Assembly (NCBI GenBank): GCA_947492375.1
Contig: CANLMI010000002.1
Location: 435,529 to 499,528 of the forward strand
Direction of reading: 5' to 3'
Length of the DNA: 64,000 bases
DNA from: an uncultured Kordiimonas sp.
GTDB taxonomy: Bacteria; Pseudomonadota; Alphaproteobacteria; Sphingomonadales; Kordiimonadaceae
Shown here one piece after another: positions 1 to 64,000 of the stretch (position 1 is its first letter; the number at the start of each line of letters is the position of its first letter). The notes below the pieces were generated by a model. The model worked only from the letters and a program-made list of their open reading frames with translations. It had not been told where the DNA came from and ran no database searches. Both the position numbers and the translations under genes were made by a program.

Positions 1-226
1 CAATGGCCATTGCTTCAGCGCACATACCAAGTGGATAAGCCGCATTTTCAATATTACATCCACTATAAATATTACCACTTGAAGATAAAACAGCGGCACC
101 AACAGGGTGGTCTGAATAAGGCGCGTGCGCTGATTGCCGCGCAGAATTTGCCGCTAAAATTAATTTATCAAGCCCACGCGCAGGTTTCCCAGGGGTAGAT
201 TTCCCAAGCATAAATTTCTCAGACAT
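1..226 (-). CDS. cdd: Cytidine deaminase, N-terminal part (gene runs off the left edge)
   Basis: The enzyme hydrolyses cytidine and deoxycytidine to uridine and deoxyuridine in pyrimidine salvage. The visible 75 codons, read on the complementary strand, carry the family signatures in order: APYSDHPVGAAVL (substrate binding), then GCNIENAAYPLG, then the zinc-site CAEAMAI. The catalytic Glu is in CAEA; the second zinc motif (PCxxC) lies beyond the window. The ATG at 226 is chosen because it opens the frame, with a weak GAG/AAG-rich stretch upstream; a second Met lies five codons in. The gene is divergent from upp across a 219-bp gap containing a RutR-like palindrome, which fits co-regulated pyrimidine salvage. 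Family assignment is firm; only the C-terminal half is unseen. Confidence 0.93.
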   Translation of the reverse strand, partial: MSEKFMLGKSTPGKPARGLDKLILAANSARQSAHAPYSDHPVGAAVLSSSGNIYSGCNIENAAYPLGMCAEAMAI

Positions 227-445
227 AGACTTCTCAAATATAGATTTCTTATTGTATGATTGTTATTCTTTTATTATCGATACAGAGTATAGATATCACG
301 TAAAGAACCAAAGTGACAGAACTTGGTCAACCATTTTTGATCATTTGGTCAGGATTCGTTCGACAAGTGAGACAGAATTGCATATGAACGGCAAAACACT
401 TCCTTAGAATAAAATACGTGACTGGTATTTGAAGGGCAAATTTCA
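227..445. promoter_or_regulatory. Divergent cdd/upp control region
   Basis: This gap separates two salvage genes read in opposite directions, so it must hold both promoters. It contains a RutR-like palindrome at 337-352 and, just upstream, a lone TTGGTCAA half-site at 323-330. No other clear structure is seen. I did not find a confident -35/-10 pair for either gene. Confidence 0.6.
337..352. promoter_or_regulatory. RutR-like operator between cdd and upp
   Basis: The 16-mer TTGATCATTTGGTCAG matches 12 of the 14 defined positions of the E. coli RutR box TTGACCA-N2-TGGTCAA. RutR is a TetR-family regulator that responds to uracil and thymine. The site lies about 94 bp before the upp start and 111 bp before the cdd start. 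A better copy of the palindrome occurs before deoC at 6683-6698. No rutR gene is in the window, so the identity of the binding protein is inferred. Confidence 0.55.
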
Positions 446-1084
446 ATGGCATCAAATGTTACTATAGTCGACCACCCTCTTGTTCAACACAAGCTTACAT
501 TAATGCGCAGGCGTGAAGCCAGCACAGCAGAGTTTCGTAAATTACTCCGCGAAATTGGTTTATTTCTTGGATACGAAGCTCTCAGAGATTTACAGCTTGG
601 TAAAATTCATATTGAAACTCCGGTTTGTCCAACTGAAGCTCCTGTGCTTGCAGGTAAAAAGTTGACTTTCATATCCGTTCTTCGCGCAGGCGACGGCTTA
701 CTTGGCCCAATGCTTGACCTCGTGCCATCTGCACGTGTCGGTCAAATTGGACTGGCACGCGATGAGAAAACATTGCAACCTACCAAATATTTCTTCAAAG
801 TTCCCAAAGGCTTGGCTGAACGAACAACAGTTGTTCTAGATCCAATGCTCGCAACCGGGAATTCTGCTGTTCGGGCAATTGAAGAAATTAAGGCTGTAGG
901 CGCCAGAGACATCCGTTTTGTATGCTTACTTGCAGCGCCAGAAGGAATTGAGACATTTACTAAAGCGCATCCTGATGTACCTGTTGTAACGGCATCGGTC
1001 GATGAAAAATTAAATGAAAAGAGCTATATTGTTCCAGGCCTCGGCGATGCTGGCGATCGCCTATTTGGAACGAAAGGGGTTTAA
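446..1084 (+). CDS. upp: Uracil phosphoribosyltransferase
   Basis: Makes UMP from uracil and PRPP in the cytoplasm. The product is 212 aa, the normal size. The PRPP-binding motif [13 protein letters not shown] lies at residues 129-141, the LRAGDGL block near 79-85, and the uracil-binding tail [12 protein letters not shown] at the C-terminus; all are intact. GAAGGG lies just before the ATG as ribosome-binding site. It heads a tight run upp - phosphoribosyltransferase - purine nucleoside phosphorylase with gaps of 5 and 27 bp, so it is probably an operon. A RutR-like palindrome about 94 bp upstream suggests control by pyrimidine availability. Confidence 0.97.
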
Positions 1085-1089
1085 ATTTT

Positions 1090-1647
1090 ATGAGCGTTAA
1101 AAAGCATTATGTAACCGCCCAGGAATTATTGGATGATTCTTTTCAATTGGGTATCCAGATTTTAAAGAGCGGCTTTTTGCCCAAATTTATTGTCGGCGTA
1201 TGGCGCGGCGGAACACCAACAGGTATCGCTGTTCAGGAAATTCTCGACTATTACAAAGTTCAAACCGACCATATTGCCATTCGAACCTCTAGCTATATTG
1301 GCATGCAACAGCAGAAAGAGGTAAAAGTTCACGGTTTGGAATACATCGTTAACAATATTAATGCTGAAGATAGCTTACTTATTGTTGATGACGTTTTTGA
1401 TTCCGGGCGGTCGATCGATGCTATCATTGCACATTTAAAAGAAAAATGCCGGCGCAACACGCCAGAAGTCATAAAAATTGCCACTGTTTTCTACAAACCC
1501 GAGCGTAATGTCACCAAACTTATTCCTGACTTTTACTGCCATGAGACAGACGATTGGTTGGTCTTTCCCCACGAACTCACCGATATGAGTGTTGAGGAAA
1601 TTAAAGAACATAAAGGCCTTGATCTGCCAGAAATTGACTTAGGCTAA
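1090..1647 (+). CDS. Purine-type phosphoribosyltransferase (hypoxanthine/xanthine-guanine class)
   Basis: A 185-aa type I phosphoribosyltransferase. The PRPP loop LLIVDDVFDSGRS is at about residues 96-108, preceded by the VGVWRGGTPTG block near 35-45, where the pyrophosphate loop is expected. A WLVFPHE segment near 156-162 is typical of the Gpt/Hpt-like group, so a purine base is the likely acceptor. Which base (hypoxanthine, guanine or xanthine) cannot be read from the sequence. The gene starts five bases after the upp stop and is followed by the purine nucleoside phosphorylase. That order makes sense if the phosphorylase releases bases that this enzyme converts to nucleotides. Confidence 0.8.
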   Translation: MSVKKHYVTAQELLDDSFQLGIQILKSGFLPKFIVGVWRGGTPTGIAVQEILDYYKVQTDHIAIRTSSYIGMQQQKEVKVHGLEYIVNNINAEDSLLIVDDVFDSGRSIDAIIAHLKEKCRRNTPEVIKIATVFYKPERNVTKLIPDFYCHETDDWLVFPHELTDMSVEEIKEHKGLDLPEIDLG

Positions 1648-1674
1648 TATCGAATCCGAAATTAGGAAGAAACT

Positions 1675-2496
1675 ATGACATATGAAAACATACAGGCCTG
1701 CGCTGAGTATATCCGCGGCAAGGTAAATGGAACAATTCCAAAAGCAGCAATGATTTTAGGCAGCGGCTTAAACAGCTTGGCTGATTCCATTGAAGACGCA
1801 GTTGTATTTCCATTCAATGAGCTACCTCACTTCCCTGTAACAACAGTTCAGGGCCACGCAGGCCGTATGCTTGTCGGTACTCTTGAAGGTAAGGGCGTTA
1901 TCTGCCTACAGGGTCGTGTTCACGGCTATGAAGGCCATGAGGCGGCAAAGCTAGCCTTTGCAACCCGTGTTTTATGGGCACTCTGTGTAGAAACACTTGT
2001 TATCACCAATGCCGCAGGTAGCCTTGATATGGAAGCAAAACCAGGCAGCTTGATGGCGATTACAGACCACATTAACCTTTCTGGTTTGAACCCGCTTATT
2101 GGCATTAATGATGATCGTATCGGCCCTCGCTTCCCTGATATGGGCAACGCATGGGACAAAGCATTGACAGAGAAGCTGCACCATGTTGCAGAAAGTCTCA
2201 GTTTTCCGCTTTTCAGCGGCACTTACATTATGGTTACTGGCCCAAATTTTGAAACACCGGCTGAAATTCGGGCCTTCAGGACAATGGGGGCAAATGCCGT
2301 TGGCATGTCGACTGTACCAGAATGTCTAGCGGCAAACCACTGTGGCATGAAGGTTGTGGGTATCAGTTCTATAACAAATTATGCAGCTGGTATGATTGAT
2401 AGTGAAATAACCCATACTGAAACTATGGAATTTGGTGCTATTGCTGCGGTAAATTTAGAAAAACTACTACGCGGCTTTGTGCAGTACATAGCCTAA
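1675..2496 (+). CDS. punA: Purine nucleoside phosphorylase, trimeric (class II) type
   Basis: Splits purine (deoxy)ribonucleosides with phosphate to give the base and (deoxy)ribose-1-phosphate. The 273-aa product has the trimeric PNP signatures: the phosphate-binding GSGL near residue 29, the RVHGYEGH loop near 81-88, TNAAGSL near 111-117, and TGPNFETPAEIR near 190-201. The base-site Asn in ITNYAAG suggests 6-oxopurines. AGGAAG precedes the ATG. It is last in the upp operon, and a strong hairpin follows at 2530-2560. Deoxyribose-1-phosphate made here could feed the deoC/ALDH16 unit after isomerisation; the mutase needed is not in this window. Confidence 0.93.
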   Translation: MTYENIQACAEYIRGKVNGTIPKAAMILGSGLNSLADSIEDAVVFPFNELPHFPVTTVQGHAGRMLVGTLEGKGVICLQGRVHGYEGHEAAKLAFATRVLWALCVETLVITNAAGSLDMEAKPGSLMAITDHINLSGLNPLIGINDDRIGPRFPDMGNAWDKALTEKLHHVAESLSFPLFSGTYIMVTGPNFETPAEIRAFRTMGANAVGMSTVPECLAANHCGMKVVGISSITNYAAGMIDSEITHTETMEFGAIAAVNLEKLLRGFVQYIA

Positions 2497-2529
2497 GTAT
2501 ATAAACCAAGAAATCACCATGACACTCAG

Positions 2530-2560
2530 AGAAAAAGCGCACAATACCGGCGCTTTTTCT
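2530..2560 (+). terminator. Intrinsic terminator-like hairpin after punA
   Basis: A perfect 11-bp stem (2530-2540 with 2550-2560) closes a 9-nt loop. The descending arm ends in TTTTTCT, so the U-run is inside the stem. It follows the punA stop by about 34 bases and probably ends the salvage operon. Confidence 0.75.
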
Positions 2561-2614
2561 AATGCAATTACCTTATAATTGATTACAGTGTTTTTTCATG
2601 GCATATAAAAATAT

Positions 2615-3190
2615 ATGAAGCTTAATTCTGATCAGAAAAAATTTTTAGACTATTATAATTCCCTACCTCGGACTTCGCACAAAATACCGAGTAGAGAAAG
2701 CCTTAAAATCCAAGACATTCCAGAGTTACTTGGTAATATTACCATCCTTAAAATTGTTTCAGAATTTGAAGCAGAAATCACCTTGAATGGTTCGTTGTCA
2801 GAAGAGCTATTGAATACATCGCTTACAGGTGTAAATATCTATGATCTACTGGAAGAAAGAGAAAAAATATTAAACTCTTACCTTCTCACACAAGTGATGG
2901 ACCAACCATGCGCAGGCTCTTCGACAATGATCGGAACCATAACCGGAAGCCATGTCACAGCAACGCATAATCTATCTGTTCCGTTTCTGGCATTAGATGG
3001 CAAATCGATATCTATCTTGGTTTACCAACAGTTCAATACTGTTCACGCGGATCGCTATACAAATATCAACAAATCACTAGACGCCATTCACATATCACAC
3101 ATCGAAGATATATACACATATGATATTGGCTACGGCATTCCCGAAGACGATGGAACCATAGCCAAGTATAATGCCTCCTTAGAGGCATAA
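2615..3190 (+). CDS. PAS_5-type domain protein of unknown role
   Basis: A 191-aa soluble protein resembling the alphaproteobacterial PAS_5 family (Pfam PF07310). It shows the family opening FLDYYNSLPRTSHKIPSRES followed by IPELLGNITILKIV near residues 33-47. No output domain, membrane segment or signal peptide is visible. Members of this family are usually single-domain proteins of unknown function, possibly small-ligand or signalling proteins. The gene is preceded by the terminator of the upp operon and is convergent with the aldehyde dehydrogenase gene, with only four bases between stops. The ribosome-binding site is poor, so the start is likely but not certain. Confidence 0.7.
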   Translation: MKLNSDQKKFLDYYNSLPRTSHKIPSRESLKIQDIPELLGNITILKIVSEFEAEITLNGSLSEELLNTSLTGVNIYDLLEEREKILNSYLLTQVMDQPCAGSSTMIGTITGSHVTATHNLSVPFLALDGKSISILVYQQFNTVHADRYTNINKSLDAIHISHIEDIYTYDIGYGIPEDDGTIAKYNASLEA

Positions 3191-3194
3191 AATA

Positions 3195-5603
3195 TTAATA
3201 GCTGCCACTTTTGGTATTTTGATCCCCATATGGAACCCAAATATTCTTAACTTCAATCGCTTTCTCAAGAATGAAACGGCTGGAAAAAGTTTTGGTATCA
3301 AACCAATCATAAGCTTTACCAAAACCCACCCATGTACGTTTCATATTCTCAGCAGCTTCCGCTTCAACCACCTTTGAACCGTCACTGCCTCCAAAATACC
3401 AAAGGCCATCAACACCCAAGTGTTTTGCCAGAGGCACCGCAAGGGTGTCACGGTCGCCAGTTACGATATTAACAACACCGCCCGGTAAATCAGAAGTCTC
3501 AAGGATTTGGTAAAAGTCAGTTGCAAACGAGGGATAACGCTCACTCGGTATAATAACTGTACTATTACCCATCGCGATTGCATGGCTCATTAATGTGGCA
3601 AAACTCAAAAGCGGCGCTTCATCAGGGCATGCAATCCCCAAAATGCCTAGAGGTTCATTCATAGCAATCGCTACACCACGCATTGGTGGCTCATGAACAC
3701 GCCCTTCATACTTGTCAGCATATGCCGCCGCACTAAATAAACGCTGAATTGATAACTCCACTTCAACAGCCGCACGTTTTGCAGAAACACCTGTTATAGC
3801 TTGCAGTTTACTTGTGAACTCTTCAGCGCGGTAGCCAAGGTTTTCAGCGATATAATATAAAATCTGCGCCTTCAAGTGTGATGTGGTTGCCGCCCAACTA
3901 CTCGCAGCTGTTGCCGCTTCAACCGCATTACGGATATCCTTATAGTTACCATCAGCAACCAAACCAACATATCGGCCTTTATGATCCCATACTTCACGTG
4001 AGTCACCGCCATCAGGCCGCGTTTGCTTGCCAGCAATATAATGTTTTGCCGTTTGGTCCACACTTGGCAGTCCGCCAGAGTTTTTCGGTATTACCAACTG
4101 CGATGGTAACGTTAGAGGCAATAGGGTTTTCAGTTTTGATTCAAAACGTGGTTTCAAATAGGCAAGCATTCCTTCATGGCCACCTTCACGACCAAATCCA
4201 GACTCACGGTATCCACCGAACCCAACAGCTGCATCAAACATATTAGCGCCATTGACCCAAACAACCCCTGCTTTCAACGCAGGCGCCACTTCCAGCGCGC
4301 GTGAAACACTCTCAGACCAAACACTCGCAGCCAAGCCATAACGGGAATTATTCGCCAGAGAAATTGCTTCCTGCTGTGTCCTAAACGTGATCATAGTTAG
4401 CACTGGCCCGAAAATTTCTTCTCGTAGCAGCGTATTTTCCATTCCTACATTAGTTACTAACGTAGGCGCCATAAACACACCTTCACCTGGCATTTGGCAA
4501 GGTGCCTGCCATACGCTTGCGCCTTCATTCACCCCTATTTTGATCAAGTCTTCGATGCGTTCTTTCTGAACTTTATCAATCAAGGCCCCTACATCAACGC
4601 ATTTATCGAGACTATCCCCAACACGCAATTGAGACATGCGTGCTTTTAATTTTTCAATGAAACGGTCCGCGATACCTTCCTGAATCAAAAGGCGTGATCC
4701 AGCGCAACAGACTTGCCCCTGATTAAACCAGATAGCATCTACAAGGCCTTCAATAGCCCCGTCAATATCCGCATCTTCAAAAACAATATACGGACCTTTT
4801 CCACCAAGTTCTAAAGTGAGCTTTTTACCTGTCCCAGCAACAGAACGGCGAATAAGCTTACCAACATCCGTTGAACCAGTGAAAGCAACCTTGTCTACGT
4901 CACCGTCCACGATCATTGCGCCGACATCGCCAGCACCTGTAACAATATTCAAAACCCCTTTGGGCAAACCAACTTCATCACATAATTCTGCAAATTTAAG
5001 AGCTGTCAAACTTGTAAACTCAGCCGGCTTAAGAACAACTGTATTTCCTGCTGCAAGCGCAGGTGCAACCTTCCATGCAAGCATCAAAAGCGGGAAGTTC
5101 CAAGGGATAACCTGCCCCGCTACACCGAGCGCTTCATAGTCAGCATACTCGTCATCAATCAACTGTGCCCATCCTGCGTGATGATAAAAATGACGTGCAA
5201 CAAGTGGTATATCCAAATCCCGGCTTTCACGGATCGGTTTTCCGTTATCGAGCGATTCCAAAACTGCCAAAACACGGGAATGCTTTTGAACCAATCGTGC
5301 CAAAGCGTATAAATACCTAGCACGCCCATGTCCGCCAAGTGCTACCCATTTAGCCTGAGCCTTACGGGCAGAGGCAATCGCCAAGTCAACATTTTCTTGA
5401 CTGGCAACTGTGATATCGATCAATTTTTCACCAGTTGATGGCGCATAAGATGCGAGCTTTCCACTATCCTCTGGTTTGATCCATTCGCCGTTGATGTAAA
5501 GACCTAATTGGCCGCCATGAGACTCTAGCCATTTATCAGCTTTTGCCCTGCTTTCAGGGGCTGGTGCATAATCCATGCTTGCAAAATTTTCTGCTACACT
5601 CAT
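3195..5603 (-). CDS. ALDH16-type aldehyde dehydrogenase with a second, catalytically silent ALDH domain
   Basis: An NAD(P)-linked aldehyde dehydrogenase of 802 aa, far longer than the usual ~500. The N-terminal domain (about 30-500) is complete: PWNFPLLM near 167, the cofactor motif FTGSTDVG near 241, the general-base Glu in LELGGKGP (about 265) and the nucleophile Cys in NQGQVCCAG (about 299). The rest (about 530-800) is a second, shortened ALDH-like domain with an IVTGDRD segment but no GQxC motif. This layout defines the ALDH16 family, in which bacterial members keep the first active site. It starts 12 bases after the deoC stop, so the two are almost surely co-transcribed. The likely substrate is acetaldehyde from the DeoC reaction, by inference from context. 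Confidence 0.88.
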   Translation of the reverse strand: MSVAENFASMDYAPAPESRAKADKWLESHGGQLGLYINGEWIKPEDSGKLASYAPSTGEKLIDITVASQENVDLAIASARKAQAKWVALGGHGRARYLYALARLVQKHSRVLAVLESLDNGKPIRESRDLDIPLVARHFYHHAGWAQLIDDEYADYEALGVAGQVIPWNFPLLMLAWKVAPALAAGNTVVLKPAEFTSLTALKFAELCDEVGLPKGVLNIVTGAGDVGAMIVDGDVDKVAFTGSTDVGKLIRRSVAGTGKKLTLELGGKGPYIVFEDADIDGAIEGLVDAIWFNQGQVCCAGSRLLIQEGIADRFIEKLKARMSQLRVGDSLDKCVDVGALIDKVQKERIEDLIKIGVNEGASVWQAPCQMPGEGVFMAPTLVTNVGMENTLLREEIFGPVLTMITFRTQQEAISLANNSRYGLAASVWSESVSRALEVAPALKAGVVWVNGANMFDAAVGFGGYRESGFGREGGHEGMLAYLKPRFESKLKTLLPLTLPSQLVIPKNSGGLPSVDQTAKHYIAGKQTRPDGGDSREVWDHKGRYVGLVADGNYKDIRNAVEAATAASSWAATTSHLKAQILYYIAENLGYRAEEFTSKLQAITGVSAKRAAVEVELSIQRLFSAAAYADKYEGRVHEPPMRGVAIAMNEPLGILGIACPDEAPLLSFATLMSHAIAMGNSTVIIPSERYPSFATDFYQILETSDLPGGVVNIVTGDRDTLAVPLAKHLGVDGLWYFGGSDGSKVVEAEAAENMKRTWVGFGKAYDWFDTKTFSSRFILEKAIEVKNIWVPYGDQNTKSGSY

Positions 5604-5615
5604 TGTCCTATTCCC

Positions 5616-6602
5616 CTATCCAATTGGATGCCTATATGATGCTGAATATCGACCAAACGCATGATATTCAAGTTGCCGTTCAATATCTCCCAACAGGCCT
5701 GACGCTCCAAACCTGAACAGTTCAGGTTCCAACCAAGCACGCCCCAATTCTTCCTTCATCAAAACAAGATACGTTACTGCATCCTTTGCTTTTCTGATAC
5801 CGCCAGCAGGTTTATATCCAACCTTGATGCCAGTACGTTCATAAAAGTCTCTAATCTGACGCACCATAACAAGAGACACAGGAAGGGTCGCGTTAACCCC
5901 TTCCATGCCCGTTGAGGTTTTAATAAAGTCAGCACCCGCCATCATTGCCACCATTGACGCTTTAGCAACCTGCGTTAAGTTACCATGCTCACCAGTTGCC
6001 AAAATGGTTTTCATGTGTGCAGTACCGCATGCTTCTTTAAACGCTCTAACTTCATCATAAAGTGCTTGCCAATTACCCGTCAGAACATAAGCACGGGTAA
6101 TTACAATATCTATTTCTCGTGCGCCTGCTGTTACCGACTTTTTAATTTCTTCAATACGTGTCTCAATTGGTGCCAGCCCAGCCGGAAAACCTGTTGAAAC
6201 AGCCGCAACCGGAACACCCGAACCTTCGAGAGTTTGAACAGCAGTTTCTACCATTTCATGATATACGCAAACAGCGCCTGTAGTAAGGCCTATGCTCTCC
6301 ATATCAAAAGGCTTCAGTATATTTTTCTGAACCGGGTTTCGCGCTTTTGCACAAAGCCTTTTAACACGGCCTTCCGTGTCATCACCAGCGAGGGTCGTCA
6401 AATCAATACAGCTGATAGCTTTTAACATAAAAGCAATTTGCGCATCTTTTTTGACAGACCGACGTGTTCCAAGGGTATTAACCCGCCTTTCAACAGCACT
6501 CTTATTAACCCGAATATCATCCAACCACTCTGGATGGAATGATGTACCTTGGTTAACACATGTAGGTGCCCGCTCAACGCCAACCGAAGACTCTAATGTC
6601 AT
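5616..6602 (-). CDS. deoC: Deoxyribose-phosphate aldolase
   Basis: Cleaves 2-deoxyribose-5-phosphate to glyceraldehyde-3-phosphate and acetaldehyde. The product is about 328 aa, the long DERA form with an N-terminal extension of roughly 70 residues. The Schiff-base Lys is in GADFIKTSTG, the second active-site Lys in VGYKPAGGIR, and the catalytic Asp in REIDIVI. I place the start at the ATG at 6602 because GAGG lies six bases before it; an upstream TTG at 6614 is less likely. The gene is followed closely by the ALDH16-type gene and preceded by the permease gene. A near-perfect RutR-like palindrome about 80 bp upstream suggests control by pyrimidines. Confidence 0.95.
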   Translation of the reverse strand: MTLESSVGVERAPTCVNQGTSFHPEWLDDIRVNKSAVERRVNTLGTRRSVKKDAQIAFMLKAISCIDLTTLAGDDTEGRVKRLCAKARNPVQKNILKPFDMESIGLTTGAVCVYHEMVETAVQTLEGSGVPVAAVSTGFPAGLAPIETRIEEIKKSVTAGAREIDIVITRAYVLTGNWQALYDEVRAFKEACGTAHMKTILATGEHGNLTQVAKASMVAMMAGADFIKTSTGMEGVNATLPVSLVMVRQIRDFYERTGIKVGYKPAGGIRKAKDAVTYLVLMKEELGRAWLEPELFRFGASGLLGDIERQLEYHAFGRYSASYRHPIG

Positions 6603-6682
6603 AATCAACCTCAATCACATAACCGTACCCAATTGAGTATCGCTTAAGTGTTTCATTTTTATTTGCGCTAAAAAGCCAAATC

Positions 6683-6698
6683 CTGACCAAATGGTCAA
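6683..6698. promoter_or_regulatory. RutR-like operator before deoC
   Basis: CTGACCAAATGGTCAA matches 13 of the 14 defined positions of the RutR box TTGACCA-N2-TGGTCAA. It overlaps the stop codon of the permease gene and lies about 80 bp before the deoC start, where an internal operon promoter would sit. A related copy lies between cdd and upp at 337-352. That the same motif marks two nucleoside-catabolism units is the main support; binding is not shown. Confidence 0.65.
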
Positions 6699-8314
6699 GT
6701 ATTACCTGCCTTTTCTGCATCACTTTTTGTCAACGCGAATAAAACCAGCATCATACCAGCAATTAAATAGCCGATAGCAAGCCTATGCGGCAATATTTCA
6801 GCACCGCCCAAGTCAGGAATATTCCAGGGGGTATACATACCAGAAGATGGAAGAACCGAGTGAATAATTCCAAATTCAACAAGTGCTGCAGCCACAAATG
6901 CTGCACACGCTGCCCTTATTAATTTACGGTCAATAATCCAAACAATCATTGTCCCCCAAATCAGGCTTGTTAAAATATATCCTCGCGACATTGCCCCAAG
7001 AAGAGTATAATTGTACATCCAGTCAGCAGGCAATGACGTAACGGCTTCTCCAACACGGCCATAAAGGTCTGAAACCTTTGTATATGCATAATTAAGAATA
7101 CCAGGAACTGCGGCAAACAACAAAGCTGGGGCATGGGCCACGGACCCTCCTGAGAAAGCAAGTCTCAAAATATCACAGGCGACAACAACCAAAATTGGCT
7201 TCAATACTGCCTCAGGTGTCATTTGTGAGGCAAAGGCGATGATACCGAGGAAACCACCCACCGCAACAAATACTGAAACACCTATCGCATATCCAGTACG
7301 CGCTCCCATACGTTTGTATGTGGTATGGCCGAAATATGGTGTTGTTTGCACCATCCCACCAAAAAGAGCGCTTACTGCTGTTGTTAACGAATCGATACGC
7401 ACAACTTTACCAGGGTCATACGTATCACCAATGATTCTGGCTCCAGCAACTACATTCACACTACTTGCTGCAATCAATATAGCAAATGGAATGATAATAC
7501 CAAGATAGCCTGTAACATCGCCGAACATCCCCATTGGCCCTATCAACGTCAGCATAGGAAATGCGGTTCGCAATTCTGGTGCGTCTTTTAATATATACCC
7601 AGCATCAGAAAAACCACTAAATGCAAGTATATAATACAAAACTGTACCAGCGACGATTGCCAGAATAGCCCCCGGCAAAGCAAAAGGTAGCTTATGGCCA
7701 GAGATCAGTGAGAATGCCATGATAATGAGAGAAATAATCCCTACTTCTGGAAGGGAAAAAATACCGAATATCGCTTCTGCTCCAAGCCAAACAAGCGAAA
7801 TTCCTGCCATAGCACCAATCAATGCCATTTGAGGAAGTTCCTTTTGCATCCTGCTACCAAAGAAAGAGAAAACAAACTTAACAATTGCCATCCAGAACGC
7901 ACTGGCAACACCAAGGTGCCACGCTTTCTCAGCGGCGGCTAATTCACCAAGATCACCAACATTTACAGCATATACCGGACCAACGATAAAAAACACCATG
8001 CCCAGAACTGTTGGCAAATCAATGCCTAGCGGGATACTTGTAATTGCCGCATTACCAGTTTCTTTTGCGACTTTCTTGGCGTGCCAGATGAAAAGGCCGT
8101 TCCCAACAACAATCCCAACAATTGATCCTGGAATAATTTTACCAAACACAACTTCACTTGGAAACTGAAAGGCACCAATCAACAAACCAGACAATACAAA
8201 TAAATTCACGACACAATCGAGGAAAAAAGCAAACCCAGCATTAATATCAGCAGCTAATTGTGACGTTGGTTTTGCGACCCCCGCAAGAACACTATTTTCT
8301 TGTTCTGAAGACAT
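6695..8314 (-). CDS. NCS2-like nucleobase permease
   Basis: A 539-aa inner-membrane protein with about 13-14 hydrophobic helices and no signal peptide. It resembles the xanthine/uracil (NCS2/AzgA-like) permease fold: an early helix ending in a GIVVGNGLFI segment, a SIPLGIDLPTVLG stretch at the place of the conserved substrate-binding half-helix, and a GAMAGISLVWLG segment near the middle. Substrate cannot be read from the sequence; a nucleobase or related compound is inferred from the fold and from deoC and ALDH16 downstream. It is preceded 36 bp upstream by a small zinc-ribbon gene on the same strand. The RutR-like site overlaps its stop codon. Confidence 0.7.
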   Translation of the reverse strand: MSSEQENSVLAGVAKPTSQLAADINAGFAFFLDCVVNLFVLSGLLIGAFQFPSEVVFGKIIPGSIVGIVVGNGLFIWHAKKVAKETGNAAITSIPLGIDLPTVLGMVFFIVGPVYAVNVGDLGELAAAEKAWHLGVASAFWMAIVKFVFSFFGSRMQKELPQMALIGAMAGISLVWLGAEAIFGIFSLPEVGIISLIIMAFSLISGHKLPFALPGAILAIVAGTVLYYILAFSGFSDAGYILKDAPELRTAFPMLTLIGPMGMFGDVTGYLGIIIPFAILIAASSVNVVAGARIIGDTYDPGKVVRIDSLTTAVSALFGGMVQTTPYFGHTTYKRMGARTGYAIGVSVFVAVGGFLGIIAFASQMTPEAVLKPILVVVACDILRLAFSGGSVAHAPALLFAAVPGILNYAYTKVSDLYGRVGEAVTSLPADWMYNYTLLGAMSRGYILTSLIWGTMIVWIIDRKLIRAACAAFVAAALVEFGIIHSVLPSSGMYTPWNIPDLGGAEILPHRLAIGYLIAGMMLVLFALTKSDAEKAGNT

Positions 8315-8350
8315 TTTTTCCCCTTTACCCCTAGAGTAGTATGTATTTTA

Positions 8351-8539
8351 TTATTTTTGAGCGTTACTGATAGCTTGTTTCAAAGCTTCGTTGGCATCTA
8401 TGATATTACCACAATCCTCACACTCCATCGGTGCGAGTTCATCATCAAGATCAATATCATTAACTGGTATTTCAGCTAGATATTCAGCTTTACAGCTCTC
8501 ACAAACCAAAAGAAATTCCAGAATATTATCTTCGCTCAT
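8351..8539 (-). CDS. Small zinc-ribbon protein, unknown function
   Basis: A 62-aa protein (77 aa from the earlier ATG at 8584) with two CxxC pairs, CESC and CEDC, about 25 residues apart, as in a zinc ribbon or zinc knuckle. The segment between them is very acidic (NDIDLDDEL). I prefer the ATG at 8539, because the residues before it look unlike the rest, but no clear ribosome-binding site decides between starts at 8539, 8551 and 8584. It lies just upstream of, and in the same direction as, the permease gene. I do not recognise the family, and a role in transport or its control would be a guess. Confidence 0.6.
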   Translation of the reverse strand: MSEDNILEFLLVCESCKAEYLAEIPVNDIDLDDELAPMECEDCGNIIDANEALKQAISNAQK

Positions 8540-8638
8540 CAGAAATCTCATCAAATAATCATTTTTCTCGAAGGGTTTTAGCATTCCATTCGTACCAAGG
8601 ATACTTTTATCGTTTTATCTCCCTTAAAATAAAACGAC

Positions 8639-8668
8639 AAAGGCCGGAACAAAATCGTTCCGGCCTTT
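8639..8668 (-). terminator. Intrinsic terminator after the M14 peptidase gene
   Basis: A perfect 12-bp GC-rich stem (8639-8650 with 8657-8668) with a 6-nt loop follows the stop of the minus-strand M14 gene at 8691. The minus-strand sequence after it is T-rich (GTCGTTTTATTTT). It isolates the zinc-ribbon/permease unit from the upstream gene. Confidence 0.85.
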
Positions 8669-8690
8669 CTTTTACAAGCCAAAAATTGGC

Positions 8691-11318
8691 TTATTCCTCA
8701 GATGCATGTGCATGCTCATCTTCATCCTCTGCTGACCGGGCGCGGTCAAACACAGTTGAGAAAAACATTGCATTCAGGAACAATTTTTCTGCCCCTACAT
8801 AAGTTGCACGGAAGTTGGGATCATCCGCAAACAAAATAACTGAACCATGCCCCATACGTTCCGCGGTTAGCATCGGCGTACCCTTCAGTTCATCCAAACG
8901 GCGCTCAGATGCATATCCTGACAGCAGCGGGTTATCAGTATACACCGCAACCTGTGCATAAGGGTCTTTGGGAACAGGCAACTTGAAACTTGTGTTACGG
9001 TTTGTTGCAACCAGTGTCCTTCTAAAACCAAAGCCTAGTGGATGCGTAATATCAAGGTCACTACCAAACACAGCCCCTCCAATGACATGGCGGGCGTCAT
9101 CTTGGCCTTTACCTGCATATGGGAGGCGTTCGGGTGTTGTATCTTTGGATTTTTCATCTTTTGTTCTCTTGGAAGTGCCAAGAATATTCTCTGCTGTCCA
9201 CTGTGCACCGTGACGGTGTGCGACAAGTGTTCCACCAGCATTCACCCATTCCTTAACTTTCTTGATCATCGGCTTTGGAAAACTGGAACCATTACCCCCA
9301 ACAAGAATAAGGTGTGTATAATCATTGATATTTATACCAGCGAGGCGTTCCTTACGCACCAATGTCAGTGGCATATTCATGCGTTTATCAAACAAGTGCC
9401 AAACTTCACCCGCATCATAAGGTGACACACCACTACCAACAACAAGCAATGGCTTTGGCGCATCAAGGTCACGAACACTATTACGCCCACCAAGCTCAAC
9501 ACCAACATTCACCGTTCGGCCACTTACCGCGGCATGAACCGTAATGTCATTTTGGAACGCGATTTCCTCCATCATACGGTGAAGTACCGCCAACGAAACT
9601 GATTGGCGCTCCAAGGGCACAATAATCGAACCGCGGTCGAGGCTAACCTGTCCCTTGGTTGTCAAAAGTTCCATTGGCTCCGTCGCAACACGCGCCAATA
9701 CACCGGCTTGCAAAAGGCGATTAAGTGCGCGCGGTGCATAATAATCTGACCAACGAAATACATAAGCATAAGGGGCTTCATCCGGCGCCGCTACATTTAC
9801 TGGCTGAGGCAGGGCGCGCTCACCAACTTTACCTCGTATTCCACCCTTCACCTCTGCATATTCAAGTCCATATGCAAGCGGCATGGTCCAACCAGAAACA
9901 TCATAGAAAACTTTGTCTGGAAACTCTGTGATACGGTTCATCAAGCCTTTAGCCATCCGGTATTGTGGCTGATTAAGCGAGATTAAATAGCTATCCTCAC
10001 CAAATGTTTTCCCGTCCGCTTTAATTGAGCCTTTCACTTTAGTTACCACAACATCATGACGGCGCAGCAAATCAAGGAACATATTAACCCGAACAGGGTC
10101 TTCAGGTGCTCGGAAAACATAGCCCTTAACCGGATCATCTTTCGCAAGATCCAACGCACTTTCGAAAAATTCACGCTGATAGTTATGCAGTTTACCGCGC
10201 ATCGCCGCCGCCCCTTGAATAGTCGTCAAGGATGTACGGAAATGGATACGAATGTTATTAGCGTATGTTTTAAGGCCCTGGCGACTTTCCCACGCGATAC
10301 CAGCCTGTGCACCAGCTTCAAACAAAATACCTAGGCCACCATTAACCTGCGGATATGTAGAGCCTTTACCAATATAGTAGTTATCAAAACCTTCTTCGGT
10401 AAAATAAAGCTTAGCTTCGCTATCCAAGAATTCGGCATGATAATCACCGATTTCAACCAGCAATTCACGGCCCTCGCTTGGTATTAAAGGATATTTACGC
10501 GTTGGAACACCAGGGTGAAAATAATAAGTGCTTTCGCGACCCATTTCATGGAAATCAGCGGAAACTTCAGGCTTCCACTTATGCCAAGCAGATAACCATG
10601 CTTGACTTTCGGGCTGTGTTTGCAACAGCCACTGACGGTTCAGATCAAACCAATAATGGTTAGTTCGTCCCCCCGGCCATGCTTCATTATGGATTTCATG
10701 TGCAGGATCTGTCGCAACAACATTTGATCCATAGCGTGTAACCCAACTAATACGCCTGCTGTGACCATCAGGGTTAAAGACGGCAACCATAACAATAACA
10801 CTGTTTTTGAGCGTCGTTTCAATCTCAACACCTTCGGCAGCAGCCAAGTGATAGATTGTTGGAATGGCAGCCTCCATCCCGCTGGCTTCCGCCCCGTGAA
10901 CACCATAATTGATCCATGTTACAACAGGCAAGTCGTCAGAAGCTTCTGACGCTGTTGCCGGGTTAACCCGCTTAATGTGGTTTTCCCGGATTGCATCGAT
11001 GTTAGCGAGGTTATCGGGATGAGAAATAGTAAAGAATAAAATAGGACGACGTTCATGGCTGTAACCGATAGTTTCAACAGTCATTCTGGGGCTTTTGTCA
11101 GCGACCTTACGAAGATACTCAACCATTAAATCATGACGAGCAGGTTGATCACCTATATTATGGCCAAATATTTCTGCTGGCTTGAGAACCGATTGATCAT
11201 ACTTGGTTCCTTTTACCAAATAATAATCTAATTCTTCGGCCTTAACGCCTGAAAACGCTACTAATGATAACAAAGCCACAGTTACAGCAGCTTTGAAGTC
11301 CGTAATTGAAAGTCGCAT
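8691..11318 (-). CDS. Secreted M14-family zinc carboxypeptidase
   Basis: An 875-aa exported peptidase. A signal peptide covers about residues 1-27 (cleavage near VKA-EEL). The M14 zinc site is present: HGAE with His141 and Glu144, and the third ligand His257 in SADFHEMG. DLNRQW near 225-230 supplies the substrate carboxylate-binding Asn-Arg. The second half (about 500-860) is not peptidase-like and contains a LVVGSGVSPYDAGE segment resembling the glutamine-amidotransferase-like domain often fused to this subgroup. The ATG at 11318 is preferred over a TTG seven codons earlier because AGAGGGA precedes it and it starts the signal peptide. It probably degrades peptides in the periplasm or outside. 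The threonine synthase gene lies upstream on the same strand. Confidence 0.85.
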   Translation of the reverse strand: MRLSITDFKAAVTVALLSLVAFSGVKAEELDYYLVKGTKYDQSVLKPAEIFGHNIGDQPARHDLMVEYLRKVADKSPRMTVETIGYSHERRPILFFTISHPDNLANIDAIRENHIKRVNPATASEASDDLPVVTWINYGVHGAEASGMEAAIPTIYHLAAAEGVEIETTLKNSVIVMVAVFNPDGHSRRISWVTRYGSNVVATDPAHEIHNEAWPGGRTNHYWFDLNRQWLLQTQPESQAWLSAWHKWKPEVSADFHEMGRESTYYFHPGVPTRKYPLIPSEGRELLVEIGDYHAEFLDSEAKLYFTEEGFDNYYIGKGSTYPQVNGGLGILFEAGAQAGIAWESRQGLKTYANNIRIHFRTSLTTIQGAAAMRGKLHNYQREFFESALDLAKDDPVKGYVFRAPEDPVRVNMFLDLLRRHDVVVTKVKGSIKADGKTFGEDSYLISLNQPQYRMAKGLMNRITEFPDKVFYDVSGWTMPLAYGLEYAEVKGGIRGKVGERALPQPVNVAAPDEAPYAYVFRWSDYYAPRALNRLLQAGVLARVATEPMELLTTKGQVSLDRGSIIVPLERQSVSLAVLHRMMEEIAFQNDITVHAAVSGRTVNVGVELGGRNSVRDLDAPKPLLVVGSGVSPYDAGEVWHLFDKRMNMPLTLVRKERLAGININDYTHLILVGGNGSSFPKPMIKKVKEWVNAGGTLVAHRHGAQWTAENILGTSKRTKDEKSKDTTPERLPYAGKGQDDARHVIGGAVFGSDLDITHPLGFGFRRTLVATNRNTSFKLPVPKDPYAQVAVYTDNPLLSGYASERRLDELKGTPMLTAERMGHGSVILFADDPNFRATYVGAEKLFLNAMFFSTVFDRARSAEDEDEHAHASEE

Positions 11319-11344
11319 GTATTTTCCCTCTATCCCCAAAACCG

Positions 11345-12574
11345 TTAGACCATAGCCTTATAATCAATTGGTAGGTTGCGGTCGAGTGTCTTTGAATTTT
11401 CCTGCATTGGGTACTTCAGCCCATTACCGCAATTATAAAGGACAACCCGGTCTGTTTTAGAAACACGCCCGTCATACAACGCCTGTTTATAAGCGGCATA
11501 GGTCGCTGCGCCTTCAGGGCAAACCAGAATGCCTTCACGTGTGCCTATTTCAGTGCGTGCATCCTCAATTCTTTCGTCATCAATAGCAATCGCAAAACCA
11601 TTTGACTCTCGAACAGCATCCAAAATCAAATGGTCCCCCACAGCAACCGGCACCCGAATACCCGCAGCAAAAGTATGCGCACCCTGCCATAATTCGGCAT
11701 GCTTAGCACCTTCGTCAAAAGCTTTTACAATTGGTGCGCACCCTGTGGCTTGAACAGCGATCATTTTAGGCCTTTTGGAGCCAATCCAGCCAAGCCTTTC
11801 AAGTTCGTCAAATGCTTTCCACATCCCGATCAAACCTGTACCTCCGCCTGTCGGATAGAAAATAGCATCCGGCACATCCCAACCCAGTTGGGCCGCAAGC
11901 TCCAGCCCCATGGTTTTCTTACCTTCAATCCGATATGGCTCTTTCAAGGTTGAAACGTCAAACCAACCCATTTCCTCCTTACCGTCACCGACAATCTTGC
12001 CGCAATCATTAATTAGGCCATTCACACGCCATACTTTACCACCCTGAAGCGCGATTTCACGGACATTTGCATCAGGTGTATCGTCCGGGCAAAAGATATA
12101 GGTTTCCATACCAGCAAAGGTCGCATATGCAGCCATCGCAGCCCCCGCATTACCATTTGTTGGCATTGCAAGTCGTTTGATACCGAACTCTTTCGCCATC
12201 GCAACAGCAAGCGCAAGACCGCGAGCCTTGAAACTACCTGTCGGTAAACGCCCTTCATCCTTAATAATAATCTCACCGCTGACAGAAAGATCATTCGCTA
12301 AGTTTGGGCAAGATAACAGCGGTGTATCAACTTCACCAAGGTGAACAACATTCTCTGTTTTAGTCACAGGCAATAGTTCGCGCCATTTCCAAAAACCACC
12401 AGGGCGCGCCCAAACTTCATCGCGGCTCACCGACTTTTTAATGCCGTGCAGATCATAACGAACCAAAAGTGGCCGACCAGCCCGAGATAAGCCATGCACC
12501 ACACCCGCCTCATAATCACTTTCACCCGTCAATCCACACTCAAGGTGCGATACAAACGTTTGATACTGTTCCAT
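11345..12574 (-). CDS. thrC: Threonine synthase (PLP-dependent)
   Basis: Converts O-phosphohomoserine to threonine. The 409-aa product is a fold-type II PLP enzyme: the PLP Lys is Lys117 in PTGSFKARG, the Asn-containing PTNGNAGAA loop is near 138-146, and the phosphate-binding loop YPTGGGTGLIG is at about 240-250. The N-terminal LECGLTG matches the opening of the threonine synthase group related to archaeal and plant enzymes, rather than the long E. coli type. It is followed by the M14 gene with 26 bp between stop and start and is divergent from the HNH gene. Other fold-type II enzymes such as threonine dehydratase are less likely given the N-terminus. Confidence 0.85.
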   Translation of the reverse strand: MEQYQTFVSHLECGLTGESDYEAGVVHGLSRAGRPLLVRYDLHGIKKSVSRDEVWARPGGFWKWRELLPVTKTENVVHLGEVDTPLLSCPNLANDLSVSGEIIIKDEGRLPTGSFKARGLALAVAMAKEFGIKRLAMPTNGNAGAAMAAYATFAGMETYIFCPDDTPDANVREIALQGGKVWRVNGLINDCGKIVGDGKEEMGWFDVSTLKEPYRIEGKKTMGLELAAQLGWDVPDAIFYPTGGGTGLIGMWKAFDELERLGWIGSKRPKMIAVQATGCAPIVKAFDEGAKHAELWQGAHTFAAGIRVPVAVGDHLILDAVRESNGFAIAIDDERIEDARTEIGTREGILVCPEGAATYAAYKQALYDGRVSKTDRVVLYNCGNGLKYPMQENSKTLDRNLPIDYKAMV

Positions 12575-12665
12575 GAATACCCCTATTTGATTGCTCTGGC
12601 TGAAGTTTTAAAAGCCACCTCACCCAAACATTGATTAATCTAGGGCCTCTATTAAACTATACTGC

Positions 12666-12986
12666 ATGCCAAGAAAAGACACATGGACGTTACAGTCAGA
12701 AACACCACAAACAGACAAATGTTGTGCGCTTTGTAGGCGTGATTTGGGGAATAAAATTGAGATGCACCACTTGGTTCCAAAATCCAAAGGCGGGAAGGAA
12801 ACAGTTCCTCTCCATCCCATTTGCCACCGTAAAATTCATGCAACTTTCAAGGAAACTACACTTGCTCGCAATTTTGCCACAATTGACTGTTTGCGTAATG
12901 ATAAAGAAATAATGCGTTTTATTAAGTGGCTCGATGGGAAACCACCTGATTTTTTTAAACGTACAGGAAGAACTATTAAACGTTAA
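12666..12986 (+). CDS. HNH-domain protein (putative nuclease)
   Basis: A 106-aa protein with a compact HNH motif: CALC near residues 20-23, the catalytic-type MHHLVPKSKGG at 33-43, then LHPICHRKIH at 49-58. Spacing of the two Cys pairs around the His pair fits a zinc-bound HNH nuclease fold. Free-standing HNH proteins of this size occur widely in bacteria and their role is usually unknown. It sits between thrC (divergent) and a hydrolase gene 29 bp downstream. No terminase, methyltransferase or integrase is next to it. The ribosome-binding site is weak, so the start is by frame only. Confidence 0.8.
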   Translation: MPRKDTWTLQSETPQTDKCCALCRRDLGNKIEMHHLVPKSKGGKETVPLHPICHRKIHATFKETTLARNFATIDCLRNDKEIMRFIKWLDGKPPDFFKRTGRTIKR

Positions 12987-13015
12987 ACGCTGCAAAACAG
13001 CGATCGGGGCAAAAA

Positions 13016-13960
13016 ATGCGATCAGCACCAATAAGTTATGATGAATGGAAAAGTCGTGGCTCTTACTATTTATGGAATGGGCATAAAGTCTTTTACCGCG
13101 TTATAGAAAGGCCCGATAGCGAAACACAGGAAAGCTTTGATTTAGAAAAAAACTCAAACACAAAGCCTGCCCTGCTTCTTATTCACGGCTTCCCAACCGC
13201 AGGGTGGGATTGGTGTTGGGTTACTGATACGCTTTGCAAACATTTCACTGTTATTGTACCCGATTTATTAGATTATGGCTTCAGCGAGAACCAACATAAA
13301 AAAATATGCACAATATTGGACCAGGCGGCCATGCTGGAAGCACTGGTACGTGAACTAGGGCATGATAGTGTTCATATTTTCGCGCATGACGTTGGCGACA
13401 CAGTCGCACAGGAACTATTTGCACACCAGCAAAGTAGGGATCTGGATTTTCGGATCTTATCCGCTGTTTTCTTAAACGGGGGTATGTTACCCGACTTTCA
13501 TCGGCCTCGCCCCGCGCAAAAGGCATTGGCAGGTAGGCTTGGGTGGCTATGGGCACGATTGGTAAAAAAGGAAAAGATGCTCGGTGGTTTCGCCGATGTA
13601 TTTGGCACAGACACAAGGCCTGAAGGGGCATTTCTCGAGGAATTCTGGCCAATTATAAAAGGCGTAAATGGCCGTGCCTCTCTTGCTCGCAGAATTCGCT
13701 ATATGATGGAGCGCAAACAATATGCAGACCGCTGGGTCGGAGCTTTAAAAGGCACGACAGCCCCGATGATTTTAATCAATGGTACTGCTGATCCAGTATC
13801 AGGTGCGCATGCCGCAGACGGTTTTGAAAAACGCATTCAAAATGCTTCTGTTATTCGCCTACATGATATTGGCCATTACCCACAAATTGAAGCGCCCGAA
13901 GCTGTATTGGAACATTTTCTGCATTTTCATAAACTTGACGCGGCAACAGATAAGGCGTAA
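13016..13960 (+). CDS. Alpha/beta hydrolase of the epoxide hydrolase/haloalkane dehalogenase type
   Basis: A 314-aa cytoplasmic alpha/beta-hydrolase. The oxyanion-hole motif HGFP is at residues 57-60. The nucleophile elbow reads AHDVGD with Asp125 in place of Ser, which marks the epoxide hydrolase, haloalkane dehalogenase and fluoroacetate dehalogenase group. The catalytic His is in DIGHYPQIEAPE near 293. The cap region (about 150-230) shows no clear halide-binding Trp pair that I can place, so the substrate is open. It is followed 28 bp later by an MFS exporter gene, and the two may form an operon. GGGG lies before the ATG. Confidence 0.8.
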   Translation: MRSAPISYDEWKSRGSYYLWNGHKVFYRVIERPDSETQESFDLEKNSNTKPALLLIHGFPTAGWDWCWVTDTLCKHFTVIVPDLLDYGFSENQHKKICTILDQAAMLEALVRELGHDSVHIFAHDVGDTVAQELFAHQQSRDLDFRILSAVFLNGGMLPDFHRPRPAQKALAGRLGWLWARLVKKEKMLGGFADVFGTDTRPEGAFLEEFWPIIKGVNGRASLARRIRYMMERKQYADRWVGALKGTTAPMILINGTADPVSGAHAADGFEKRIQNASVIRLHDIGHYPQIEAPEAVLEHFLHFHKLDAATDKA

Positions 13961-13988
13961 CCACGCGCCCTGAACAAAGGGCAATATC

Positions 13989-15212
13989 GTGGAAAACAAG
14001 ACCGACAATAATCTGGCAACAAGCACTGATAAAATTTCAGTTTTGAGTTCGCTTGCGGCCTTTTTACTGATTGTAACGGGTACAATTTTGGCACTTGCCG
14101 GGATTGATCTTGTCTTGCCCGCTGTACCGCACTTTCCAGAAATATTTTCAACAAGCACAGTGAAAGCACAGTATGTTCTTGCTGTTTTTGTCGCAGGTAC
14201 GTGCGTTGGTTTGTTCCTGTTCGCTTCTATTTCCAGACATTTCGAGCGCCGTACCCTTTTCGCAGGCTCTTTGATAGCATACGCTATTTTTTCAGCACTC
14301 GCCGCCTACGCACAATCAATTGAAGTATTAATTATACTCAGATTTTGCCAGGGCGCAGCTTCAAGCGGTGCATCGGTTCTCGCCCCAGGCTTGATAAGAA
14401 AACTTTTCTCAAACACTGGGGCAATCCGTGCTGCCAGCGCGATGGGAAGTATTGAATCGCTCGTTCCGGCCCTCGCCCCAATTTTGGGCGCATGGCTATA
14501 TAGTCAATTCGGCTGGGCGAGTTCATTCAGCTTAACGGCCATTCTAACATCTTTAATAGCGATTTTTGTCTTATTAAAGCCAGATATTTTCCCAAAGGGA
14601 AAACCAAGGCGCCATGATGGATCACTTGGATATTTTGCCCTCTTGAGACACGGAACCTACATTCGATATTCATTAAGTCACGGGCTAATTCTAGGCGGAT
14701 TACTGGTATTTGTGTTCAGTGCCCCAACCATCATTATTAATTCAATGGATGGCTCCATAACCGATTTTATTACTATGCAAGTTATTGGAATAACGGCCTT
14801 TATCATTGTGTCCAACTTGTCAGGCTGGTTATCAGCCCACATGAATGTTGAGCGCATCATTTGGACAGGAACCTTTATTTCCAGCATCGGTGCACTTGTC
14901 CTTACAAGCTATGCGATTTGGGGTCGGAATAACCCCGAAGATCTCAAATTTATGTTTTGGGTATTGAATGTGGGCTTGGGCGTGCGCGGTGGCCCTGGTT
15001 TTGTTCGCGCCTTAATGGCCGCTGGCGAGAATGATGAAAAAGCATCCGCCCTGATGATATTGGGCATTTTTGGCATCACATCAATCGGCACTGCATGTGT
15101 TGCATTTTTCATTGATTATGGATTAATTGCAAGTGCGCTCGGCACGTTAATAATAACCGTACCGGCGCTTTTACTTATGGCATTTTTGCCTAAATATAAA
15201 GAAGTGCACTAA
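13989..15212 (+). CDS. MFS drug-resistance-type transporter (Bcr/CflA-like)
   Basis: A 407-aa inner-membrane protein with about 12 hydrophobic helices. The first helix carries GIDLVLPAVP, and the segment after helix 2 has ISRHFERRTLF, a variant of the MFS loop 2-3 motif; FCQGAASSGASVLAPGLIR matches the motif C region of 12-TM drug:H+ antiporters of the Bcr/CflA group. Translation starts at GTG (13989), with AAAGGG about eight bases before it. That ribosome-binding site lies in the descending arm of a short hairpin (13967-13982). It follows the hydrolase gene on the same strand and is convergent with the next gene. The exported compound is unknown. Confidence 0.8.
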   Translation: MENKTDNNLATSTDKISVLSSLAAFLLIVTGTILALAGIDLVLPAVPHFPEIFSTSTVKAQYVLAVFVAGTCVGLFLFASISRHFERRTLFAGSLIAYAIFSALAAYAQSIEVLIILRFCQGAASSGASVLAPGLIRKLFSNTGAIRAASAMGSIESLVPALAPILGAWLYSQFGWASSFSLTAILTSLIAIFVLLKPDIFPKGKPRRHDGSLGYFALLRHGTYIRYSLSHGLILGGLLVFVFSAPTIIINSMDGSITDFITMQVIGITAFIIVSNLSGWLSAHMNVERIIWTGTFISSIGALVLTSYAIWGRNNPEDLKFMFWVLNVGLGVRGGPGFVRALMAAGENDEKASALMILGIFGITSIGTACVAFFIDYGLIASALGTLIITVPALLLMAFLPKYKEVH

Positions 15213-15221
15213 AAAGTATCG

Positions 15222-15638
15222 TTAAACTTCGGCTTTAATCGTGTCAGCTTTGTATAACTTTGACAGCACAGCCCCCACAACCGCACCAACAAATAGATGA
15301 ATAATCATTGACGCCAACCACGGATCCATCGACAATTTTAAGCTAAAATAGAAAGTACTATCGGTTGCCGCCAGATATGCCCCGATTAAAAGCCCAAAGG
15401 TAACCCCTCGCTTAAGATCATTGCTTGCTACAAACATATTATATAAAGCAACAACAACAATAGTCTGGGCCAAATGGGCAACGTACGCCATCGAAGCTAA
15501 CAGTTCCGATGGATCACGCGTCAGAGCTACGTTAGCGGAAAATAAATCACCGAGCGCTACAACCATTGTTGAGACATATAAAATTGAATAAATAACATAC
15601 GCGACAATAACGCATAAAATAAAACGCATAATAGACAT
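15222..15638 (-). CDS. Small four-helix membrane protein, unknown
   Basis: A 138-aa hydrophobic protein with four likely membrane segments (about residues 3-22, 45-68, 76-96 and 110-128). I prefer the ATG at 15638 because AGGGAGAAG lies just before it; the longer frame from 15674 adds a charged leader with no ribosome-binding site. No catalytic or binding motif is visible and I do not recognise a family with confidence. It is convergent with the MFS gene, with nine bases between stops, and is separated from the MscS gene upstream on the same strand by 80 bp. Confidence 0.65.
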   Translation of the reverse strand: MSIMRFILCVIVAYVIYSILYVSTMVVALGDLFSANVALTRDPSELLASMAYVAHLAQTIVVVALYNMFVASNDLKRGVTFGLLIGAYLAATDSTFYFSLKLSMDPWLASMIIHLFVGAVVGAVLSKLYKADTIKAEV

Positions 15639-15718
15639 AGGCTTCTCCCTTTTAGATATAGTGTTCGCCCTCAATACAAACTCTACACATCCCCCAACCT
15701 ATTGCATTTGTCGTGAAT

Positions 15719-17068
15719 TTACTCTCCCGAAAGTTCCTCTGATGGTGTATCCGTTTTCAAATGGACCACACGCTGTGGATATGGGAATTCAATATTATTA
15801 TCGAGGAACTTATCCCAAATCCTGATCATCACATCACTGGCGATATTTGAAACACCGTCTTGTGGGTCCTGAATCCACATGCGAAGCTCCAGATCAACAC
15901 CGTCAGAGCCAAACCCTTTTAAAAGGGTACGCGGCGCTGGATTAGCCAATATTCTAATCTCCTCAGATGCAGCTTCCACCATGAGCGCCATCGCTTTTTT
16001 AATATCGCTTTGATATGAAACCTGAACAGGGATACGCCTTCTGACCAGTTTGTGGGAATGGGACCAGTTCACAACTGGCTGTGTGATCATATCTTCGTTC
16101 GGAATTAAAAACTCCGTACCATCGCGTGTTATTACGGATGTATAACGAGCCGCAAGTTTATTAATACGACCATATGTACCGGCGGTTTCAATAACATCAC
16201 CAGGCTTAATAGATCGGTCAATCAACAAGATAATACCAGAGATAAAATTACCAACAACCTTTTGCAGGCCAAACCCGATACCAACACCGAGCGCACCACC
16301 GAAAACAGCAAGAGCCGTCAGATCAATACCCGTTGCATTTAGTGAAATTAAAAAGGCAATCGCCAAAAGAATGATTCGGCATGATTTTGATATTAAAACT
16401 GCGGCACTTGGCGGTAATGAGCTAACTGCTTTGATACGATTCTCTAAGAGTCGTGATAACGTTAATGCCAACCAAATAAAGAAGACAAAACTTAAAACGC
16501 CAACAATAACATCCAACACTGAAATGTTTACTTCGCCCAGTGCGAAGCGTGCACCGTCGAGGATATTAATGATAGGATCGAGCAAACCGACAATGTTAAG
16601 AGCTGCAAGCGCCCAAGCAAATATTGCAACGACACGGGCAAACTCACGGTTCTCAATCAAACCAACAGCTAAACGAATAACAATCCATGCCGTTAAAAGG
16701 CTGGTTGCAATTGGTAACAGATAAATGTTTGTCAGAAAAGGCTCAAGGGCAAACCGACTACTCCATAAGAAGAAAAGCGCAATAGCCCCGGATAAGAGTG
16801 GTTGCAGAAATCGCCTGTCAACTCGGCCCCAGTCAATCCGGTTATGAAACGAATTGCTAGTAACTTCACTATCTTCGGTTTCTCTGTATGCTTTAATGAT
16901 TTTAGAAGCGCTATTGTGCGTCCAGCGGGTGATAAACCTCGCGAGCACAAAGGCAGCAATTAATACGCCGAGTTCGATCAGGCGTTCAGGCTCCAGAAAA
17001 TTGACATTCAACCAATGCCAAAGTTCATTAAGCCACATCATGATTTGATTGCTTATGTCGTCTCCCAT
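15719..17068 (-). CDS. MscS-family mechanosensitive ion channel
   Basis: A 449-aa inner-membrane channel that would release solutes on osmotic downshock. After an N-terminal region with about five helices comes the pore helix and its continuation, FGGALGVGIGFGLQKVVGNF, near residues 257-276, followed by the beta-domain opening SIKPGDVIE and the C-terminal cytoplasmic domain. The gene is longer than E. coli MscS (286 aa) and more like the medium-size MscS paralogues with extra N-terminal helices. No periplasmic domain or cyclic-nucleotide domain is visible. It is flanked by the small membrane protein and the AT-rich methyltransferase/HTH insert. Confidence 0.92.
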   Translation of the reverse strand: MGDDISNQIMMWLNELWHWLNVNFLEPERLIELGVLIAAFVLARFITRWTHNSASKIIKAYRETEDSEVTSNSFHNRIDWGRVDRRFLQPLLSGAIALFFLWSSRFALEPFLTNIYLLPIATSLLTAWIVIRLAVGLIENREFARVVAIFAWALAALNIVGLLDPIINILDGARFALGEVNISVLDVIVGVLSFVFFIWLALTLSRLLENRIKAVSSLPPSAAVLISKSCRIILLAIAFLISLNATGIDLTALAVFGGALGVGIGFGLQKVVGNFISGIILLIDRSIKPGDVIETAGTYGRINKLAARYTSVITRDGTEFLIPNEDMITQPVVNWSHSHKLVRRRIPVQVSYQSDIKKAMALMVEAASEEIRILANPAPRTLLKGFGSDGVDLELRMWIQDPQDGVSNIASDVMIRIWDKFLDNNIEFPYPQRVVHLKTDTPSEELSGE

Positions 17069-17114
17069 ATCAACATCTTAAACTATATTTAGCAAAACAA
17101 AAAGTTAATAAGCA

Positions 17115-17423
17115 TTACATCGCATTATTTAGGGCTTCAGATACACGCCCTGGATTAACTTTAAACTTACTAGCTATTTCATTTTGATGCATCACCGGAT
17201 GTTTACTAGCATAACTACGAATTTTCGTCGCCAGTACTGGTGTCATTTTAGGACTCTTGACCGGAGCTCGCTTTACAGGTGAGTTTCGATACATCTCTTT
17301 TGCAAGTTGGGACAACTCAGGAAGCTGATGCTTTTCAGAAAGTTCAAATAACCTCTCTCTAATTTCGGGTATACTTCTTTTATTATGCAATATTTTAACT
17401 CCTTTTACGTAATAATGCAGCAA
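17115..17423 (-). CDS. Small helix-turn-helix protein
   Basis: A 102-aa basic protein. Residues about 60-100 form a likely helix-turn-helix: PVLATKIRSYASKHP then MHQNEIASKFKVNPGRVSEA, where NEIASKFKVNPGRVSEAL has the spacing of a DNA-recognition unit. The middle is rich in Lys and Pro (VKRAPVKSPK). The gene and the upstream methyltransferase gene are clearly more AT-rich than their neighbours. A perfect 17-bp inverted repeat at 17501-17537 lies 78 bp before its start and could be its operator. Regulatory function is inferred from the fold only. Confidence 0.65.
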   Translation of the reverse strand: MLHYYVKGVKILHNKRSIPEIRERLFELSEKHQLPELSQLAKEMYRNSPVKRAPVKSPKMTPVLATKIRSYASKHPVMHQNEIASKFKVNPGRVSEALNNAM

Positions 17424-17500
17424 TCAGAGTCATATAGTTTGTAATTTTAATTCTTCAAGAAGCAGAAGGTAAGTATTCGTAAAATAATACATGACTATTT

Positions 17501-17537
17501 TAAGTATAAAATTACGAATATCGTAATTTTATACTTA
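17501..17537. repeat. Perfect 17-bp inverted repeat, 3-nt centre
   Basis: Positions 17501-17517 are the exact reverse complement of 17521-17537, around the centre ATA. The arm contains AAAATTACGA and is AT-rich. It lies between the methyltransferase stop and the helix-turn-helix start, both on the minus strand. No U-run follows on either strand, so a terminator is less likely than a protein-binding site; a shorter imperfect dyad (GTATT...AATAC) lies at 17473-17490. Confidence 0.8.
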
Positions 17538-17552
17538 TTTACTTCATAAATA

Positions 17553-18149
17553 CTAATAATCACTATCTTTTTCTAAATATTTTCTACTAGGTGGAATCCA
17601 AATTAACTCAGTATGTCGTTCATTTGAACCATTCCACACTAACCAGGCATAACCAGTTGCAGTAGAAGCCTTTCTATCCAATCTACCCCTTAACATCGGA
17701 ACACGCTCTACAAATTGAGCAAATATATCAGGCGGTCTGTTTGTAAAAAGCCGCTCATACCTTCCAATACTCTCAATGAATACAGTCCTTACTAAAACTG
17801 CAACTCCAATGCGCGCCACCCTCAAAGCCTCAAAAATAAATTGCTCTGCTAATCTAAAAGGGGGATTTGTGATAATCCAATCAAAACTATTTTCATCATA
17901 TTTATTAGCTAAAAAATCCCTTTGCTCACCAAACTGATAATTATAAACATCAGATGCCTTTACTTCTCTAAAATATTCACGAAGTGGTTTCACCATATGC
18001 CCAGCCCCACAAGCAGGCTCCAAACACGAATGATCATGCTTAATATCAATAACATGTTCGATTAACGCTCTGGTGGCCCAAGGCGGAGTAGGAAAGTTAT
18101 CCAAACTATCAGCAGCTTCATGTCTATTCGACATTACTGCATGTGTCAT
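17553..18149 (-). CDS. Solitary DNA adenine-type methyltransferase
   Basis: A 198-aa class I SAM-dependent methyltransferase. The SAM-binding motif I is LEPACGAGHMV near residues 42-52, and the catalytic motif ITNPPF near 93-98 is the N6-adenine/N4-cytosine type. The N-terminal DNFPTPPWATRALIEHV resembles phage and mobile-element methyltransferases. No restriction enzyme or specificity subunit is adjacent, so it is an orphan. The AT-rich composition compared with flanking genes and the neighbouring helix-turn-helix gene suggest lateral transfer. Substrate (DNA) is inferred from NPPF, and an RNA or protein target is less likely. Confidence 0.75.
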   Translation of the reverse strand: MTHAVMSNRHEAADSLDNFPTPPWATRALIEHVIDIKHDHSCLEPACGAGHMVKPLREYFREVKASDVYNYQFGEQRDFLANKYDENSFDWIITNPPFRLAEQFIFEALRVARIGVAVLVRTVFIESIGRYERLFTNRPPDIFAQFVERVPMLRGRLDRKASTATGYAWLVWNGSNERHTELIWIPPSRKYLEKDSDY

Positions 18150-18176
18150 ATTTTGACTATGTGCTATCGTTAAATC

Positions 18177-18635
18177 CTATCGTCTATTTTTAAAAAAGGC
18201 CTTTAATATCTGCACTGCTTCCTGCTCACAGATACCACCGTAGACCTCTGGCTTATGGTTGGTTGTTGGCTGATCAAATATTCTCGCCCCCACAGTAACA
18301 CCGCCACCTTTTATGTCATCCGCACCGAAATACAGACGCCTAATTCTGGCAAAAGCAATGGTTTGTGCGCACATAGCGCACGGTTCAAGCGTCACATGAA
18401 GGTCACAATTTTCCAACCGCTCAGAACCAAACCGTTTTGTGGCCTGCCTGATCGCTAGCATCTCAGCATGTGCCGATGGGTCACAATCTTCCTTAACCCT
18501 GTTACCCGCTCTGCCTAGAACAGTACCATCGGGCCCGACAACAACGGCACCAACAGGAACTTCGCCTCGTTCAGCCGCCTTTCTTGCCTCTTCAAGGGCA
18601 AGATGCATATATGGAAACTTATCAACCATAATCAT
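18177..18635 (-). CDS. tadA: tRNA-specific adenosine deaminase
   Basis: Deaminates A34 to inosine in the anticodon of tRNA-Arg(ACG). With the start at 18635 the product is 152 aa, close to the family norm. The zinc site is complete: HAE with His56 and catalytic Glu58, and PCAMC with Cys86 and Cys89. AGGA lies five bases before the ATG at 18635, which favours it over the longer frame from 18680. It starts close to, and divergent from, the pseudouridine synthase gene. The methyltransferase gene follows on the same strand 27 bp later but differs in base composition, so the pairing is probably incidental. Confidence 0.95.
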   Translation of the reverse strand: MIMVDKFPYMHLALEEARKAAERGEVPVGAVVVGPDGTVLGRAGNRVKEDCDPSAHAEMLAIRQATKRFGSERLENCDLHVTLEPCAMCAQTIAFARIRRLYFGADDIKGGGVTVGARIFDQPTTNHKPEVYGGICEQEAVQILKAFFKNRR

Positions 18636-18717
18636 TCTTGTCCTGCCTTCGGGACAAAACGTCAAGTATGAAGAAAACATTCATTTAAGTTAGTTGCGAT
18701 CTAAAGGGATCAAGCCT

Positions 18718-19734
18718 ATGGTGCGGCACATGACAGATAGTGACAAAAATCAATCAAACGAACAAAAAGGCGAACGTATCGCCAAAGCCCTAGCACGTGC
18801 GGGAGTTGCCTCCCGCCGCGAAGTCGAACGCATGATCGAGGCTGGCCGCATATATGTGCGGGGTAAAAAACTGGAAACAGCAGCATTTCTCGTAACATCA
18901 CTGCACGGTATTACCGTTGACGGCGTGCACGTTGCTGATCAGGTATCGCACACGCGTCTATGGCGTTTTAACAAGCCGCGCGGCGTTTTAACAACCCATC
19001 ATGACCCACAGGGCAGACCAACAGTTTTTGATAAATTGCCCGATCATATGGGACGAGTGATCTCTGTTGGTCGACTGGATATGAATACCGAGGGCTTGTT
19101 ACTTCTCACAAATGACGGTGAACTCGCACGCTATCTCGAGCTTCCAACAACTGCCCTCACCCGCAGATACCGTGTTCGTGTGCACGGTCGTGTAAATGAA
19201 AAAGCGCTGGCTCGCCTTAAAGACGGCGCTACCATTGATGGCACTCATTACGGCGAAATTGAAGCGGAACTTGAGCGCCAAACCGGTGCAAACGCATGGG
19301 TAACAGTTGCCATCAAAGAAGGTAAAAATCGTGAAGTGCGGCGAATAATGGAGCACTTAGGACTCGATGTAAACCGTCTTATCCGAACCCATTATGGCCC
19401 CTTTGCTATATCGAATATTCCGCTTGGTAGTGCAACTGTCGTTGGTGAAAAACAGATGTATGATGCTCTTGGTGGTTATTTCAAAGACGCCCCACAGAGC
19501 GTAGCGGCACCTGACAAAAAACGCGACCCATCAAAATGGGCTAAAGCGAAACCAAAAACAAAGGTTGAGCTAGGTGCTTCAAGGCGCAGAAAAGCATTAG
19601 CTGCACGTAAAAACAGCGATGATACCTCTGGCACAAAATCCAACACAAAAAATAAGAAGCCAAACACTAAAACTGCCTCTAGCCGCAAACCAACTCAGCC
19701 TCAAAAGCAACAAAAACCTGTACGCAAGCCATGA
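18718..19734 (+). CDS. rluB: Ribosomal large-subunit pseudouridine synthase (RluB/RsuA family)
   Basis: Converts a uridine to pseudouridine in rRNA. The 338-aa product has an N-terminal S4 RNA-binding domain (about residues 18-75; IAKALARAGVASRREVERMI) and a catalytic domain with SVGRLDMNTEGLLLLTNDGE, where Asp121 is the nucleophile. A Lys-, Thr- and Pro-rich tail of roughly 70 residues follows, which is common in alphaproteobacterial RluB. The ATG at 18718 has AAAGGGA eight bases upstream; the longer frame starts at TTG. It overlaps rsmD by four bases (ATGA), so the two are translationally coupled. The exact rRNA position (RluB, RluE or RsuA type) is not certain. Confidence 0.88.
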   Translation: MVRHMTDSDKNQSNEQKGERIAKALARAGVASRREVERMIEAGRIYVRGKKLETAAFLVTSLHGITVDGVHVADQVSHTRLWRFNKPRGVLTTHHDPQGRPTVFDKLPDHMGRVISVGRLDMNTEGLLLLTNDGELARYLELPTTALTRRYRVRVHGRVNEKALARLKDGATIDGTHYGEIEAELERQTGANAWVTVAIKEGKNREVRRIMEHLGLDVNRLIRTHYGPFAISNIPLGSATVVGEKQMYDALGGYFKDAPQSVAAPDKKRDPSKWAKAKPKTKVELGASRRRKALAARKNSDDTSGTKSNTKNKKPNTKTASSRKPTQPQKQQKPVRKP

Positions 19735-20285
19735 CTCGTATAATCTCTGGTAAATATAAAGGGCGTAAGCTGGCAGTCGCCGAAGGCCGTGATATCCGCC
19801 CAACCACAGACCGGATGCGAGAACGCGTTTTTTCCATGCTTACACATCATCGCTACCCTGATATAAAAGGCGCCAACGTAGCGGATCTTTTTGCAGGAAC
19901 CGGTGCGCTGGGTCTGGAAGCGTTATCACGCGGAGCCAAACACATAACATTTGTCGAGAAATCACCGAAATCGCTGCAAAACCTGGAATATAATATTGAT
20001 ATATTGAAAGTAAGTGACGAGGTTTCAGTTCTAAAAGCAAGTGCGCGCGTATTACCGCCAGCATCAATATCTTTTGATTTCATCTTTATGGACCCACCTT
20101 ACCGAACTGGTCTGGTAACACCAGCGCTTGAAAGTATTCTGTCTTCAAACTGGTTAGCCGACGGTGGTGTTATCATTACTGAACTAGCAAGCGATGACGA
20201 TATTGAATTCCCCGAAGCATTAAAAATTGTTGATGAACGAATTCAAGGCCAGCAACGCGTAGTATTCCTGACACATAATCAGTAG
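19731..20285 (+). CDS. rsmD: 16S rRNA (guanine966-N2)-methyltransferase
   Basis: Methylates G966 of 16S rRNA in the small subunit. The 184-aa product has the RsmD opening RIISGKYKGRKL, then RPTTDRMRERVF near 23-34, SAM motif I ADLFAGTGALGLEA at about 51-64, and the catalytic DPPY at 121-124. Its start overlaps the end of the pseudouridine synthase gene as ATGA, so both rRNA-modifying enzymes are made from one message. The patatin-like gene follows after about 130 bp. Confidence 0.95.
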   Translation: MTRIISGKYKGRKLAVAEGRDIRPTTDRMRERVFSMLTHHRYPDIKGANVADLFAGTGALGLEALSRGAKHITFVEKSPKSLQNLEYNIDILKVSDEVSVLKASARVLPPASISFDFIFMDPPYRTGLVTPALESILSSNWLADGGVIITELASDDDIEFPEALKIVDERIQGQQRVVFLTHNQ

Positions 20286-20415
20286 GTAATAGCGTATACC
20301 ATAACGAAGCAAGCCCTTTGAAATCAGCTTGCATAACATATTGGCAAAACATACAAAATCTGCGACACTTCGTGTTTACATAAGTAAATTACAGTTAACG
20401 TGGCAAGAGGAAAAA

Positions 20416-22791
20416 ATGCGCGAAAAAGAATTGCGATTAGCCTTAGTTTGCTACGGCGGTGCCTCACTCGCTGTTTATATGAATGGAATTTCTAATGAAA
20501 TTCTAAAGCTTGTTCGCGCAAGTCGTGCCTATCACAGCATTGAAGACCGTGAAGCCCGTAAAACTGCCGTATTTGATAAGAATGCACATTCATCACGCGG
20601 CCACTCATCTGATACTGAAGACTTATATTTCGATTTATTAAAAATTTTAGGTCACAAAATTGAATTGCGCGTCATTATTGACATCATCTCTGGTACATCT
20701 GCTGGCGGCATTAACGGCATTTTTTTAGCACGAGCCCTCGCTCATGATCTGTCTTTTGATCCTTTGCGAGAAATGTGGCTCGAACTTGGTGATGTCGAAA
20801 AACTGATGGATGAACAGACCATCGCTGACCGTTGGAGCAAGGCCTATATTTATCCTTTTGTTTCTTTTATTCAGAAAAGAATATTAGGTCGGCTGAACGC
20901 AGACGAACAAAGTAAACGCAAGTTTTCGCGTTTCATCCGTTCCAGATGGTTTAAACCGCCATTTTCAGGCGAACATATGCTGAAATGGATGTTGGATGCT
21001 TGCGAAAACATGGGAGGTTCCAAAGGCAGTGACAGCTTACTTCCTTCAGGTCACCGGCTCGATCTTTTTGTTAGTCTCACCAACTTCTATGGCCGCCCAA
21101 GAAAGCTACATCTGCACGACCCAAAAGCAATTTCAGAACGTGAGCACCGGGTGACGTTGAATTTCAAGTACCAACGTTCACAAGATAATACTGCTGATAG
21201 CGAATTTACCGAGGGCCATATTCCGGGCCTTGGCTTTGCAGCTCGCGCTACATCCTCCTTCCCCGGAGCTTTCCCGCCAGTACAATTTAATCACCTTTAT
21301 AAAATGCTGAAAAAGCGATCACAGGATTGGCCTGCAAAAGCTGAATTTGTGCGAAAGAATTTCAAGCATTGCCAAAATATAGAAGATACCCTGACTAACA
21401 TTTCATTCATTGACGGCGGCGTTACAAATAACAAACCTTTTCAAAAAGCAATTGATGCTATTCAGGAACGCCCTGCCCACCGAGAGGTTGACCGCCGGGT
21501 GGTCTATGTCGATCCATTACCCGATGACCCTGATCAAATCCTGGCCCTCAGCGACGAAGAAGAAGCGCCCGGCTTTTTCAAGAATATACTTGGCTCATTA
21601 ACAACAATCCCCCGCAATGAACCCATATACGATGACCTGAGAACTGTTGAAGAACATAATACAGCGGCTAAACATCTGGATTTTATCGCCCTCTCTGCGC
21701 AAGAAGAAGTCCAGAGATTAATCGAAAACAAGATCAAATTTAATACCAGCAAGAAAATCAATACTGAATCCCTTAGTGCATGGCGGGAGAAGGTTCATCA
21801 GTTAGCGAAGAAACACGCTGGTTTTTCGTTTGCTAATTACCGTCAAACCAAAAGCATTCGCATCATAGAACGATTAAGCAAGCTAGTCGCAAAACTTATC
21901 CTAACGGACGAAGTGGATGATTATGTTGCGACCTTCGAACACCTTACCGCCTGGGCAACTGATCAAGAGATACTCAGCAGTTGTGAGGGCGGCGAAAATA
22001 AATTCTGTGAAGATATTCATCTTAGTTTTCTGAAAAATTTTGACGTTGATTTTCGCATGCGCCGCTTGCGTTTTGTAATCAAGGAAATCAACCGCCTTCA
22101 ACCCGACACCAGCGATGACGACCTAACATCCTCACTCCAAAGTGCCAAAAGACAGATATACATAATGTTAGAGCGCTATAAAACGCGCTGGCAAAGAAGC
22201 TTTTATAATGACTTTTGGGAAATCGAAAGATTATCTGAAACAGACGTATCAAGTGTTTTATTAAAGATTGCAGAACAAATGCAACTTGAAGCGCTCGATA
22301 CGGAAACAGATACTTTGATAACAGACCTATTAAACACCTCAGAAAACATTCAATTTAAAGAATGTTTGTTTCATGGATATATCGGATTTGCTTTTTACGA
22401 TATTCTGTCACTACCGATGATGTCTAAAAATGATCTCTATGAAATGGAAGAAATTCGGGTTGACCGCATCAGCCCACTTGATTGCAAGAGCATAATGCGC
22501 AAACCTACTACCGAGCGTTATACAAACCCACTTCTTGGAACCGAGCTTAGCAACTTTGGGGCCTTCTTCAGCAGAAAAGCCCGTGAAAACGATTATATCT
22601 GGGGGCGCTTACACGGTGCCCACCGCATGATTGATTTTCTATTGGATTCAGCAGGCCCTGATGCATTACCCACAGAGTTTGATATCATCCACTACAGAAA
22701 ACGTATTTATCGCAGTATTCTGGAAACTGAACGCGGTAATATGCAAGAGTCAGATGCCTTGATTGAGGAATTGCTTCAAAAACTATGCTAA
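20416..22791 (+). CDS. Patatin-like phospholipase with a long C-terminal region
   Basis: A 791-aa cytoplasmic protein. The N-terminal third is a patatin domain: the oxyanion-hole segment YGGASLAVYMNG at 13-24, the serine nucleophile in GTSAGG (Ser95), and the dyad Asp in IDGGVTNN near 332. The remaining 430 or so residues, starting with TIPRNEPIYDDLRTVEEH, are mainly alpha-helical and resemble the DUF3376-type extension of bacterial patatin-like proteins. I place the start at ATG 20416 because GAGG lies six bases before it; the longer frame adds 29 unlike residues. It should cleave acyl lipids, but substrate and role are unknown. It ends one base short of the mutL stop on the other strand. 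Confidence 0.85.
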   Translation: MREKELRLALVCYGGASLAVYMNGISNEILKLVRASRAYHSIEDREARKTAVFDKNAHSSRGHSSDTEDLYFDLLKILGHKIELRVIIDIISGTSAGGINGIFLARALAHDLSFDPLREMWLELGDVEKLMDEQTIADRWSKAYIYPFVSFIQKRILGRLNADEQSKRKFSRFIRSRWFKPPFSGEHMLKWMLDACENMGGSKGSDSLLPSGHRLDLFVSLTNFYGRPRKLHLHDPKAISEREHRVTLNFKYQRSQDNTADSEFTEGHIPGLGFAARATSSFPGAFPPVQFNHLYKMLKKRSQDWPAKAEFVRKNFKHCQNIEDTLTNISFIDGGVTNNKPFQKAIDAIQERPAHREVDRRVVYVDPLPDDPDQILALSDEEEAPGFFKNILGSLTTIPRNEPIYDDLRTVEEHNTAAKHLDFIALSAQEEVQRLIENKIKFNTSKKINTESLSAWREKVHQLAKKHAGFSFANYRQTKSIRIIERLSKLVAKLILTDEVDDYVATFEHLTAWATDQEILSSCEGGENKFCEDIHLSFLKNFDVDFRMRRLRFVIKEINRLQPDTSDDDLTSSLQSAKRQIYIMLERYKTRWQRSFYNDFWEIERLSETDVSSVLLKIAEQMQLEALDTETDTLITDLLNTSENIQFKECLFHGYIGFAFYDILSLPMMSKNDLYEMEEIRVDRISPLDCKSIMRKPTTERYTNPLLGTELSNFGAFFSRKARENDYIWGRLHGAHRMIDFLLDSAGPDALPTEFDIIHYRKRIYRSILETERGNMQESDALIEELLQKLC

Positions 22792-22792
22792 T

Positions 22793-24712
22793 TTAGCGTC
22801 GCCCGAATAATTTCTCAATATCAGCAAGCTTCAATTCCACATAAGTTGGCCTGCCATGATTACACTGCCCTGAATGCGGTGTCGCCTCCATCTCACGCAG
22901 CAACGCATTCATCTCGTCCACAGTTAGACGACGGCCTGCACGGACACTTCCATGACATGCCATAGTGCCACAAACTTCTTCGAGCTTTTCTTTGAGTGAC
23001 AAAGCCTGATCATATTCGGTCAATTCATCCGCTAAATCACGAACCAACCCTTTGACATCAACTTTTCCTAAAAGGGCAGGCACTTCACGAACCACAACAG
23101 CACCCTCACCAAAGGCCTCAACAATTAACCCTAAACCAGCAAGTTCTTCAACACGCGCCAGCAATCTTTCTGCTGGTCCTTCTTCAAGTTCGACAACTTC
23201 AGGTAACAACAGCGCCTGCCGTGCAACACCAGTTTGGTCCATTGCAATCTTCATGCGTTCATAAACCAAACGCTCATGGGCAGCATGTTGGTCAACAACT
23301 ACAATGCCATCATTGGTCTGCGAAACAATATAAGTCGCATGCACCTGACCACGAGCAACCCCAAGAGGGAAAGAACCAGTTTCAGCAGGGGTATCGCTAA
23401 AATTTTGCTCAGGTAAGTTTTCAACATGCCGTGCACTCGGCTGAACTATATCACCCGATGGGTCCAGCTTTAACTGTGCAGAGTCTGAAAACCTCAAGGA
23501 CGTGTTCTGCCCATCTGGCGCATATACCTGTTCAACCACTTTACCAAATCCAGATGGAAGGTTTGGACGTTCTCCTTGTCTTCCCCACGGCATCGATGAT
23601 GAGGCACCAGAATGAGCAGTCATCGCCCCTAATGCCGCACCAGCAACCGTCGTAGACGCTCGGTGTCCAGCCTCCGCAAGTGCATGCCTTAAGGCAGAGA
23701 CGATCAAGCCACGAACAAGGCCTGCATCCTTGAATCTTACCTCAGCTTTTGCAGGATGCACATTCACATCAACAAATTCACTGGGAACTTCCAAAAATAA
23801 AGCAAGGATCGGATGCCTGTCGCGCGCAAGATAATCTTGATAGGCACCGCGCACAGCCCCGATTAACAATCGATCTTTCACCGGCCTGCCATTGACGAAA
23901 AGATACTGGTGCTGCGCATTACCGCGACTATAAGTAGGCAGCCCTGCAAATCCGGTTAACTTTAAGCCTTCACGTTCTGCGTCAATTTCAAGGGCGTTTT
24001 CACGGAATTCCTTGCCGAGGATAGCCCCCAATCGTTCCAATCTTGCATCTTCGGTTAACCCTGCCGTTGGCGGTGCACGGAATGTCGTACGATTACCATC
24101 AGAAAGCGAAAACGCGATATCAGGGTGCGCCATTGCCAATCGTTTGAGTACGTCACCCGCTTGACCATACTCGGTGCGGGCTGTTTTCATAAATTTTAGG
24201 CGTGCAGGCGTCGCATAAAACAAATCGCGTACTTCGATTTTAGTACCATTTGCCATACTGGTCGGCTTTGGCTCATATTTAGTGCCTGCGTCAACAGTGA
24301 TTTCCCATGCATCACTTGCGCCGCGAGACCGCGAAGACACCTGAAGCTTAGCAACAGCGCCGATTGATGCAAGCGCCTCTCCTCTAAAGCCTAAAGATGA
24401 TATATTGACCAAATCTTCATCGGATAATTTTGATGTGGCATGACGTTCTACTGCTAACTGCAACTCATCAGGTGTCATGCCGCGGCCATCGTCAATTACT
24501 TGAATAAGAGAGCGACCACCCTCAACCATAACAACATCAATACGACTAGCGCCAGCGTCTATACTATTCTCAACCAATTCCTTTACAGCGCTAGCGGGGC
24601 GTTCAACAACTTCTCCTGCTGCAATACGATTGATTGTCCGTTCATTAAGTAAACGAATAATACCGGCTGATGTGGGTAATGCGTCACGCATTAATTTTGA
24701 ATGTTCAGACAT
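22793..24712 (-). CDS. mutL: DNA mismatch repair protein MutL with endonuclease motif
   Basis: Links mismatch recognition by MutS to strand incision. The 639-aa product has the GHKL ATPase N-terminus ([20 protein letters not shown] near 30-49, then DDGRGM and [10 protein letters not shown]) and a C-terminal domain. There the metal-binding nuclease motif [12 protein letters not shown] is intact, with ACHGSVRAG and CNHGRPT, as expected for MutL that nicks DNA itself in organisms without MutH. The linker (about 360-440) is Ser/Pro/Gly-rich. It is convergent with the patatin-like gene and follows the BamF-like lipoprotein gene on the same strand. Confidence 0.97.
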
Positions 24713-24763
24713 AAAGTCAAACTAATAGATCATAACAAACTAATCCAGAGCCATATAACGAAA

Positions 24764-24793
24764 AAGCCGTCAAACTTTTTATATTGACGGCTT
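24764..24793 (-). terminator. Intrinsic terminator after the BamF-like gene
   Basis: On the minus strand a 10-bp perfect stem (24793-24784 with 24773-24764) is followed directly by a run of T (CTTTTTCG). It lies 28 bp after the stop at 24821 and probably ends the ribF/ileS/lspA-side transcription before mutL. Confidence 0.85.
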
Positions 24794-24820
24794 AAATAAC
24801 TCTATATGAAATAATGAATA

Positions 24821-25252
24821 TTATTTTGTATCAGACGATAGCCGTTCTATCTCTATACTATCAGGCCGAAATTGACGTTCTTTAATCTCAAGCAAATCCG
24901 CAAGAAGCAACGACTTTTTAACAACCGCAGCATTACCACTATCAGCGTTAGACCTTACATCGGGCTCAGACCTATGTAGCTGACGCAACAGTGATAATTC
25001 ACTAGAACTTTTAGGTAGCTGTCTTCTGAAACGCTTACCTGGAAACAAAGCTTCAAAGGCTTGTTGTGTCGGATTAATCTGCTGAGCGTGAGGTTGTCCA
25101 GCCCTCGGAGGCGCCAATGTTGCCTCAGGCGGCACAGCAAGCGGCGCTCGACTAACAACATCGAATTCGTCAGGGCTAAATTTTCCATTACCACCGCACG
25201 CAACCAAAGTAAGAGTTGATACGATCAATACTGAAAGTGATTTCAGCTTCAT
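24821..25252 (-). CDS. DUF3035 lipoprotein, BamF-like
   Basis: A 143-aa probable outer-membrane lipoprotein. The signal ends in the lipobox VACG, so Cys near residue 18 would be acylated. The mature part begins FSPDEFDVVSRAPLAVPPEA, the hallmark of DUF3035, a family now linked to the BamF subunit of the alphaproteobacterial beta-barrel assembly machine. The ATG at 25252 is chosen because GGAG lies eight bases upstream and it opens the signal peptide; the longer frame overlaps lspA. It follows lspA on the same strand, an arrangement common in Alphaproteobacteria. Assignment to BamF is by family knowledge. Confidence 0.78.
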   Translation of the reverse strand: MKLKSLSVLIVSTLTLVACGGNGKFSPDEFDVVSRAPLAVPPEATLAPPRAGQPHAQQINPTQQAFEALFPGKRFRRQLPKSSSELSLLRQLHRSEPDVRSNADSGNAAVVKKSLLLADLLEIKERQFRPDSIEIERLSSDTK

Positions 25253-25283
25253 TTTATATCTCCACACACAGCAGAATTTACAA

Positions 25284-25841
25284 TTAATCTGCCTTTGCGA
25301 CATTTTTAGGGCTTTTTATCCCTGTTCGCAAGCCATCAATTATCAGAAAGACCACTCCTAATGAAATTGCGCTATCCGCTACATTAAACACGTAAAAACT
25401 ATAATCAAACGCGTAAAAATGTAAAAAGTCGACAACAGCACCATGTACAAAACGGTCAATAACATTGCCAATAGCCCCGCCCAAAATCATGGAAAGAGCA
25501 ATAGCTTCAGGTTTTCGCTTAGTATCCTTTAACCACCACAACAGCCAAAGACTAATCAATCCGGTTAAAATGATAATACCCCACTTGCCAAGATATTCAT
25601 CCAGTGGCAATCCCATGGAAATACTATCGTTCCAAACCATTGTCAGGCTAAAAAATGGTAATATTTGCACGCTGGACTTAAGTGGTAGGTTATAGACCTC
25701 CAAAATCCACCATTTGCTCGCTTGGTCAAAAAGTAAAATCAGCAAAGTAATAATCAGCCCGAACTTCAGGAAAGAGACCTTGTGGCCTTTGTCAGGCAAA
25801 GTATCGTCAGGCTGAGTATTATTTAGGTCCTGGTCTAACAT
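25284..25841 (-). CDS. lspA: Lipoprotein signal peptidase II
   Basis: Removes signal peptides from prolipoproteins in the inner membrane. The 185-aa product has four hydrophobic helices after a 22-residue polar leader. The two catalytic Asp are visible: Asp138 in HGAVVDFLHF and Asp156 in FNVADSAIS. The conserved DQASKWW lies at the end of helix 1. Its ATG overlaps the ileS stop (TAATG), so translation is coupled, and the BamF-like lipoprotein gene, a client of the enzyme, follows. Confidence 0.96.
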   Translation of the reverse strand: MLDQDLNNTQPDDTLPDKGHKVSFLKFGLIITLLILLFDQASKWWILEVYNLPLKSSVQILPFFSLTMVWNDSISMGLPLDEYLGKWGIIILTGLISLWLLWWLKDTKRKPEAIALSMILGGAIGNVIDRFVHGAVVDFLHFYAFDYSFYVFNVADSAISLGVVFLIIDGLRTGIKSPKNVAKAD

Positions 25842-28717
25842 TAAGCTGCAGCCGCATCCATTTTGTCAACCGCACTATTACAGCGGTTACAAAGGTCACC
25901 GTTATCAGCAACCTCAAGGGACACTACCCAACACCGTTCGCATTTCTTGCCTTCAGCAGCTTTGGCCTCAACGCTTACCGCGTCAGCAAAAGCCTGCTCA
26001 CCATCAGCAGATTTATGAAGCGATGCAGCAGATGTGATAAAGATTTCATCCATATCAAGACCGTTAAACAAGTTAGTTAACTCATCAAAATGCTGACCTT
26101 CGATAGCAATCTGTACACTCGCCTGAAGGCTTGAACCAATCACTTTATCACGGCGCATTTCCTCGAGCTTGCCGTTTACGGTAGTTTTAACAGACCGGAT
26201 TTTGGCCCATTTGTTCGCAAGTTCGTCATTTTGCCAAGCAGCTGGTGTATTGAGCCATAATTCACGATGGACACTCGGCACATCACTGCCAAAACGCGAT
26301 TGCCATACTTCTTCCGCCGTGAACGACAGCACTGGCGCAAACCATGTCACCAAACGCCGGAACACTTCATCAAGAACCGTGCGCGCAGCGCGGCGGCGCT
26401 TATCATCAGGGTGGTCACAGTAAAAACAGTCTTTCCTGATCTCAAAATAGAAATTACTCAAATCAACGATACAAAACTGATACAAAGCCTGAAACACAGG
26501 ATTAAAATCATATGTATTTGTTTTTGATTTTATCATCGAATCAAGTTCGTAAAGTCTATGGAGTACCCAGCGCTCCAGCTCAGGCATTTGCTCTACATCC
26601 AAGCGCTCTTTGTCCGTAAAACCGGTCAGGTTACCAAGCATATATCGCATTGTATTTCGGATTTTGCGGTAGGCATCTGCTTGCCCTTTCATGATCTCGT
26701 CACCGATGCGAACATCGCTAGTGTAATCAACCGCAACTACCCAAAGGCGAAGAATATCAGCACCGTATTGCTCGATCACTTTGTGCGGTGACACGGTATT
26801 GCCAAGCGACTTGGACATTTTTCGGCCTTCACCGTCCATGGTAAAGCCATGTGTCAACACACCTTTATAGGGCGCGACACCTCTTGTACCGCAACTCTCA
26901 AGCAAACTAGACTGGAACCAACCACGGTGCTGGTCAGAGCCTTCCAGATATAAATCGGCAGGACTTTGAAGGTCATCACGGTCTTCAAGAACAAAAGCGT
27001 GGGTACAGCCACTATCAAACCATACATCAAGGATATCATGGACTTGCTCATAATCATCAGCGCTGTAATTACTACCCAAGAATTCCTGAGCCGGCGTTGC
27101 AACCCACGCATCTGCACCGCCGTTTGTAACAGCATTAACGATGCGCTCGTTCACAGCATCATCATTGAGAACTTCACCCGTTGCTTTGTTCACAAAAACG
27201 GTGATTGGCACACCCCATGCGCGCTGGCGTGAAATCACCCAATCGGGGCGATCAGCAACCATCGCTTCAATACGGTTCTTGCCTGCCGCCGGGAAAAAAT
27301 TAACATCTTCACGGATTGCCTTTAGCGCTTTGTCTCGTAGCCCAGTTTTAGACATGGAGATAAACCACTGCGGTGTATTTCTGAAAATTAGCGGTGCTTT
27401 AGAACGCCAACTATGCGGATAGCTGTGAACAAGCTTACCGCTTGCCATCAAAGCATCAACGCCTGACAAAAGTTCACATACAGTATCAGCGACCTTGTAG
27501 ACATGCTGACCAGCAACCAGTGCTACGTGATCATAATAACAGCCCGCTTCATTAACAGTATACGGTACCGGAATACCGTTTTGAACATGCGCCACAACAT
27601 AATCATCATCGCCGTGGCCAGGTGCTGTATGAACAAACCCTGTACCTGCATCAATCGTTACATGATCACCGGATAACATCGGCACATCAAAATCATAATG
27701 CCCATCAGCATCACTGTGCCCGCGCCACGGATGAGCAAGCACAGTACCCGCAAATACGTCGCCCTTAATTTCGGCAACGATCCGGTGGTTAGTGACACCG
27801 GCGCGCGCGGCAAAATCAGCAACAAGTGCTGCTGCGATTACAAGCTTATCACCTGCTTCTACGAGGGCACCTTCGCTAACTTCACTAACTTCCAATACTG
27901 AATAGTCAACATTCGGGCCAAAGCACACGGCACGGTTTGCCGGGATTGTCCAAGGCGTTGTTGTCCAAATCACAACACGCACACCTTCTGGCAACTCAGC
28001 TTTAGTTTCAACAACCTTAAAAGCCACGTCAATCTGTGTTGACGTATGATCATGATATTCAACTTCTGCTTCTGCGAGTGCCGTTTTTTCAACGGGCGAC
28101 CACATAACAGGCTTGGATCCACGATAAAGCGACCCGTTTTTGGCAAACTTTAAAAGTTCTTCAACGATTTTCGCCTCGGCTTCAAACTTCATTGTCGTAT
28201 ATGGGTTTTCCCAATCACCAAAAATGCCTAATCGCTTGAACTGATCTTTTTGAACATCAATCCAATTTGCTGCAAACTCACGGCATTCGCGGCGGAACTC
28301 AATTGGATCCACTTCATCCTTGTTCTTTTTCTTTTTACGATATTTTTCTTCGATCTTCCATTCGATCGGTAGGCCATGACAGTCCCAACCGGGTACATAC
28401 GGGCTGTTTTTACCCATCATCTGTTGCGATTTGACAATTACATCTTTCAAGACCTTGTTCATTGCATGGCCAATATGAATGTCGCCATTTGCGTAAGGAG
28501 GGCCATCATGCAGGATAAATTTTTCGCGGTCTTTTGCGTCTTCGCGCAATTGCTTATAAATGTTTTCTTGTTCCCAGCGTTTCAAAAACTCCGGTTCACG
28601 CTTGGGTAATCCTGCGCGCATGGGAAAATCAGTTTTCGGCAAAAATACAGTATCGCGGTAATCACGACCTTCATTTTCTGGTGTATTTGTATCAGCAGCC
28701 ATTTGTAGTGTGCTCAT
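25841..28717 (-). CDS. ileS: Isoleucine-tRNA ligase
   Basis: Charges tRNA-Ile. The 958-aa product is full length. The HIGH signature is at residues 81-84 (GDIHIGHAMN), the KMSKS motif is in GEGRKMSKSLGN near 635, the editing domain (about 200-400) contains the TTPWTIPANRA block, and a C-terminal zinc finger CERCW...CNRC lies near 925-945. It is the bacterial (IleS1-like) type. A leader of about 280 bases precedes it, with one GC-rich hairpin at 28793-28820 and no T-box motif. It is followed directly by lspA. Confidence 0.97.
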   Translation of the reverse strand: MSTLQMAADTNTPENEGRDYRDTVFLPKTDFPMRAGLPKREPEFLKRWEQENIYKQLREDAKDREKFILHDGPPYANGDIHIGHAMNKVLKDVIVKSQQMMGKNSPYVPGWDCHGLPIEWKIEEKYRKKKKNKDEVDPIEFRRECREFAANWIDVQKDQFKRLGIFGDWENPYTTMKFEAEAKIVEELLKFAKNGSLYRGSKPVMWSPVEKTALAEAEVEYHDHTSTQIDVAFKVVETKAELPEGVRVVIWTTTPWTIPANRAVCFGPNVDYSVLEVSEVSEGALVEAGDKLVIAAALVADFAARAGVTNHRIVAEIKGDVFAGTVLAHPWRGHSDADGHYDFDVPMLSGDHVTIDAGTGFVHTAPGHGDDDYVVAHVQNGIPVPYTVNEAGCYYDHVALVAGQHVYKVADTVCELLSGVDALMASGKLVHSYPHSWRSKAPLIFRNTPQWFISMSKTGLRDKALKAIREDVNFFPAAGKNRIEAMVADRPDWVISRQRAWGVPITVFVNKATGEVLNDDAVNERIVNAVTNGGADAWVATPAQEFLGSNYSADDYEQVHDILDVWFDSGCTHAFVLEDRDDLQSPADLYLEGSDQHRGWFQSSLLESCGTRGVAPYKGVLTHGFTMDGEGRKMSKSLGNTVSPHKVIEQYGADILRLWVVAVDYTSDVRIGDEIMKGQADAYRKIRNTMRYMLGNLTGFTDKERLDVEQMPELERWVLHRLYELDSMIKSKTNTYDFNPVFQALYQFCIVDLSNFYFEIRKDCFYCDHPDDKRRRAARTVLDEVFRRLVTWFAPVLSFTAEEVWQSRFGSDVPSVHRELWLNTPAAWQNDELANKWAKIRSVKTTVNGKLEEMRRDKVIGSSLQASVQIAIEGQHFDELTNLFNGLDMDEIFITSAASLHKSADGEQAFADAVSVEAKAAEGKKCERCWVVSLEVADNGDLCNRCNSAVDKMDAAAA

Positions 28718-28996
28718 CTTTTATAGGGTTATGCACGAAAGCGAATTTTCATCCAGTGCATATATTCAATTGTCAGGAGTATATAGTAAAGAGCCCCGGT
28801 CGCTCTTAAAGCGCCGGGCCAATAATTCGGCCACACAATATTATGCTGTCCGTAAACAAGCACCTCTTAAAACCGTTATTATGTGTATCAATCGTAAACA
28901 TGATGCTTTCTTTATCAGCAAGGACAAAAAGTGTCGAGCATTCTTGTAAAATAGGGGATAACAAAACAGCCCCCTGTCCTTTACATTCAGTATAAA
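28718..28996 (-). promoter_or_regulatory. ileS leader and terC downstream region
   Basis: No gene is supported here. It holds a GC-rich hairpin at 28793-28820 (arms CCCGG and CCGGG plus an inner CGCT/AGCG pairing) in the ileS leader. A weak terminator-like hairpin (28953-28957 with 28971-28975, then ATTTTAC on the minus strand) lies after terC. The leader hairpin is not a recognised riboswitch. Confidence 0.4.
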
Positions 28997-29725
28997 TTAC
29001 ATCTTTTTTTGCTTTTTCACTGTTTTCCGGCCGCGTACCAACAAATTCACCGCCTCAACACCGAGAGCAAATGCCATCGAGAAATATATATATCCTTTTG
29101 GAATATGCTGCCCCAACCCTTCCGCAACCAAAAATACACCGATAAGCAGGATAAAGGCCAGAGCCAAAACCTTTAGTGTAGGGAATTTGGCAATAAAGTC
29201 AGATATATAACCAGCGGAAAACAGCATTACAGCCATCGCAACTGTCATGGCGGCGATAATAACGCCAATATTGTTGGTTAAGCCAACCGCCGTCATAACA
29301 GAATCAAACGAGAAAATAATATCAATCACAACAATTTGGGCAACAACAGCGAGCAAAGCTCCAGAGTAGGCTTTGTATTCGCGCTCTTTATCGCCAGTGA
29401 TCTCATCGTGAATACTATTGCTGCCTTTATACAATAAGAAACCACCGCCAAAGAGCATTAAAATATCTTTGCCAGAGAATGAATGGTCAAACAGTTCAAA
29501 AAATGGCTCTTTAAGGCCAATAATCCATGAGACACCAAGAAGGAGAATAATCCGAGCAACAAGCGCAAGGATCAGCCCTAACGTTCGTGCCTTTTTGGCT
29601 TGTTTTTCTTCTAAGTGTTCTACTACAAGCGCGATAAACACCACATTATCAACACCTAATATGATCTCAAGCGAAGCTAGTGTCAGAAAACTAACCCATA
29701 GATTATAGTCTAATAGAAAATCCAT
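28997..29725 (-). CDS. TerC/Alx-family membrane protein
   Basis: A 242-aa inner-membrane protein with about seven hydrophobic helices. Two acidic helix motifs typical of TerC and Alx are present: LGVDNVVFIAL near residues 24-34 and FSFDSVMTAVG near 138-148. E. coli Alx is known to take part in manganese export, and TerC proteins are linked to tellurite resistance and metal export to secreted enzymes. No other tellurite (ter) gene is adjacent. It sits between ribF and ileS on the same strand, an unusual insertion into that conserved neighbourhood. Seventy bases separate it from ribF, with no yybP-ykoY riboswitch recognised. Confidence 0.88.
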   Translation of the reverse strand: MDFLLDYNLWVSFLTLASLEIILGVDNVVFIALVVEHLEEKQAKKARTLGLILALVARIILLLGVSWIIGLKEPFFELFDHSFSGKDILMLFGGGFLLYKGSNSIHDEITGDKEREYKAYSGALLAVVAQIVVIDIIFSFDSVMTAVGLTNNIGVIIAAMTVAMAVMLFSAGYISDFIAKFPTLKVLALAFILLIGVFLVAEGLGQHIPKGYIYFSMAFALGVEAVNLLVRGRKTVKKQKKM

Positions 29726-29795
29726 AATTTTTCATTGCCCCAATACACGCCTTTTAAAGCTATCTACTCTCAGTTTTAACTATGCACAGTGCCTA

Positions 29796-30854
29796 TCACG
29801 TTATCACGTGTTTTACATCTGCTTTATCATGACCTGAGGGAAATCGTGTCAAATATTCCTCTAGCGTTGGCAGGTGAAGATGGACACGGTCATTTTCAGG
29901 GTCTGCTAGCAATCGTTTTGATGTCTCGACATCCTGTAATATTTGTCGTTTTAATTCTTCTAACCCTGAAAATTTAGCTTCGGCCCTGATAAAAGAGACA
30001 ATTTCCACACGAATATCCTGTCCGTAAATCTCTTCATGGAAATCAAACAGGAAAACTTCCAAAAGTATATCCCGTTTATCAAAGGTTGGTCTTTTGCCAA
30101 TATTTGCAACACCGTCATAGATAGTTTCACCTGAACCCAACTTGACCCGAACCGCATAAACACCAAGTTTGGGCTCAATATTTTCACCAAGTTGAATATT
30201 AGCCGTGGGAAAATCAATTGTTCTGCCGCGCTGGTCACCCTTGACAACCTGACCGTTAATCATCCACCAATGTCCTAAAAGAGCAGCAGCCTGTCTAGCT
30301 TTACCATCCGTTAGCGTCTGGCGAACCAGTGTCGATGAATACACCTCCCCTGCAAAGCCTTCAATTCCAACCGTTACAGGATTAATAACCGTTAATCCAA
30401 AATTTTTCGCTTTGCCAACGCGCTCTAACATCCCCACATCACCAGCACGCCCCTTGCCAAAGCGATAATCGTATCCAACACAGATATGCCGTGCATTTAT
30501 AGTATCTATAAGTATTTGTTGAATAAATTTTTCGGCCGCCATCGACGCCAAATTCTGACCAAATGGTAATATCACCAGCTGGTCGATACCAAACTTTTCC
30601 AGCAGCACAGCACGTTCGCTAGAAGATGTAAGACGAAAGGCTGGCTGGTCAGGTGCAAAAAAACTAACAGGGTGTGGTTCCATAACAACAACAGTTAATG
30701 GTATCCCTAGCCGCCTCGCATATCTGCCAGCCTCACCAACAACGACATGATGCCCCCGATGGAAACCATCAAAGTTACCAAGAGCGACAACACACCCTCG
30801 CTCTTTATTAATCGCCCCATTAATCGCCCCGTCTAATTTCTCAAAAACCTGCAT
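29796..30854 (-). CDS. ribF: Bifunctional riboflavin kinase / FAD synthetase
   Basis: Makes FMN and then FAD from riboflavin. The 352-aa product has the N-terminal adenylyltransferase domain with GNFDGFHRGHH at residues 26-36 (a nucleotidyl-transferase HxGH-type site), then the riboflavin kinase domain with GRTIDFPTANIQ near 214-225. The C-terminus is about 30 residues longer than many RibF proteins. It is oriented with terC, ileS, lspA and the BamF-like gene. Acyl-CoA dehydrogenase, flavin reductase and other flavoenzymes elsewhere in the window depend on its product. Confidence 0.95.
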   Translation of the reverse strand: MQVFEKLDGAINGAINKERGCVVALGNFDGFHRGHHVVVGEAGRYARRLGIPLTVVVMEPHPVSFFAPDQPAFRLTSSSERAVLLEKFGIDQLVILPFGQNLASMAAEKFIQQILIDTINARHICVGYDYRFGKGRAGDVGMLERVGKAKNFGLTVINPVTVGIEGFAGEVYSSTLVRQTLTDGKARQAAALLGHWWMINGQVVKGDQRGRTIDFPTANIQLGENIEPKLGVYAVRVKLGSGETIYDGVANIGKRPTFDKRDILLEVFLFDFHEEIYGQDIRVEIVSFIRAEAKFSGLEELKRQILQDVETSKRLLADPENDRVHLHLPTLEEYLTRFPSGHDKADVKHVIT

Positions 30855-31202
30855 TTTGTATAGATCAATCCCGTTTTATTATGTCACGAATAAATCATAT
30901 CCCAAGATAATCAAACATATCTAAAGGTCAGCGTCATCCTAATAACTTGAAAATAACAAACCAATACTCATCAAAACACTAATTACGTGAAATTTACCAG
31001 CCCAAGGAACATTATATTTGATTTATTAACCATATTCGCTAAGGTATTCGAAACAATAAATAAAACTTGAGAAAAATTTTGATTTGTTGCCCTTGAGTTA
31101 ACCAATTCTTCATAAGGATGACGATAATGTCCATCAAGTGAGCAAGCGGATAGCTAAAAGTTATTCACTCGGATTAATTAATTTTTATTTAGAGGGAAGA
31201 TC
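30855..31202. promoter_or_regulatory. 348-bp gap before cheY
   Basis: No coding sequence is supported. Two TTAACCA half-sites occur on the plus strand, at 31026-31032 (continuing to TTAACCAT) and 31098-31104. They match the half-motif recognised by CtrA in Caulobacter, but the second half at the right spacing is missing, so binding is only possible. The ribosome-binding site AGAGGGAAG precedes the cheY ATG. I see no repeats or RNA structure. Confidence 0.4.
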
Positions 31203-31589
31203 ATGGCCGTTGATTTGGGTATGCCGATCCTGATCGTTGATGATTACAAAACTATGCTTCGTATCGTACGTAACCTTTTGAAACAACTTGGTTTCAATAA
31301 TGTCGATGAAGCGACTGATGGCTCTATGGCTCTAGAAAAAGCAAGAGCAAAAAGTTACAGTCTCATTATTTCTGACTGGAATATGGAACCAATGACGGGA
31401 TATGAATTCCTGAAAGAGGTTCGTGCTGATACTCAGCTAAAAGATACGCCATTCATTATGGTAACAGCTGAGTCCAAAACAGATAATGTCATTGCAGCTA
31501 AGAAAGCTGGTGTTAACAACTATATTGTTAAGCCATTTAATGCTGCAACTTTGAAAACCAAACTCGTAGCGGTTCTCGGAGATTTCTAA
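31203..31589 (+). CDS. cheY: Chemotaxis response regulator CheY
   Basis: A 128-aa single-domain receiver that carries the signal from chemoreceptor kinase to the flagellar switch. The acid pocket is Asp13/Asp14, the phospho-acceptor Asp58 (SDWNMEP), Thr88 in MVTAES and Lys110 in YIVKPF; all are intact. AGAGGGAAG before the ATG gives a strong ribosome-binding site. The next gene starts directly after its stop codon and encodes a CheZ-like phosphatase, so the pair sets the lifetime of CheY-P. No cheA, cheW or receptor gene is in the window. Confidence 0.95.
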   Translation: MAVDLGMPILIVDDYKTMLRIVRNLLKQLGFNNVDEATDGSMALEKARAKSYSLIISDWNMEPMTGYEFLKEVRADTQLKDTPFIMVTAESKTDNVIAAKKAGVNNYIVKPFNAATLKTKLVAVLGDF

Positions 31590-32576
31590 ATGTTGAACGA
31601 AGAGCTTCCCCGCCAGATTGAATTACTCGTAGACAATCTTCGTAAAAACGGCGATGAAGCTCGCTCGCTTACCGATGTCGCAATGGTAACCGAAGTATTA
31701 ATCGGGACCATGCAAGCATTCTTTAAAACTGTCGATACCGCAGTATATAAAGAGTGCCGACAATTAGGCGAATATATAAGTAATGCCCGCAAGGAAATTG
31801 CAAGCCTTCAACCTGTTGATTCTACCGGCGATGATGATGATGAACGTAGTGACCGACTTCCGCGCGCAGGCATGGAACTCGACGCTATCGTTCAAGCAAC
31901 TGAAGACGCTACCAATACAATAATGGAAGCAGCCGAAGAAATAATGGGGGCAGATATCAGCGATGTTGATGCATATCAAGCCCTTACAACTGACGCTGTG
32001 ATGCGTATTTTTGAAGCTTGCTCTTTTCAGGACATAACAGGCCAACGCGTTTCCAAAGTTGTTCAAACACTTCACCATATCGAGGAACGTGTTGAAGAAC
32101 TTAGCCAATTACTCGGCGTAAGTGAAAAAGACATTTTAGAATCCAAAAAAGCCGAAGCCGATAAAATCACCGAAGACCAAGCTTTACTTGCTGGCCCGGC
32201 ACTTCACGGGGAAGGCATTGATCAAAGTTCAATTGATGCGCTTCTAAATGATATGCCGCCACCTGCAACAACATCCGAAGAACCGGCGCCGGAACCAACA
32301 GAACCAACCTCCAAAGAGCCTGCTCCAAAACCAACGCCGCCTCCAGCCCCCGAACCTCCTAAAGCAGTAAGTCCAAAACAATTGGATAACATGTTCGAAG
32401 AAGATTTCGACCCAATGGCTGATATCGCTGCAAAGGAAGAGGAGAAAAAGGCTAAAGAAGAAGCTGCTGCAAAGAAAGCAGCATCAGCAGAGCCTATCCC
32501 TGAGCCTGAACCAGAGCCGAACATGCCTGCAGGAGAGGAAGTTTCACAGGATGATATTGATGCTCTTTTCGGATAA
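31590..32576 (+). CDS. cheZ: CheZ-family CheY-P phosphatase with FliM-like tail peptides
   Basis: A 328-aa CheZ protein that dephosphorylates CheY-P. The helical hairpin core contains SFQDITGQRVSKV near 145-157; by alignment to E. coli CheZ the catalytic pair is Asp148 and Gln152. After about residue 200 comes a long Pro/Glu/Lys-rich linker, interrupted by IDQSSIDALLND at 210-221 and ended by SQDDIDALFG at 319-328. Both resemble the N-terminal CheY-binding peptide of FliM (SQxEIDALL). E. coli CheZ also binds CheY through its C-terminal peptide, but with a different sequence. The start is directly after the cheY stop. The tail reading is my inference. Confidence 0.85.
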   Translation: MLNEELPRQIELLVDNLRKNGDEARSLTDVAMVTEVLIGTMQAFFKTVDTAVYKECRQLGEYISNARKEIASLQPVDSTGDDDDERSDRLPRAGMELDAIVQATEDATNTIMEAAEEIMGADISDVDAYQALTTDAVMRIFEACSFQDITGQRVSKVVQTLHHIEERVEELSQLLGVSEKDILESKKAEADKITEDQALLAGPALHGEGIDQSSIDALLNDMPPPATTSEEPAPEPTEPTSKEPAPKPTPPPAPEPPKAVSPKQLDNMFEEDFDPMADIAAKEEEKKAKEEAAAKKAASAEPIPEPEPEPNMPAGEEVSQDDIDALFG

Positions 32577-32592
32577 GAGCTCTCCTCTTATC
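32572..32592. terminator. Hairpin between convergent cheZ and HAD genes
   Basis: An 8-bp stem (32572-32579 with 32585-32592) with a 5-nt loop includes the cheZ stop codon and touches the stop of the minus-strand HAD gene. No U-run follows, so termination is uncertain; a shared bidirectional stop structure is possible. Confidence 0.4.
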
Positions 32593-33505
32593 AAGGCATC
32601 AAAATACTGGTAATAGCCGTTGGTGCAACATTGATGTTACTCAGATTATTCTCGCTTAGCATGGCTGTAAATACCTCTACAGATACAGAATCACCTGATA
32701 GCGACTGATCCACAATAGCGTTTAGTTCGTTACGATGAATCCCCCCCGCTATCAAAAGACTTTTAATTCCTGTATCACAGGCACCCGTGATGTCAGTTTT
32801 CATGCTATCGCCAATCATGAGCACTCTATCTTTTCTAATATTTGGCATTCCCACTTCAGACAAACAGGCCGTAAATGCACCAGGCATTGGTTTGCCATAC
32901 CATTTTACATCTCCTCCCATGCTTTCATAAAGGTCAGCAACTGCACCAGCACAATAGAAAAGCTTATTACCAACATGAACCACCCGGTCAGGATTGGCAC
33001 ACAAAAAGAGAGTATTTTTTAGTGCCGCTTCCTTCAAAAGATTTCTGTGATCATCTATATTTGAGTAATCAAGGTCTGTGGCTAAAATAACATCTGCTTT
33101 AGACGGATGATCCACCAATGAAACAGGCAAACCCTCTATAGTATTATGATCACTATCTGGCCCCATATGATATAGTTTACTGCCAGAGAAATTTTCTCTT
33201 ACCTCATCACGGGCAAGGCCACCTGATGTCACAATAAAATCGGTTAAATGTGCCTCTAATCCCATTTGAATCAAATGTTGCCTGACATACTCTCGCGGCC
33301 TTGGTGCATTTGACAAGAAAACTGTTTTCAAGCCAACCTTTCGAGCACATTGTATAGCAAACGCTGCCGATGAATGTAGGCTGATACCATCGTGCATCAC
33401 CCCCCATAAATCACATATAATTAAATCGAAACGATCAAGGTGTTCTTCTATACCTTGCCATATCTCTATATGGCCTGCACAGGCGTTATTAGCAGGATTT
33501 GGCAT
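32591..33505 (-). CDS. TIGR01459-type HAD hydrolase
   Basis: A 304-aa HAD-superfamily class IIA hydrolase of the alphaproteobacterial TIGR01459 group. Motif I is CDLWGVMHDG with Asp32, where class II proteins usually read DLDG; motif II SNAPRPRE follows, and motif IV GDSMKTDITGA lies near 241-251. This Trp-containing motif I is characteristic of the group. The substrate is unknown; phosphorylated sugars or nucleotides are typical for class IIA. It lies between the chemotaxis pair and the TipF-like gene on the minus strand, with no obvious link to motility. Confidence 0.82.
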   Translation of the reverse strand: MPNPANNACAGHIEIWQGIEEHLDRFDLIICDLWGVMHDGISLHSSAAFAIQCARKVGLKTVFLSNAPRPREYVRQHLIQMGLEAHLTDFIVTSGGLARDEVRENFSGSKLYHMGPDSDHNTIEGLPVSLVDHPSKADVILATDLDYSNIDDHRNLLKEAALKNTLFLCANPDRVVHVGNKLFYCAGAVADLYESMGGDVKWYGKPMPGAFTACLSEVGMPNIRKDRVLMIGDSMKTDITGACDTGIKSLLIAGGIHRNELNAIVDQSLSGDSVSVEVFTAMLSENNLSNINVAPTAITSILMP

Positions 33506-33548
33506 ATATCATCCCATTTATATCTCTAGAAGTTAAATTTCTATTTTG

Positions 33549-34904
33549 CTAAAAATCTCGATCCAGGCTCGATGGTAAGGCAGGCTCGCCGAAATGATAC
33601 CCTTGCGCATACTCAAGGCCAGCATCAATCACACGCGACACCATATCTTCGTTTTCTATCCTGCTGGCAATCAGTTCCATACCATTTCGACGCAGTGTAG
33701 CTTTCAAGCTATTAATATCTTCAGCTTGATCGCGCAGCAAAGGCCCTGCATCAATTTTGATAAATTTGAAATAATTCTGACCTAATTCATTATAATCAAT
33801 GCGTAGATCATCTACCTGATCCAAAGAAAAGCCAAACCCCCGTCGCCCAAGTGATTGTAAGCGACTTTTAACGCTATTACTCAGCGCGAAATAGTCTTTC
33901 TGTGAAATTTCAAAAACAAATCGATTTGTAAATTCTTCATGAGACATCATAAAATCAACAAACTGAGGAAAGAAGTCACGATCTTCCATCGAATATTTGG
34001 ACATATTACACACAAATTTAACCCCTGCACGCCGTGGTCCTAAACGCCGTGCGAGTTGTATCAACCTAAAGAGTAATAAGTTGTCAATTGTCCCAATCAA
34101 CCCCTCTTCTTCTGCCAATTTAATATATTGGCGCGGTAATATTATATTACCGTTTTCATCCCTCACCCGAGAAAAACACTCATAGTGGGCAACATTACGG
34201 GATGGAAGAGCCATAATGGGCTGCAGGTACAAATCTACACGGTTTTCCGAGAGCGAGCTTTGGATAACAGAAAACAGTTGCTCTTCATCCTGAACAAGTC
34301 GTATCAACGAGCCACTAGCTTGCGCACCTTCAGTTAAACTCTGATTGAGCGCCTCCTGCTCACTATCGCGTTCACTGGCCACATAAACATCAGATTGAGG
34401 CGTATCAACTTCAATTGCCTGGTCGCCTTCCAACTCCAGAACGACATCTTCATTTTGAACAACAATCTCTTCTACGTCTACTTTCGCAGGTGCCTCAGGG
34501 CCTATTTTCTTAATCTCACCCAACTTTTCACTGCGCTGACGTAAATCTTTTTCTTTTTGTACCACCTGACTAATAAGCGTTTGTAACACTTTCAATTCAC
34601 TTACAAGCGTGTCTTTATTTACCTTTGAATCTGACTGCTTATCGACAACCCTTCTGGTTTTTTCCAAATCAGTTCGAAGAAAAACTGTTTTGTCTTCCAG
34701 CTTCTCTAAACGTTCAGCATTTAAATCACGGCGTTCACGCGACACCACCAATTGATGAATATGTAGAGCTGTAAAAAAAACAACAACAGCCGCCAGATTA
34801 CTATCGCCTTGCTCAATTCCCCAAAAGCTAACCGGTAATATCGCCGTCGCTGTCGCCAACACAATATAGGATAATATTAACAATATATGTGTCAGCGGCG
34901 TCAT
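33549..34904 (-). CDS. TipF-like flagellar protein with degenerate EAL domain
   Basis: A 451-aa inner-membrane protein. Two hydrophobic segments (about 5-24 and 34-50) are followed by a coiled coil (about 55-130), an acidic linker, and a C-terminal EAL-type domain (about 205-445). The catalytic signature reads ECF (YECFSRV, Glu242) instead of EAL, and the DDFGTG loop is replaced by LDQVDDLRIDY, so phosphodiesterase activity is unlikely. This size and layout match Caulobacter TipF, which binds c-di-GMP and helps place the flagellum. The presence of cheY/cheZ close by supports a motility role. Assignment is by architecture, not by identity score. Confidence 0.72.
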   Translation of the reverse strand: MTPLTHILLILSYIVLATATAILPVSFWGIEQGDSNLAAVVVFFTALHIHQLVVSRERRDLNAERLEKLEDKTVFLRTDLEKTRRVVDKQSDSKVNKDTLVSELKVLQTLISQVVQKEKDLRQRSEKLGEIKKIGPEAPAKVDVEEIVVQNEDVVLELEGDQAIEVDTPQSDVYVASERDSEQEALNQSLTEGAQASGSLIRLVQDEEQLFSVIQSSLSENRVDLYLQPIMALPSRNVAHYECFSRVRDENGNIILPRQYIKLAEEEGLIGTIDNLLLFRLIQLARRLGPRRAGVKFVCNMSKYSMEDRDFFPQFVDFMMSHEEFTNRFVFEISQKDYFALSNSVKSRLQSLGRRGFGFSLDQVDDLRIDYNELGQNYFKFIKIDAGPLLRDQAEDINSLKATLRRNGMELIASRIENEDMVSRVIDAGLEYAQGYHFGEPALPSSLDRDF

Positions 34905-35104
34905 GAAAATACTCCTAAATTTAGTGGTCTAACAAAAACAGTGCTTAAAAGGCGTTCTCAAAATTGGCCCATCATTAGACATTAGTACACATGCTCGCAT
35001 ACTTGTTCACCAAGGTTAAGCATTTTATGATCTGAATTATATCCAAGCCTTAACATCGCCGCAAAAGCGTGCCATCATTGCCTAAACTTTAAGGGAGATT
35101 TTAC

Positions 35105-35917
35105 ATGAAACGCATCTTGGTCGGTCTTTTAATACTCATTTTGCTTGTCGCAGGTTTTGGATATTTCCAGCTCAATAATATTGTCAAAAAAGGGGTGAAT
35201 GATTACGCACCGGACCTACTGAAAGTTGATGTAAACCTAGACAGCGTTAACTTATCGCCACTTTCAGGTGATGTTTCTTTTAGCGGCTTTACAATTGGCC
35301 AACCAAAAGGGTTTGGTGAAGGACCACTTGCCTCGCTTAATGCGTTTGATATGAAATTAGAAACCGGAACACTTTTATCGAATCATATTATTATCGATTC
35401 AATTGTGATAGATAGCCCTGCTCTTGATGTTCGCGTTCAAGACGGTGAAAATAATTTTACAGCCCTTCAAAAAGGCATGGATTTACCCGCCGAAGATCCT
35501 GAAGTAGCCGAAAGCGAAATCACATTAACTATCCGTAAACTGGAAGTAAGAACTCCACAAGTCAGCTTACAAAATGACGGCCTTTTAAAGGTAGACGAAA
35601 CCATCAATCTAGCCTCCTTCAGCCTTAATGACCTTGGTACCGACGAGCAAGGCCTAGCGCCATCAGAGATAGCCCGTCATGTTATGGATACATTACAGCC
35701 CCAAATCACAAAAGCACTGATCGAATTGGGTGCGGGCAAGGCAATAAAAAATCTAGCTGACGATGCCAAGAAAAAACTGGGTAAAGGCGTTGAAGGCCTT
35801 TTAGAAAAGGCAGCTGAAGAAACAGGCGGATCGAGTGACAGCCTAAAAGAAAAAGCTGGTGGATTACTCGGAAAACTAACCAAGAAGAAAAAAACTGATG
35901 AAGAAGACAATAATTGA
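35105..35917 (+). CDS. AsmA-like membrane-anchored protein
   Basis: A 270-aa protein with one N-terminal membrane helix (about residues 3-22) and a periplasmic domain. It resembles a short AsmA/DUF748-type module, with repeated beta-rich segments such as VNLSPLSGDVSFSGFTIGQP and IDSIVIDSPALDVRVQDGEN. The last 60 residues are Lys-, Glu- and Gly-rich and probably disordered. AsmA proteins are linked to lipid transport and envelope assembly, but this one is much shorter. AGGGAGA precedes the ATG. The SCP2 protein gene follows after about 80 bp in the same direction. Confidence 0.65.
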   Translation: MKRILVGLLILILLVAGFGYFQLNNIVKKGVNDYAPDLLKVDVNLDSVNLSPLSGDVSFSGFTIGQPKGFGEGPLASLNAFDMKLETGTLLSNHIIIDSIVIDSPALDVRVQDGENNFTALQKGMDLPAEDPEVAESEITLTIRKLEVRTPQVSLQNDGLLKVDETINLASFSLNDLGTDEQGLAPSEIARHVMDTLQPQITKALIELGAGKAIKNLADDAKKKLGKGVEGLLEKAAEETGGSSDSLKEKAGGLLGKLTKKKKTDEEDNN

Positions 35918-35996
35918 TTGATTTCTGGACGGATCGTTCCATTATATTGGAAACTCGTTTTTTAAACGGGCCTGTTGTCAACAAATGGAGAATATC

Positions 35997-36296
35997 ATGA
36001 CACTTGAAAAAATCACTGAAGAGATGCGATCTCGCATTGGTGCGCACTCGCCAATTTCTGCAATTATCAAATTCGATTTTGGTGATGACGGTGTGGTACG
36101 CGTTGATGGGAAATCATCTCCAACAGTAGTTGACAACGATAATGGTGAAGCAGATTGCACCGTCAAGGTTTCTATGGATAATTTCATTCAAATTGCAGAA
36201 GGAAACCTGAACCCTCAAATGGCGTTTATGACAGGGAAAATCAAAGTAGAAGGCGATATGAGCCTTGCGATGCAATTAGGCAGCATTCTCGGTTAA
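35997..36296 (+). CDS. SCP2 sterol/lipid-binding-domain protein
   Basis: A 99-aa single-domain protein of the SCP2 family, which holds a hydrophobic ligand in a cavity. The pattern I-K-F-D-F-G-D-D-G, then ADCTVKVSMDNFIQIAEGNL near 57-76, then AFMTGKIKVEGDMSLAMQL near 80-98, is typical. The ATG at 35997 has GGAG seven bases upstream and is favoured over an in-frame Met four codons earlier. Bacterial SCP2 proteins of this size are usually next to fatty-acid or lipid genes; here an AsmA-like gene precedes it. The ligand is unknown. Confidence 0.85.
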   Translation: MTLEKITEEMRSRIGAHSPISAIIKFDFGDDGVVRVDGKSSPTVVDNDNGEADCTVKVSMDNFIQIAEGNLNPQMAFMTGKIKVEGDMSLAMQLGSILG

Positions 36297-36324
36297 ATCG
36301 TTAAATTACAACAGGAGCAACATC

Positions 36325-36870
36325 GTGCTTGACCAAATTAGAGGGTATATATTTTGGATCTGCGGCGGTGTTGTTCTGATCGGTGTTATTGCTTATATTT
36401 TTGCAATTACAGGGTCTGGCACTTCTTTTTTTGGCGACAGTAATGGCACTCTTGAACCTACAAACTTCAAAGCCCTAAACTTTTCTCTATCAGAGAACGG
36501 TTATCTTTTATGCAGCAAAGATATATGCCCTAACGCTAAAGCAAATGGACAATTAGCTAACTTTCCTGGCGACATCAGGAGACTTCGTCTAATTTTAGCC
36601 GACTTCGCTGACGATAACCCTACAATCAGATTTAGGTCATTTAATCCTGTTACAAACCAATTTGAGTTTAGTGAAAGATCGCCCGGGCATCCATTACCTG
36701 CTGTTATCAGTATCAAATTAATTGAAGTCGCTAATAAAAAAACCGAGATGGCCATTTACACCTATCAGCCCATTGGGGATAGCTCGTTAGACGACCATAA
36801 GAATCGCATTAATAGATGGTTACGACTTATTAGTAACAGGCTTGTAAGGTTTACAAATCAAGCGAACTAA
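36325..36870 (+). CDS. Membrane-anchored DUF1499-like protein
   Basis: A 181-aa protein starting at GTG, with AGGAGC just upstream. One membrane helix (about residues 8-28) is followed by a periplasmic domain with a short Cys pair segment LLCSKDICPNAKANG near 62-76 and a C-terminal basic helix (RINRWLRLISNRLVRF). The spacing resembles DUF1499 proteins, but similarity is weak. The two Cys could form a disulfide. Function is unknown. It may be co-transcribed with the SCP2 gene, which ends 28 bp before. Confidence 0.6.
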   Translation: MLDQIRGYIFWICGGVVLIGVIAYIFAITGSGTSFFGDSNGTLEPTNFKALNFSLSENGYLLCSKDICPNAKANGQLANFPGDIRRLRLILADFADDNPTIRFRSFNPVTNQFEFSERSPGHPLPAVISIKLIEVANKKTEMAIYTYQPIGDSSLDDHKNRINRWLRLISNRLVRFTNQAN

Positions 36871-36874
36871 TTAT

Positions 36875-37267
36875 CTATCGTTTCGCTATAGTACCAGTGC
36901 TAATAATTGTCTCTCGGATACTTGCTGCTGTATTGGCATAACTACCTATTGCCCTGTCCACACTTGACGGGGCAGGGAAAGAACGGGCAGCCTCAGCTTC
37001 CTGCGTGCGTGTTTCTGCAAGAACAAATAATACTGGTGTGGACAAAAGAGCGCTGCCGCCAGGTATAGGGTCATCCTGAAACGCTGCCGTACTATTGTCT
37101 AACGCACTACCACGATCCGGTCGCTCTAAATTAAGTGAACTACCAAAAGCTGATTCTCTGCCATTCTCTGGGCTTGAAGGTCTCGCAGGGGTAAAGGCAC
37201 CAACACTTCGTGTGCGCGAAGTGTTAGACAGTAATTGCCCTCCAGCAGCAAACCCTGTTTCAGCCAT
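36875..37267 (-). CDS. Hypothetical protein, low-complexity
   Basis: A 130-aa protein rich in Ser, Ala and Arg, with no hydrophobic core that would suggest a membrane protein and no recognised motif. The first half is compositionally simple (RSVGAFTPARPSSPENGRES); the end, IRETIISTGTIAKR, is helical. A GGA-containing segment lies about ten bases before the ATG. It is convergent with the DUF1499-like gene, with four bases between stops. No competing gene on the plus strand is supported here, but coding status rests on a long open frame and a plausible start. Confidence 0.45.
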   Translation of the reverse strand: MAETGFAAGGQLLSNTSRTRSVGAFTPARPSSPENGRESAFGSSLNLERPDRGSALDNSTAAFQDDPIPGGSALLSTPVLFVLAETRTQEAEAARSFPAPSSVDRAIGSYANTAASIRETIISTGTIAKR

Positions 37268-37600
37268 TACAATACATCCAACTATTACCCATCAAGAGTA
37301 TACACGAAAATGTCATTAAAGATCAAGGACATAGAAGTTGACAACTTCTTAATGAATGAATTCAATTTTAGGGAAATTCAGTGTTTGATTTTAAATGCTA
37401 TATTTTCATTGCAAAGTTTTTTCAATTTTGTTTGCCATATACATACGCTATTGCAACAAGTTGCTGGAATATACACAAGCCGTGTGGTAACGCTCGCAAA
37501 GTGATGACAAGCATTGGAAGTAGCTACGCCTTGTATATTTCCCTTCGATGTTATTGAATAATAAGAACTGTCAACGAATAAAGAACCTGAGAGTACCGTT
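37268..37600. promoter_or_regulatory. 333-bp AT-rich gap before the H1-like gene
   Basis: No gene is supported. A 15-mer palindrome, GAAGTTG-A-CAACTTC, at 37334-37348 contains a TTGACA-like -35 element, which would make it a promoter-proximal repressor site for a plus-strand transcript. No tRNA or riboswitch is recognised. GAGAGTACC lies before the downstream ATG. Confidence 0.4.
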
Positions 37601-38416
37601 ATGGACAACAATACTTTAGCTATTTACATTCACGAACTCCGCAATCACTGCATGCATGTTCAAACCTCTTTTGACCTATTCAATCAAGCGATGGTGAACC
37701 AGGCAAGTGGCGGCGTGTTATACGGTGGTCAAATGGTTCTAACATCAGTATCACAGGTTGCTGCATTACTCTGGCCTACTCGTGCACGTGCAAGATCACG
37801 CGGAGAGGCTCTACGCAAATCATTGCAACTAACCGAAAAGCACCCATTAAATGACCGCCGCTTGAGTGAACTGTCTGAGCGCGCCGATGAGAAGTTTGAA
37901 GAATGGGTAGCTGCAACAAAAAACGCACAAGTCGTATTTGATTTTGTCGGCGATCCGCGCACAATTCATGAAAGCGTTAAAGAAAACAGTATTTATCGTG
38001 CCTATCACCCTGAGACAAATATCTTCTATTATCGCGGCATAGCTTATAATTTAAAAGGCATGGCTCAAGCACTTAGCGATGTAGCCGTTAAAATAAACGC
38101 ACTCTATCGTCAATTATTTCCTGAGCATGCCAAAGCAGAAGACGAAGCCATTCGCAAACGTCAAGCAGAAATAGCCAAAGCACAAGCGGCAGATGCAGAC
38201 ACTAAAGCTGAAGACAAAAAAGCTGAAAGTGCATCAGACACACCATCTGCGAAGAAAGCGCCGGCTAAAAAGCCTGCTACCAAGAAAACAGCGGATAAGA
38301 AAGCTACCACAACTAAAAAAACGGCGACAAAAAAAGCACCAGCCAAAAAAGCTACAGATAAAACACCTGCCAAGAAAAAAACAACAACGGCAAAAAAGGC
38401 CCCAGCCAAAAAGTAA
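37601..38416 (+). CDS. Protein with histone-H1-like Lys/Ala tail
   Basis: A 271-aa protein in two parts. Residues 1 to about 185 form a helical domain of unknown family (IYIHELRNHCMHVQTSFDLF at the start; FYYRGIAYNLKGMAQALSDV near 144-163). After an acidic/Ala linker, residues about 205-271 are built of KKAPAKK, KKTATKK and similar short repeats, as in bacterial histone-H1-like proteins such as the AlgP/HC1 tails. Such tails bind nucleic acids or polyphosphate. The N-terminal domain does not resemble HU or H-NS. Role is unknown; a nucleic-acid-associated protein is the plain inference. Confidence 0.7.
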   Translation: MDNNTLAIYIHELRNHCMHVQTSFDLFNQAMVNQASGGVLYGGQMVLTSVSQVAALLWPTRARARSRGEALRKSLQLTEKHPLNDRRLSELSERADEKFEEWVAATKNAQVVFDFVGDPRTIHESVKENSIYRAYHPETNIFYYRGIAYNLKGMAQALSDVAVKINALYRQLFPEHAKAEDEAIRKRQAEIAKAQAADADTKAEDKKAESASDTPSAKKAPAKKPATKKTADKKATTTKKTATKKAPAKKATDKTPAKKKTTTAKKAPAKK

Positions 38417-38440
38417 ATTGACGGGCGAGCCATCACTATC

Positions 38441-38485
38441 GCAAGAGGGTTTATTTATTAAACATATTGAACAGCACCCTCTTGC
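38441..38485 (+). other. Long-loop hairpin after the H1-like gene
   Basis: A 10-bp perfect stem (38441-38450 with 38476-38485) encloses a 25-nt AT-rich loop. It begins 24 bp after the stop codon. No U-run follows, so it is a weak terminator or a 3' stabilising structure. Confidence 0.5.
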
Positions 38486-38556
38486 AAATCACCCCGGATT
38501 TGCTTTATGATTAACTTGGGACATGTTAGGATTTTGGGAATTACTGGATATACGTC

Positions 38557-38919
38557 ATGAGAAAAACTATCATCTCAACTATAGCAGTTGCTATATTTAC
38601 TTCATCAACAGTACATGCAGCAGACTGCGGTGAACCACCTCAGGAAAAACCAGTATTGCCATCGGTTTCGCAGAACTTAACCACAGAAGATATTCGTTCA
38701 GCAAGAAATGCCGTCATTAACTATTCAGGCAAAGTTACCAATTATTTAACATGTATGGATAATTGGATTATCAAGCTCAAGCCCTATATGACCAAAGAGC
38801 AAACGACCCGGTTTTCAGACGATACCGCCAATCTGCACGAAGATCGCATTGAACTCGAACAACAGATGAACGAAATTATCCGCGAATATCGCCGCGACCG
38901 TAGAGCTAACGGAAGGTAG
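38557..38919 (+). CDS. Small periplasmic protein, unknown
   Basis: A 120-aa protein with a signal peptide (about 1-21, cleavage near VHA-ADC). The mature part is helical and rich in charged residues, with two Cys (one right after the signal and one in LTCMDNW near residue 67) that could pair. The end, REYRRDRRANGR, is very basic. No known domain is recognised. It is separated from neighbours by about 100-140 bp on each side and is probably its own transcription unit. Confidence 0.65.
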   Translation: MRKTIISTIAVAIFTSSTVHAADCGEPPQEKPVLPSVSQNLTTEDIRSARNAVINYSGKVTNYLTCMDNWIIKLKPYMTKEQTTRFSDDTANLHEDRIELEQQMNEIIREYRRDRRANGR

Positions 38920-39021
38920 TTTTTTGGAGGTCAAAAATAAATGGACTTATGGGTCTATTTATATTGACTAACCTCTATTCGCTTTGCATCATCACGCCAA
39001 CAGTTTTATGGGAGAGTGATT

Positions 39022-40161
39022 ATGCTGGCAAACCGTGCCGTATATGATGAAGAACATCATATTTTTAGAGATTCCGTTCGCAAGTTTTTCACAACAGAAG
39101 CGACACCTAACGCAGCAGAGTGGAGCAAAAACGGTATTGTCCCCAGAGAGTTCTGGAACAAAGCCGGAGCAGCAGGGATTTTATGCCCCGGTTTACCGGA
39201 AGAATACGGCGGCATCGGCGCCGACTACCGCGTAAACTGTATTATCAACGAAGAACAGGTATATAACCGTGCTGGCGGCGCAGGGCTGGCCGTTCATTCA
39301 GATATCGTTGCCCCTTACCTTCTTCATTACGGCACAGAAGAAATTAAGCAAAATTTTTTACCCAAGATGGTTACAGGTGAAATGGTTGGCGCAATAGCCA
39401 TGACTGAACCCGGAACAGGTAGCGATCTGCAATCTGTTCGCACTACTGCGGTCAAAGACGGCGACGAATATGTCATTAATGGCTCTAAAACCTTTATTTC
39501 TAACGGGCAAAACTGCGATTTTGTTATTGTCGTCGCAAAAACAGACCCGCGCGAAGGGGCAAAAGGTACCAGCTTAATTATAGTAGAGGCTACCCGTGAG
39601 GGCTTTAAAAGGGGCCGTAACCTTGAAAAAATAGGCCAGCATTCATCAGATACATCCGAATTATTTTTCGATGATGTTCGCGTGCCTGTCGCCAATTTAA
39701 TCGGCCATGAAAATGCAGGCTTTATGTATTTGATGAAAGAATTGCCGCAAGAAAGACTATCAATCGGTATCATTGCAATGGCTGGTGCACAACGAGCATT
39801 TGATATCACCAATGACTATATCAAAGAGCGTAAAGCTTTTGGCCGACCCATTGCAAATTTCCAAAATACTCGCTTTAAGATGGCCGAAATGAAAACTGAA
39901 ATCGAAGTTGGCTGGGCATTTGTTGATCAATGTCTTTCTCGCCATGTAAAGGGCGAACTCGATGCCGTTGGCGGAGCCATGTCAAAGTTATGGTGTAGTG
40001 AGATGCAAGGCCGGGTAGTTGATCAATGCCTTCAATTCCACGGCGGATATGGCTTTATGGCGGAATACGAAATCAGCCATCATTATACAGACTCTCGTGT
40101 GCAAAGAATTTATGGTGGTACATCAGAAATTATGAAAGAGCTGATTGGCAGATCATTGTAA
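39022..40161 (+). CDS. Acyl-CoA dehydrogenase
   Basis: An FAD enzyme of about 379 aa that introduces the alpha-beta double bond into acyl-CoA. Family signatures are present: MTEPGTGSDL near 131-140, the FAD-binding FISNGQNCDF region, the KAFGRPI segment near 273-279, and the catalytic-region end QFHGGYGFM...YGGTSEIMKELIGR. Chain-length preference cannot be read. GGGAGAG precedes the ATG at 39022, which I prefer over a GTG two codons earlier. It stands alone, without thiolase or hydratase genes, and a stem-loop at 40201-40221 follows. Confidence 0.93.
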   Translation: MLANRAVYDEEHHIFRDSVRKFFTTEATPNAAEWSKNGIVPREFWNKAGAAGILCPGLPEEYGGIGADYRVNCIINEEQVYNRAGGAGLAVHSDIVAPYLLHYGTEEIKQNFLPKMVTGEMVGAIAMTEPGTGSDLQSVRTTAVKDGDEYVINGSKTFISNGQNCDFVIVVAKTDPREGAKGTSLIIVEATREGFKRGRNLEKIGQHSSDTSELFFDDVRVPVANLIGHENAGFMYLMKELPQERLSIGIIAMAGAQRAFDITNDYIKERKAFGRPIANFQNTRFKMAEMKTEIEVGWAFVDQCLSRHVKGELDAVGGAMSKLWCSEMQGRVVDQCLQFHGGYGFMAEYEISHHYTDSRVQRIYGGTSEIMKELIGRSL

Positions 40162-40200
40162 ATCAGCAAATACTGTTTTTTCACAGATTGAACCTTGACA

Positions 40201-40221
40201 TTGAGCGCCGAGGGCGCTCAA
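40201..40221 (+). terminator. Hairpin after the acyl-CoA dehydrogenase gene
   Basis: A perfect 9-bp stem (40201-40209 with 40213-40221) with the 3-nt loop GAG lies 40 bp after the stop. There is no U-run, so termination is uncertain. It also lies 45 bp before the next small gene. Confidence 0.5.
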
Positions 40222-40265
40222 TTACCTTCACATCGCAATCATTTATGAAACAGGAGTTCGGCAAT

Positions 40266-40445
40266 ATGCCGCGTCAACAGGTAACAATGCAAGCAAGCCT
40301 TAACCGGGGAACATTCTATTGGGTTACTGAAGTTAATGCCAACAGTGAAGAAGAAGCCGTTGTTGCCGCAGAAAACCTTTTCCTCGCCGAAATGGATACC
40401 GTAGATGAATGGGAATTCACGGATTATGATGTATCCGAGACCTAG
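40266..40445 (+). CDS. Small acidic protein, unknown
   Basis: A 59-aa protein with AGGAG nine bases before its ATG, which is the best argument that it is real. The sequence is strongly acidic after residue 20 (NANSEEEAVVAAENLFLAEM) and ends DYDVSET. The same frame extends upstream to 40026, but that part overlaps the acyl-CoA dehydrogenase and is discounted. No known domain is recognised; the length and alternating strand-helix pattern fit a small alpha/beta fold. Confidence 0.55.
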   Translation: MPRQQVTMQASLNRGTFYWVTEVNANSEEEAVVAAENLFLAEMDTVDEWEFTDYDVSET

Positions 40446-40472
40446 ACCGTGCGATGAAATAAATTTCTAACT

Positions 40473-41075
40473 TTACTCACATTTAGTTTTTGACGTCTGT
40501 AGCCAACGATCCAGAGCATTCAAAGAAACTTTCAGTCGCTTTTGCCTTTGGCTTTTATCGAGAAACGCCCAATACCTGTCAAAATATCGACGCGGAAAGA
40601 TTATTTCTTTTATAACAACCTTCGTCTGGCAAGAATTAACCGATTGCATCGTAACTTCAAAAGACCGGTCCTCAAGTTTGACCTCATCAGCCTGCACTGT
40701 TTTATACAGTTTATTAGGTTCAATCTCTGTTGTTTGCTCAAACGAAACCCACTCCTCACCATCTCGGCGATGATCCACCCTTCGTGTTGAACCTACCTTT
40801 CTTTCATCACCTGAATATTTCAAGAAATCAGTAACTTCAGCCTGCCATCGAACTCGGTTTTCGCTTTCAACAATCCAAGGGTTAATTTGTTCTGGATCAA
40901 AAGAAAAAACTTGCTCAGCCTTAATCAGGTACGTTCCACCCTCAACAACAAAAACACCCCGCGCCAGTGCAGCAGAGAAAAGAATCACAAAAAATATCAC
41001 AACCGATTTATGAAAAAGACCCCAATCCTGAAATCTATCTTTCACAACCAGGGATTTGTTTCTCCATTCAGCCAT
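40473..41075 (-). CDS. Membrane-anchored SRPBCC-like protein
   Basis: A 200-aa protein with a single N-terminal membrane helix (about 23-40, SVVIFFVILFSAALARGVFV). The periplasmic part resembles the SRPBCC/polyketide-cyclase fold: WIVESENRVRWQAEVTDFLKY, then WVSFEQTTEIEPNKLY, then the long final helix with a basic end. Such domains bind hydrophobic ligands, but no ligand can be named. The ATG at 41075 has AAGGA six bases upstream and is chosen over an earlier in-frame ATG at 41135. It is convergent with the small acidic gene and divergent from the MAPEG gene. Confidence 0.6.
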   Translation of the reverse strand: MAEWRNKSLVVKDRFQDWGLFHKSVVIFFVILFSAALARGVFVVEGGTYLIKAEQVFSFDPEQINPWIVESENRVRWQAEVTDFLKYSGDERKVGSTRRVDHRRDGEEWVSFEQTTEIEPNKLYKTVQADEVKLEDRSFEVTMQSVNSCQTKVVIKEIIFPRRYFDRYWAFLDKSQRQKRLKVSLNALDRWLQTSKTKCE

Positions 41076-41173
41076 AGGCTTTCCTTGACGCAATTTTAAT
41101 TCAGACTTACCGTTTATTATAATAAGTAAATTCAATAGATTATTACACTGCTGAATTAAAGAGGGGAATTCAA

Positions 41174-41560
41174 ATGGTCATCACACTTATTACATCATGT
41201 CTCATTGGTATCCTGCTTGTTTTACTATCATTCAATGTAGGTCGTTGGCGCATTAAAACCAAAACAAATTTAGGCGCTGGTGAAAGCATGGAGCTTCAAT
41301 GTGCAATTCGGGCACAAGGAAATTTGATAGAATACGCCCCAGTCTCCCTGATTTTAATTGGATTATTGGAATTCAATAATGCCAATTATTTTCTGGTATT
41401 GGGCCTTGGTGTTACTTTTGTGATAGCACGAATTGCACACGGTTACGGCTTGGGTTTTACGCCAAATGGAAAATCTATATTCCGTATGATAGGCACAATA
41501 TTGACGATGTCTACTTTACTGATCGCAAGTATTTCCGGCCTTATTGTTGCTTACGGTTGA
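41174..41560 (+). CDS. MAPEG-family membrane protein
   Basis: A 128-aa protein with four hydrophobic helices and the MAPEG signature: RIKTKTNLGAGESMELQCAI near 26-45 followed by RAQGNLIEYAPVSLI near 46-60, where the Asn-Glu pair and the Arg bind glutathione in relatives. The ARIAHGYGLG segment near 93-102 is also typical. Members conjugate or oxidise with glutathione; the substrate is unknown. GAGGGGAA precedes the ATG. It is followed after seven bases by the M24 peptidase gene. Confidence 0.88.
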   Translation: MVITLITSCLIGILLVLLSFNVGRWRIKTKTNLGAGESMELQCAIRAQGNLIEYAPVSLILIGLLEFNNANYFLVLGLGVTFVIARIAHGYGLGFTPNGKSIFRMIGTILTMSTLLIASISGLIVAYG

Positions 41561-41567
41561 TTACCAT

Positions 41568-42953
41568 ATGAAACATCTAATCATATTTATTATTTTCTAT
41601 CTGCTATTTCCGTTACACTCTAAAGCTTATACACAACAAGCAGAAAACCCTGAATATCCAGCGGTATTATCTATGCGTGATAGGGCTATCATTCAAGATA
41701 ACTGGCTATACTACCGCCTCAACACAATCATACCCAACTTAATGCGTAAAAATAACGTAGATATGTGGGTCTTGATTGCCCGCGAATATAACGAAGACCC
41801 CGTAATATCGACTATGCTCCCAGCAACATGGTTTGCCTCTAGGCGGCGTACAATTTTGGTATTTCATGACCGAGGCGAAGAAAATGGCGGTGTAGAACGG
41901 TTTGCGATCAGCCGATATGCCCTTCAGGGTGTCAATGGACAAAAGCTCTTCCCTGCAAAATGGAATCCTGAGAAAGAACCCGACCAATGGAAACGCCTTC
42001 GTACCTTGATTGAAGAACGAAACCCGAAAGTAATAGCTGTTAATAGCTCAAACACGTTTGCCCTTGCCGATGGCATTAGCCATTCACAACATCAGGCATT
42101 ATTTGATACCCTACCTGATCAATTGAAAGGCCGGACCCAAAGCCATGACGCCTTGGCAATTGGTTGGCTTGAAACACGCACGAAACCAGAAATGGATAGG
42201 TACGGGGAAATTGTTCAGCTTGCACATGCAATTATAGCGGAGGGTTTTTCCGAGAGTGTTATAACTCCCGGCATTACAAGCGCAGCTGACGTTTCATGGT
42301 GGTACCGGGATAAGATCAGGTCTTTGGGCCTTCAAACGTGGTTTCACCCTTCTGTCTCTATACAGCGCGCAAAAAGGCTTGCCGACGGCCAATCCTTTCC
42401 AGAATTATTCTCAGGCGCCAATCAAAGCATCATCCAAAAAGGTGACGTCATTCATGTTGATTTTGGTATTACATACTTAGGTCTCAATACCGATACTCAA
42501 CATCATGGTTATATCTTGCGAAACAGAGAAAAAGATGCACCTGAAGGACTAAAAAAAGCACTGGCTACAGGTAATAGATTACAGGATATTCTGGTTAGTC
42601 ATTATAAAGCTGGTCGCAGCGGCAATCAGGCACTAAAACTAACTCGTACACAAGCGATATCCGAAGGCATTAATCCAAGCGTATATACTCACCCAATTGG
42701 CTATCACGGTCACGGCGCAGGGGCTACAATTGGCCTATGGGATCAGCAAGGCGGGGTAAAAGGCCGAGGTGATTATCCAATCAATAGCAATACAGCATGG
42801 TCTATCGAATTATCTATCCTGCAAAATATTCCTGAATGGAATAACCAAGAAATCCGAATAATGCTTGAAGAAGACGGTTACTTCAACGGTCGCGATTTTT
42901 ATTACATAGATGGACGCCAGAAAAGCTTTCACCTTATATCGCATAGTGAATAA
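41568..42953 (+). CDS. Exported M24-family metallopeptidase (Xaa-Pro aminopeptidase-like)
   Basis: A 461-aa protein with a signal peptide (about 1-20) and a pita-bread M24 domain. All five metal ligands are visible: Asp in IHVDFGI, Asp in GLNTDTQ eleven residues later, His in GYHGHGAG, Glu in WSIELSI and Glu in IRIMLEEDGYF. The N-terminal half resembles the creatinase-like N-domain. It would remove N-terminal residues, usually before proline, in the periplasm. The ribosome-binding site is weak, but the gene begins seven bases after the MAPEG stop, so coupling is likely. A terminator follows at 42960-42995. Confidence 0.85.
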   Translation: MKHLIIFIIFYLLFPLHSKAYTQQAENPEYPAVLSMRDRAIIQDNWLYYRLNTIIPNLMRKNNVDMWVLIAREYNEDPVISTMLPATWFASRRRTILVFHDRGEENGGVERFAISRYALQGVNGQKLFPAKWNPEKEPDQWKRLRTLIEERNPKVIAVNSSNTFALADGISHSQHQALFDTLPDQLKGRTQSHDALAIGWLETRTKPEMDRYGEIVQLAHAIIAEGFSESVITPGITSAADVSWWYRDKIRSLGLQTWFHPSVSIQRAKRLADGQSFPELFSGANQSIIQKGDVIHVDFGITYLGLNTDTQHHGYILRNREKDAPEGLKKALATGNRLQDILVSHYKAGRSGNQALKLTRTQAISEGINPSVYTHPIGYHGHGAGATIGLWDQQGGVKGRGDYPINSNTAWSIELSILQNIPEWNNQEIRIMLEEDGYFNGRDFYYIDGRQKSFHLISHSE

Positions 42954-42959
42954 TAATAT

Positions 42960-42995
42960 AACTGGGCTTAAGTAGCTATTTACCAAGGCCCAGTT
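42960..42995 (+). terminator. Terminator after the M24 peptidase gene
   Basis: An 8-bp stem (42960-42967 with 42988-42995) is followed by TTCTTTG. The loop is about 20 nt. It starts seven bases after the stop codon. Confidence 0.65.
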
Positions 42996-43229
42996 TCTTT
43001 GCGTAAGTCAGTTTTCTTTGCCTGAGAAAGATATCATATCGCTGAATTAAAGCTTTATATTTTACGTGACGAACCACCCCTTGAATAGTTCAAGTCTAGC
43101 CGCATAGCTTAGTATGACCAATACAATAGATAGTTGCCGATGCGTAATTTCGTCACCCCTGCGCAATTATGCCATATTGAACCTTCTTAATTATATTGCA
43201 TATTGTTGGTATATGACTGGAGATGAACC

Positions 43230-43901
43230 ATGCAAGAAACAGCACAAAGTAAACTCGTATCAGAATCAAATATTAACATCCATATCAAGCCTGAAGGCTT
43301 CACGGACCATATTGCGTATGGGTTTGTGAAACTACTCAGATTTATAGCGGACAGTTTCTTTGCAAAACGCTATGGCCACAGAGCCGTAGTGCTTGAAACA
43401 GTTGCCGCTGTACCAGGTATGGTCGCGGGCCTCCTACAGCATTTGAAATGTTTACGTCATATTCGTGATGATGAAGGGTGGATACGCGAGTTACTGGACG
43501 AAGCAGAAAATAAACGCATGCATTTAATGACATTTATCGAAGTTGCAAAACCAACCTGGTTTGAACGCATGATTATCATGACCACCCAGTTAATCTTCTA
43601 TAATGTATATTTCTTTCTTTATCTTTTTTCCTCAAAATTGGCGCACCGGATAGTAGGGTATTTTGAAGAAGAAGCCGTTATAAGCTATACACAATACCTC
43701 GCTGAAATCGACGAAGAACGACATCCTAATATTGCTGCACCCGCCATTGCTATTGAATATTGGAATCTGGAAAAAACAGCAACTTTACGAGATGTAATCA
43801 TTGCAGTTCGTGCTGACGAAGCCGGCCACCGCGACCGAAACCATTACTTTGCAGACACGCTTCGTGACGGCAAGAAACCTCTAGGTAAAATTGGCATCTA
43901 A
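43230..43901 (+). CDS. Alternative oxidase homologue with an altered iron ligand
   Basis: A 223-aa AOX-family protein. AOX is a membrane-bound di-iron ubiquinol oxidase that reduces oxygen without pumping protons. Recognised motifs are LETVAAVPGMVAG (Glu56), the helix-2 motif read here as ENKRMHLM (Lys95, His98), YFEEEAVISYT (Glu146-148) and RADEAGH (Glu197, His200). In known AOX the second motif is NERMH, where the Glu three residues before His binds iron; here that codon is AAA (Lys). All other ligands are in place. GGAGA precedes the ATG. The gene stands alone between a terminator and pmbA. Confidence 0.85.
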   Translation: MQETAQSKLVSESNINIHIKPEGFTDHIAYGFVKLLRFIADSFFAKRYGHRAVVLETVAAVPGMVAGLLQHLKCLRHIRDDEGWIRELLDEAENKRMHLMTFIEVAKPTWFERMIIMTTQLIFYNVYFFLYLFSSKLAHRIVGYFEEEAVISYTQYLAEIDEERHPNIAAPAIAIEYWNLEKTATLRDVIIAVRADEAGHRDRNHYFADTLRDGKKPLGKIGI

Positions 43902-44005
43902 GAACCAACAACTATAAACCTAAAAAATTATATAATCCTGGTTGAATGACACAGGATTATATGGCTTATTGAAGAGTATAAAAACTATATAAGCTTGGAC
44001 ATTCT

Positions 44006-45361
44006 ATGGCATCCGATGACATATCTATTAACTCTCTTGATATCCTTGAATACCTTATTGAAAATGCCATAAAAGCCGGGGCTGACGCTGCTGATGCTGT
44101 TGCAATTGACGCACATTCAAAAAGCATATCCTGGCGTAATGACCGGTTAGAAGATACAGACAGTTCAGAAATAGAAGACATCGGCTTAAGAGTATTTATT
44201 GGCCAGAAACAGGCAATAGTATCAACAAGCGACCGTTCAAACGACAATCTCAATCAACTAGTCGCACGAACCATTGAAATGGCCCGCGCAGTTCCAGAAG
44301 ATGAATATTGCGGCCTTGCCCCAGAAGAGGCCATCCATAGAAGCGACTTTGCTGAACTGGATTTATATGACGACACTCAAATTTCAGTAAGTCAACTTGC
44401 AGAGCTGTCAGCTCGTGCTGAAACATCAGCCAGATCAGTTGAAGGCGTTACAAACTCCGACGGTGCGGGAGCAAGCGCCAGCAGATACGGACTTACCTTA
44501 CTTACATCGCATGGCTTTGTCGGTTATTCCCGAGGTAGCAGCTTTTCTCTTTCCGTCTCAGCTATTGCTGGTGAAGGCACTGGCATGGAGCGTGATTATG
44601 ACTATACAAGCGCAAGGCATTTCGTTGATTTAAAAGCTCCTGAAACTGTAGGAAGTACAGCAGGCGGACGGGCAGCAGTCAGGCTAAATCCAATAAAAAT
44701 TGAAAGCGGTAGCAAACCTGTTGTCTTTGCGCCTCGTGTTTCGAACAGTTTATTGGGGCACTTTTCTGGAGCCATTAACGGTACAAGCATTGCCCGAGGC
44801 ACCAGTTTTCTCAAAGACATGATGGGCGAACAGGTTTTCAACAATAATGTAGCAATTATTGATGACCCCCTTATGCAGCGAGGATTAAAGTCCAGACTAT
44901 TCGACGGCGAAGGTGTGACCGTACAAAAATGTAATTTAATCGAAAATGGCACACTCCAAACTTGGATGCTTAATAGCGCAACAGCCAAACAACTTGGCCT
45001 GAATGTTACAGGCCATGCAAGTCGCTCAAGTTCGTCAACACCAGGTATCACAACAAGTAACCTCTATATGGCACCTGGCACACTTAGCCCGCAAGAACTG
45101 ATGGCCGATATCAAAGACGGTGTATATATCACTGAATTGATAGGCATGGGAGTTAACCCAGTAACTGGTGATTACAGTCGCGGCGCCGCCGGCTTCTTGA
45201 TAAAAGATGGCCAAATTGCAGAAAGCGTTAGTGAAATAACAATTGCCGGTAATCTTAAGGAAATGTTCAGGCATCTTGTGCCAGCATCAGATTTGAACTT
45301 TATATATGGCAGCAACGCACCAACAATTCGTATAGATGGAATGACCATTGCCGGTGCATAA
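44006..45361 (+). CDS. pmbA: TldE/PmbA, subunit of the TldD/E metalloprotease
   Basis: A 451-aa protein of the PmbA/TldE family, the non-catalytic partner of TldD in a cytoplasmic protease that trims peptides such as microcin and antitoxin precursors. Recognised parts are the VEGVTNSDGAGASAS stretch near 147-161, the conserved GFLIKDGQIAESVSEITIAG near 396-415, and the ending LNFIYGSNAPTIRIDGMTI. No HExxxH zinc motif is present, as expected for TldE. tldD is not in the window. The cysQ-like gene starts 32 bp after its stop in the same direction. Confidence 0.9.
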   Translation: MASDDISINSLDILEYLIENAIKAGADAADAVAIDAHSKSISWRNDRLEDTDSSEIEDIGLRVFIGQKQAIVSTSDRSNDNLNQLVARTIEMARAVPEDEYCGLAPEEAIHRSDFAELDLYDDTQISVSQLAELSARAETSARSVEGVTNSDGAGASASRYGLTLLTSHGFVGYSRGSSFSLSVSAIAGEGTGMERDYDYTSARHFVDLKAPETVGSTAGGRAAVRLNPIKIESGSKPVVFAPRVSNSLLGHFSGAINGTSIARGTSFLKDMMGEQVFNNNVAIIDDPLMQRGLKSRLFDGEGVTVQKCNLIENGTLQTWMLNSATAKQLGLNVTGHASRSSSSTPGITTSNLYMAPGTLSPQELMADIKDGVYITELIGMGVNPVTGDYSRGAAGFLIKDGQIAESVSEITIAGNLKEMFRHLVPASDLNFIYGSNAPTIRIDGMTIAGA

Positions 45362-45393
45362 ACGCCAAACTCAATACTAGCGGAAGTAAAACC

Positions 45394-46269
45394 GTGCTGA
45401 CACATGACCAAAATTCTATAAATAATCACTCACTAGAGGATGATTATTGCCCTTGGGATTTAGGCGAAGATGCAAAATTAGTCCGCAAAGTTACCAAAGA
45501 AGCTGGCCGAATTGCGCTTTCATACTTTGCACGCGATGTTCATACTTGGGAAAAGTCTCCTGATAATCCCGTTTCAGAAGCCGACCTCGCAGTTGATGAG
45601 TTTTTACGCACTACACTCATGCAAAATCGTCACGGGTACGGCTGGCTTTCAGAAGAAACAGAAGATCAACCTGAACGACTAAGGTGTGGTCGCATATGGA
45701 TTGTTGACCCTATTGATGGGACCAAAGCCTTTCTTAGGGGGGGAGATGATTGGGGAATTTCTGTTGCATTAGTTCAGGACACCAAACCCGTGATCGCCGC
45801 ATTTTACGCACCAGTCAAAAATGCATTCTACTTTGCTGAGCACGGAAGGGGGGTCACTAAAAACAATAAACCTATTTCCTCATCCAGCCAGCAAGACCTG
45901 TCTAATGCGCGAATGATGGGAGACCCTCCTGCATTTAAACTGCATGATTTCTGGCCATACCCCTGGCCACAAACAATGTATTGCGAACAAGCGAATTCTA
46001 TCGCGCTTAGAATTTGCCAAGTTGCAGACGGTCAATTTGATTGCTGCGTCACACTGCGGCCAAAGAATGACTGGGATGTCGCAGCAGCAGATTTAATATT
46101 AAGAGAAGCAGGTGGTTTACTGACAACAGGAGACGGTGATAAATTAATTTTTAACCGGACAACACCGCTTCATAAACATATCGTCGCCAGTAATCCAAAC
46201 CTGATGAACGCTATTATGGAACGCGTTTCGCCAGCATTAATCCAATGGCGACAACAAAATAATTCATAA
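45394..46269 (+). CDS. cysQ: 3'(2'),5'-bisphosphate nucleotidase / inositol monophosphatase family
   Basis: A 291-aa magnesium-dependent phosphatase of the inositol monophosphatase superfamily. The metal ligands lie in SEADLAVD (Asp64), WLSEET (Glu87/88) and IVDPIDGT (Asp105 and Asp108), with the last Asp in KNDWDVAAADLI. CysQ clears 3'-phosphoadenosine 5'-phosphate from sulfur assimilation; an inositol phosphatase cannot be excluded. Translation starts at GTG with GGAAG upstream. It follows pmbA closely, an order seen in other Alphaproteobacteria. Confidence 0.8.
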   Translation: MLTHDQNSINNHSLEDDYCPWDLGEDAKLVRKVTKEAGRIALSYFARDVHTWEKSPDNPVSEADLAVDEFLRTTLMQNRHGYGWLSEETEDQPERLRCGRIWIVDPIDGTKAFLRGGDDWGISVALVQDTKPVIAAFYAPVKNAFYFAEHGRGVTKNNKPISSSSQQDLSNARMMGDPPAFKLHDFWPYPWPQTMYCEQANSIALRICQVADGQFDCCVTLRPKNDWDVAAADLILREAGGLLTTGDGDKLIFNRTTPLHKHIVASNPNLMNAIMERVSPALIQWRQQNNS

Positions 46270-46386
46270 ATAAAATAGCCTGCAAAGAATTTAGAAACTT
46301 TTACCAACTATCTTTATCTTAAGAAAACTCAGCCAAAGCTTGCCTGCTGATATTGGCATTAATGAAAATAAGATAGTAGACTTGTA

Positions 46387-48510
46387 ATGCAGCGCTTATT
46401 TATTATTAGTACAATTATAGTAATCCACATTGTATTCGCTGCACAAATTTCAAAGCTAGCAGCAGTCAATGACGGAATTCTTATTACTGATTTACAAAAG
46501 GCAACAACCAAGGCAACTCTGAAACTCATGGAAAGCCATGATGACCAAGATTTAGCATATGCAAGAATTAAAATCGAAGCCTCACTTGTGGATAAAAATA
46601 ACACCGTGGATCATGGATGGCGATATTTTACCCTCCTCACCTTACTTCTCGACACACAAGAAAAAGAATACAAACTCGAACTGGCTGAAAAATTATATGC
46701 AATAGGAGAAAAATATAACCGTCCGGAGTTTATACTCTTGTCAAAGATGAGCCAAGCATATCAGCTCTCTCTGGAAGGCCAGGTCGAAGCATCGTATAAT
46801 GAAATTTCTCACTTAAAAAATACGACAGACCCAACCCTTACACCAATTGCCGATCATTTTGCCGATAATCTATTAGCTGTTCTGGCACCAGACCTTGGCC
46901 TGTTTACAGAAGGGTTGGCACGCATGACAGAACGCCTGACGATTGATGCTGAAACAGACATAGAGCATCTGATGGTCTTGAATAGTTATGCCAGCCTTTC
47001 GTATATTTATCAGGCAATCAACGATATTCAAAAGTCACTTGAGTATTACAATGATGGAGTACGTTATGCAGATCGGTTCAACGTTCCCTATGAACGGGAA
47101 ACCGCGCTTTATGGAATCGCTCTCTCCCTATTAACAGCAGACGAACACCGTCTATCCGAAGACGCTTTTCTCTTACTCCAAAAAATTAGCCTTCGTAACA
47201 ATAATCCCGATGGCCTCTATTTTGTCTATTATGGCCTTGCAAACAATGCGCTCTCGCAAAACCTCTATCATCAAGCTATTGAGTTAGCAGAAAAAGCCAC
47301 AGCACAGTTCCCAGACAATATATATTTTAACCTAAGGCTATATTTCATTTTAGCAGAAGCATATGCACAAATTGGCAGCCTAGAAAAAGCCAGAGAATTC
47401 CTAAAAAAAACAACTGCTAAAGAATATCAAACTTATGAATTTGACTTTGAAGGCTCTACCCAAAACAACCGCAATTACGTTCATGCTGTTATCCTATACA
47501 CAGAAGGCCAATACCAATCGGCATTTAACCTCTTAAATACAGTCAGAAAAACAGAAAAAAGATTTAGCTCCCAGAGCCTTCAAAATAGTATCCGAAACCT
47601 TAGCTCTAACATTGATACTATTCGTGCACGCCAGAACGCCGAAAAAGAGCTAAAAGCGTCAAAGGATGCGTATCTCCAACTAATTATTATAGGCGGCGTA
47701 ATTATTACCGGTATTGCAGTTTTTTCAATTCGAAATCAGCGACGTTATGCTAAATCACTGGAACTCAGTTCACGTGTCGCTGAGGACGCTAATCGAGCAA
47801 AATCTGAATTTCTCGCTAATATGAGCCATGAACTAAGAACGCCATTAAACGCAATAATGGGATTTTCCGATATGCTCAAGCAAGAGATTTTCGGACCTCT
47901 CGGGTCAATTAAATACACTGAATATTCCAGTCATATTTATGAAAGCGGAAGTCATTTGCTATCAATAATTAATGATATACTCGACCTTTCAAAAATTGAG
48001 GCCGGCAAGTTCAGTCTAGAAGAAAGTAATATTGACCTAACGCAAACGATTGAAGAAACAACTCACTTTATATCGACCAAGGCAAGCGAAAAATTGGTCA
48101 ACGTTTCTATCAATCAAGACGATAATATTCATCTTTTACGCGCTGATGCACGAGTTATAAAACAAATCTTGTTAAACATTCTATCAAATGCGGTTAAATT
48201 CACTCCGAAAGGCGGTTCAATTTCTGTTCACACCAAACTACATCATAAAGAAGAAATATGCATCACGGTTAAGGATACAGGTATCGGCATGTCGGAAGCC
48301 GATCTTGAAAAAGCTTTGGAGCCATTTGGTCAGGCAGGAAATACATTCACACGACAAAGTCAAGGTACTGGGCTGGGATTACCTCTCGTTAAGCAATTAA
48401 TGGAAAAACATGGCGGGCGCATAGAAATTAACTCCAAGATAGCAATAGGAACCGAAGTTATCCTCCACTTCCCCGCCGAGCGGACAATCCATCGTAACAA
48501 GCCCCAATAA
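46387..48510 (+). CDS. Sensor histidine kinase with TPR-like sensor region
   Basis: A 707-aa membrane-bound histidine kinase. A hydrophobic start (about 1-20) leads into a long helical region with TPR-like repeats (about 60-420; for example YNDGVRYADRF). A second membrane helix lies near 430-448. The HisKA domain has NMSHELRTPLNAI with phospho-accepting His481, and the ATP-binding domain shows NILSNAVKFTPKGG, DTGIGM and GTGLGLPLVK. No receiver domain is attached and no regulator gene is adjacent, so it is an orphan. Its HisKA region is strikingly like that of the other kinase at 53085-54647 and like PleC/DivJ-type kinases. The ribosome-binding site is weak. Confidence 0.9.
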   Translation: MQRLFIISTIIVIHIVFAAQISKLAAVNDGILITDLQKATTKATLKLMESHDDQDLAYARIKIEASLVDKNNTVDHGWRYFTLLTLLLDTQEKEYKLELAEKLYAIGEKYNRPEFILLSKMSQAYQLSLEGQVEASYNEISHLKNTTDPTLTPIADHFADNLLAVLAPDLGLFTEGLARMTERLTIDAETDIEHLMVLNSYASLSYIYQAINDIQKSLEYYNDGVRYADRFNVPYERETALYGIALSLLTADEHRLSEDAFLLLQKISLRNNNPDGLYFVYYGLANNALSQNLYHQAIELAEKATAQFPDNIYFNLRLYFILAEAYAQIGSLEKAREFLKKTTAKEYQTYEFDFEGSTQNNRNYVHAVILYTEGQYQSAFNLLNTVRKTEKRFSSQSLQNSIRNLSSNIDTIRARQNAEKELKASKDAYLQLIIIGGVIITGIAVFSIRNQRRYAKSLELSSRVAEDANRAKSEFLANMSHELRTPLNAIMGFSDMLKQEIFGPLGSIKYTEYSSHIYESGSHLLSIINDILDLSKIEAGKFSLEESNIDLTQTIEETTHFISTKASEKLVNVSINQDDNIHLLRADARVIKQILLNILSNAVKFTPKGGSISVHTKLHHKEEICITVKDTGIGMSEADLEKALEPFGQAGNTFTRQSQGTGLGLPLVKQLMEKHGGRIEINSKIAIGTEVILHFPAERTIHRNKPQ

Positions 48511-48522
48511 ACTAAAGCTTCA

Positions 48523-49209
48523 CTAGAAAAAGAAACGTGCCCCAAAAACGATCGCGTCATCTCCAATTTCTTGATCTAATGTGCTATCTTCATAAGCAAT
48601 TGATAACTCCAAATCGCCAACAAAGGCTGATAACCCAATTGACCAATCCCAAAGGTCGCTACGATTTTGACGAATATCATAACCAAGACGAGATATAACC
48701 GTTAAGGCAGGAAGAGTTGGCACTGGCACCTCAAGATTTGTTGACCAATACAAACTATCAACACCAGGGGTATTCCAACGCCCCTCTGGTGCATAAGCAA
48801 ATCCTGATTTAATATATGCCAGACCAAAATCTCGAGCAATAGAGGCCTTGAATTCCGGGAAATACTCATCACTTGCGCCGCCGAAAAAACTATCCAGTTC
48901 AGCAGATATATCATATTCAAATCCACTGGATTCAAAACGATAACCAGCATAAAATTCTAATTGTGCATCACGGCTAAACTGGTCATCAATTAAGGCCCCT
49001 TGCGTCCCAACATAAAATCCGCTTTTATGATTTACGGATAATGCGGCAACAACAGTCGGGTCTTGATCAGATAGTGACAGACCTCGGTCACGATAATCCG
49101 TTACACCGCCAACATAGCCTGTAATTTCAATTTCAGGAACATCATCCTGTGCGCTGACTGGCACTACTGCCCCCATCATCAGCCCAAAGGCTATTAGCTC
49201 TCTTTTCAT
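48523..49209 (-). CDS. TorF-family outer-membrane beta-barrel protein
   Basis: A 228-aa outer-membrane protein with a signal peptide (about 1-20, cleavage at VSA-QDD). The rest alternates hydrophobic and polar residues, ends in the outer-membrane Phe signature GARFFF, and contains VTDYRDRGLSLSD near 37-49, which is the mark of the TorF family of putative porins. The ATG at 49209 has GGGAA upstream and avoids overlap with the M23 gene, so it is preferred over 49251. The two genes lie 28 bp apart and may be co-transcribed. Confidence 0.85.
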   Translation of the reverse strand: MKRELIAFGLMMGAVVPVSAQDDVPEIEITGYVGGVTDYRDRGLSLSDQDPTVVAALSVNHKSGFYVGTQGALIDDQFSRDAQLEFYAGYRFESSGFEYDISAELDSFFGGASDEYFPEFKASIARDFGLAYIKSGFAYAPEGRWNTPGVDSLYWSTNLEVPVPTLPALTVISRLGYDIRQNRSDLWDWSIGLSAFVGDLELSIAYEDSTLDQEIGDDAIVFGARFFF

Positions 49210-49237
49210 ATAAATTCCCAATTCATAATAGAATGCT

Positions 49238-50062
49238 CTATTCAACCCCAATCAAAAGCCCAGGGTCCAGGCGTACAGACTTCCAATTTAAACGCCAATC
49301 TACGTGCGGACCACTTGCCCGCCCTTTATCACCAATTGTACCTATCAAGTCGCCCTTGACTAGCCGGGAACCTTCTTTAACGTCAACACTATTCATATGG
49401 AACAACGTTGAGGTTACACCAAAGCCATGATCGATGATTACAATCCCCCCTTCCAATAAGAAGTCGGATGCTGCCAAGCGCACTACCCCGCCCGCAGGTG
49501 CATAAATTGGCGTTCCTACTTTTGCTGCGATATCAAGGCCGTAATGCGGGCTTCGAGGTTCCCCGTTCAAAATCCTTTGGCTCCCATAAAAGCCCGAAAA
49601 CCTACCTTCAGCAGGCTTTGTAAACCCCCAAGCCCAATTCAGGTCATCCGTATTATGCGCACGCGCACTACGCACCCTTCCGGTTTCAATCTTTCGTCGA
49701 GCCGACCATTCAGGCGGCGGTGTAACTGTCTTCGGCGGCAGGCCATTCACACGCTCAATATTAAATTTCCGGGGTTGGATAGTTAATATTATTTCCTCTT
49801 CACGCCCATCTGGATACGTCACCAAAAGTTGGGATGTATTCTTTGCTTCGCGGGAAAATCCAAAAACAAAATGTCCTTCTGTACCAACCTTTACAGAAAC
49901 ACCATCCAGTTTCATTGCGCTTCCTGCTTCAACCTTGCCCCATATCAATCCCCCCTGAACAAATTTACCATTGAAATCAACAGCAAAAGCTGAGCAAAAA
50001 TTCAAGAAAACAACCAATAAACAGGCTGAAAAAACCTTCAGATTTAAATATAATCCCATCAT
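49238..50062 (-). CDS. Exported M23-family peptidase
   Basis: A 274-aa secreted peptidoglycan endopeptidase. After a signal peptide (about 1-27) comes a beta-rich domain, then the LytM/M23 domain with the zinc site His173 and Asp177 (HYGLD), His222 (FHMN) and His253 in GPHVDW. GGGIVIIDHGFG and the GDKGRASGPH segment complete the fold. All four key residues are present, so catalysis is likely, unlike divisome-activating EnvC-like proteins. It follows xseA on the same strand by 48 bp. Confidence 0.9.
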   Translation of the reverse strand: MMGLYLNLKVFSACLLVVFLNFCSAFAVDFNGKFVQGGLIWGKVEAGSAMKLDGVSVKVGTEGHFVFGFSREAKNTSQLLVTYPDGREEEIILTIQPRKFNIERVNGLPPKTVTPPPEWSARRKIETGRVRSARAHNTDDLNWAWGFTKPAEGRFSGFYGSQRILNGEPRSPHYGLDIAAKVGTPIYAPAGGVVRLAASDFLLEGGIVIIDHGFGVTSTLFHMNSVDVKEGSRLVKGDLIGTIGDKGRASGPHVDWRLNWKSVRLDPGLLIGVE

Positions 50063-50110
50063 AACTTTATTACTTCATCAATTAAAGAAGGCTTCAATAT
50101 GGCAACTCTA

Positions 50111-51598
50111 TTAAAATAATGAGCCCTGTGTATCAGTTTTTGTATCAGTTTTAGTATCGGGCGTTTTTTTCAACTGCGTGCGTTTATCATTACCTTTAGT
50201 CTTGGATTTTACGGTTTTAGTATCATCAGTTGCCAGCCTGTCATCTGTCACAACAAATTCTACATTTCCTGAAGAGAGAAGGATTTGCCCTTTTTTCCCT
50301 GCTTCCAATTCTTTGTGATCACGAACAATCCTACCGTTTGTATCTTTCACAACAGCATAACCACGATCCAGAACTCTATGGTATGATAAGTTGTCAAGCA
50401 TCCGCCCAGAAACAATCGTTCGTTCCCTCCGCTCATCCAGCATCCTTTTGAATACCGGATGTAACCTCTCTGAAGAGGATTTCAGTCTATCTTGATAAAA
50501 GATAACTGTTTGCTTCAGTTTACCAACACCTAACCCACCAACTAAACGATTAAGATAGATAGACTTCTGCCGCGTAGCGCTGAGCAAAGCTTTTGGCAAA
50601 CGTTCAGCTAAATCATCCAATTTCTGACTCTGTATGCCCAAAATATCCTTAGGGCTTGGTAATGCCCTTGCAAGAGCCTTAAGGTTTTGACGGCGATCTT
50701 CAAACATTTTAATTTTATAAATGGATAATCGCCGCGCCAAATCAGCAATAGAAAATTCCAGATCAGCCTTAACTGGCACAGCTTTCTCAGCCGCAGCCGT
50801 AGGGGTCGGTGCGCGTAAGTCTGCGGCATAATCAATCAATGTTGTATCAGTTTCGTGGCCAACTGCCGAAATAAGGGGTATGTGGCTCGCTGCAACAGCT
50901 CGAACTACCTTTTCTTCATTAAAAGCCCATAAGTCTTCCACTGACCCGCCGCCGCGCGCTACAATCAAAACATCAGGTTGTTCGCTATCTGCCATAGCAT
51001 TAAAGCCAGCAATAGCCTGCGCTACCTGTTCTGCAGCTCCCTCACCTTGTACTAATACAGGCCACACTATAACATTTGAAGGAAATCTATCCGATAATCG
51101 GTGTAAAATATCCCTAATAACAGCACCTGTTGGCGAAGTTACAACACCTATTTTTTGAGGTAGAAAAGGAATAGATATCTTTCTGGACCTATCAAACAAC
51201 CCCTCAGTAGCAAGCTTTTTTTTGCGCTCTTCAAGCAACGCCATCAATGCACCAGCACCGGCAGGCTCCATTGCATCAACAACCATTTGATACTTCGAAC
51301 GAGCGGCATAAGTGGTCAGCTTACCACTGCAAACAACCTCGAGACCATCTTCAGGAACAAACGAAAGACGCGATACGTTCCCGCGCCACATCACGCCGTC
51401 AAGAACCGCACTTTCATCTTTCAAAGCAAAATAACAATGACCCGACGATACACGCTTAACGCCAGAGAGTTCCGCTCGAATTCTCACATACCCAAATCGA
51501 TCCTCAACCGACCGCTTGAGAGCCCCTGATATTTCAGACACAGTATATTCAATCAAATTGCCTGCATTTTGACTTAGCATATTATTTTCTGTGACCAT
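50111..51598 (-). CDS. xseA: Exodeoxyribonuclease VII large subunit
   Basis: Catalytic subunit of the single-strand-specific ExoVII. The 495-aa product begins with the OB-fold domain (YTVSEISGALKRSVEDRFGY, then GHCYFALKDESAVLDGVMW) and contains the catalytic-region motifs KIGVVTSPTGAVIRDIL and LIVARGGGSVEDLWAFNEE, followed by HETDTTLIDYAADLRAPTP. The extreme C-terminus is Lys/Thr-rich with DTKTDTKTDT repeats. xseB is not in the window. It is divergent from purD. Confidence 0.97.
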   Translation of the reverse strand: MVTENNMLSQNAGNLIEYTVSEISGALKRSVEDRFGYVRIRAELSGVKRVSSGHCYFALKDESAVLDGVMWRGNVSRLSFVPEDGLEVVCSGKLTTYAARSKYQMVVDAMEPAGAGALMALLEERKKKLATEGLFDRSRKISIPFLPQKIGVVTSPTGAVIRDILHRLSDRFPSNVIVWPVLVQGEGAAEQVAQAIAGFNAMADSEQPDVLIVARGGGSVEDLWAFNEEKVVRAVAASHIPLISAVGHETDTTLIDYAADLRAPTPTAAAEKAVPVKADLEFSIADLARRLSIYKIKMFEDRRQNLKALARALPSPKDILGIQSQKLDDLAERLPKALLSATRQKSIYLNRLVGGLGVGKLKQTVIFYQDRLKSSSERLHPVFKRMLDERRERTIVSGRMLDNLSYHRVLDRGYAVVKDTNGRIVRDHKELEAGKKGQILLSSGNVEFVVTDDRLATDDTKTVKSKTKGNDKRTQLKKTPDTKTDTKTDTQGSLF

Positions 51599-51756
51599 AC
51601 AGACTCTTTTCTTGAGGCATCTATAAAATGTTAATGCCAGATATTATTTTCAGGCTTGAGCGCTCCTGAACCTATGATACAAGAGAGCCATCTTCAAGCA
51701 ATCTTCTGATATTCGATTGGTATCATAAGGGTTAATTCGTAACAAAGGACTTTGAG

Positions 51757-53022
51757 ATGAATATTCTAGTGATTGGCTCTGGTGGTCGCGAGCACGCACT
51801 GTGCTGGAAAATAAAACAAAGTCCCCTTGTTGAAACACTGTATTGTGCGCCCGGGAACGGTGGCATTGAAGAGGTTGCAATTTGTATTGACCTTGACAGC
51901 AACAATCATCAAGACGTTATTAAATTCTGCAAAGAAAAAGATATTGAGCTTGTTGTCGTTGGCCCAGAAGCACCCTTGGTTAATGGACTGGTAGACGATT
52001 TAACAGAAACTGGTATCGATACATTTGGCCCTAACAAAATTGCATCTCAGCTGGAAGGTTCCAAAGGGTTCACAAAAGATATTTGCGCCCAATATGGCAT
52101 ACCAACCGCAGCCTATAAAAAATTTAATATCACTAGTGAGGCAACCGCTTATATTCAAGAGCAAGGAGCGCCGATCGTTATTAAAGCTGACGGTCTTGCT
52201 GCCGGTAAAGGTGTTATTGTAGCAATGAATGAAGAGGAAGCTGTTAACGCTGTTAAGGACATGTTTTCTGGTTCATTTGGAAAGGCTGGAGCAGAAGTTG
52301 TAGTTGAAGCTTTCCTACAAGGCGAAGAAGCAAGCTTTTTTGCTCTGATAGACGGAGATAATATTGTTCCGCTCGCAACAGCCCAAGACCATAAGCGCGT
52401 AGGTGAAGGTGATACCGGCCCAAACACTGGTGGAATGGGCGCTTATTCGCCCGCGCCCGTTATGACACAAGAAATGTGTAAACGAACAATAGACGAAATC
52501 ATCAGACCTACAGTAAAAGCAATGAATGATCTCGCTGCCCCTTACAAAGGGGTACTATTTGCGGGATTAATGATCACAGACAAAGGCCCGGAACTTATCG
52601 AATATAACTGCCGTTTCGGCGATCCGGAATGTCAGGTTTTGATGAAACGTTTAAATAGCGATATCGTTCCTTTATTGATCGCAACAGCGCGTGGAATGCT
52701 CAACGATGTCAAGGTAGACTGGGATGCCCAAACAGCGCTTACTGTTGTAATGGCAGCAAATGGTTACCCTGAAAGCTATTCGAAAGGAACTGTAGTTTCC
52801 AATCTTGAGGTAGCAAACTCCTTACCTGACACCAATATTTTTCAGGCTGGCACAAAAAAAATTGACAATCAAACGATTGCCACAGGCGGTAGAGTACTTA
52901 ACATTACCTCGCTAGGCTCTTCAGTCAAAGAAGCAAAAGAAAAAGCTTATAAAGCTGTAGATACAATCGATTGGAAGGACGGTTTTTGTCGTCGTGACAT
53001 TGGTTGGCGAGCCGTAGAATAG
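51757..53022 (+). CDS. purD: Phosphoribosylamine-glycine ligase (GAR synthetase)
   Basis: Second step of purine synthesis: joins glycine to phosphoribosylamine with ATP. The 421-aa product has the N-terminal [19 protein letters not shown], the ATP-grasp lid with [16 protein letters not shown] near 148-163, [14 protein letters not shown] near 225-238 and the metal-binding [11 protein letters not shown] near 284-294. AGGA precedes the ATG. It is divergent from xseA, a pairing common in Alphaproteobacteria, and convergent with the PAS kinase gene. Confidence 0.98.
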
Positions 53023-53084
53023 TTTCTCAGCGGGCCGTTATACTATTCCAGCTTTAGAGATTAAGAGAGTTTGACGAAGAAAAC

Positions 53085-54647
53085 TTAGCGTTCCTTTTTT
53101 CTGTGTTCGCTTTTACTTCTCACTTTAAATTCAGGGAAGATAACCGAAGCAACAGTGCCAACCCCTGGCTCACTTTCAATAATGAACTGTGCCTGCAATT
53201 TATCCGCAAAAGAAGCAACAAGAGGTAAGCCAAGGCCTACGCCCTCCTTATCACGGCTTATACTTGACTGGATTTGACCAAAAGGCCTTTTCGCAATTTT
53301 AATTTCAGCAGGCGACATTCCAACCCCTGTATCCCGCACTGATAAACATAATTCACCGTTATCCAACTTATCCAGAGAAAGTGTGACAGCCCCACCATTT
53401 GGTGTGAATTTAACAGCATTCGTCAAAAGATTGAGGCATATCTGCCTAACTAGTTTTTCATCCGCTTCAAGCAGCAAGTCCTGATCGATATGATCAGTTA
53501 GCGTGACACCAGTTTCATAAGCACGCTGTTTTACAAGGTTTAAGCATATTTCCATGCTCTCAAGCGGATCGATCCAGACCAAATGAGCTTGCAACTTCCC
53601 AGCTTCTACTTTTGAAAGGTCGAGAATATCATTAATAATGGATAATAAATGCGACCCGCTATTATAAACATCAGCCGCGTATTCTTTATATTTTTCTGTC
53701 CCGACCGGCCCAAGAATTTCATCTTTTATGATTTCTGCAAATCCTAAAATCGCATTTAGCGGCGTGCGAAGCTCGTGGCTCATGTTTGCCAAAAATTCCG
53801 ACTTGGTTCTATTCGCCAATTCAGCTATATCACGGTTCTTTTGAAGCTCTTCAGCTTGGGTAATGTCATCCGTAACATCGCGGCCTACGATCAACATTGA
53901 AGGCTTACCCCTACCGTCTATCGTTTGCGCGAAAAACTTGAAATGCCTAACAATATTACCCCGTGTTTTCAGAATAACCGGCATATCGGTAATTGAGCTG
54001 GTAATCTTGAGCTCTTTGACAAATCGTTCGTAGAAGGTTGGATCGGCCCAAATATCCAGATTAGTTGCTTTCTCTCCAACAACGTCATCCCGCCGCATCC
54101 CAAAAATATTTATAAAAGCAGGGTTAATATCAACAACTCTCTCTGTTGCGATCTCTGCTATCACCATAACTTCGGGCGTCAAACGAAAAACATTGCGGAA
54201 TATTTGCTGAGAGTATTCCCGTACTCGCTCAGCTTCTAATTGATCTGTAATATCAAATAAACAGGCAATTGTAGCCTTTGAACCTTGCCATTGACCTACG
54301 CTTGCCCGACAACTAAATACACGCTCTTCACCATCCATTCGAGTGATTCTAAACGTGTAATTTACAGGAACGTCTTCACCTAGAGTACGTGAATAATGAT
54401 ATGTTCTAAGGGTATCAAGATCGTCTTGGTGCACCCAAGTTGAGAGCGGCTGAGTTAAAAAGTCATTTTTATTGCCCTCGAACTTCAACATATTGAGAAG
54501 CTGAGAATTGCAAAATACTATCTCATTATTTTTTCGAACCAGAACACCTTCTGCAAGCGCATCCAGAATGACAGTTTCATCTGACGCTTCATCATCCTGC
54601 ACTACAGTCAACAATTCCTGTTTCACATTAAAACTTTGCTTGATCAC
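53085..54647 (-). CDS. Cytoplasmic PAS-type sensor histidine kinase
   Basis: A 520-aa soluble kinase without membrane helices. Two PAS domains (about 25-130 and 145-260; the second begins RNVFRLTPEVMVIAEIATER) precede the HisKA domain, with NMSHELRTPLNAI and phospho-accepting His291. The HATPase domain shows NLLTNAVKFTPNGG, DTGVGM and GVGLGLPLV. The kinase has no receiver domain, and no response regulator gene lies nearby. Its HisKA segment is close to that of the TPR kinase at 46387, both of the PleC/DivJ-like type. The stimulus is unknown; the PAS domains show no visible heme or flavin ligand. Confidence 0.9.
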   Translation of the reverse strand: MIKQSFNVKQELLTVVQDDEASDETVILDALAEGVLVRKNNEIVFCNSQLLNMLKFEGNKNDFLTQPLSTWVHQDDLDTLRTYHYSRTLGEDVPVNYTFRITRMDGEERVFSCRASVGQWQGSKATIACLFDITDQLEAERVREYSQQIFRNVFRLTPEVMVIAEIATERVVDINPAFINIFGMRRDDVVGEKATNLDIWADPTFYERFVKELKITSSITDMPVILKTRGNIVRHFKFFAQTIDGRGKPSMLIVGRDVTDDITQAEELQKNRDIAELANRTKSEFLANMSHELRTPLNAILGFAEIIKDEILGPVGTEKYKEYAADVYNSGSHLLSIINDILDLSKVEAGKLQAHLVWIDPLESMEICLNLVKQRAYETGVTLTDHIDQDLLLEADEKLVRQICLNLLTNAVKFTPNGGAVTLSLDKLDNGELCLSVRDTGVGMSPAEIKIAKRPFGQIQSSISRDKEGVGLGLPLVASFADKLQAQFIIESEPGVGTVASVIFPEFKVRSKSEHRKKER

Positions 54648-54802
54648 GACACTTAACTCAAAAACAACTGAATAACGGGTGTTTTATACAATTCCCTCAT
54701 CCTCCAGTGAACACCAAAATCTTTAAAGAGCTATTAACGAACCGTAAAAATCCCTTCAGTCAGAAAAACATACCGGAAACCCTAGTAAATTTCGCCGTGA
54801 CA

Positions 54803-54823
54803 ACTATATAGATTTGATATAGT
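54803..54823. promoter_or_regulatory. Inverted repeat before the RND efflux genes
   Basis: ACTATAT and ATATAGT, perfect 7-bp arms around a 7-nt centre, lie 61 bp before the start of the adaptor gene in a region with -10-like TATA sequence. A repressor site over the promoter is a plain guess; AT-rich arms of this length can arise by chance. Confidence 0.35.
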
Positions 54824-54883
54824 AATAGAGTTATAAATAAATAAATGGGTATAAACTCATATTGCATACAGCGAGGATAAAAA

Positions 54884-56086
54884 ATGAATAAGATATTGAA
54901 AGTTGCTGCACCTATATTGGTGTTGGCCGCTGGCTTAGGCTCTTGTACCGTTTTGGGCAACACCAAGCCAGAACCTGAAAAAAAAGAAACCACAGCCAGA
55001 CCTATCGCATTACGAGTTGATGAAATACAGTCAGAAACCGTAGTTCTATCAGTGAACACACAAGGCGAAGTCCGCGCAAAAACCGAGATTGATATTATTT
55101 CGGAAGTTGCTGGCCGAATTGTTTCAGTTTCGGGAGAATTTGCAGAAGGTAGCAGCTTTCAACCATCAACAACACTAATCAAAATAGATGATGCCAACTA
55201 CAAATTAGCCGTCACCAGGGCTGAAGCACGTGTTGCAGATGCTTATGTTCAACTTGAACAACAACTTGCAAACGCAAAACTAAAACAAAAACAGTGGGAC
55301 GATTCGAAAGCCTGGATTAAAGATGGCAAACCAACTGCTCTCGCGCTGAACAAACCGCAAGTGGCCCAAGCACAGGCAAACCTGCGTGCCGCAGAAGCTG
55401 ATTTAGCAGAAGCCAATTTAAACCTATCGCGGACAAATATCAGAATGCCCTTTAATGGCCGCGTAATGGAGCGCGCTGTTGGTATTGGGCAGTTTGTTTC
55501 AACCGGCACCCGCTTAGGCCGTGTCTTCGGTACAGATGTTGTTGAAATCAGGTTACCTCTAACCGACATACAATTAGCAGAGTTAAATATTCCGGTTGGT
55601 TTTGAGGCCAAAGGCGATTACGCACCTAAAGTTACTTTTAAGGCGCAACTTGGTAATCAAGAACATAGCTGGGAAGGCAAAATTGTTCGTACCCTTGCCT
55701 CTATTGACCAGCAAACACGCCTTGCATACGCTATGGCAGAAGTACAAAAACCTTATGAATATTCTGCTGGTAATGCGCCTCTACCTGTGGGGCTTTTTGT
55801 ATCAGCAGAAATCGAAGGTATTAAATCACAATCGGCATTCGTAATGCCTCGTACAGCCCTACGTGAAGATAATAAAGTATATGTTATTGATGACGGTAAG
55901 CTTCGGATCAGAACGGTTAATGTTCTTGCTACATCGAAAGATCGTCTTCTTGTTTCGTCCGGAGTTCAATCCGGCGAGCAAGTCGTAACATCTGCGGTTC
56001 GCACTGTTGTTGAAGGTATGGATGTAGAGCCCATAAATGCTTCTACAGACATAGCATCAGCTACCGTCGACACTGCTTCACGCTAA
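54884..56086 (+). CDS. RND efflux periplasmic adaptor (membrane-fusion protein)
   Basis: A 400-aa adaptor that links the RND pump to an outer-membrane channel. The signal peptide ends in a lipobox-like LGSC, so Cys21 may be acylated. A biotinyl-lipoyl-like half (AKTEIDIISEVAGRIVSVSG near 67-86) leads to an alpha-hairpin rich in Ala, Gln and Leu (about 105-185), then the second half RMPFNGRVMERAVGIGQFV near 187-205, and the C-terminal beta-barrel and MP domains. The permease gene starts 12 bases after its stop, with GGGAGG between. No outer-membrane factor gene is adjacent. Confidence 0.92.
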   Translation: MNKILKVAAPILVLAAGLGSCTVLGNTKPEPEKKETTARPIALRVDEIQSETVVLSVNTQGEVRAKTEIDIISEVAGRIVSVSGEFAEGSSFQPSTTLIKIDDANYKLAVTRAEARVADAYVQLEQQLANAKLKQKQWDDSKAWIKDGKPTALALNKPQVAQAQANLRAAEADLAEANLNLSRTNIRMPFNGRVMERAVGIGQFVSTGTRLGRVFGTDVVEIRLPLTDIQLAELNIPVGFEAKGDYAPKVTFKAQLGNQEHSWEGKIVRTLASIDQQTRLAYAMAEVQKPYEYSAGNAPLPVGLFVSAEIEGIKSQSAFVMPRTALREDNKVYVIDDGKLRIRTVNVLATSKDRLLVSSGVQSGEQVVTSAVRTVVEGMDVEPINASTDIASATVDTASR

Positions 56087-56098
56087 AGGGAGGCCATT

Positions 56099-59000
56099 AT
56101 GAATAAAATGATCGAATGGTGGGCACGTAATACCGTTGCAGCCAATTTACTCATGCTTGGCTTGTTCCTTTTGGGAGCCATTTCTTTCTTCAAAATGGAG
56201 CGTGAAATCGAACCAACGGTTCGTTTCCCTGGCCTTGAAATCCGTGTAGCATGGCCTGGCGCATCACCAGAAGACGTCGAAAAACAAATAATAGAACGCA
56301 TTGAAGAATCTGTTCGTGACCTTGACAATATTGATTGGGTCAGATCCTTTGCAAGTGAAGGAAGCGCCAATGTCGTTATTTTGGCGCTTGATGATGTTGA
56401 CTTTGTGCAGTTTCAAAATGATGTCAAGGTACGTATAGACTCGATATCATCGTTCCCTCGTGATATTGAACCACCTCAGGTTACCCAGTTTATTAACCGT
56501 AACGAATATATTCGTATTGCTGTTAGCGGCGACATTGGAGAGCGAAATCTAAAACGTCTAGCTGAGGAACTACGCAGAGAAGTAGCGGTTTTACCTGCAA
56601 TTTCACTTGTAGAACTGTTCGGTGTGAGGCGTGAAGAAGTAACTATCGAGGTAAGCGAAGAAGCCCTTCGTCGCTATAACTTAACCTTTGCGCAAGTCGC
56701 CGATGCAATTAGAGCAAGTTCGCTAAACTTATCCTCTGGTGCTTTGCAGACAGACGCAGGTCAGTTTAACGTCGCCATCCGCAACCTTGCAGATACTGAA
56801 GCAGATTTCAGTAAAATCATCGTTCGCCAAACCCTTGACGGCGCAACTATTCGCCTTTCAGACGTTGCCAATATTGTAGATGGTTTTGAAGATAATGAAA
56901 TTCTTGCCAGTCTTAATGGCGAACCAGCCGTTCTGATTCAAGTTTTAACAACTGAATATATGAATATTGTTCAGGCTTCTGCTTCGGTGAAAGAATGGAT
57001 TGAAAAACGTACAGAAACACTCCCAGAAGGTGTCGAACTTACGCTTTGGACAGATCAGGCTGAAGCATTCAACAGTCGCATGACAACAATTGGCAGCTCC
57101 GCTTTTTACGGCCTTATCCTGGTTGTGATCGTATTATTATTAACTCTACGCCCTAAGGTAGCCTTTTGGGTTACAGCAGGTATTGCAATCGCTTACGCCG
57201 GTGCTTTCTTTATCCTGCCTTATGTTGGCGTTTCGATTAATATGCTCTCAACATTCGCATTCTTGCTTGTACTTGGGATAGTTGTTGATGACGCGATTGT
57301 AGTCGGTGAAAATATTCACAGCGAGTCGCAAAAGACTGGCGGCGGTATTACCGCAGCAGTATTAGGCGCTCAGTTAGTTGCGAAACCTGTTATTTTTGCC
57401 GTTCTGTCAACAATCATCATGTTCTTGCCGTGGTTGTTCTTGTCTGGTTCCACCACCGAATTTACAAGAAATATTACCTGGGTTGTGGTATCCGCGCTTA
57501 CAATTTCATTGATTGAATCGCTACTAATTCTTCCTGCGCACTTATCAAAAATGAAACCACGTGAGAAACTGAATGCATTCGGGCGTTTTCAAAAACGTAT
57601 CGCAGATAGCATTATTACTTTTGCCCAAACCAAATATCGCAGGATTGGCACATGGGCGATTAATCGTCGTTACTTCAGTATGGCAATTTTCTTTGCGGTC
57701 ATGTTCTTTGGTTTCGGTTTATTTAGTTCACCATTTGTGAAAACGGGTTTCTTCCCAGAAATTGAAAGCGATCAGATCAACGTAAATGTTGTTCTACCTG
57801 AAGGCACACCTTACTCAAGAGCCCTTGAAGTTTTAAAACAACTTCAAGATGCAGAAAAAGCCTTGGAGGAAGAAGTTAACGCTCGTACTGGCGGTGAGGG
57901 TAAATTGATCGAGAACTGGTATACTCGCTCCCGCAGGGATAGTGTACTTGCAATCGTAAAACTTGCCCCGCCGGAAGTCCGCGACATGTCAGCAAAAGAT
58001 GCATCAATTCGTCTTCGCGAGTTGATGGGCGATGTACCTGATGCAGAAGAAGTTTCTGTAGATTACACAGAAAGTGACGGTGATCCTGGATTTGAACTTT
58101 CTATTCGCCATCCAGATTTGAAAATTCTACAAGAAGCTGTTGCCTCACTTGAAGAGCAGATGCGTACTTATGAAGCATTGTATGACATTCGCAATAACCT
58201 TCAGGGTGACAGTCAAGAAATACGAATGGATTTGAAGCCTGGCACTGAAAAACTGGGCCTAACACTCGCGCAAGTGTCTCAGCAAATTCGTAATGCCTAT
58301 TTCGGTGTTGAAGTCATGCGTATACCCCGGAGCGGTCAAGATGTACGCGTTATGGTTCGTTACCCTAAGGAAACACGTCAGTCCATTGAAAGCCTGAAAG
58401 ATTTCCGAGTTCGTACCGCTGATGGTAACGAAGTTCCTCTCACAGCTATTGCTAATCTTGAATATGCTCCCGGTATAAAAAGGATTGCGCGCTGGAACGG
58501 AAACCGCGCGGCACGGGTTAGCGCAGATATGAAGGATGACGTTCGTGACGATATCATGAAAGACCTTGAGGACAACTTTTTCCCAACTTGGGAAAAACAG
58601 TTCCCGGGTGTTGTTCGCGGTAGCATCGGACAAGCAGAAGGTCAAAAGCGTTTCTTTGAGGAACTAGTGCAGCTTAACCTGATTGCATTCTTCGTACTTT
58701 ATATGATGCTTGCCATCGCATTCAAGAGCTATGCACAACCGATTGCCATTATGATCGCAATGCCATTTGCCTTTGTCGGGGCCGTATTTGCTCACTTTAT
58801 AATGGGCATGACTGTAGGCCTCTTTAGTTTCTTTGGTATCGCAGCAGCAATCGGTGTTGTGATCAATGATAATCTAGTCTTAATGGATTACTATAACCGT
58901 CTAAGGCTACGTGGTATGGATGCCTATGAAGCAATTGTTGAAGCAGGCGTTGCACGTTTCCGTCCGATCATGCTGACAACGGTAACTACAATTATTGGTC

Positions 59001-59218
59001 TAGTCCCAATGATGCTGGAAAAATCAATTCAGGCAGCATTCTTGAAGCCAATCGTTCTCGCCCTTGCAGCAGGCGTTTTCATCGCTTTCTTTGTAACACT
59101 AATACTTGTTCCTAGTATGTGTGCTGCAGGTGCTGATATTTCAGCATTCTTCGGGCGTCTAAAAACTCGGATGTTTAAGAGAAACTCTGGCATTGAGGCT
59201 CCAAGCCAAGCCGAGTAA
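56099..59218 (+). CDS. RND-family efflux permease (HAE1-like)
   Basis: A 1039-aa proton-driven inner-membrane pump. Both halves have one helix, a large periplasmic domain and five more helices plus the C-terminal one, as in AcrB. The proton-relay motif GIVVDDAIVVGEN near 394-406 carries the two Asp equivalent to AcrB Asp407/408. At the AcrB Lys940 position the sequence reads GVVINDNLVLMDYYN, with Asn in place of Lys, as in a large subgroup of HAE1-like pumps. The substrate may be drugs, lipids or metabolites and cannot be read. A strong terminator follows at 59237-59270. Confidence 0.93.
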   Translation: MNKMIEWWARNTVAANLLMLGLFLLGAISFFKMEREIEPTVRFPGLEIRVAWPGASPEDVEKQIIERIEESVRDLDNIDWVRSFASEGSANVVILALDDVDFVQFQNDVKVRIDSISSFPRDIEPPQVTQFINRNEYIRIAVSGDIGERNLKRLAEELRREVAVLPAISLVELFGVRREEVTIEVSEEALRRYNLTFAQVADAIRASSLNLSSGALQTDAGQFNVAIRNLADTEADFSKIIVRQTLDGATIRLSDVANIVDGFEDNEILASLNGEPAVLIQVLTTEYMNIVQASASVKEWIEKRTETLPEGVELTLWTDQAEAFNSRMTTIGSSAFYGLILVVIVLLLTLRPKVAFWVTAGIAIAYAGAFFILPYVGVSINMLSTFAFLLVLGIVVDDAIVVGENIHSESQKTGGGITAAVLGAQLVAKPVIFAVLSTIIMFLPWLFLSGSTTEFTRNITWVVVSALTISLIESLLILPAHLSKMKPREKLNAFGRFQKRIADSIITFAQTKYRRIGTWAINRRYFSMAIFFAVMFFGFGLFSSPFVKTGFFPEIESDQINVNVVLPEGTPYSRALEVLKQLQDAEKALEEEVNARTGGEGKLIENWYTRSRRDSVLAIVKLAPPEVRDMSAKDASIRLRELMGDVPDAEEVSVDYTESDGDPGFELSIRHPDLKILQEAVASLEEQMRTYEALYDIRNNLQGDSQEIRMDLKPGTEKLGLTLAQVSQQIRNAYFGVEVMRIPRSGQDVRVMVRYPKETRQSIESLKDFRVRTADGNEVPLTAIANLEYAPGIKRIARWNGNRAARVSADMKDDVRDDIMKDLEDNFFPTWEKQFPGVVRGSIGQAEGQKRFFEELVQLNLIAFFVLYMMLAIAFKSYAQPIAIMIAMPFAFVGAVFAHFIMGMTVGLFSFFGIAAAIGVVINDNLVLMDYYNRLRLRGMDAYEAIVEAGVARFRPIMLTTVTTIIGLVPMMLEKSIQAAFLKPIVLALAAGVFIAFFVTLILVPSMCAAGADISAFFGRLKTRMFKRNSGIEAPSQAE

Positions 59219-59236
59219 AGCAGCATTTCAGATATA

Positions 59237-59270
59237 AAAAAAGGGCAGGAAATTTAACCTGCCCTTTTTT
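59237..59270 (+). terminator. Strong intrinsic terminator after the RND pump
   Basis: A 13-bp perfect stem (59237-59249 with 59258-59270), 8-nt loop and a T-run within and after the descending arm. The A-rich ascending arm means it could also stop transcription from the minus-strand ggt gene that ends at 59300. Confidence 0.93.
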
Positions 59271-59299
59271 ATTTGTTTGATTTGTCTATCTTATCTAGT

Positions 59300-61048
59300 T
59301 CAAAATGCCGCAGCATGAGACCCAGGACGCCTAGGATCAGCAGCCCCCATCAATATACCATTTGGTGCAATAACAATTGATTGGGTAGACCCTAAAACTC
59401 TGTCACCTAAACTTGCTGCATCATCATTAACGTTATGCCCCATAGCCTTTAGAACACGGCGTGTGTCAATAGAATGGCCCGGTTCAACAAACAAACGGTC
59501 TGGAAACCATTGGTGGTGTATCCGCGGGGATGATGTTGCAGCTGCCGGATTCATATCAAAATCCATAACATTCAATATTGTTTGCAGGACAACCGTAATG
59601 ATCGTGGAGCCGCCAGGGCTACCTGTCGCCATCAATGGCTCTCCGTCCTTGAATAGAAATACAGGTGTCATTGAACTTAAAGGGCGCTTACCTGCCTCAA
59701 TTGCGTTTGCTTCGCCGCCCAGAAGACCGAATGCATTGGCAACACCCACTTTCGCTGAAAAATCATCCATTTCATTGTTCAACAAGAAACCAGCGCCAGC
59801 GACAGATTTGCCGTTCCCGTATGTAAAGTTAAGCGTATAGGTATTGGCAACCATATTTCCATCTTTATCAACAACAGAAAAGTGCGTCGTATCATTACTC
59901 TCATACGGTAACGCGGGTGCAGGAGCAATTTCAGTCGAAGGTGTTGCCTTTTCAAGATTGACCTTACTGCGAATGGAACTGGCATAGCTTTTATCGGTTA
60001 AAGCACTCACGGGTACGTCAAAATAATCGGGGTCACCAAGATACTTCGATCGATCAGCATAGGCATATTTCATTGTTTCAGTTAGCCGGTGAAGATAACC
60101 AGCACTATTATGGCCGAGCTCCTTAAGGTCCCACCCTTCAAGAACATTTAACATCTGTACAACATGTACCCCACCAGAAGACGGCGGCGGCATCGCAACA
60201 ACCTTAAAGCCACGATAGGTACCAGATACAGCATCACGTTCACGAACTACATAGCTTTTCAAATCATCATGGGTGATAATACCGTTGTTTGCCTTCATTG
60301 TTTCAACAAACTTATCAGCAACCCAGCCTTCATAAAACCCCTTGGCTCCCTCGGCAGAGATAGCCTGAAGCGTCTTAGCAAGATCAGGCTGTCTAAATAC
60401 CTCTCCTGCGGCATATGGCTCACCATCGGGCTTATAATAATAACTGGCCGTAGCTTTGTCAGTTTTTAGACGTTGTTGGAAACGGCTTAAACTATCAGCC
60501 AAGGCCCATGGCATTTCGAACCCATTTTCAGCAAGCCTGATAGCTGGCGCCATCACTTTTTCAAGCGGCATTGTTCCATATTTTTCTAATGCCTGTGTCA
60601 ACCCCATTACGGTACCAGGAACACCCGTAGATTGATAACTAAACCTCGCTCTTGCATTATCTACATCACCTTTACTGTCCAGAAACAGGTCACGATGCGC
60701 CGCTTTTGGGGCCATTTCACGGTAATCAATGGCAATGGTACGATCTTCACCTTTAAGATAAACCATCATAAAGCCACCACCCCCGATATTACCTGCCTGC
60801 GGATGGGTAACAGCAAGAGCAAACCCTGTAGCAACAGCGGCATCTATAGCATTACCCCCTGCCCTCAGGATTTCCAGGCCAGCTTCACTGGCAAAATACT
60901 CCTGGCTAACAACCATGCCGTTCCGGGCAAGCGTTGGATGATGCTGTGTATTATACGTGATCAGCGGTGTATTTTGCTGTGCTTGCGCGGAGGAAAATAC
61001 AAATAAGAAACTCAAAAGTATTAGTGATATGGACCGTAGATAATTCAC
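59300..61048 (-). CDS. ggt: Gamma-glutamyltransferase (glutathione hydrolase)
   Basis: A 582-aa periplasmic enzyme that removes the gamma-glutamyl group from glutathione and related peptides. A signal peptide (about 1-23) precedes the large subunit. Self-cleavage exposes the catalytic Thr in SNDTTHFSVVDKDGN near 386-390. Substrate-binding regions PLSSMTPVF and GSPGGSTIITVV near 475-500 are intact. Length and motif order match E. coli Ggt. It is convergent with the RND pump. frmA and fghA, which also work with glutathione, lie about 0.8 kb away but in separate transcription units. Confidence 0.95.
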   Translation of the reverse strand: MNYLRSISLILLSFLFVFSSAQAQQNTPLITYNTQHHPTLARNGMVVSQEYFASEAGLEILRAGGNAIDAAVATGFALAVTHPQAGNIGGGGFMMVYLKGEDRTIAIDYREMAPKAAHRDLFLDSKGDVDNARARFSYQSTGVPGTVMGLTQALEKYGTMPLEKVMAPAIRLAENGFEMPWALADSLSRFQQRLKTDKATASYYYKPDGEPYAAGEVFRQPDLAKTLQAISAEGAKGFYEGWVADKFVETMKANNGIITHDDLKSYVVRERDAVSGTYRGFKVVAMPPPSSGGVHVVQMLNVLEGWDLKELGHNSAGYLHRLTETMKYAYADRSKYLGDPDYFDVPVSALTDKSYASSIRSKVNLEKATPSTEIAPAPALPYESNDTTHFSVVDKDGNMVANTYTLNFTYGNGKSVAGAGFLLNNEMDDFSAKVGVANAFGLLGGEANAIEAGKRPLSSMTPVFLFKDGEPLMATGSPGGSTIITVVLQTILNVMDFDMNPAAATSSPRIHHQWFPDRLFVEPGHSIDTRRVLKAMGHNVNDDAASLGDRVLGSTQSIVIAPNGILMGAADPRRPGSHAAAF

Positions 61049-61152
61049 GGAGCTACTCCTGCCCAGTTTGATATGCCTGATAAAGTAACAGCATCATAAC
61101 AACTTTAAATCACAGGTCTATATCTCTAGTATCATGATGCTCAAATTAAATA

Positions 61153-61629
61153 TTAAAGGCCTTTATATCCACGGGAATGATAAAGAAGCGTATCCTGCCG
61201 GCTACTATTCAAAACATCTTTAACAACACCGATAAAAATCGTATGCGATCCGTATTCTATGGCCTTGTCACGTTCACAAATTATTGTCGTAACGCTGTCT
61301 CGCAAGATTGGTAAATCATTTTCAACAAAGCCCCAGTCACCCTCTTCAAACCTTTCTTCGCCCTCAGCTCCTCCACTACATCGATTGGCAATATCAATAT
61401 GATCAGAACTAAGAAGGTTAATGGCAAAGGTAGAGTGACAATGCATAACCTTGTGCATGGTGATAGAGCGGTTGATACAGACAAGCATAGAAGGCGGCGT
61501 CATTGAAACTGACGTAGTAGACGATGCTACCATTGCATGTGGCACCCCCTCAAAAACCGATGAAATTACAGTTACATTCTGCGCAAAAGACTGCATCGCT
61601 TCTTTTAATTTATTATCAACCGAATTCAT
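61153..61629 (-). CDS. Flavin reductase-like protein (HpaC type)
   Basis: A 158-aa FMN-binding split-barrel protein of the flavin reductase family. The fold is seen in QNVTVISSVFEGVPHAMVAS near 16-35, the SMTPPSMLVCINRS segment, and FAINLLSSDH near 68-77. Such proteins reduce FMN with NADH for a partner monooxygenase, but no partner is adjacent. Starts at 61629 (ATG) or 61641 (TTG) both lack a clear ribosome-binding site; I use the ATG. It lies between ggt and frmA, divergent from frmA. Confidence 0.82.
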   Translation of the reverse strand: MNSVDNKLKEAMQSFAQNVTVISSVFEGVPHAMVASSTTSVSMTPPSMLVCINRSITMHKVMHCHSTFAINLLSSDHIDIANRCSGGAEGEERFEEGDWGFVENDLPILRDSVTTIICERDKAIEYGSHTIFIGVVKDVLNSSRQDTLLYHSRGYKGL

Positions 61630-61641
61630 CACAACAACCAA

Positions 61642-61830
61642 TTCATAAAATTACATTCCTCAAGAACTATATGATCCAAATATCATGACAAAGTTCTTAC
61701 ATATTTTCTAACATACGTAAAATATGTAGTATTTGAAGTAGGTTTACCATCATCATAAAACCGTTACCTACTTGAAAAAATCATAAATTTAGTGTTGTTT
61801 CCCTAAAACTTAGCTTTATGGAGAGATATT
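61642..61830. promoter_or_regulatory. Divergent flavin reductase/frmA control region
   Basis: Two inverted repeats are visible. ACATATTTT/AAAATATGT (9-bp arms, 11-nt centre) lie at 61699-61727. AAGTAGGT/ACCTACTT (8-bp arms, 22-nt centre) lie at 61736-61773. They fall 60-130 bp before the frmA start. A strong ribosome-binding site GGAGAG precedes the ATG. Regulator unknown. Confidence 0.5.
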
Positions 61831-62934
61831 ATGAAAACACGTGCAGCTGTAGCCTGGAAAGCAGGCAGTCCTCTATCCATTGAAGATGTTGACCTTACGG
61901 GCCCTAAGGCTGGTGAGGTCCTTGTAGAAATTAAAGCTACAGGTGTTTGTCATACTGATGCCTTCACACTTTCTGGCGATGATCCGGAAGGTGCTTTTCC
62001 TGCCATATTAGGCCATGAAGGTGCCGGAGTTGTTCTGGAAATCGGCGAAGGTGTAACCAGTTTAAAACCTGGTGATCATGTGATTCCACTATATACACCT
62101 GAATGTCGGGAATGCGACTATTGCCTACATCCCAAAACAAACTTATGTCAAAAAATTAGAGACACACAAGGCCGCGGCGTTATGCCAGACGGGACAAGCC
62201 GCTTCTCAATCGACGGACAACCAATCCTTCACTATATGGGGTGCTCTACCTTCGCCAACCATACCGTTTTACCCGAAATCGCTCTTGCGAAGGTTCGCAA
62301 CGACGCGCCTTTTGACAAAATTTGCTACATAGGATGCGGTGTTACCACCGGAGTCGGTGCCGTTGCATTTGATGCCAAAGTGGAGCCAGGATCTAACGTC
62401 GTTGTTTTTGGTTTAGGCGGTATTGGCCTAAATGTTATCCAGGGTGCGCGTATGGTAGGCGCCAATAAGATTGTTGGTGTTGACATTAGTAACGCCCGTG
62501 AAGGGATAGCTCGCCATTTTGGTATGACAGACTTTGTAAACCCTAAAGAATGTGACGCAATGGAAGCCATATTGGATATTACAAATGGCGGTGCTGATTA
62601 CAGTTTTGAATGTATTGGTAACATCAATACGATGCGTCAAGCACTTGAATGTTGCCATAAAGGTTGGGGGGAGAGCATTATTATCGGTGTTGCGGGCGCC
62701 GGTCAAGAAATCTCAACCAGACCATTCCAATTGGTAACCGGCCGTGTATGGCGTGGCTCTGCATTTGGCGGCGCACGGGGGCGCACTGATGTTCCTAAAA
62801 TCGTTGATTGGTATATGGATGGTAAAATCAATATTGATGATCTAATCACACATAAAATGCCACTTGATGATATCAACAAAGCTTTTGATCTCATGCATAA
62901 CGGCGAAAGCATTCGCAGTGTAGTAGAATTTTAA
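61831..62934 (+). CDS. frmA: S-(hydroxymethyl)glutathione dehydrogenase (class III alcohol dehydrogenase)
   Basis: Oxidises S-hydroxymethylglutathione, formed from formaldehyde and glutathione, to S-formylglutathione with NAD. The 367-aa product has the catalytic zinc ligands Cys40, His62 and Glu63 (GVCHTD, GHEGAG), the structural zinc cysteines at 92, 95, 98 and 106, and the NAD-binding [12 protein letters not shown] near 191-202. Members also reduce S-nitrosoglutathione. Its stop overlaps the fghA ATG (TAATG), so the two are coupled and make a complete formaldehyde detoxification route. Confidence 0.97.
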
Positions 62935-63770
62935 TGGAAACTATCAGCGAAGTAATTTGCTTTGGCGGTAAACAAGGTGTGTACCGCCACACATCAAGCA
63001 CAACAAACTGCCAAATGGAGTTTTCTGTTTACACACCACCGCAGGCCCTAAATGGCAATAAAGTACCCATTGTATGGTATCTGTCTGGCCTGACTTGTAC
63101 ACAGGATAATGCAACGACAAAAGCTGGGTTCCAGCGTATAGCCGCTGAACTTGGCTTAATGATCGTCTGCCCAGATACATCACCGCGAGGTGACGGCGTT
63201 GCTGATAATGACAGCTATGACCTGGGGCAAGGTGCTGGATTTTATTTGAACGCTACACAAACGCCGTGGCAGTCACACTTTCAAATGTATGACTATATTG
63301 TAAAAGAGTTGCCTGCATTCATCGCCATCCATTTCCCTGTGAATATGTCACAGCAGAGTATAATGGGCCATTCAATGGGCGGGCACGGCGCTCTAACAAT
63401 AGCCTTAAAAAACAAAGATACTTATAAAAGTGTCTCGGCTTTCTCTCCCATCGTTTCACCGATAAGTTGCCCATGGGGCAAGAAAGCATTAACCGCCTAT
63501 TTAGGCCCTGACCCGGATACGTGGAAAGAGTATGACGCTTGTGAATTATTAAAACAGTATGGCCCCATTGAGAGTAACATACTTATCGACCAAGGCTTAT
63601 CTGACCCATTTCTTGAGAACGAGCTTAAACCGCATTTATTCTCAGACGCTTGTGTTGAAAAGCAACAAAACATCACCCTTCGCCAACACGAAGGATATGA
63701 TCATAGTTACTTTTTCATCGCCAGCTTTTTTGAGGACCATTTGAGGCACCACAATCAGTACCTGAGGTGA
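62934..63770 (+). CDS. fghA: S-formylglutathione hydrolase
   Basis: Hydrolyses S-formylglutathione to formate and glutathione. The 278-aa esterase-D-type product has YLSGLTCTQDN near 49-59, the nucleophile elbow GHSMGG with Ser147, and the C-terminal catalytic His in EGYDHSYFF near 252-260. The gene overlaps frmA by one base. It is convergent with glmS, with nine bases between stops and no clear terminator. Confidence 0.96.
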   Translation: METISEVICFGGKQGVYRHTSSTTNCQMEFSVYTPPQALNGNKVPIVWYLSGLTCTQDNATTKAGFQRIAAELGLMIVCPDTSPRGDGVADNDSYDLGQGAGFYLNATQTPWQSHFQMYDYIVKELPAFIAIHFPVNMSQQSIMGHSMGGHGALTIALKNKDTYKSVSAFSPIVSPISCPWGKKALTAYLGPDPDTWKEYDACELLKQYGPIESNILIDQGLSDPFLENELKPHLFSDACVEKQQNITLRQHEGYDHSYFFIASFFEDHLRHHNQYLR

Positions 63771-63779
63771 TACTATCGA

Positions 63780-64000
63780 TTATTCGACTGTTACAGATTT
63801 AGCCAAGTTTCTTGGCTGATCTGCATCAGTTCCCTTTTCGACTGCAGCATAATACGCTAACAATTGAACCGGAACGGCATAAAGAATAGGGCTGACCAAG
63901 GCACATGCTTTTGGCATTTTAAACGACAATAGCTTTTCACTGCCACCAACAACCGCATCAGCTTCTCGGTCTGAAATAATAATAACCTTGCCTTGACGCG
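63780..64000 (-). CDS. glmS: Glucosamine-6-phosphate synthase, C-terminal end (runs off the right edge)
   Basis: The last 73 residues of GlmS, which makes glucosamine-6-phosphate from fructose-6-phosphate and glutamine for cell-wall synthesis. The frame, read on the complementary strand from the window edge to the TAA at 63782-63780, ends [17 protein letters not shown] then [18 protein letters not shown], the invariant C-terminus of the family. The catalytic and sugar-binding parts lie outside the window. It is convergent with fghA. Confidence 0.93.

Follow-up and report, generated by a model that had tools for sequence, protein, structure and literature searches.

The window considered here, a stretch of 64,000 nucleotides, carries on its forward strand an open reading frame for an alternative oxidase (AOX; gene aox), 223 amino acids long and located at positions 43230 to 43901. 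The frame begins with ATG, with GGAG just 5' of it, and contains no internal stop codon. Enzymes of this kind oxidize quinol without pumping protons. The identification draws on Pfam, phmmer, an AlphaFold2 model, and Foldseek. The protein matches profile PF01786 with 273.1 bits against a curated cut-off of 22.7 (E 2.1e-81), matches none of the NCBIfam families, and has trypanosome AOX as its closest solved relatives (E 3e-52 to 6e-52). The AlphaFold2 model (mean pLDDT 78.1, pTM 0.77) was built on an alignment of 47 AOX relatives and is insensitive to a single residue. Its best Foldseek match is 3vv9_A (TM 0.84 by query length), and the PDB chains it matches at E <= 0.001, 14 in all, are without exception AOX of trypanosomes, so that the modelled protein, compared with the PDB, has the AOX fold. 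Placement of the genome in the Kordiimonadaceae is supported by the relatives found. A scan of positions 42940 to 44020 for promoters and terminators gave four and one sites, respectively, about the level of shuffled sequence (3.6 and 0.9).

Lysine 95 and the other active-site residues

The portions of the literature drawn on here give the diiron ligands of AOX, in the numbering of the Trypanosoma brucei enzyme (TbAOX), as E123, E162, E213, and E266, along with H165 and H269 (PMC4682143, PMC6213860), and describe Y220 as redox-active (PMC4682143). The phmmer alignment of the window AOX with TbAOX (3vv9) is free of gaps over residues 51 to 163 of the query, with residue 111 matching TbAOX 178, and therefore residue 95 corresponds to TbAOX 162. 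That residue is lysine (codon AAA, forward-strand positions 43512 to 43514), within the sequence AENKRMHLMTF. The earlier note had read NKRMH, with codon AAA, where AOX has NERMH, and the alignment bears this out. It had also judged the remaining ligands to be intact, and so they are. Glu56 (TbAOX E123; 43395 to 43397), Glu146 (E213; 43665 to 43667), and Glu197 (E266; 43818 to 43820) supply the other three ligand glutamates; His98 (H165; 43521 to 43523) and His200 (H269; 43827 to 43829) are both present, as is the redox tyrosine, Tyr153 (Y220; 43686 to 43688), all on the forward strand. Two one-residue gaps in the alignment precede Glu197 and His200. Judged by its sequence, the protein is a member of the AOX family by descent that lacks the full catalytic set, keeping three of four glutamates and two of two histidines.

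Residues around the site align one to one with those of T. brucei AOX (3vv9 and others), which has the same fold and differs in having E162 where the window protein has lysine and G230 where it has glutamate. Still closer are the AOX of Kordiimonas laminariae (L017, apparently the same as L003 of genome G011) and that of its close relative G009 (L002), with about 81% identity over 204 residues and the same frame of ligands. They form a supported sister group of the window AOX in the tree (98/91), but they have glutamate at column 95 and glycine at column 163, and their genes have other neighbors.

On the grounds of charge and geometry, a positive lysine where a ligating carboxylate belongs should prevent the diiron center from assembling, leaving a protein without iron or activity. 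Provided that the base is real, it is highly probable that loss of the ligand makes the protein inactive. The cited portion of one paper calls a mutation at any single one of the six active-site residues of AOX "extremely detrimental" (PMC6213860), and in Ciona AOX, as reported in the part of the study used here, changing four of the six to alanine, including the equivalent of E162, gave a protein that was stably expressed and inactive (PMC4682143). No replacement by lysine at the E162 position is described in the publications consulted here. Nor did a literature search of limited depth, taking in few subscription journals, find a natural bacterial AOX that had lost a ligand. An AOX short of ligands does have a parallel in print, in the "AOX-like" proteins of wheat. 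These isoforms are natural members of the AOX family without the ligand glutamate, like the window AOX, and their authors, in the parts cited, assume low or no activity (PMC6075773, PMC6213860). As described there, the wheat isoforms miss whole motifs (LETVAA, LEEEA, or RADEAHH), whereas the window AOX misses one residue.

Against inactivation, the frame is open, the remaining active-site residues are unchanged, and the evolutionary rate (see below) shows no significant excess. It is conceivable, though distinctly improbable, that the enzyme is still active, with Glu91, less likely Glu93, or water replacing the lost ligand, or with a deprotonated lysine binding metal. In its favor, the other ligands, the redox tyrosine, and the fold are all kept, and the rate excess is not significant. 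However, relatives carry Glu91 and Glu93 (or Asp) alongside Glu95, so neither residue looks like a special adaptation, and published tests of the six residues report, in the parts seen, severe or complete loss of activity, though not with lysine. The earlier note had proposed Glu93 as a substitute ligand. In the model, Glu93 and Lys95 lie on one helix (residues 84 to 106), and in relatives an acidic residue at 93 (Glu or Asp) accompanies Glu95. Two residues off on the same helix, Glu93 should point away, an orientation taken from helix geometry rather than from coordinates, and is an unlikely replacement. Glu91, one helix turn from Lys95, would be better placed.

The earlier note's further idea of a new role for the protein, for which no supporting evidence was found, has a precedent in class Ie ribonucleotide reductase R2 (R2e). 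Proteins related to R2e hold two metals by means of carboxylates, but R2e itself has other residues at three metal-binding glutamates that are strictly conserved elsewhere, lysine at one of them, and is active, according to the portion of the study considered, which counts 275 QSK and 128 VPK sequences (PMC11846895). Perhaps the window AOX has likewise been recruited elsewhere, for example to metal-free, tyrosine-based chemistry; it does keep the redox tyrosine, and R2e works with lysine at a former ligand place. But R2e is not an AOX, has lost three glutamates, and is conserved in hundreds of sequences and shown to be active, whereas the window AOX has lost one of four in one genome, far from the class Ie pattern of several ligands replaced as a set conserved among genomes. 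No conserved partner gene appears among the five neighboring ORFs tested, and recruitment is hardly credible. It is very unlikely, too, that the protein works as an AOX with lysine through a mono-iron, re-ligated, or metal-free tyrosine site, a step that would be akin, by analogy, to the one taken by R2e.

Lysine 95 among relatives and constraint on the gene

Column 95 is glutamate in every one of the 153 distinct relatives compared, which makes lysine private to the window genome among them. Those relatives come from 169 loci: the best 80 of 530 AOX-encoding stretches from a named genome collection, together with matches in close relatives (16 of 59 genomes, counting the window's own) and in the order (84 of 396, counted likewise). 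The named collection was searched with six peptides, one of them the Lys-bearing motif, so variants with lysine were favored rather than missed. Dropped from the 169 were the window's own two copies (L001 and L169), 10 sequences already counted, and four loci (L016, L166, L167, and L168) covering the stretch only in part; of the last, only L166 reaches position 95, where it has glutamate. The 153 are distinct as sequences, while the same genome may recur across two collections, and 22 plasmid records with an AOX match stand outside the counts of ligand columns. Three of the incomplete loci (L166, L167, and L168, on contigs C2, C77, and C12) are pieces of the aox of G332, which is split at contig ends, with its 3' part ending two contigs, probably because a repeat interrupted the assembly.

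A search of 385 genomes of the class for the motif with codon 95 left free found 29 places in 28 genomes. All 28 places outside the window read GAA or GAG; G032 and G038 contribute to the 153 as well. The exact Lys-bearing motif occurs in one of the 385, the window's own genome, and is absent from the 384 others and from the viral contigs searched. Ten relatives whose codon at column 95 was inspected have GAG or GAA. The earlier note had reasoned that glutamate in all close homologs would make the lysine an error or a strain mutation, and the alignment with homologs, now run, finds glutamate in all those compared. Of these, the recent mutation that it had thought possible is favored, with glutamate in 153 of 153 distinct relatives and 28 of 28 motif places.

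One way to restore glutamate without any change in DNA, A-to-I RNA editing of the lysine codon, was considered and seems unlikely. TadA deaminates in the context TACG, which the context of this base, T-A-A, does not fit.

The window AOX has a second odd residue, also private to it. Codon 163 (GAA, forward-strand positions 43716 to 43718) encodes glutamate in place of a nearly invariant glycine (TbAOX G230), as judged from relatives and the 3vv9 alignment. This position, directly past the helix formed by residues 135 to 161 of the model, is glycine in all but one of the 153 relatives (152); L111 instead has arginine there, with glycine one place earlier. When only columns identical in all other sequences are counted, the window AOX has one private change, E95K; such changes are absent from 148 of the 154 sequences, single in five (the window's included), and double in one. 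On a looser count, over columns more than 97% conserved in 88 relatives, the window AOX has two odd changes, as do two others, and one has three. The number is thus unusual, not unique, and because two relatives have two such changes and one has three, the replacement of Gly163, though it counts in favor of inactivation, proves little by itself. No compared sequence except the window's is changed at a metal ligand, histidine, or the tyrosine.

A fault in the data might also give a lysine seen once. By this account, the species has glutamate, and Lys95 is an error of base calling or assembly, or a mutation that arose only in culture. That lysine is known from one genome only, and that a single G-to-A step leads from the GAA of relatives to AAA, would fit. 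Against it, the assembly, in 23 contigs, is rated 100% complete and 0.02 contaminated, and the glutamate at 163 would require another, independent error, unless it is real on its own. An artefact of one of these kinds is unlikely, and a sequencing error in aox, while possible, is less likely than a recent inactivating mutation.

If the gene were decaying, one might look for acceleration. Relative-rate comparisons with L002 and L003, using five outgroups, assign 10 to 13 changes to the window AOX and 5 to 11 to the relative. The window count is the higher in 10 of 10 comparisons, which share data and so are not independent, and the excess does not reach significance (largest chi-square 2.9); a reading of decay from acceleration was rejected on that ground. 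The terminal branch of the window AOX has 0.36 changes per column, against a median of 0.29. Since synonymous sites are saturated relative to the nearest relatives (pS 0.84 to 0.86, pN 0.106), those comparisons give no dN/dS; between the pairs of relatives where it could be obtained, dN/dS is 0.02 to 0.07. We infer that the gene was under ordinary constraint through most of its separate history and that its death, if any, was recent.

Neighborhood of aox, its distribution, and the genome's other oxidases

The gene lies between two ORFs, in a stretch (positions 42938 to 43915) compared here with G001, a genome of the same genus in one contig, rated 100% complete. G001 has no aox match and no insert at that place. 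Its counterparts of the upstream and downstream ORFs (77% and 83% identical, respectively) are separated by about 255 bases that hold no aox, and about 170 of those bases (L172, 1246 to 1416) have no detected similarity to 42938 to 43915. In G009 and G011, aox is not beside the window's neighbor genes, and where aox occurs in other genomes, none of the five neighboring ORFs has a full counterpart next to it, although at most loci from the order the flanks amount to tens of bases.

The window AOX is 81% identical to those of G009 and G011, which are themselves 76 to 78% identical to those of two Kordiimonadaceae of their own genus. With the downstream ORF, the pattern is reversed: 67 to 68% between the window and G009/G011, and 74 to 77% between G009/G011 and the two congeners. 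In the AOX tree the Kordiimonadaceae are scattered over more than one group, and starred branches force at least two changes. This tree and the pattern of identities make transfer of aox likely, and the sequences suggest that the gene was gained by transfer within the family rather than lost in G001.

Matches to aox are found in 15 of the 58 other close genomes; that of G026 is interrupted by an in-frame stop, and that of G028 is fragmentary. In G026 (L007), the stop is a TAA inside the conserved core, after the motif NERMHLMTF; that genome is in 260 contigs and rated 83% complete, and the stop codon could be an error. Inactivation of aox within the family may have occurred more than once.

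The window genome also encodes cytochrome c oxidases of the aa3 type (CtaD, CoxB) and the cbb3 type (CcoN, CcoO), all above curated cut-offs. Cytochrome bd has no match in it, leaving AOX as the only quinol oxidase among those sought. A second, intact AOX that would make the window copy redundant was also looked for, and the genome has a single AOX match. Since no other quinol oxidase was found, loss of AOX might carry a cost.

Probable meaning of the substitution

The protein is probably an ordinary accessory AOX in which a recent, private missense mutation, Glu to Lys, has inactivated a dispensable gene. That the gene can be dispensed with is suggested by its patchy occurrence in close genomes, its absence from G001, and the aa3 and cbb3 oxidases encoded alongside it. 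The change at the place of TbAOX 162 would have arisen recently and only in the lineage of the window genome, and its product would fold yet be unable to reduce oxygen, which would make this an inactive allele of recent origin. Of the readings offered in the earlier note, loss of oxidase activity fits best with homologs that all have glutamate; the lysine, its uniqueness among the sequences compared, the otherwise intact protein, the uneven spread of the gene, and the other oxidases are observed, whereas loss of iron and of activity is our deduction.

The likely meaning is modest: an accessory gene in a bacterium of the Kordiimonadaceae has acquired a private mutation that probably inactivates it. 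Should the Lys95 protein prove active, it would contradict the claim that each of the six active-site residues of AOX is essential. If instead the mutation abolishes activity, it documents, on a small scale, the loss of an accessory oxidase by a bacterium, and a match to AOX alone would be an unsafe basis for inferring cyanide-resistant respiration.
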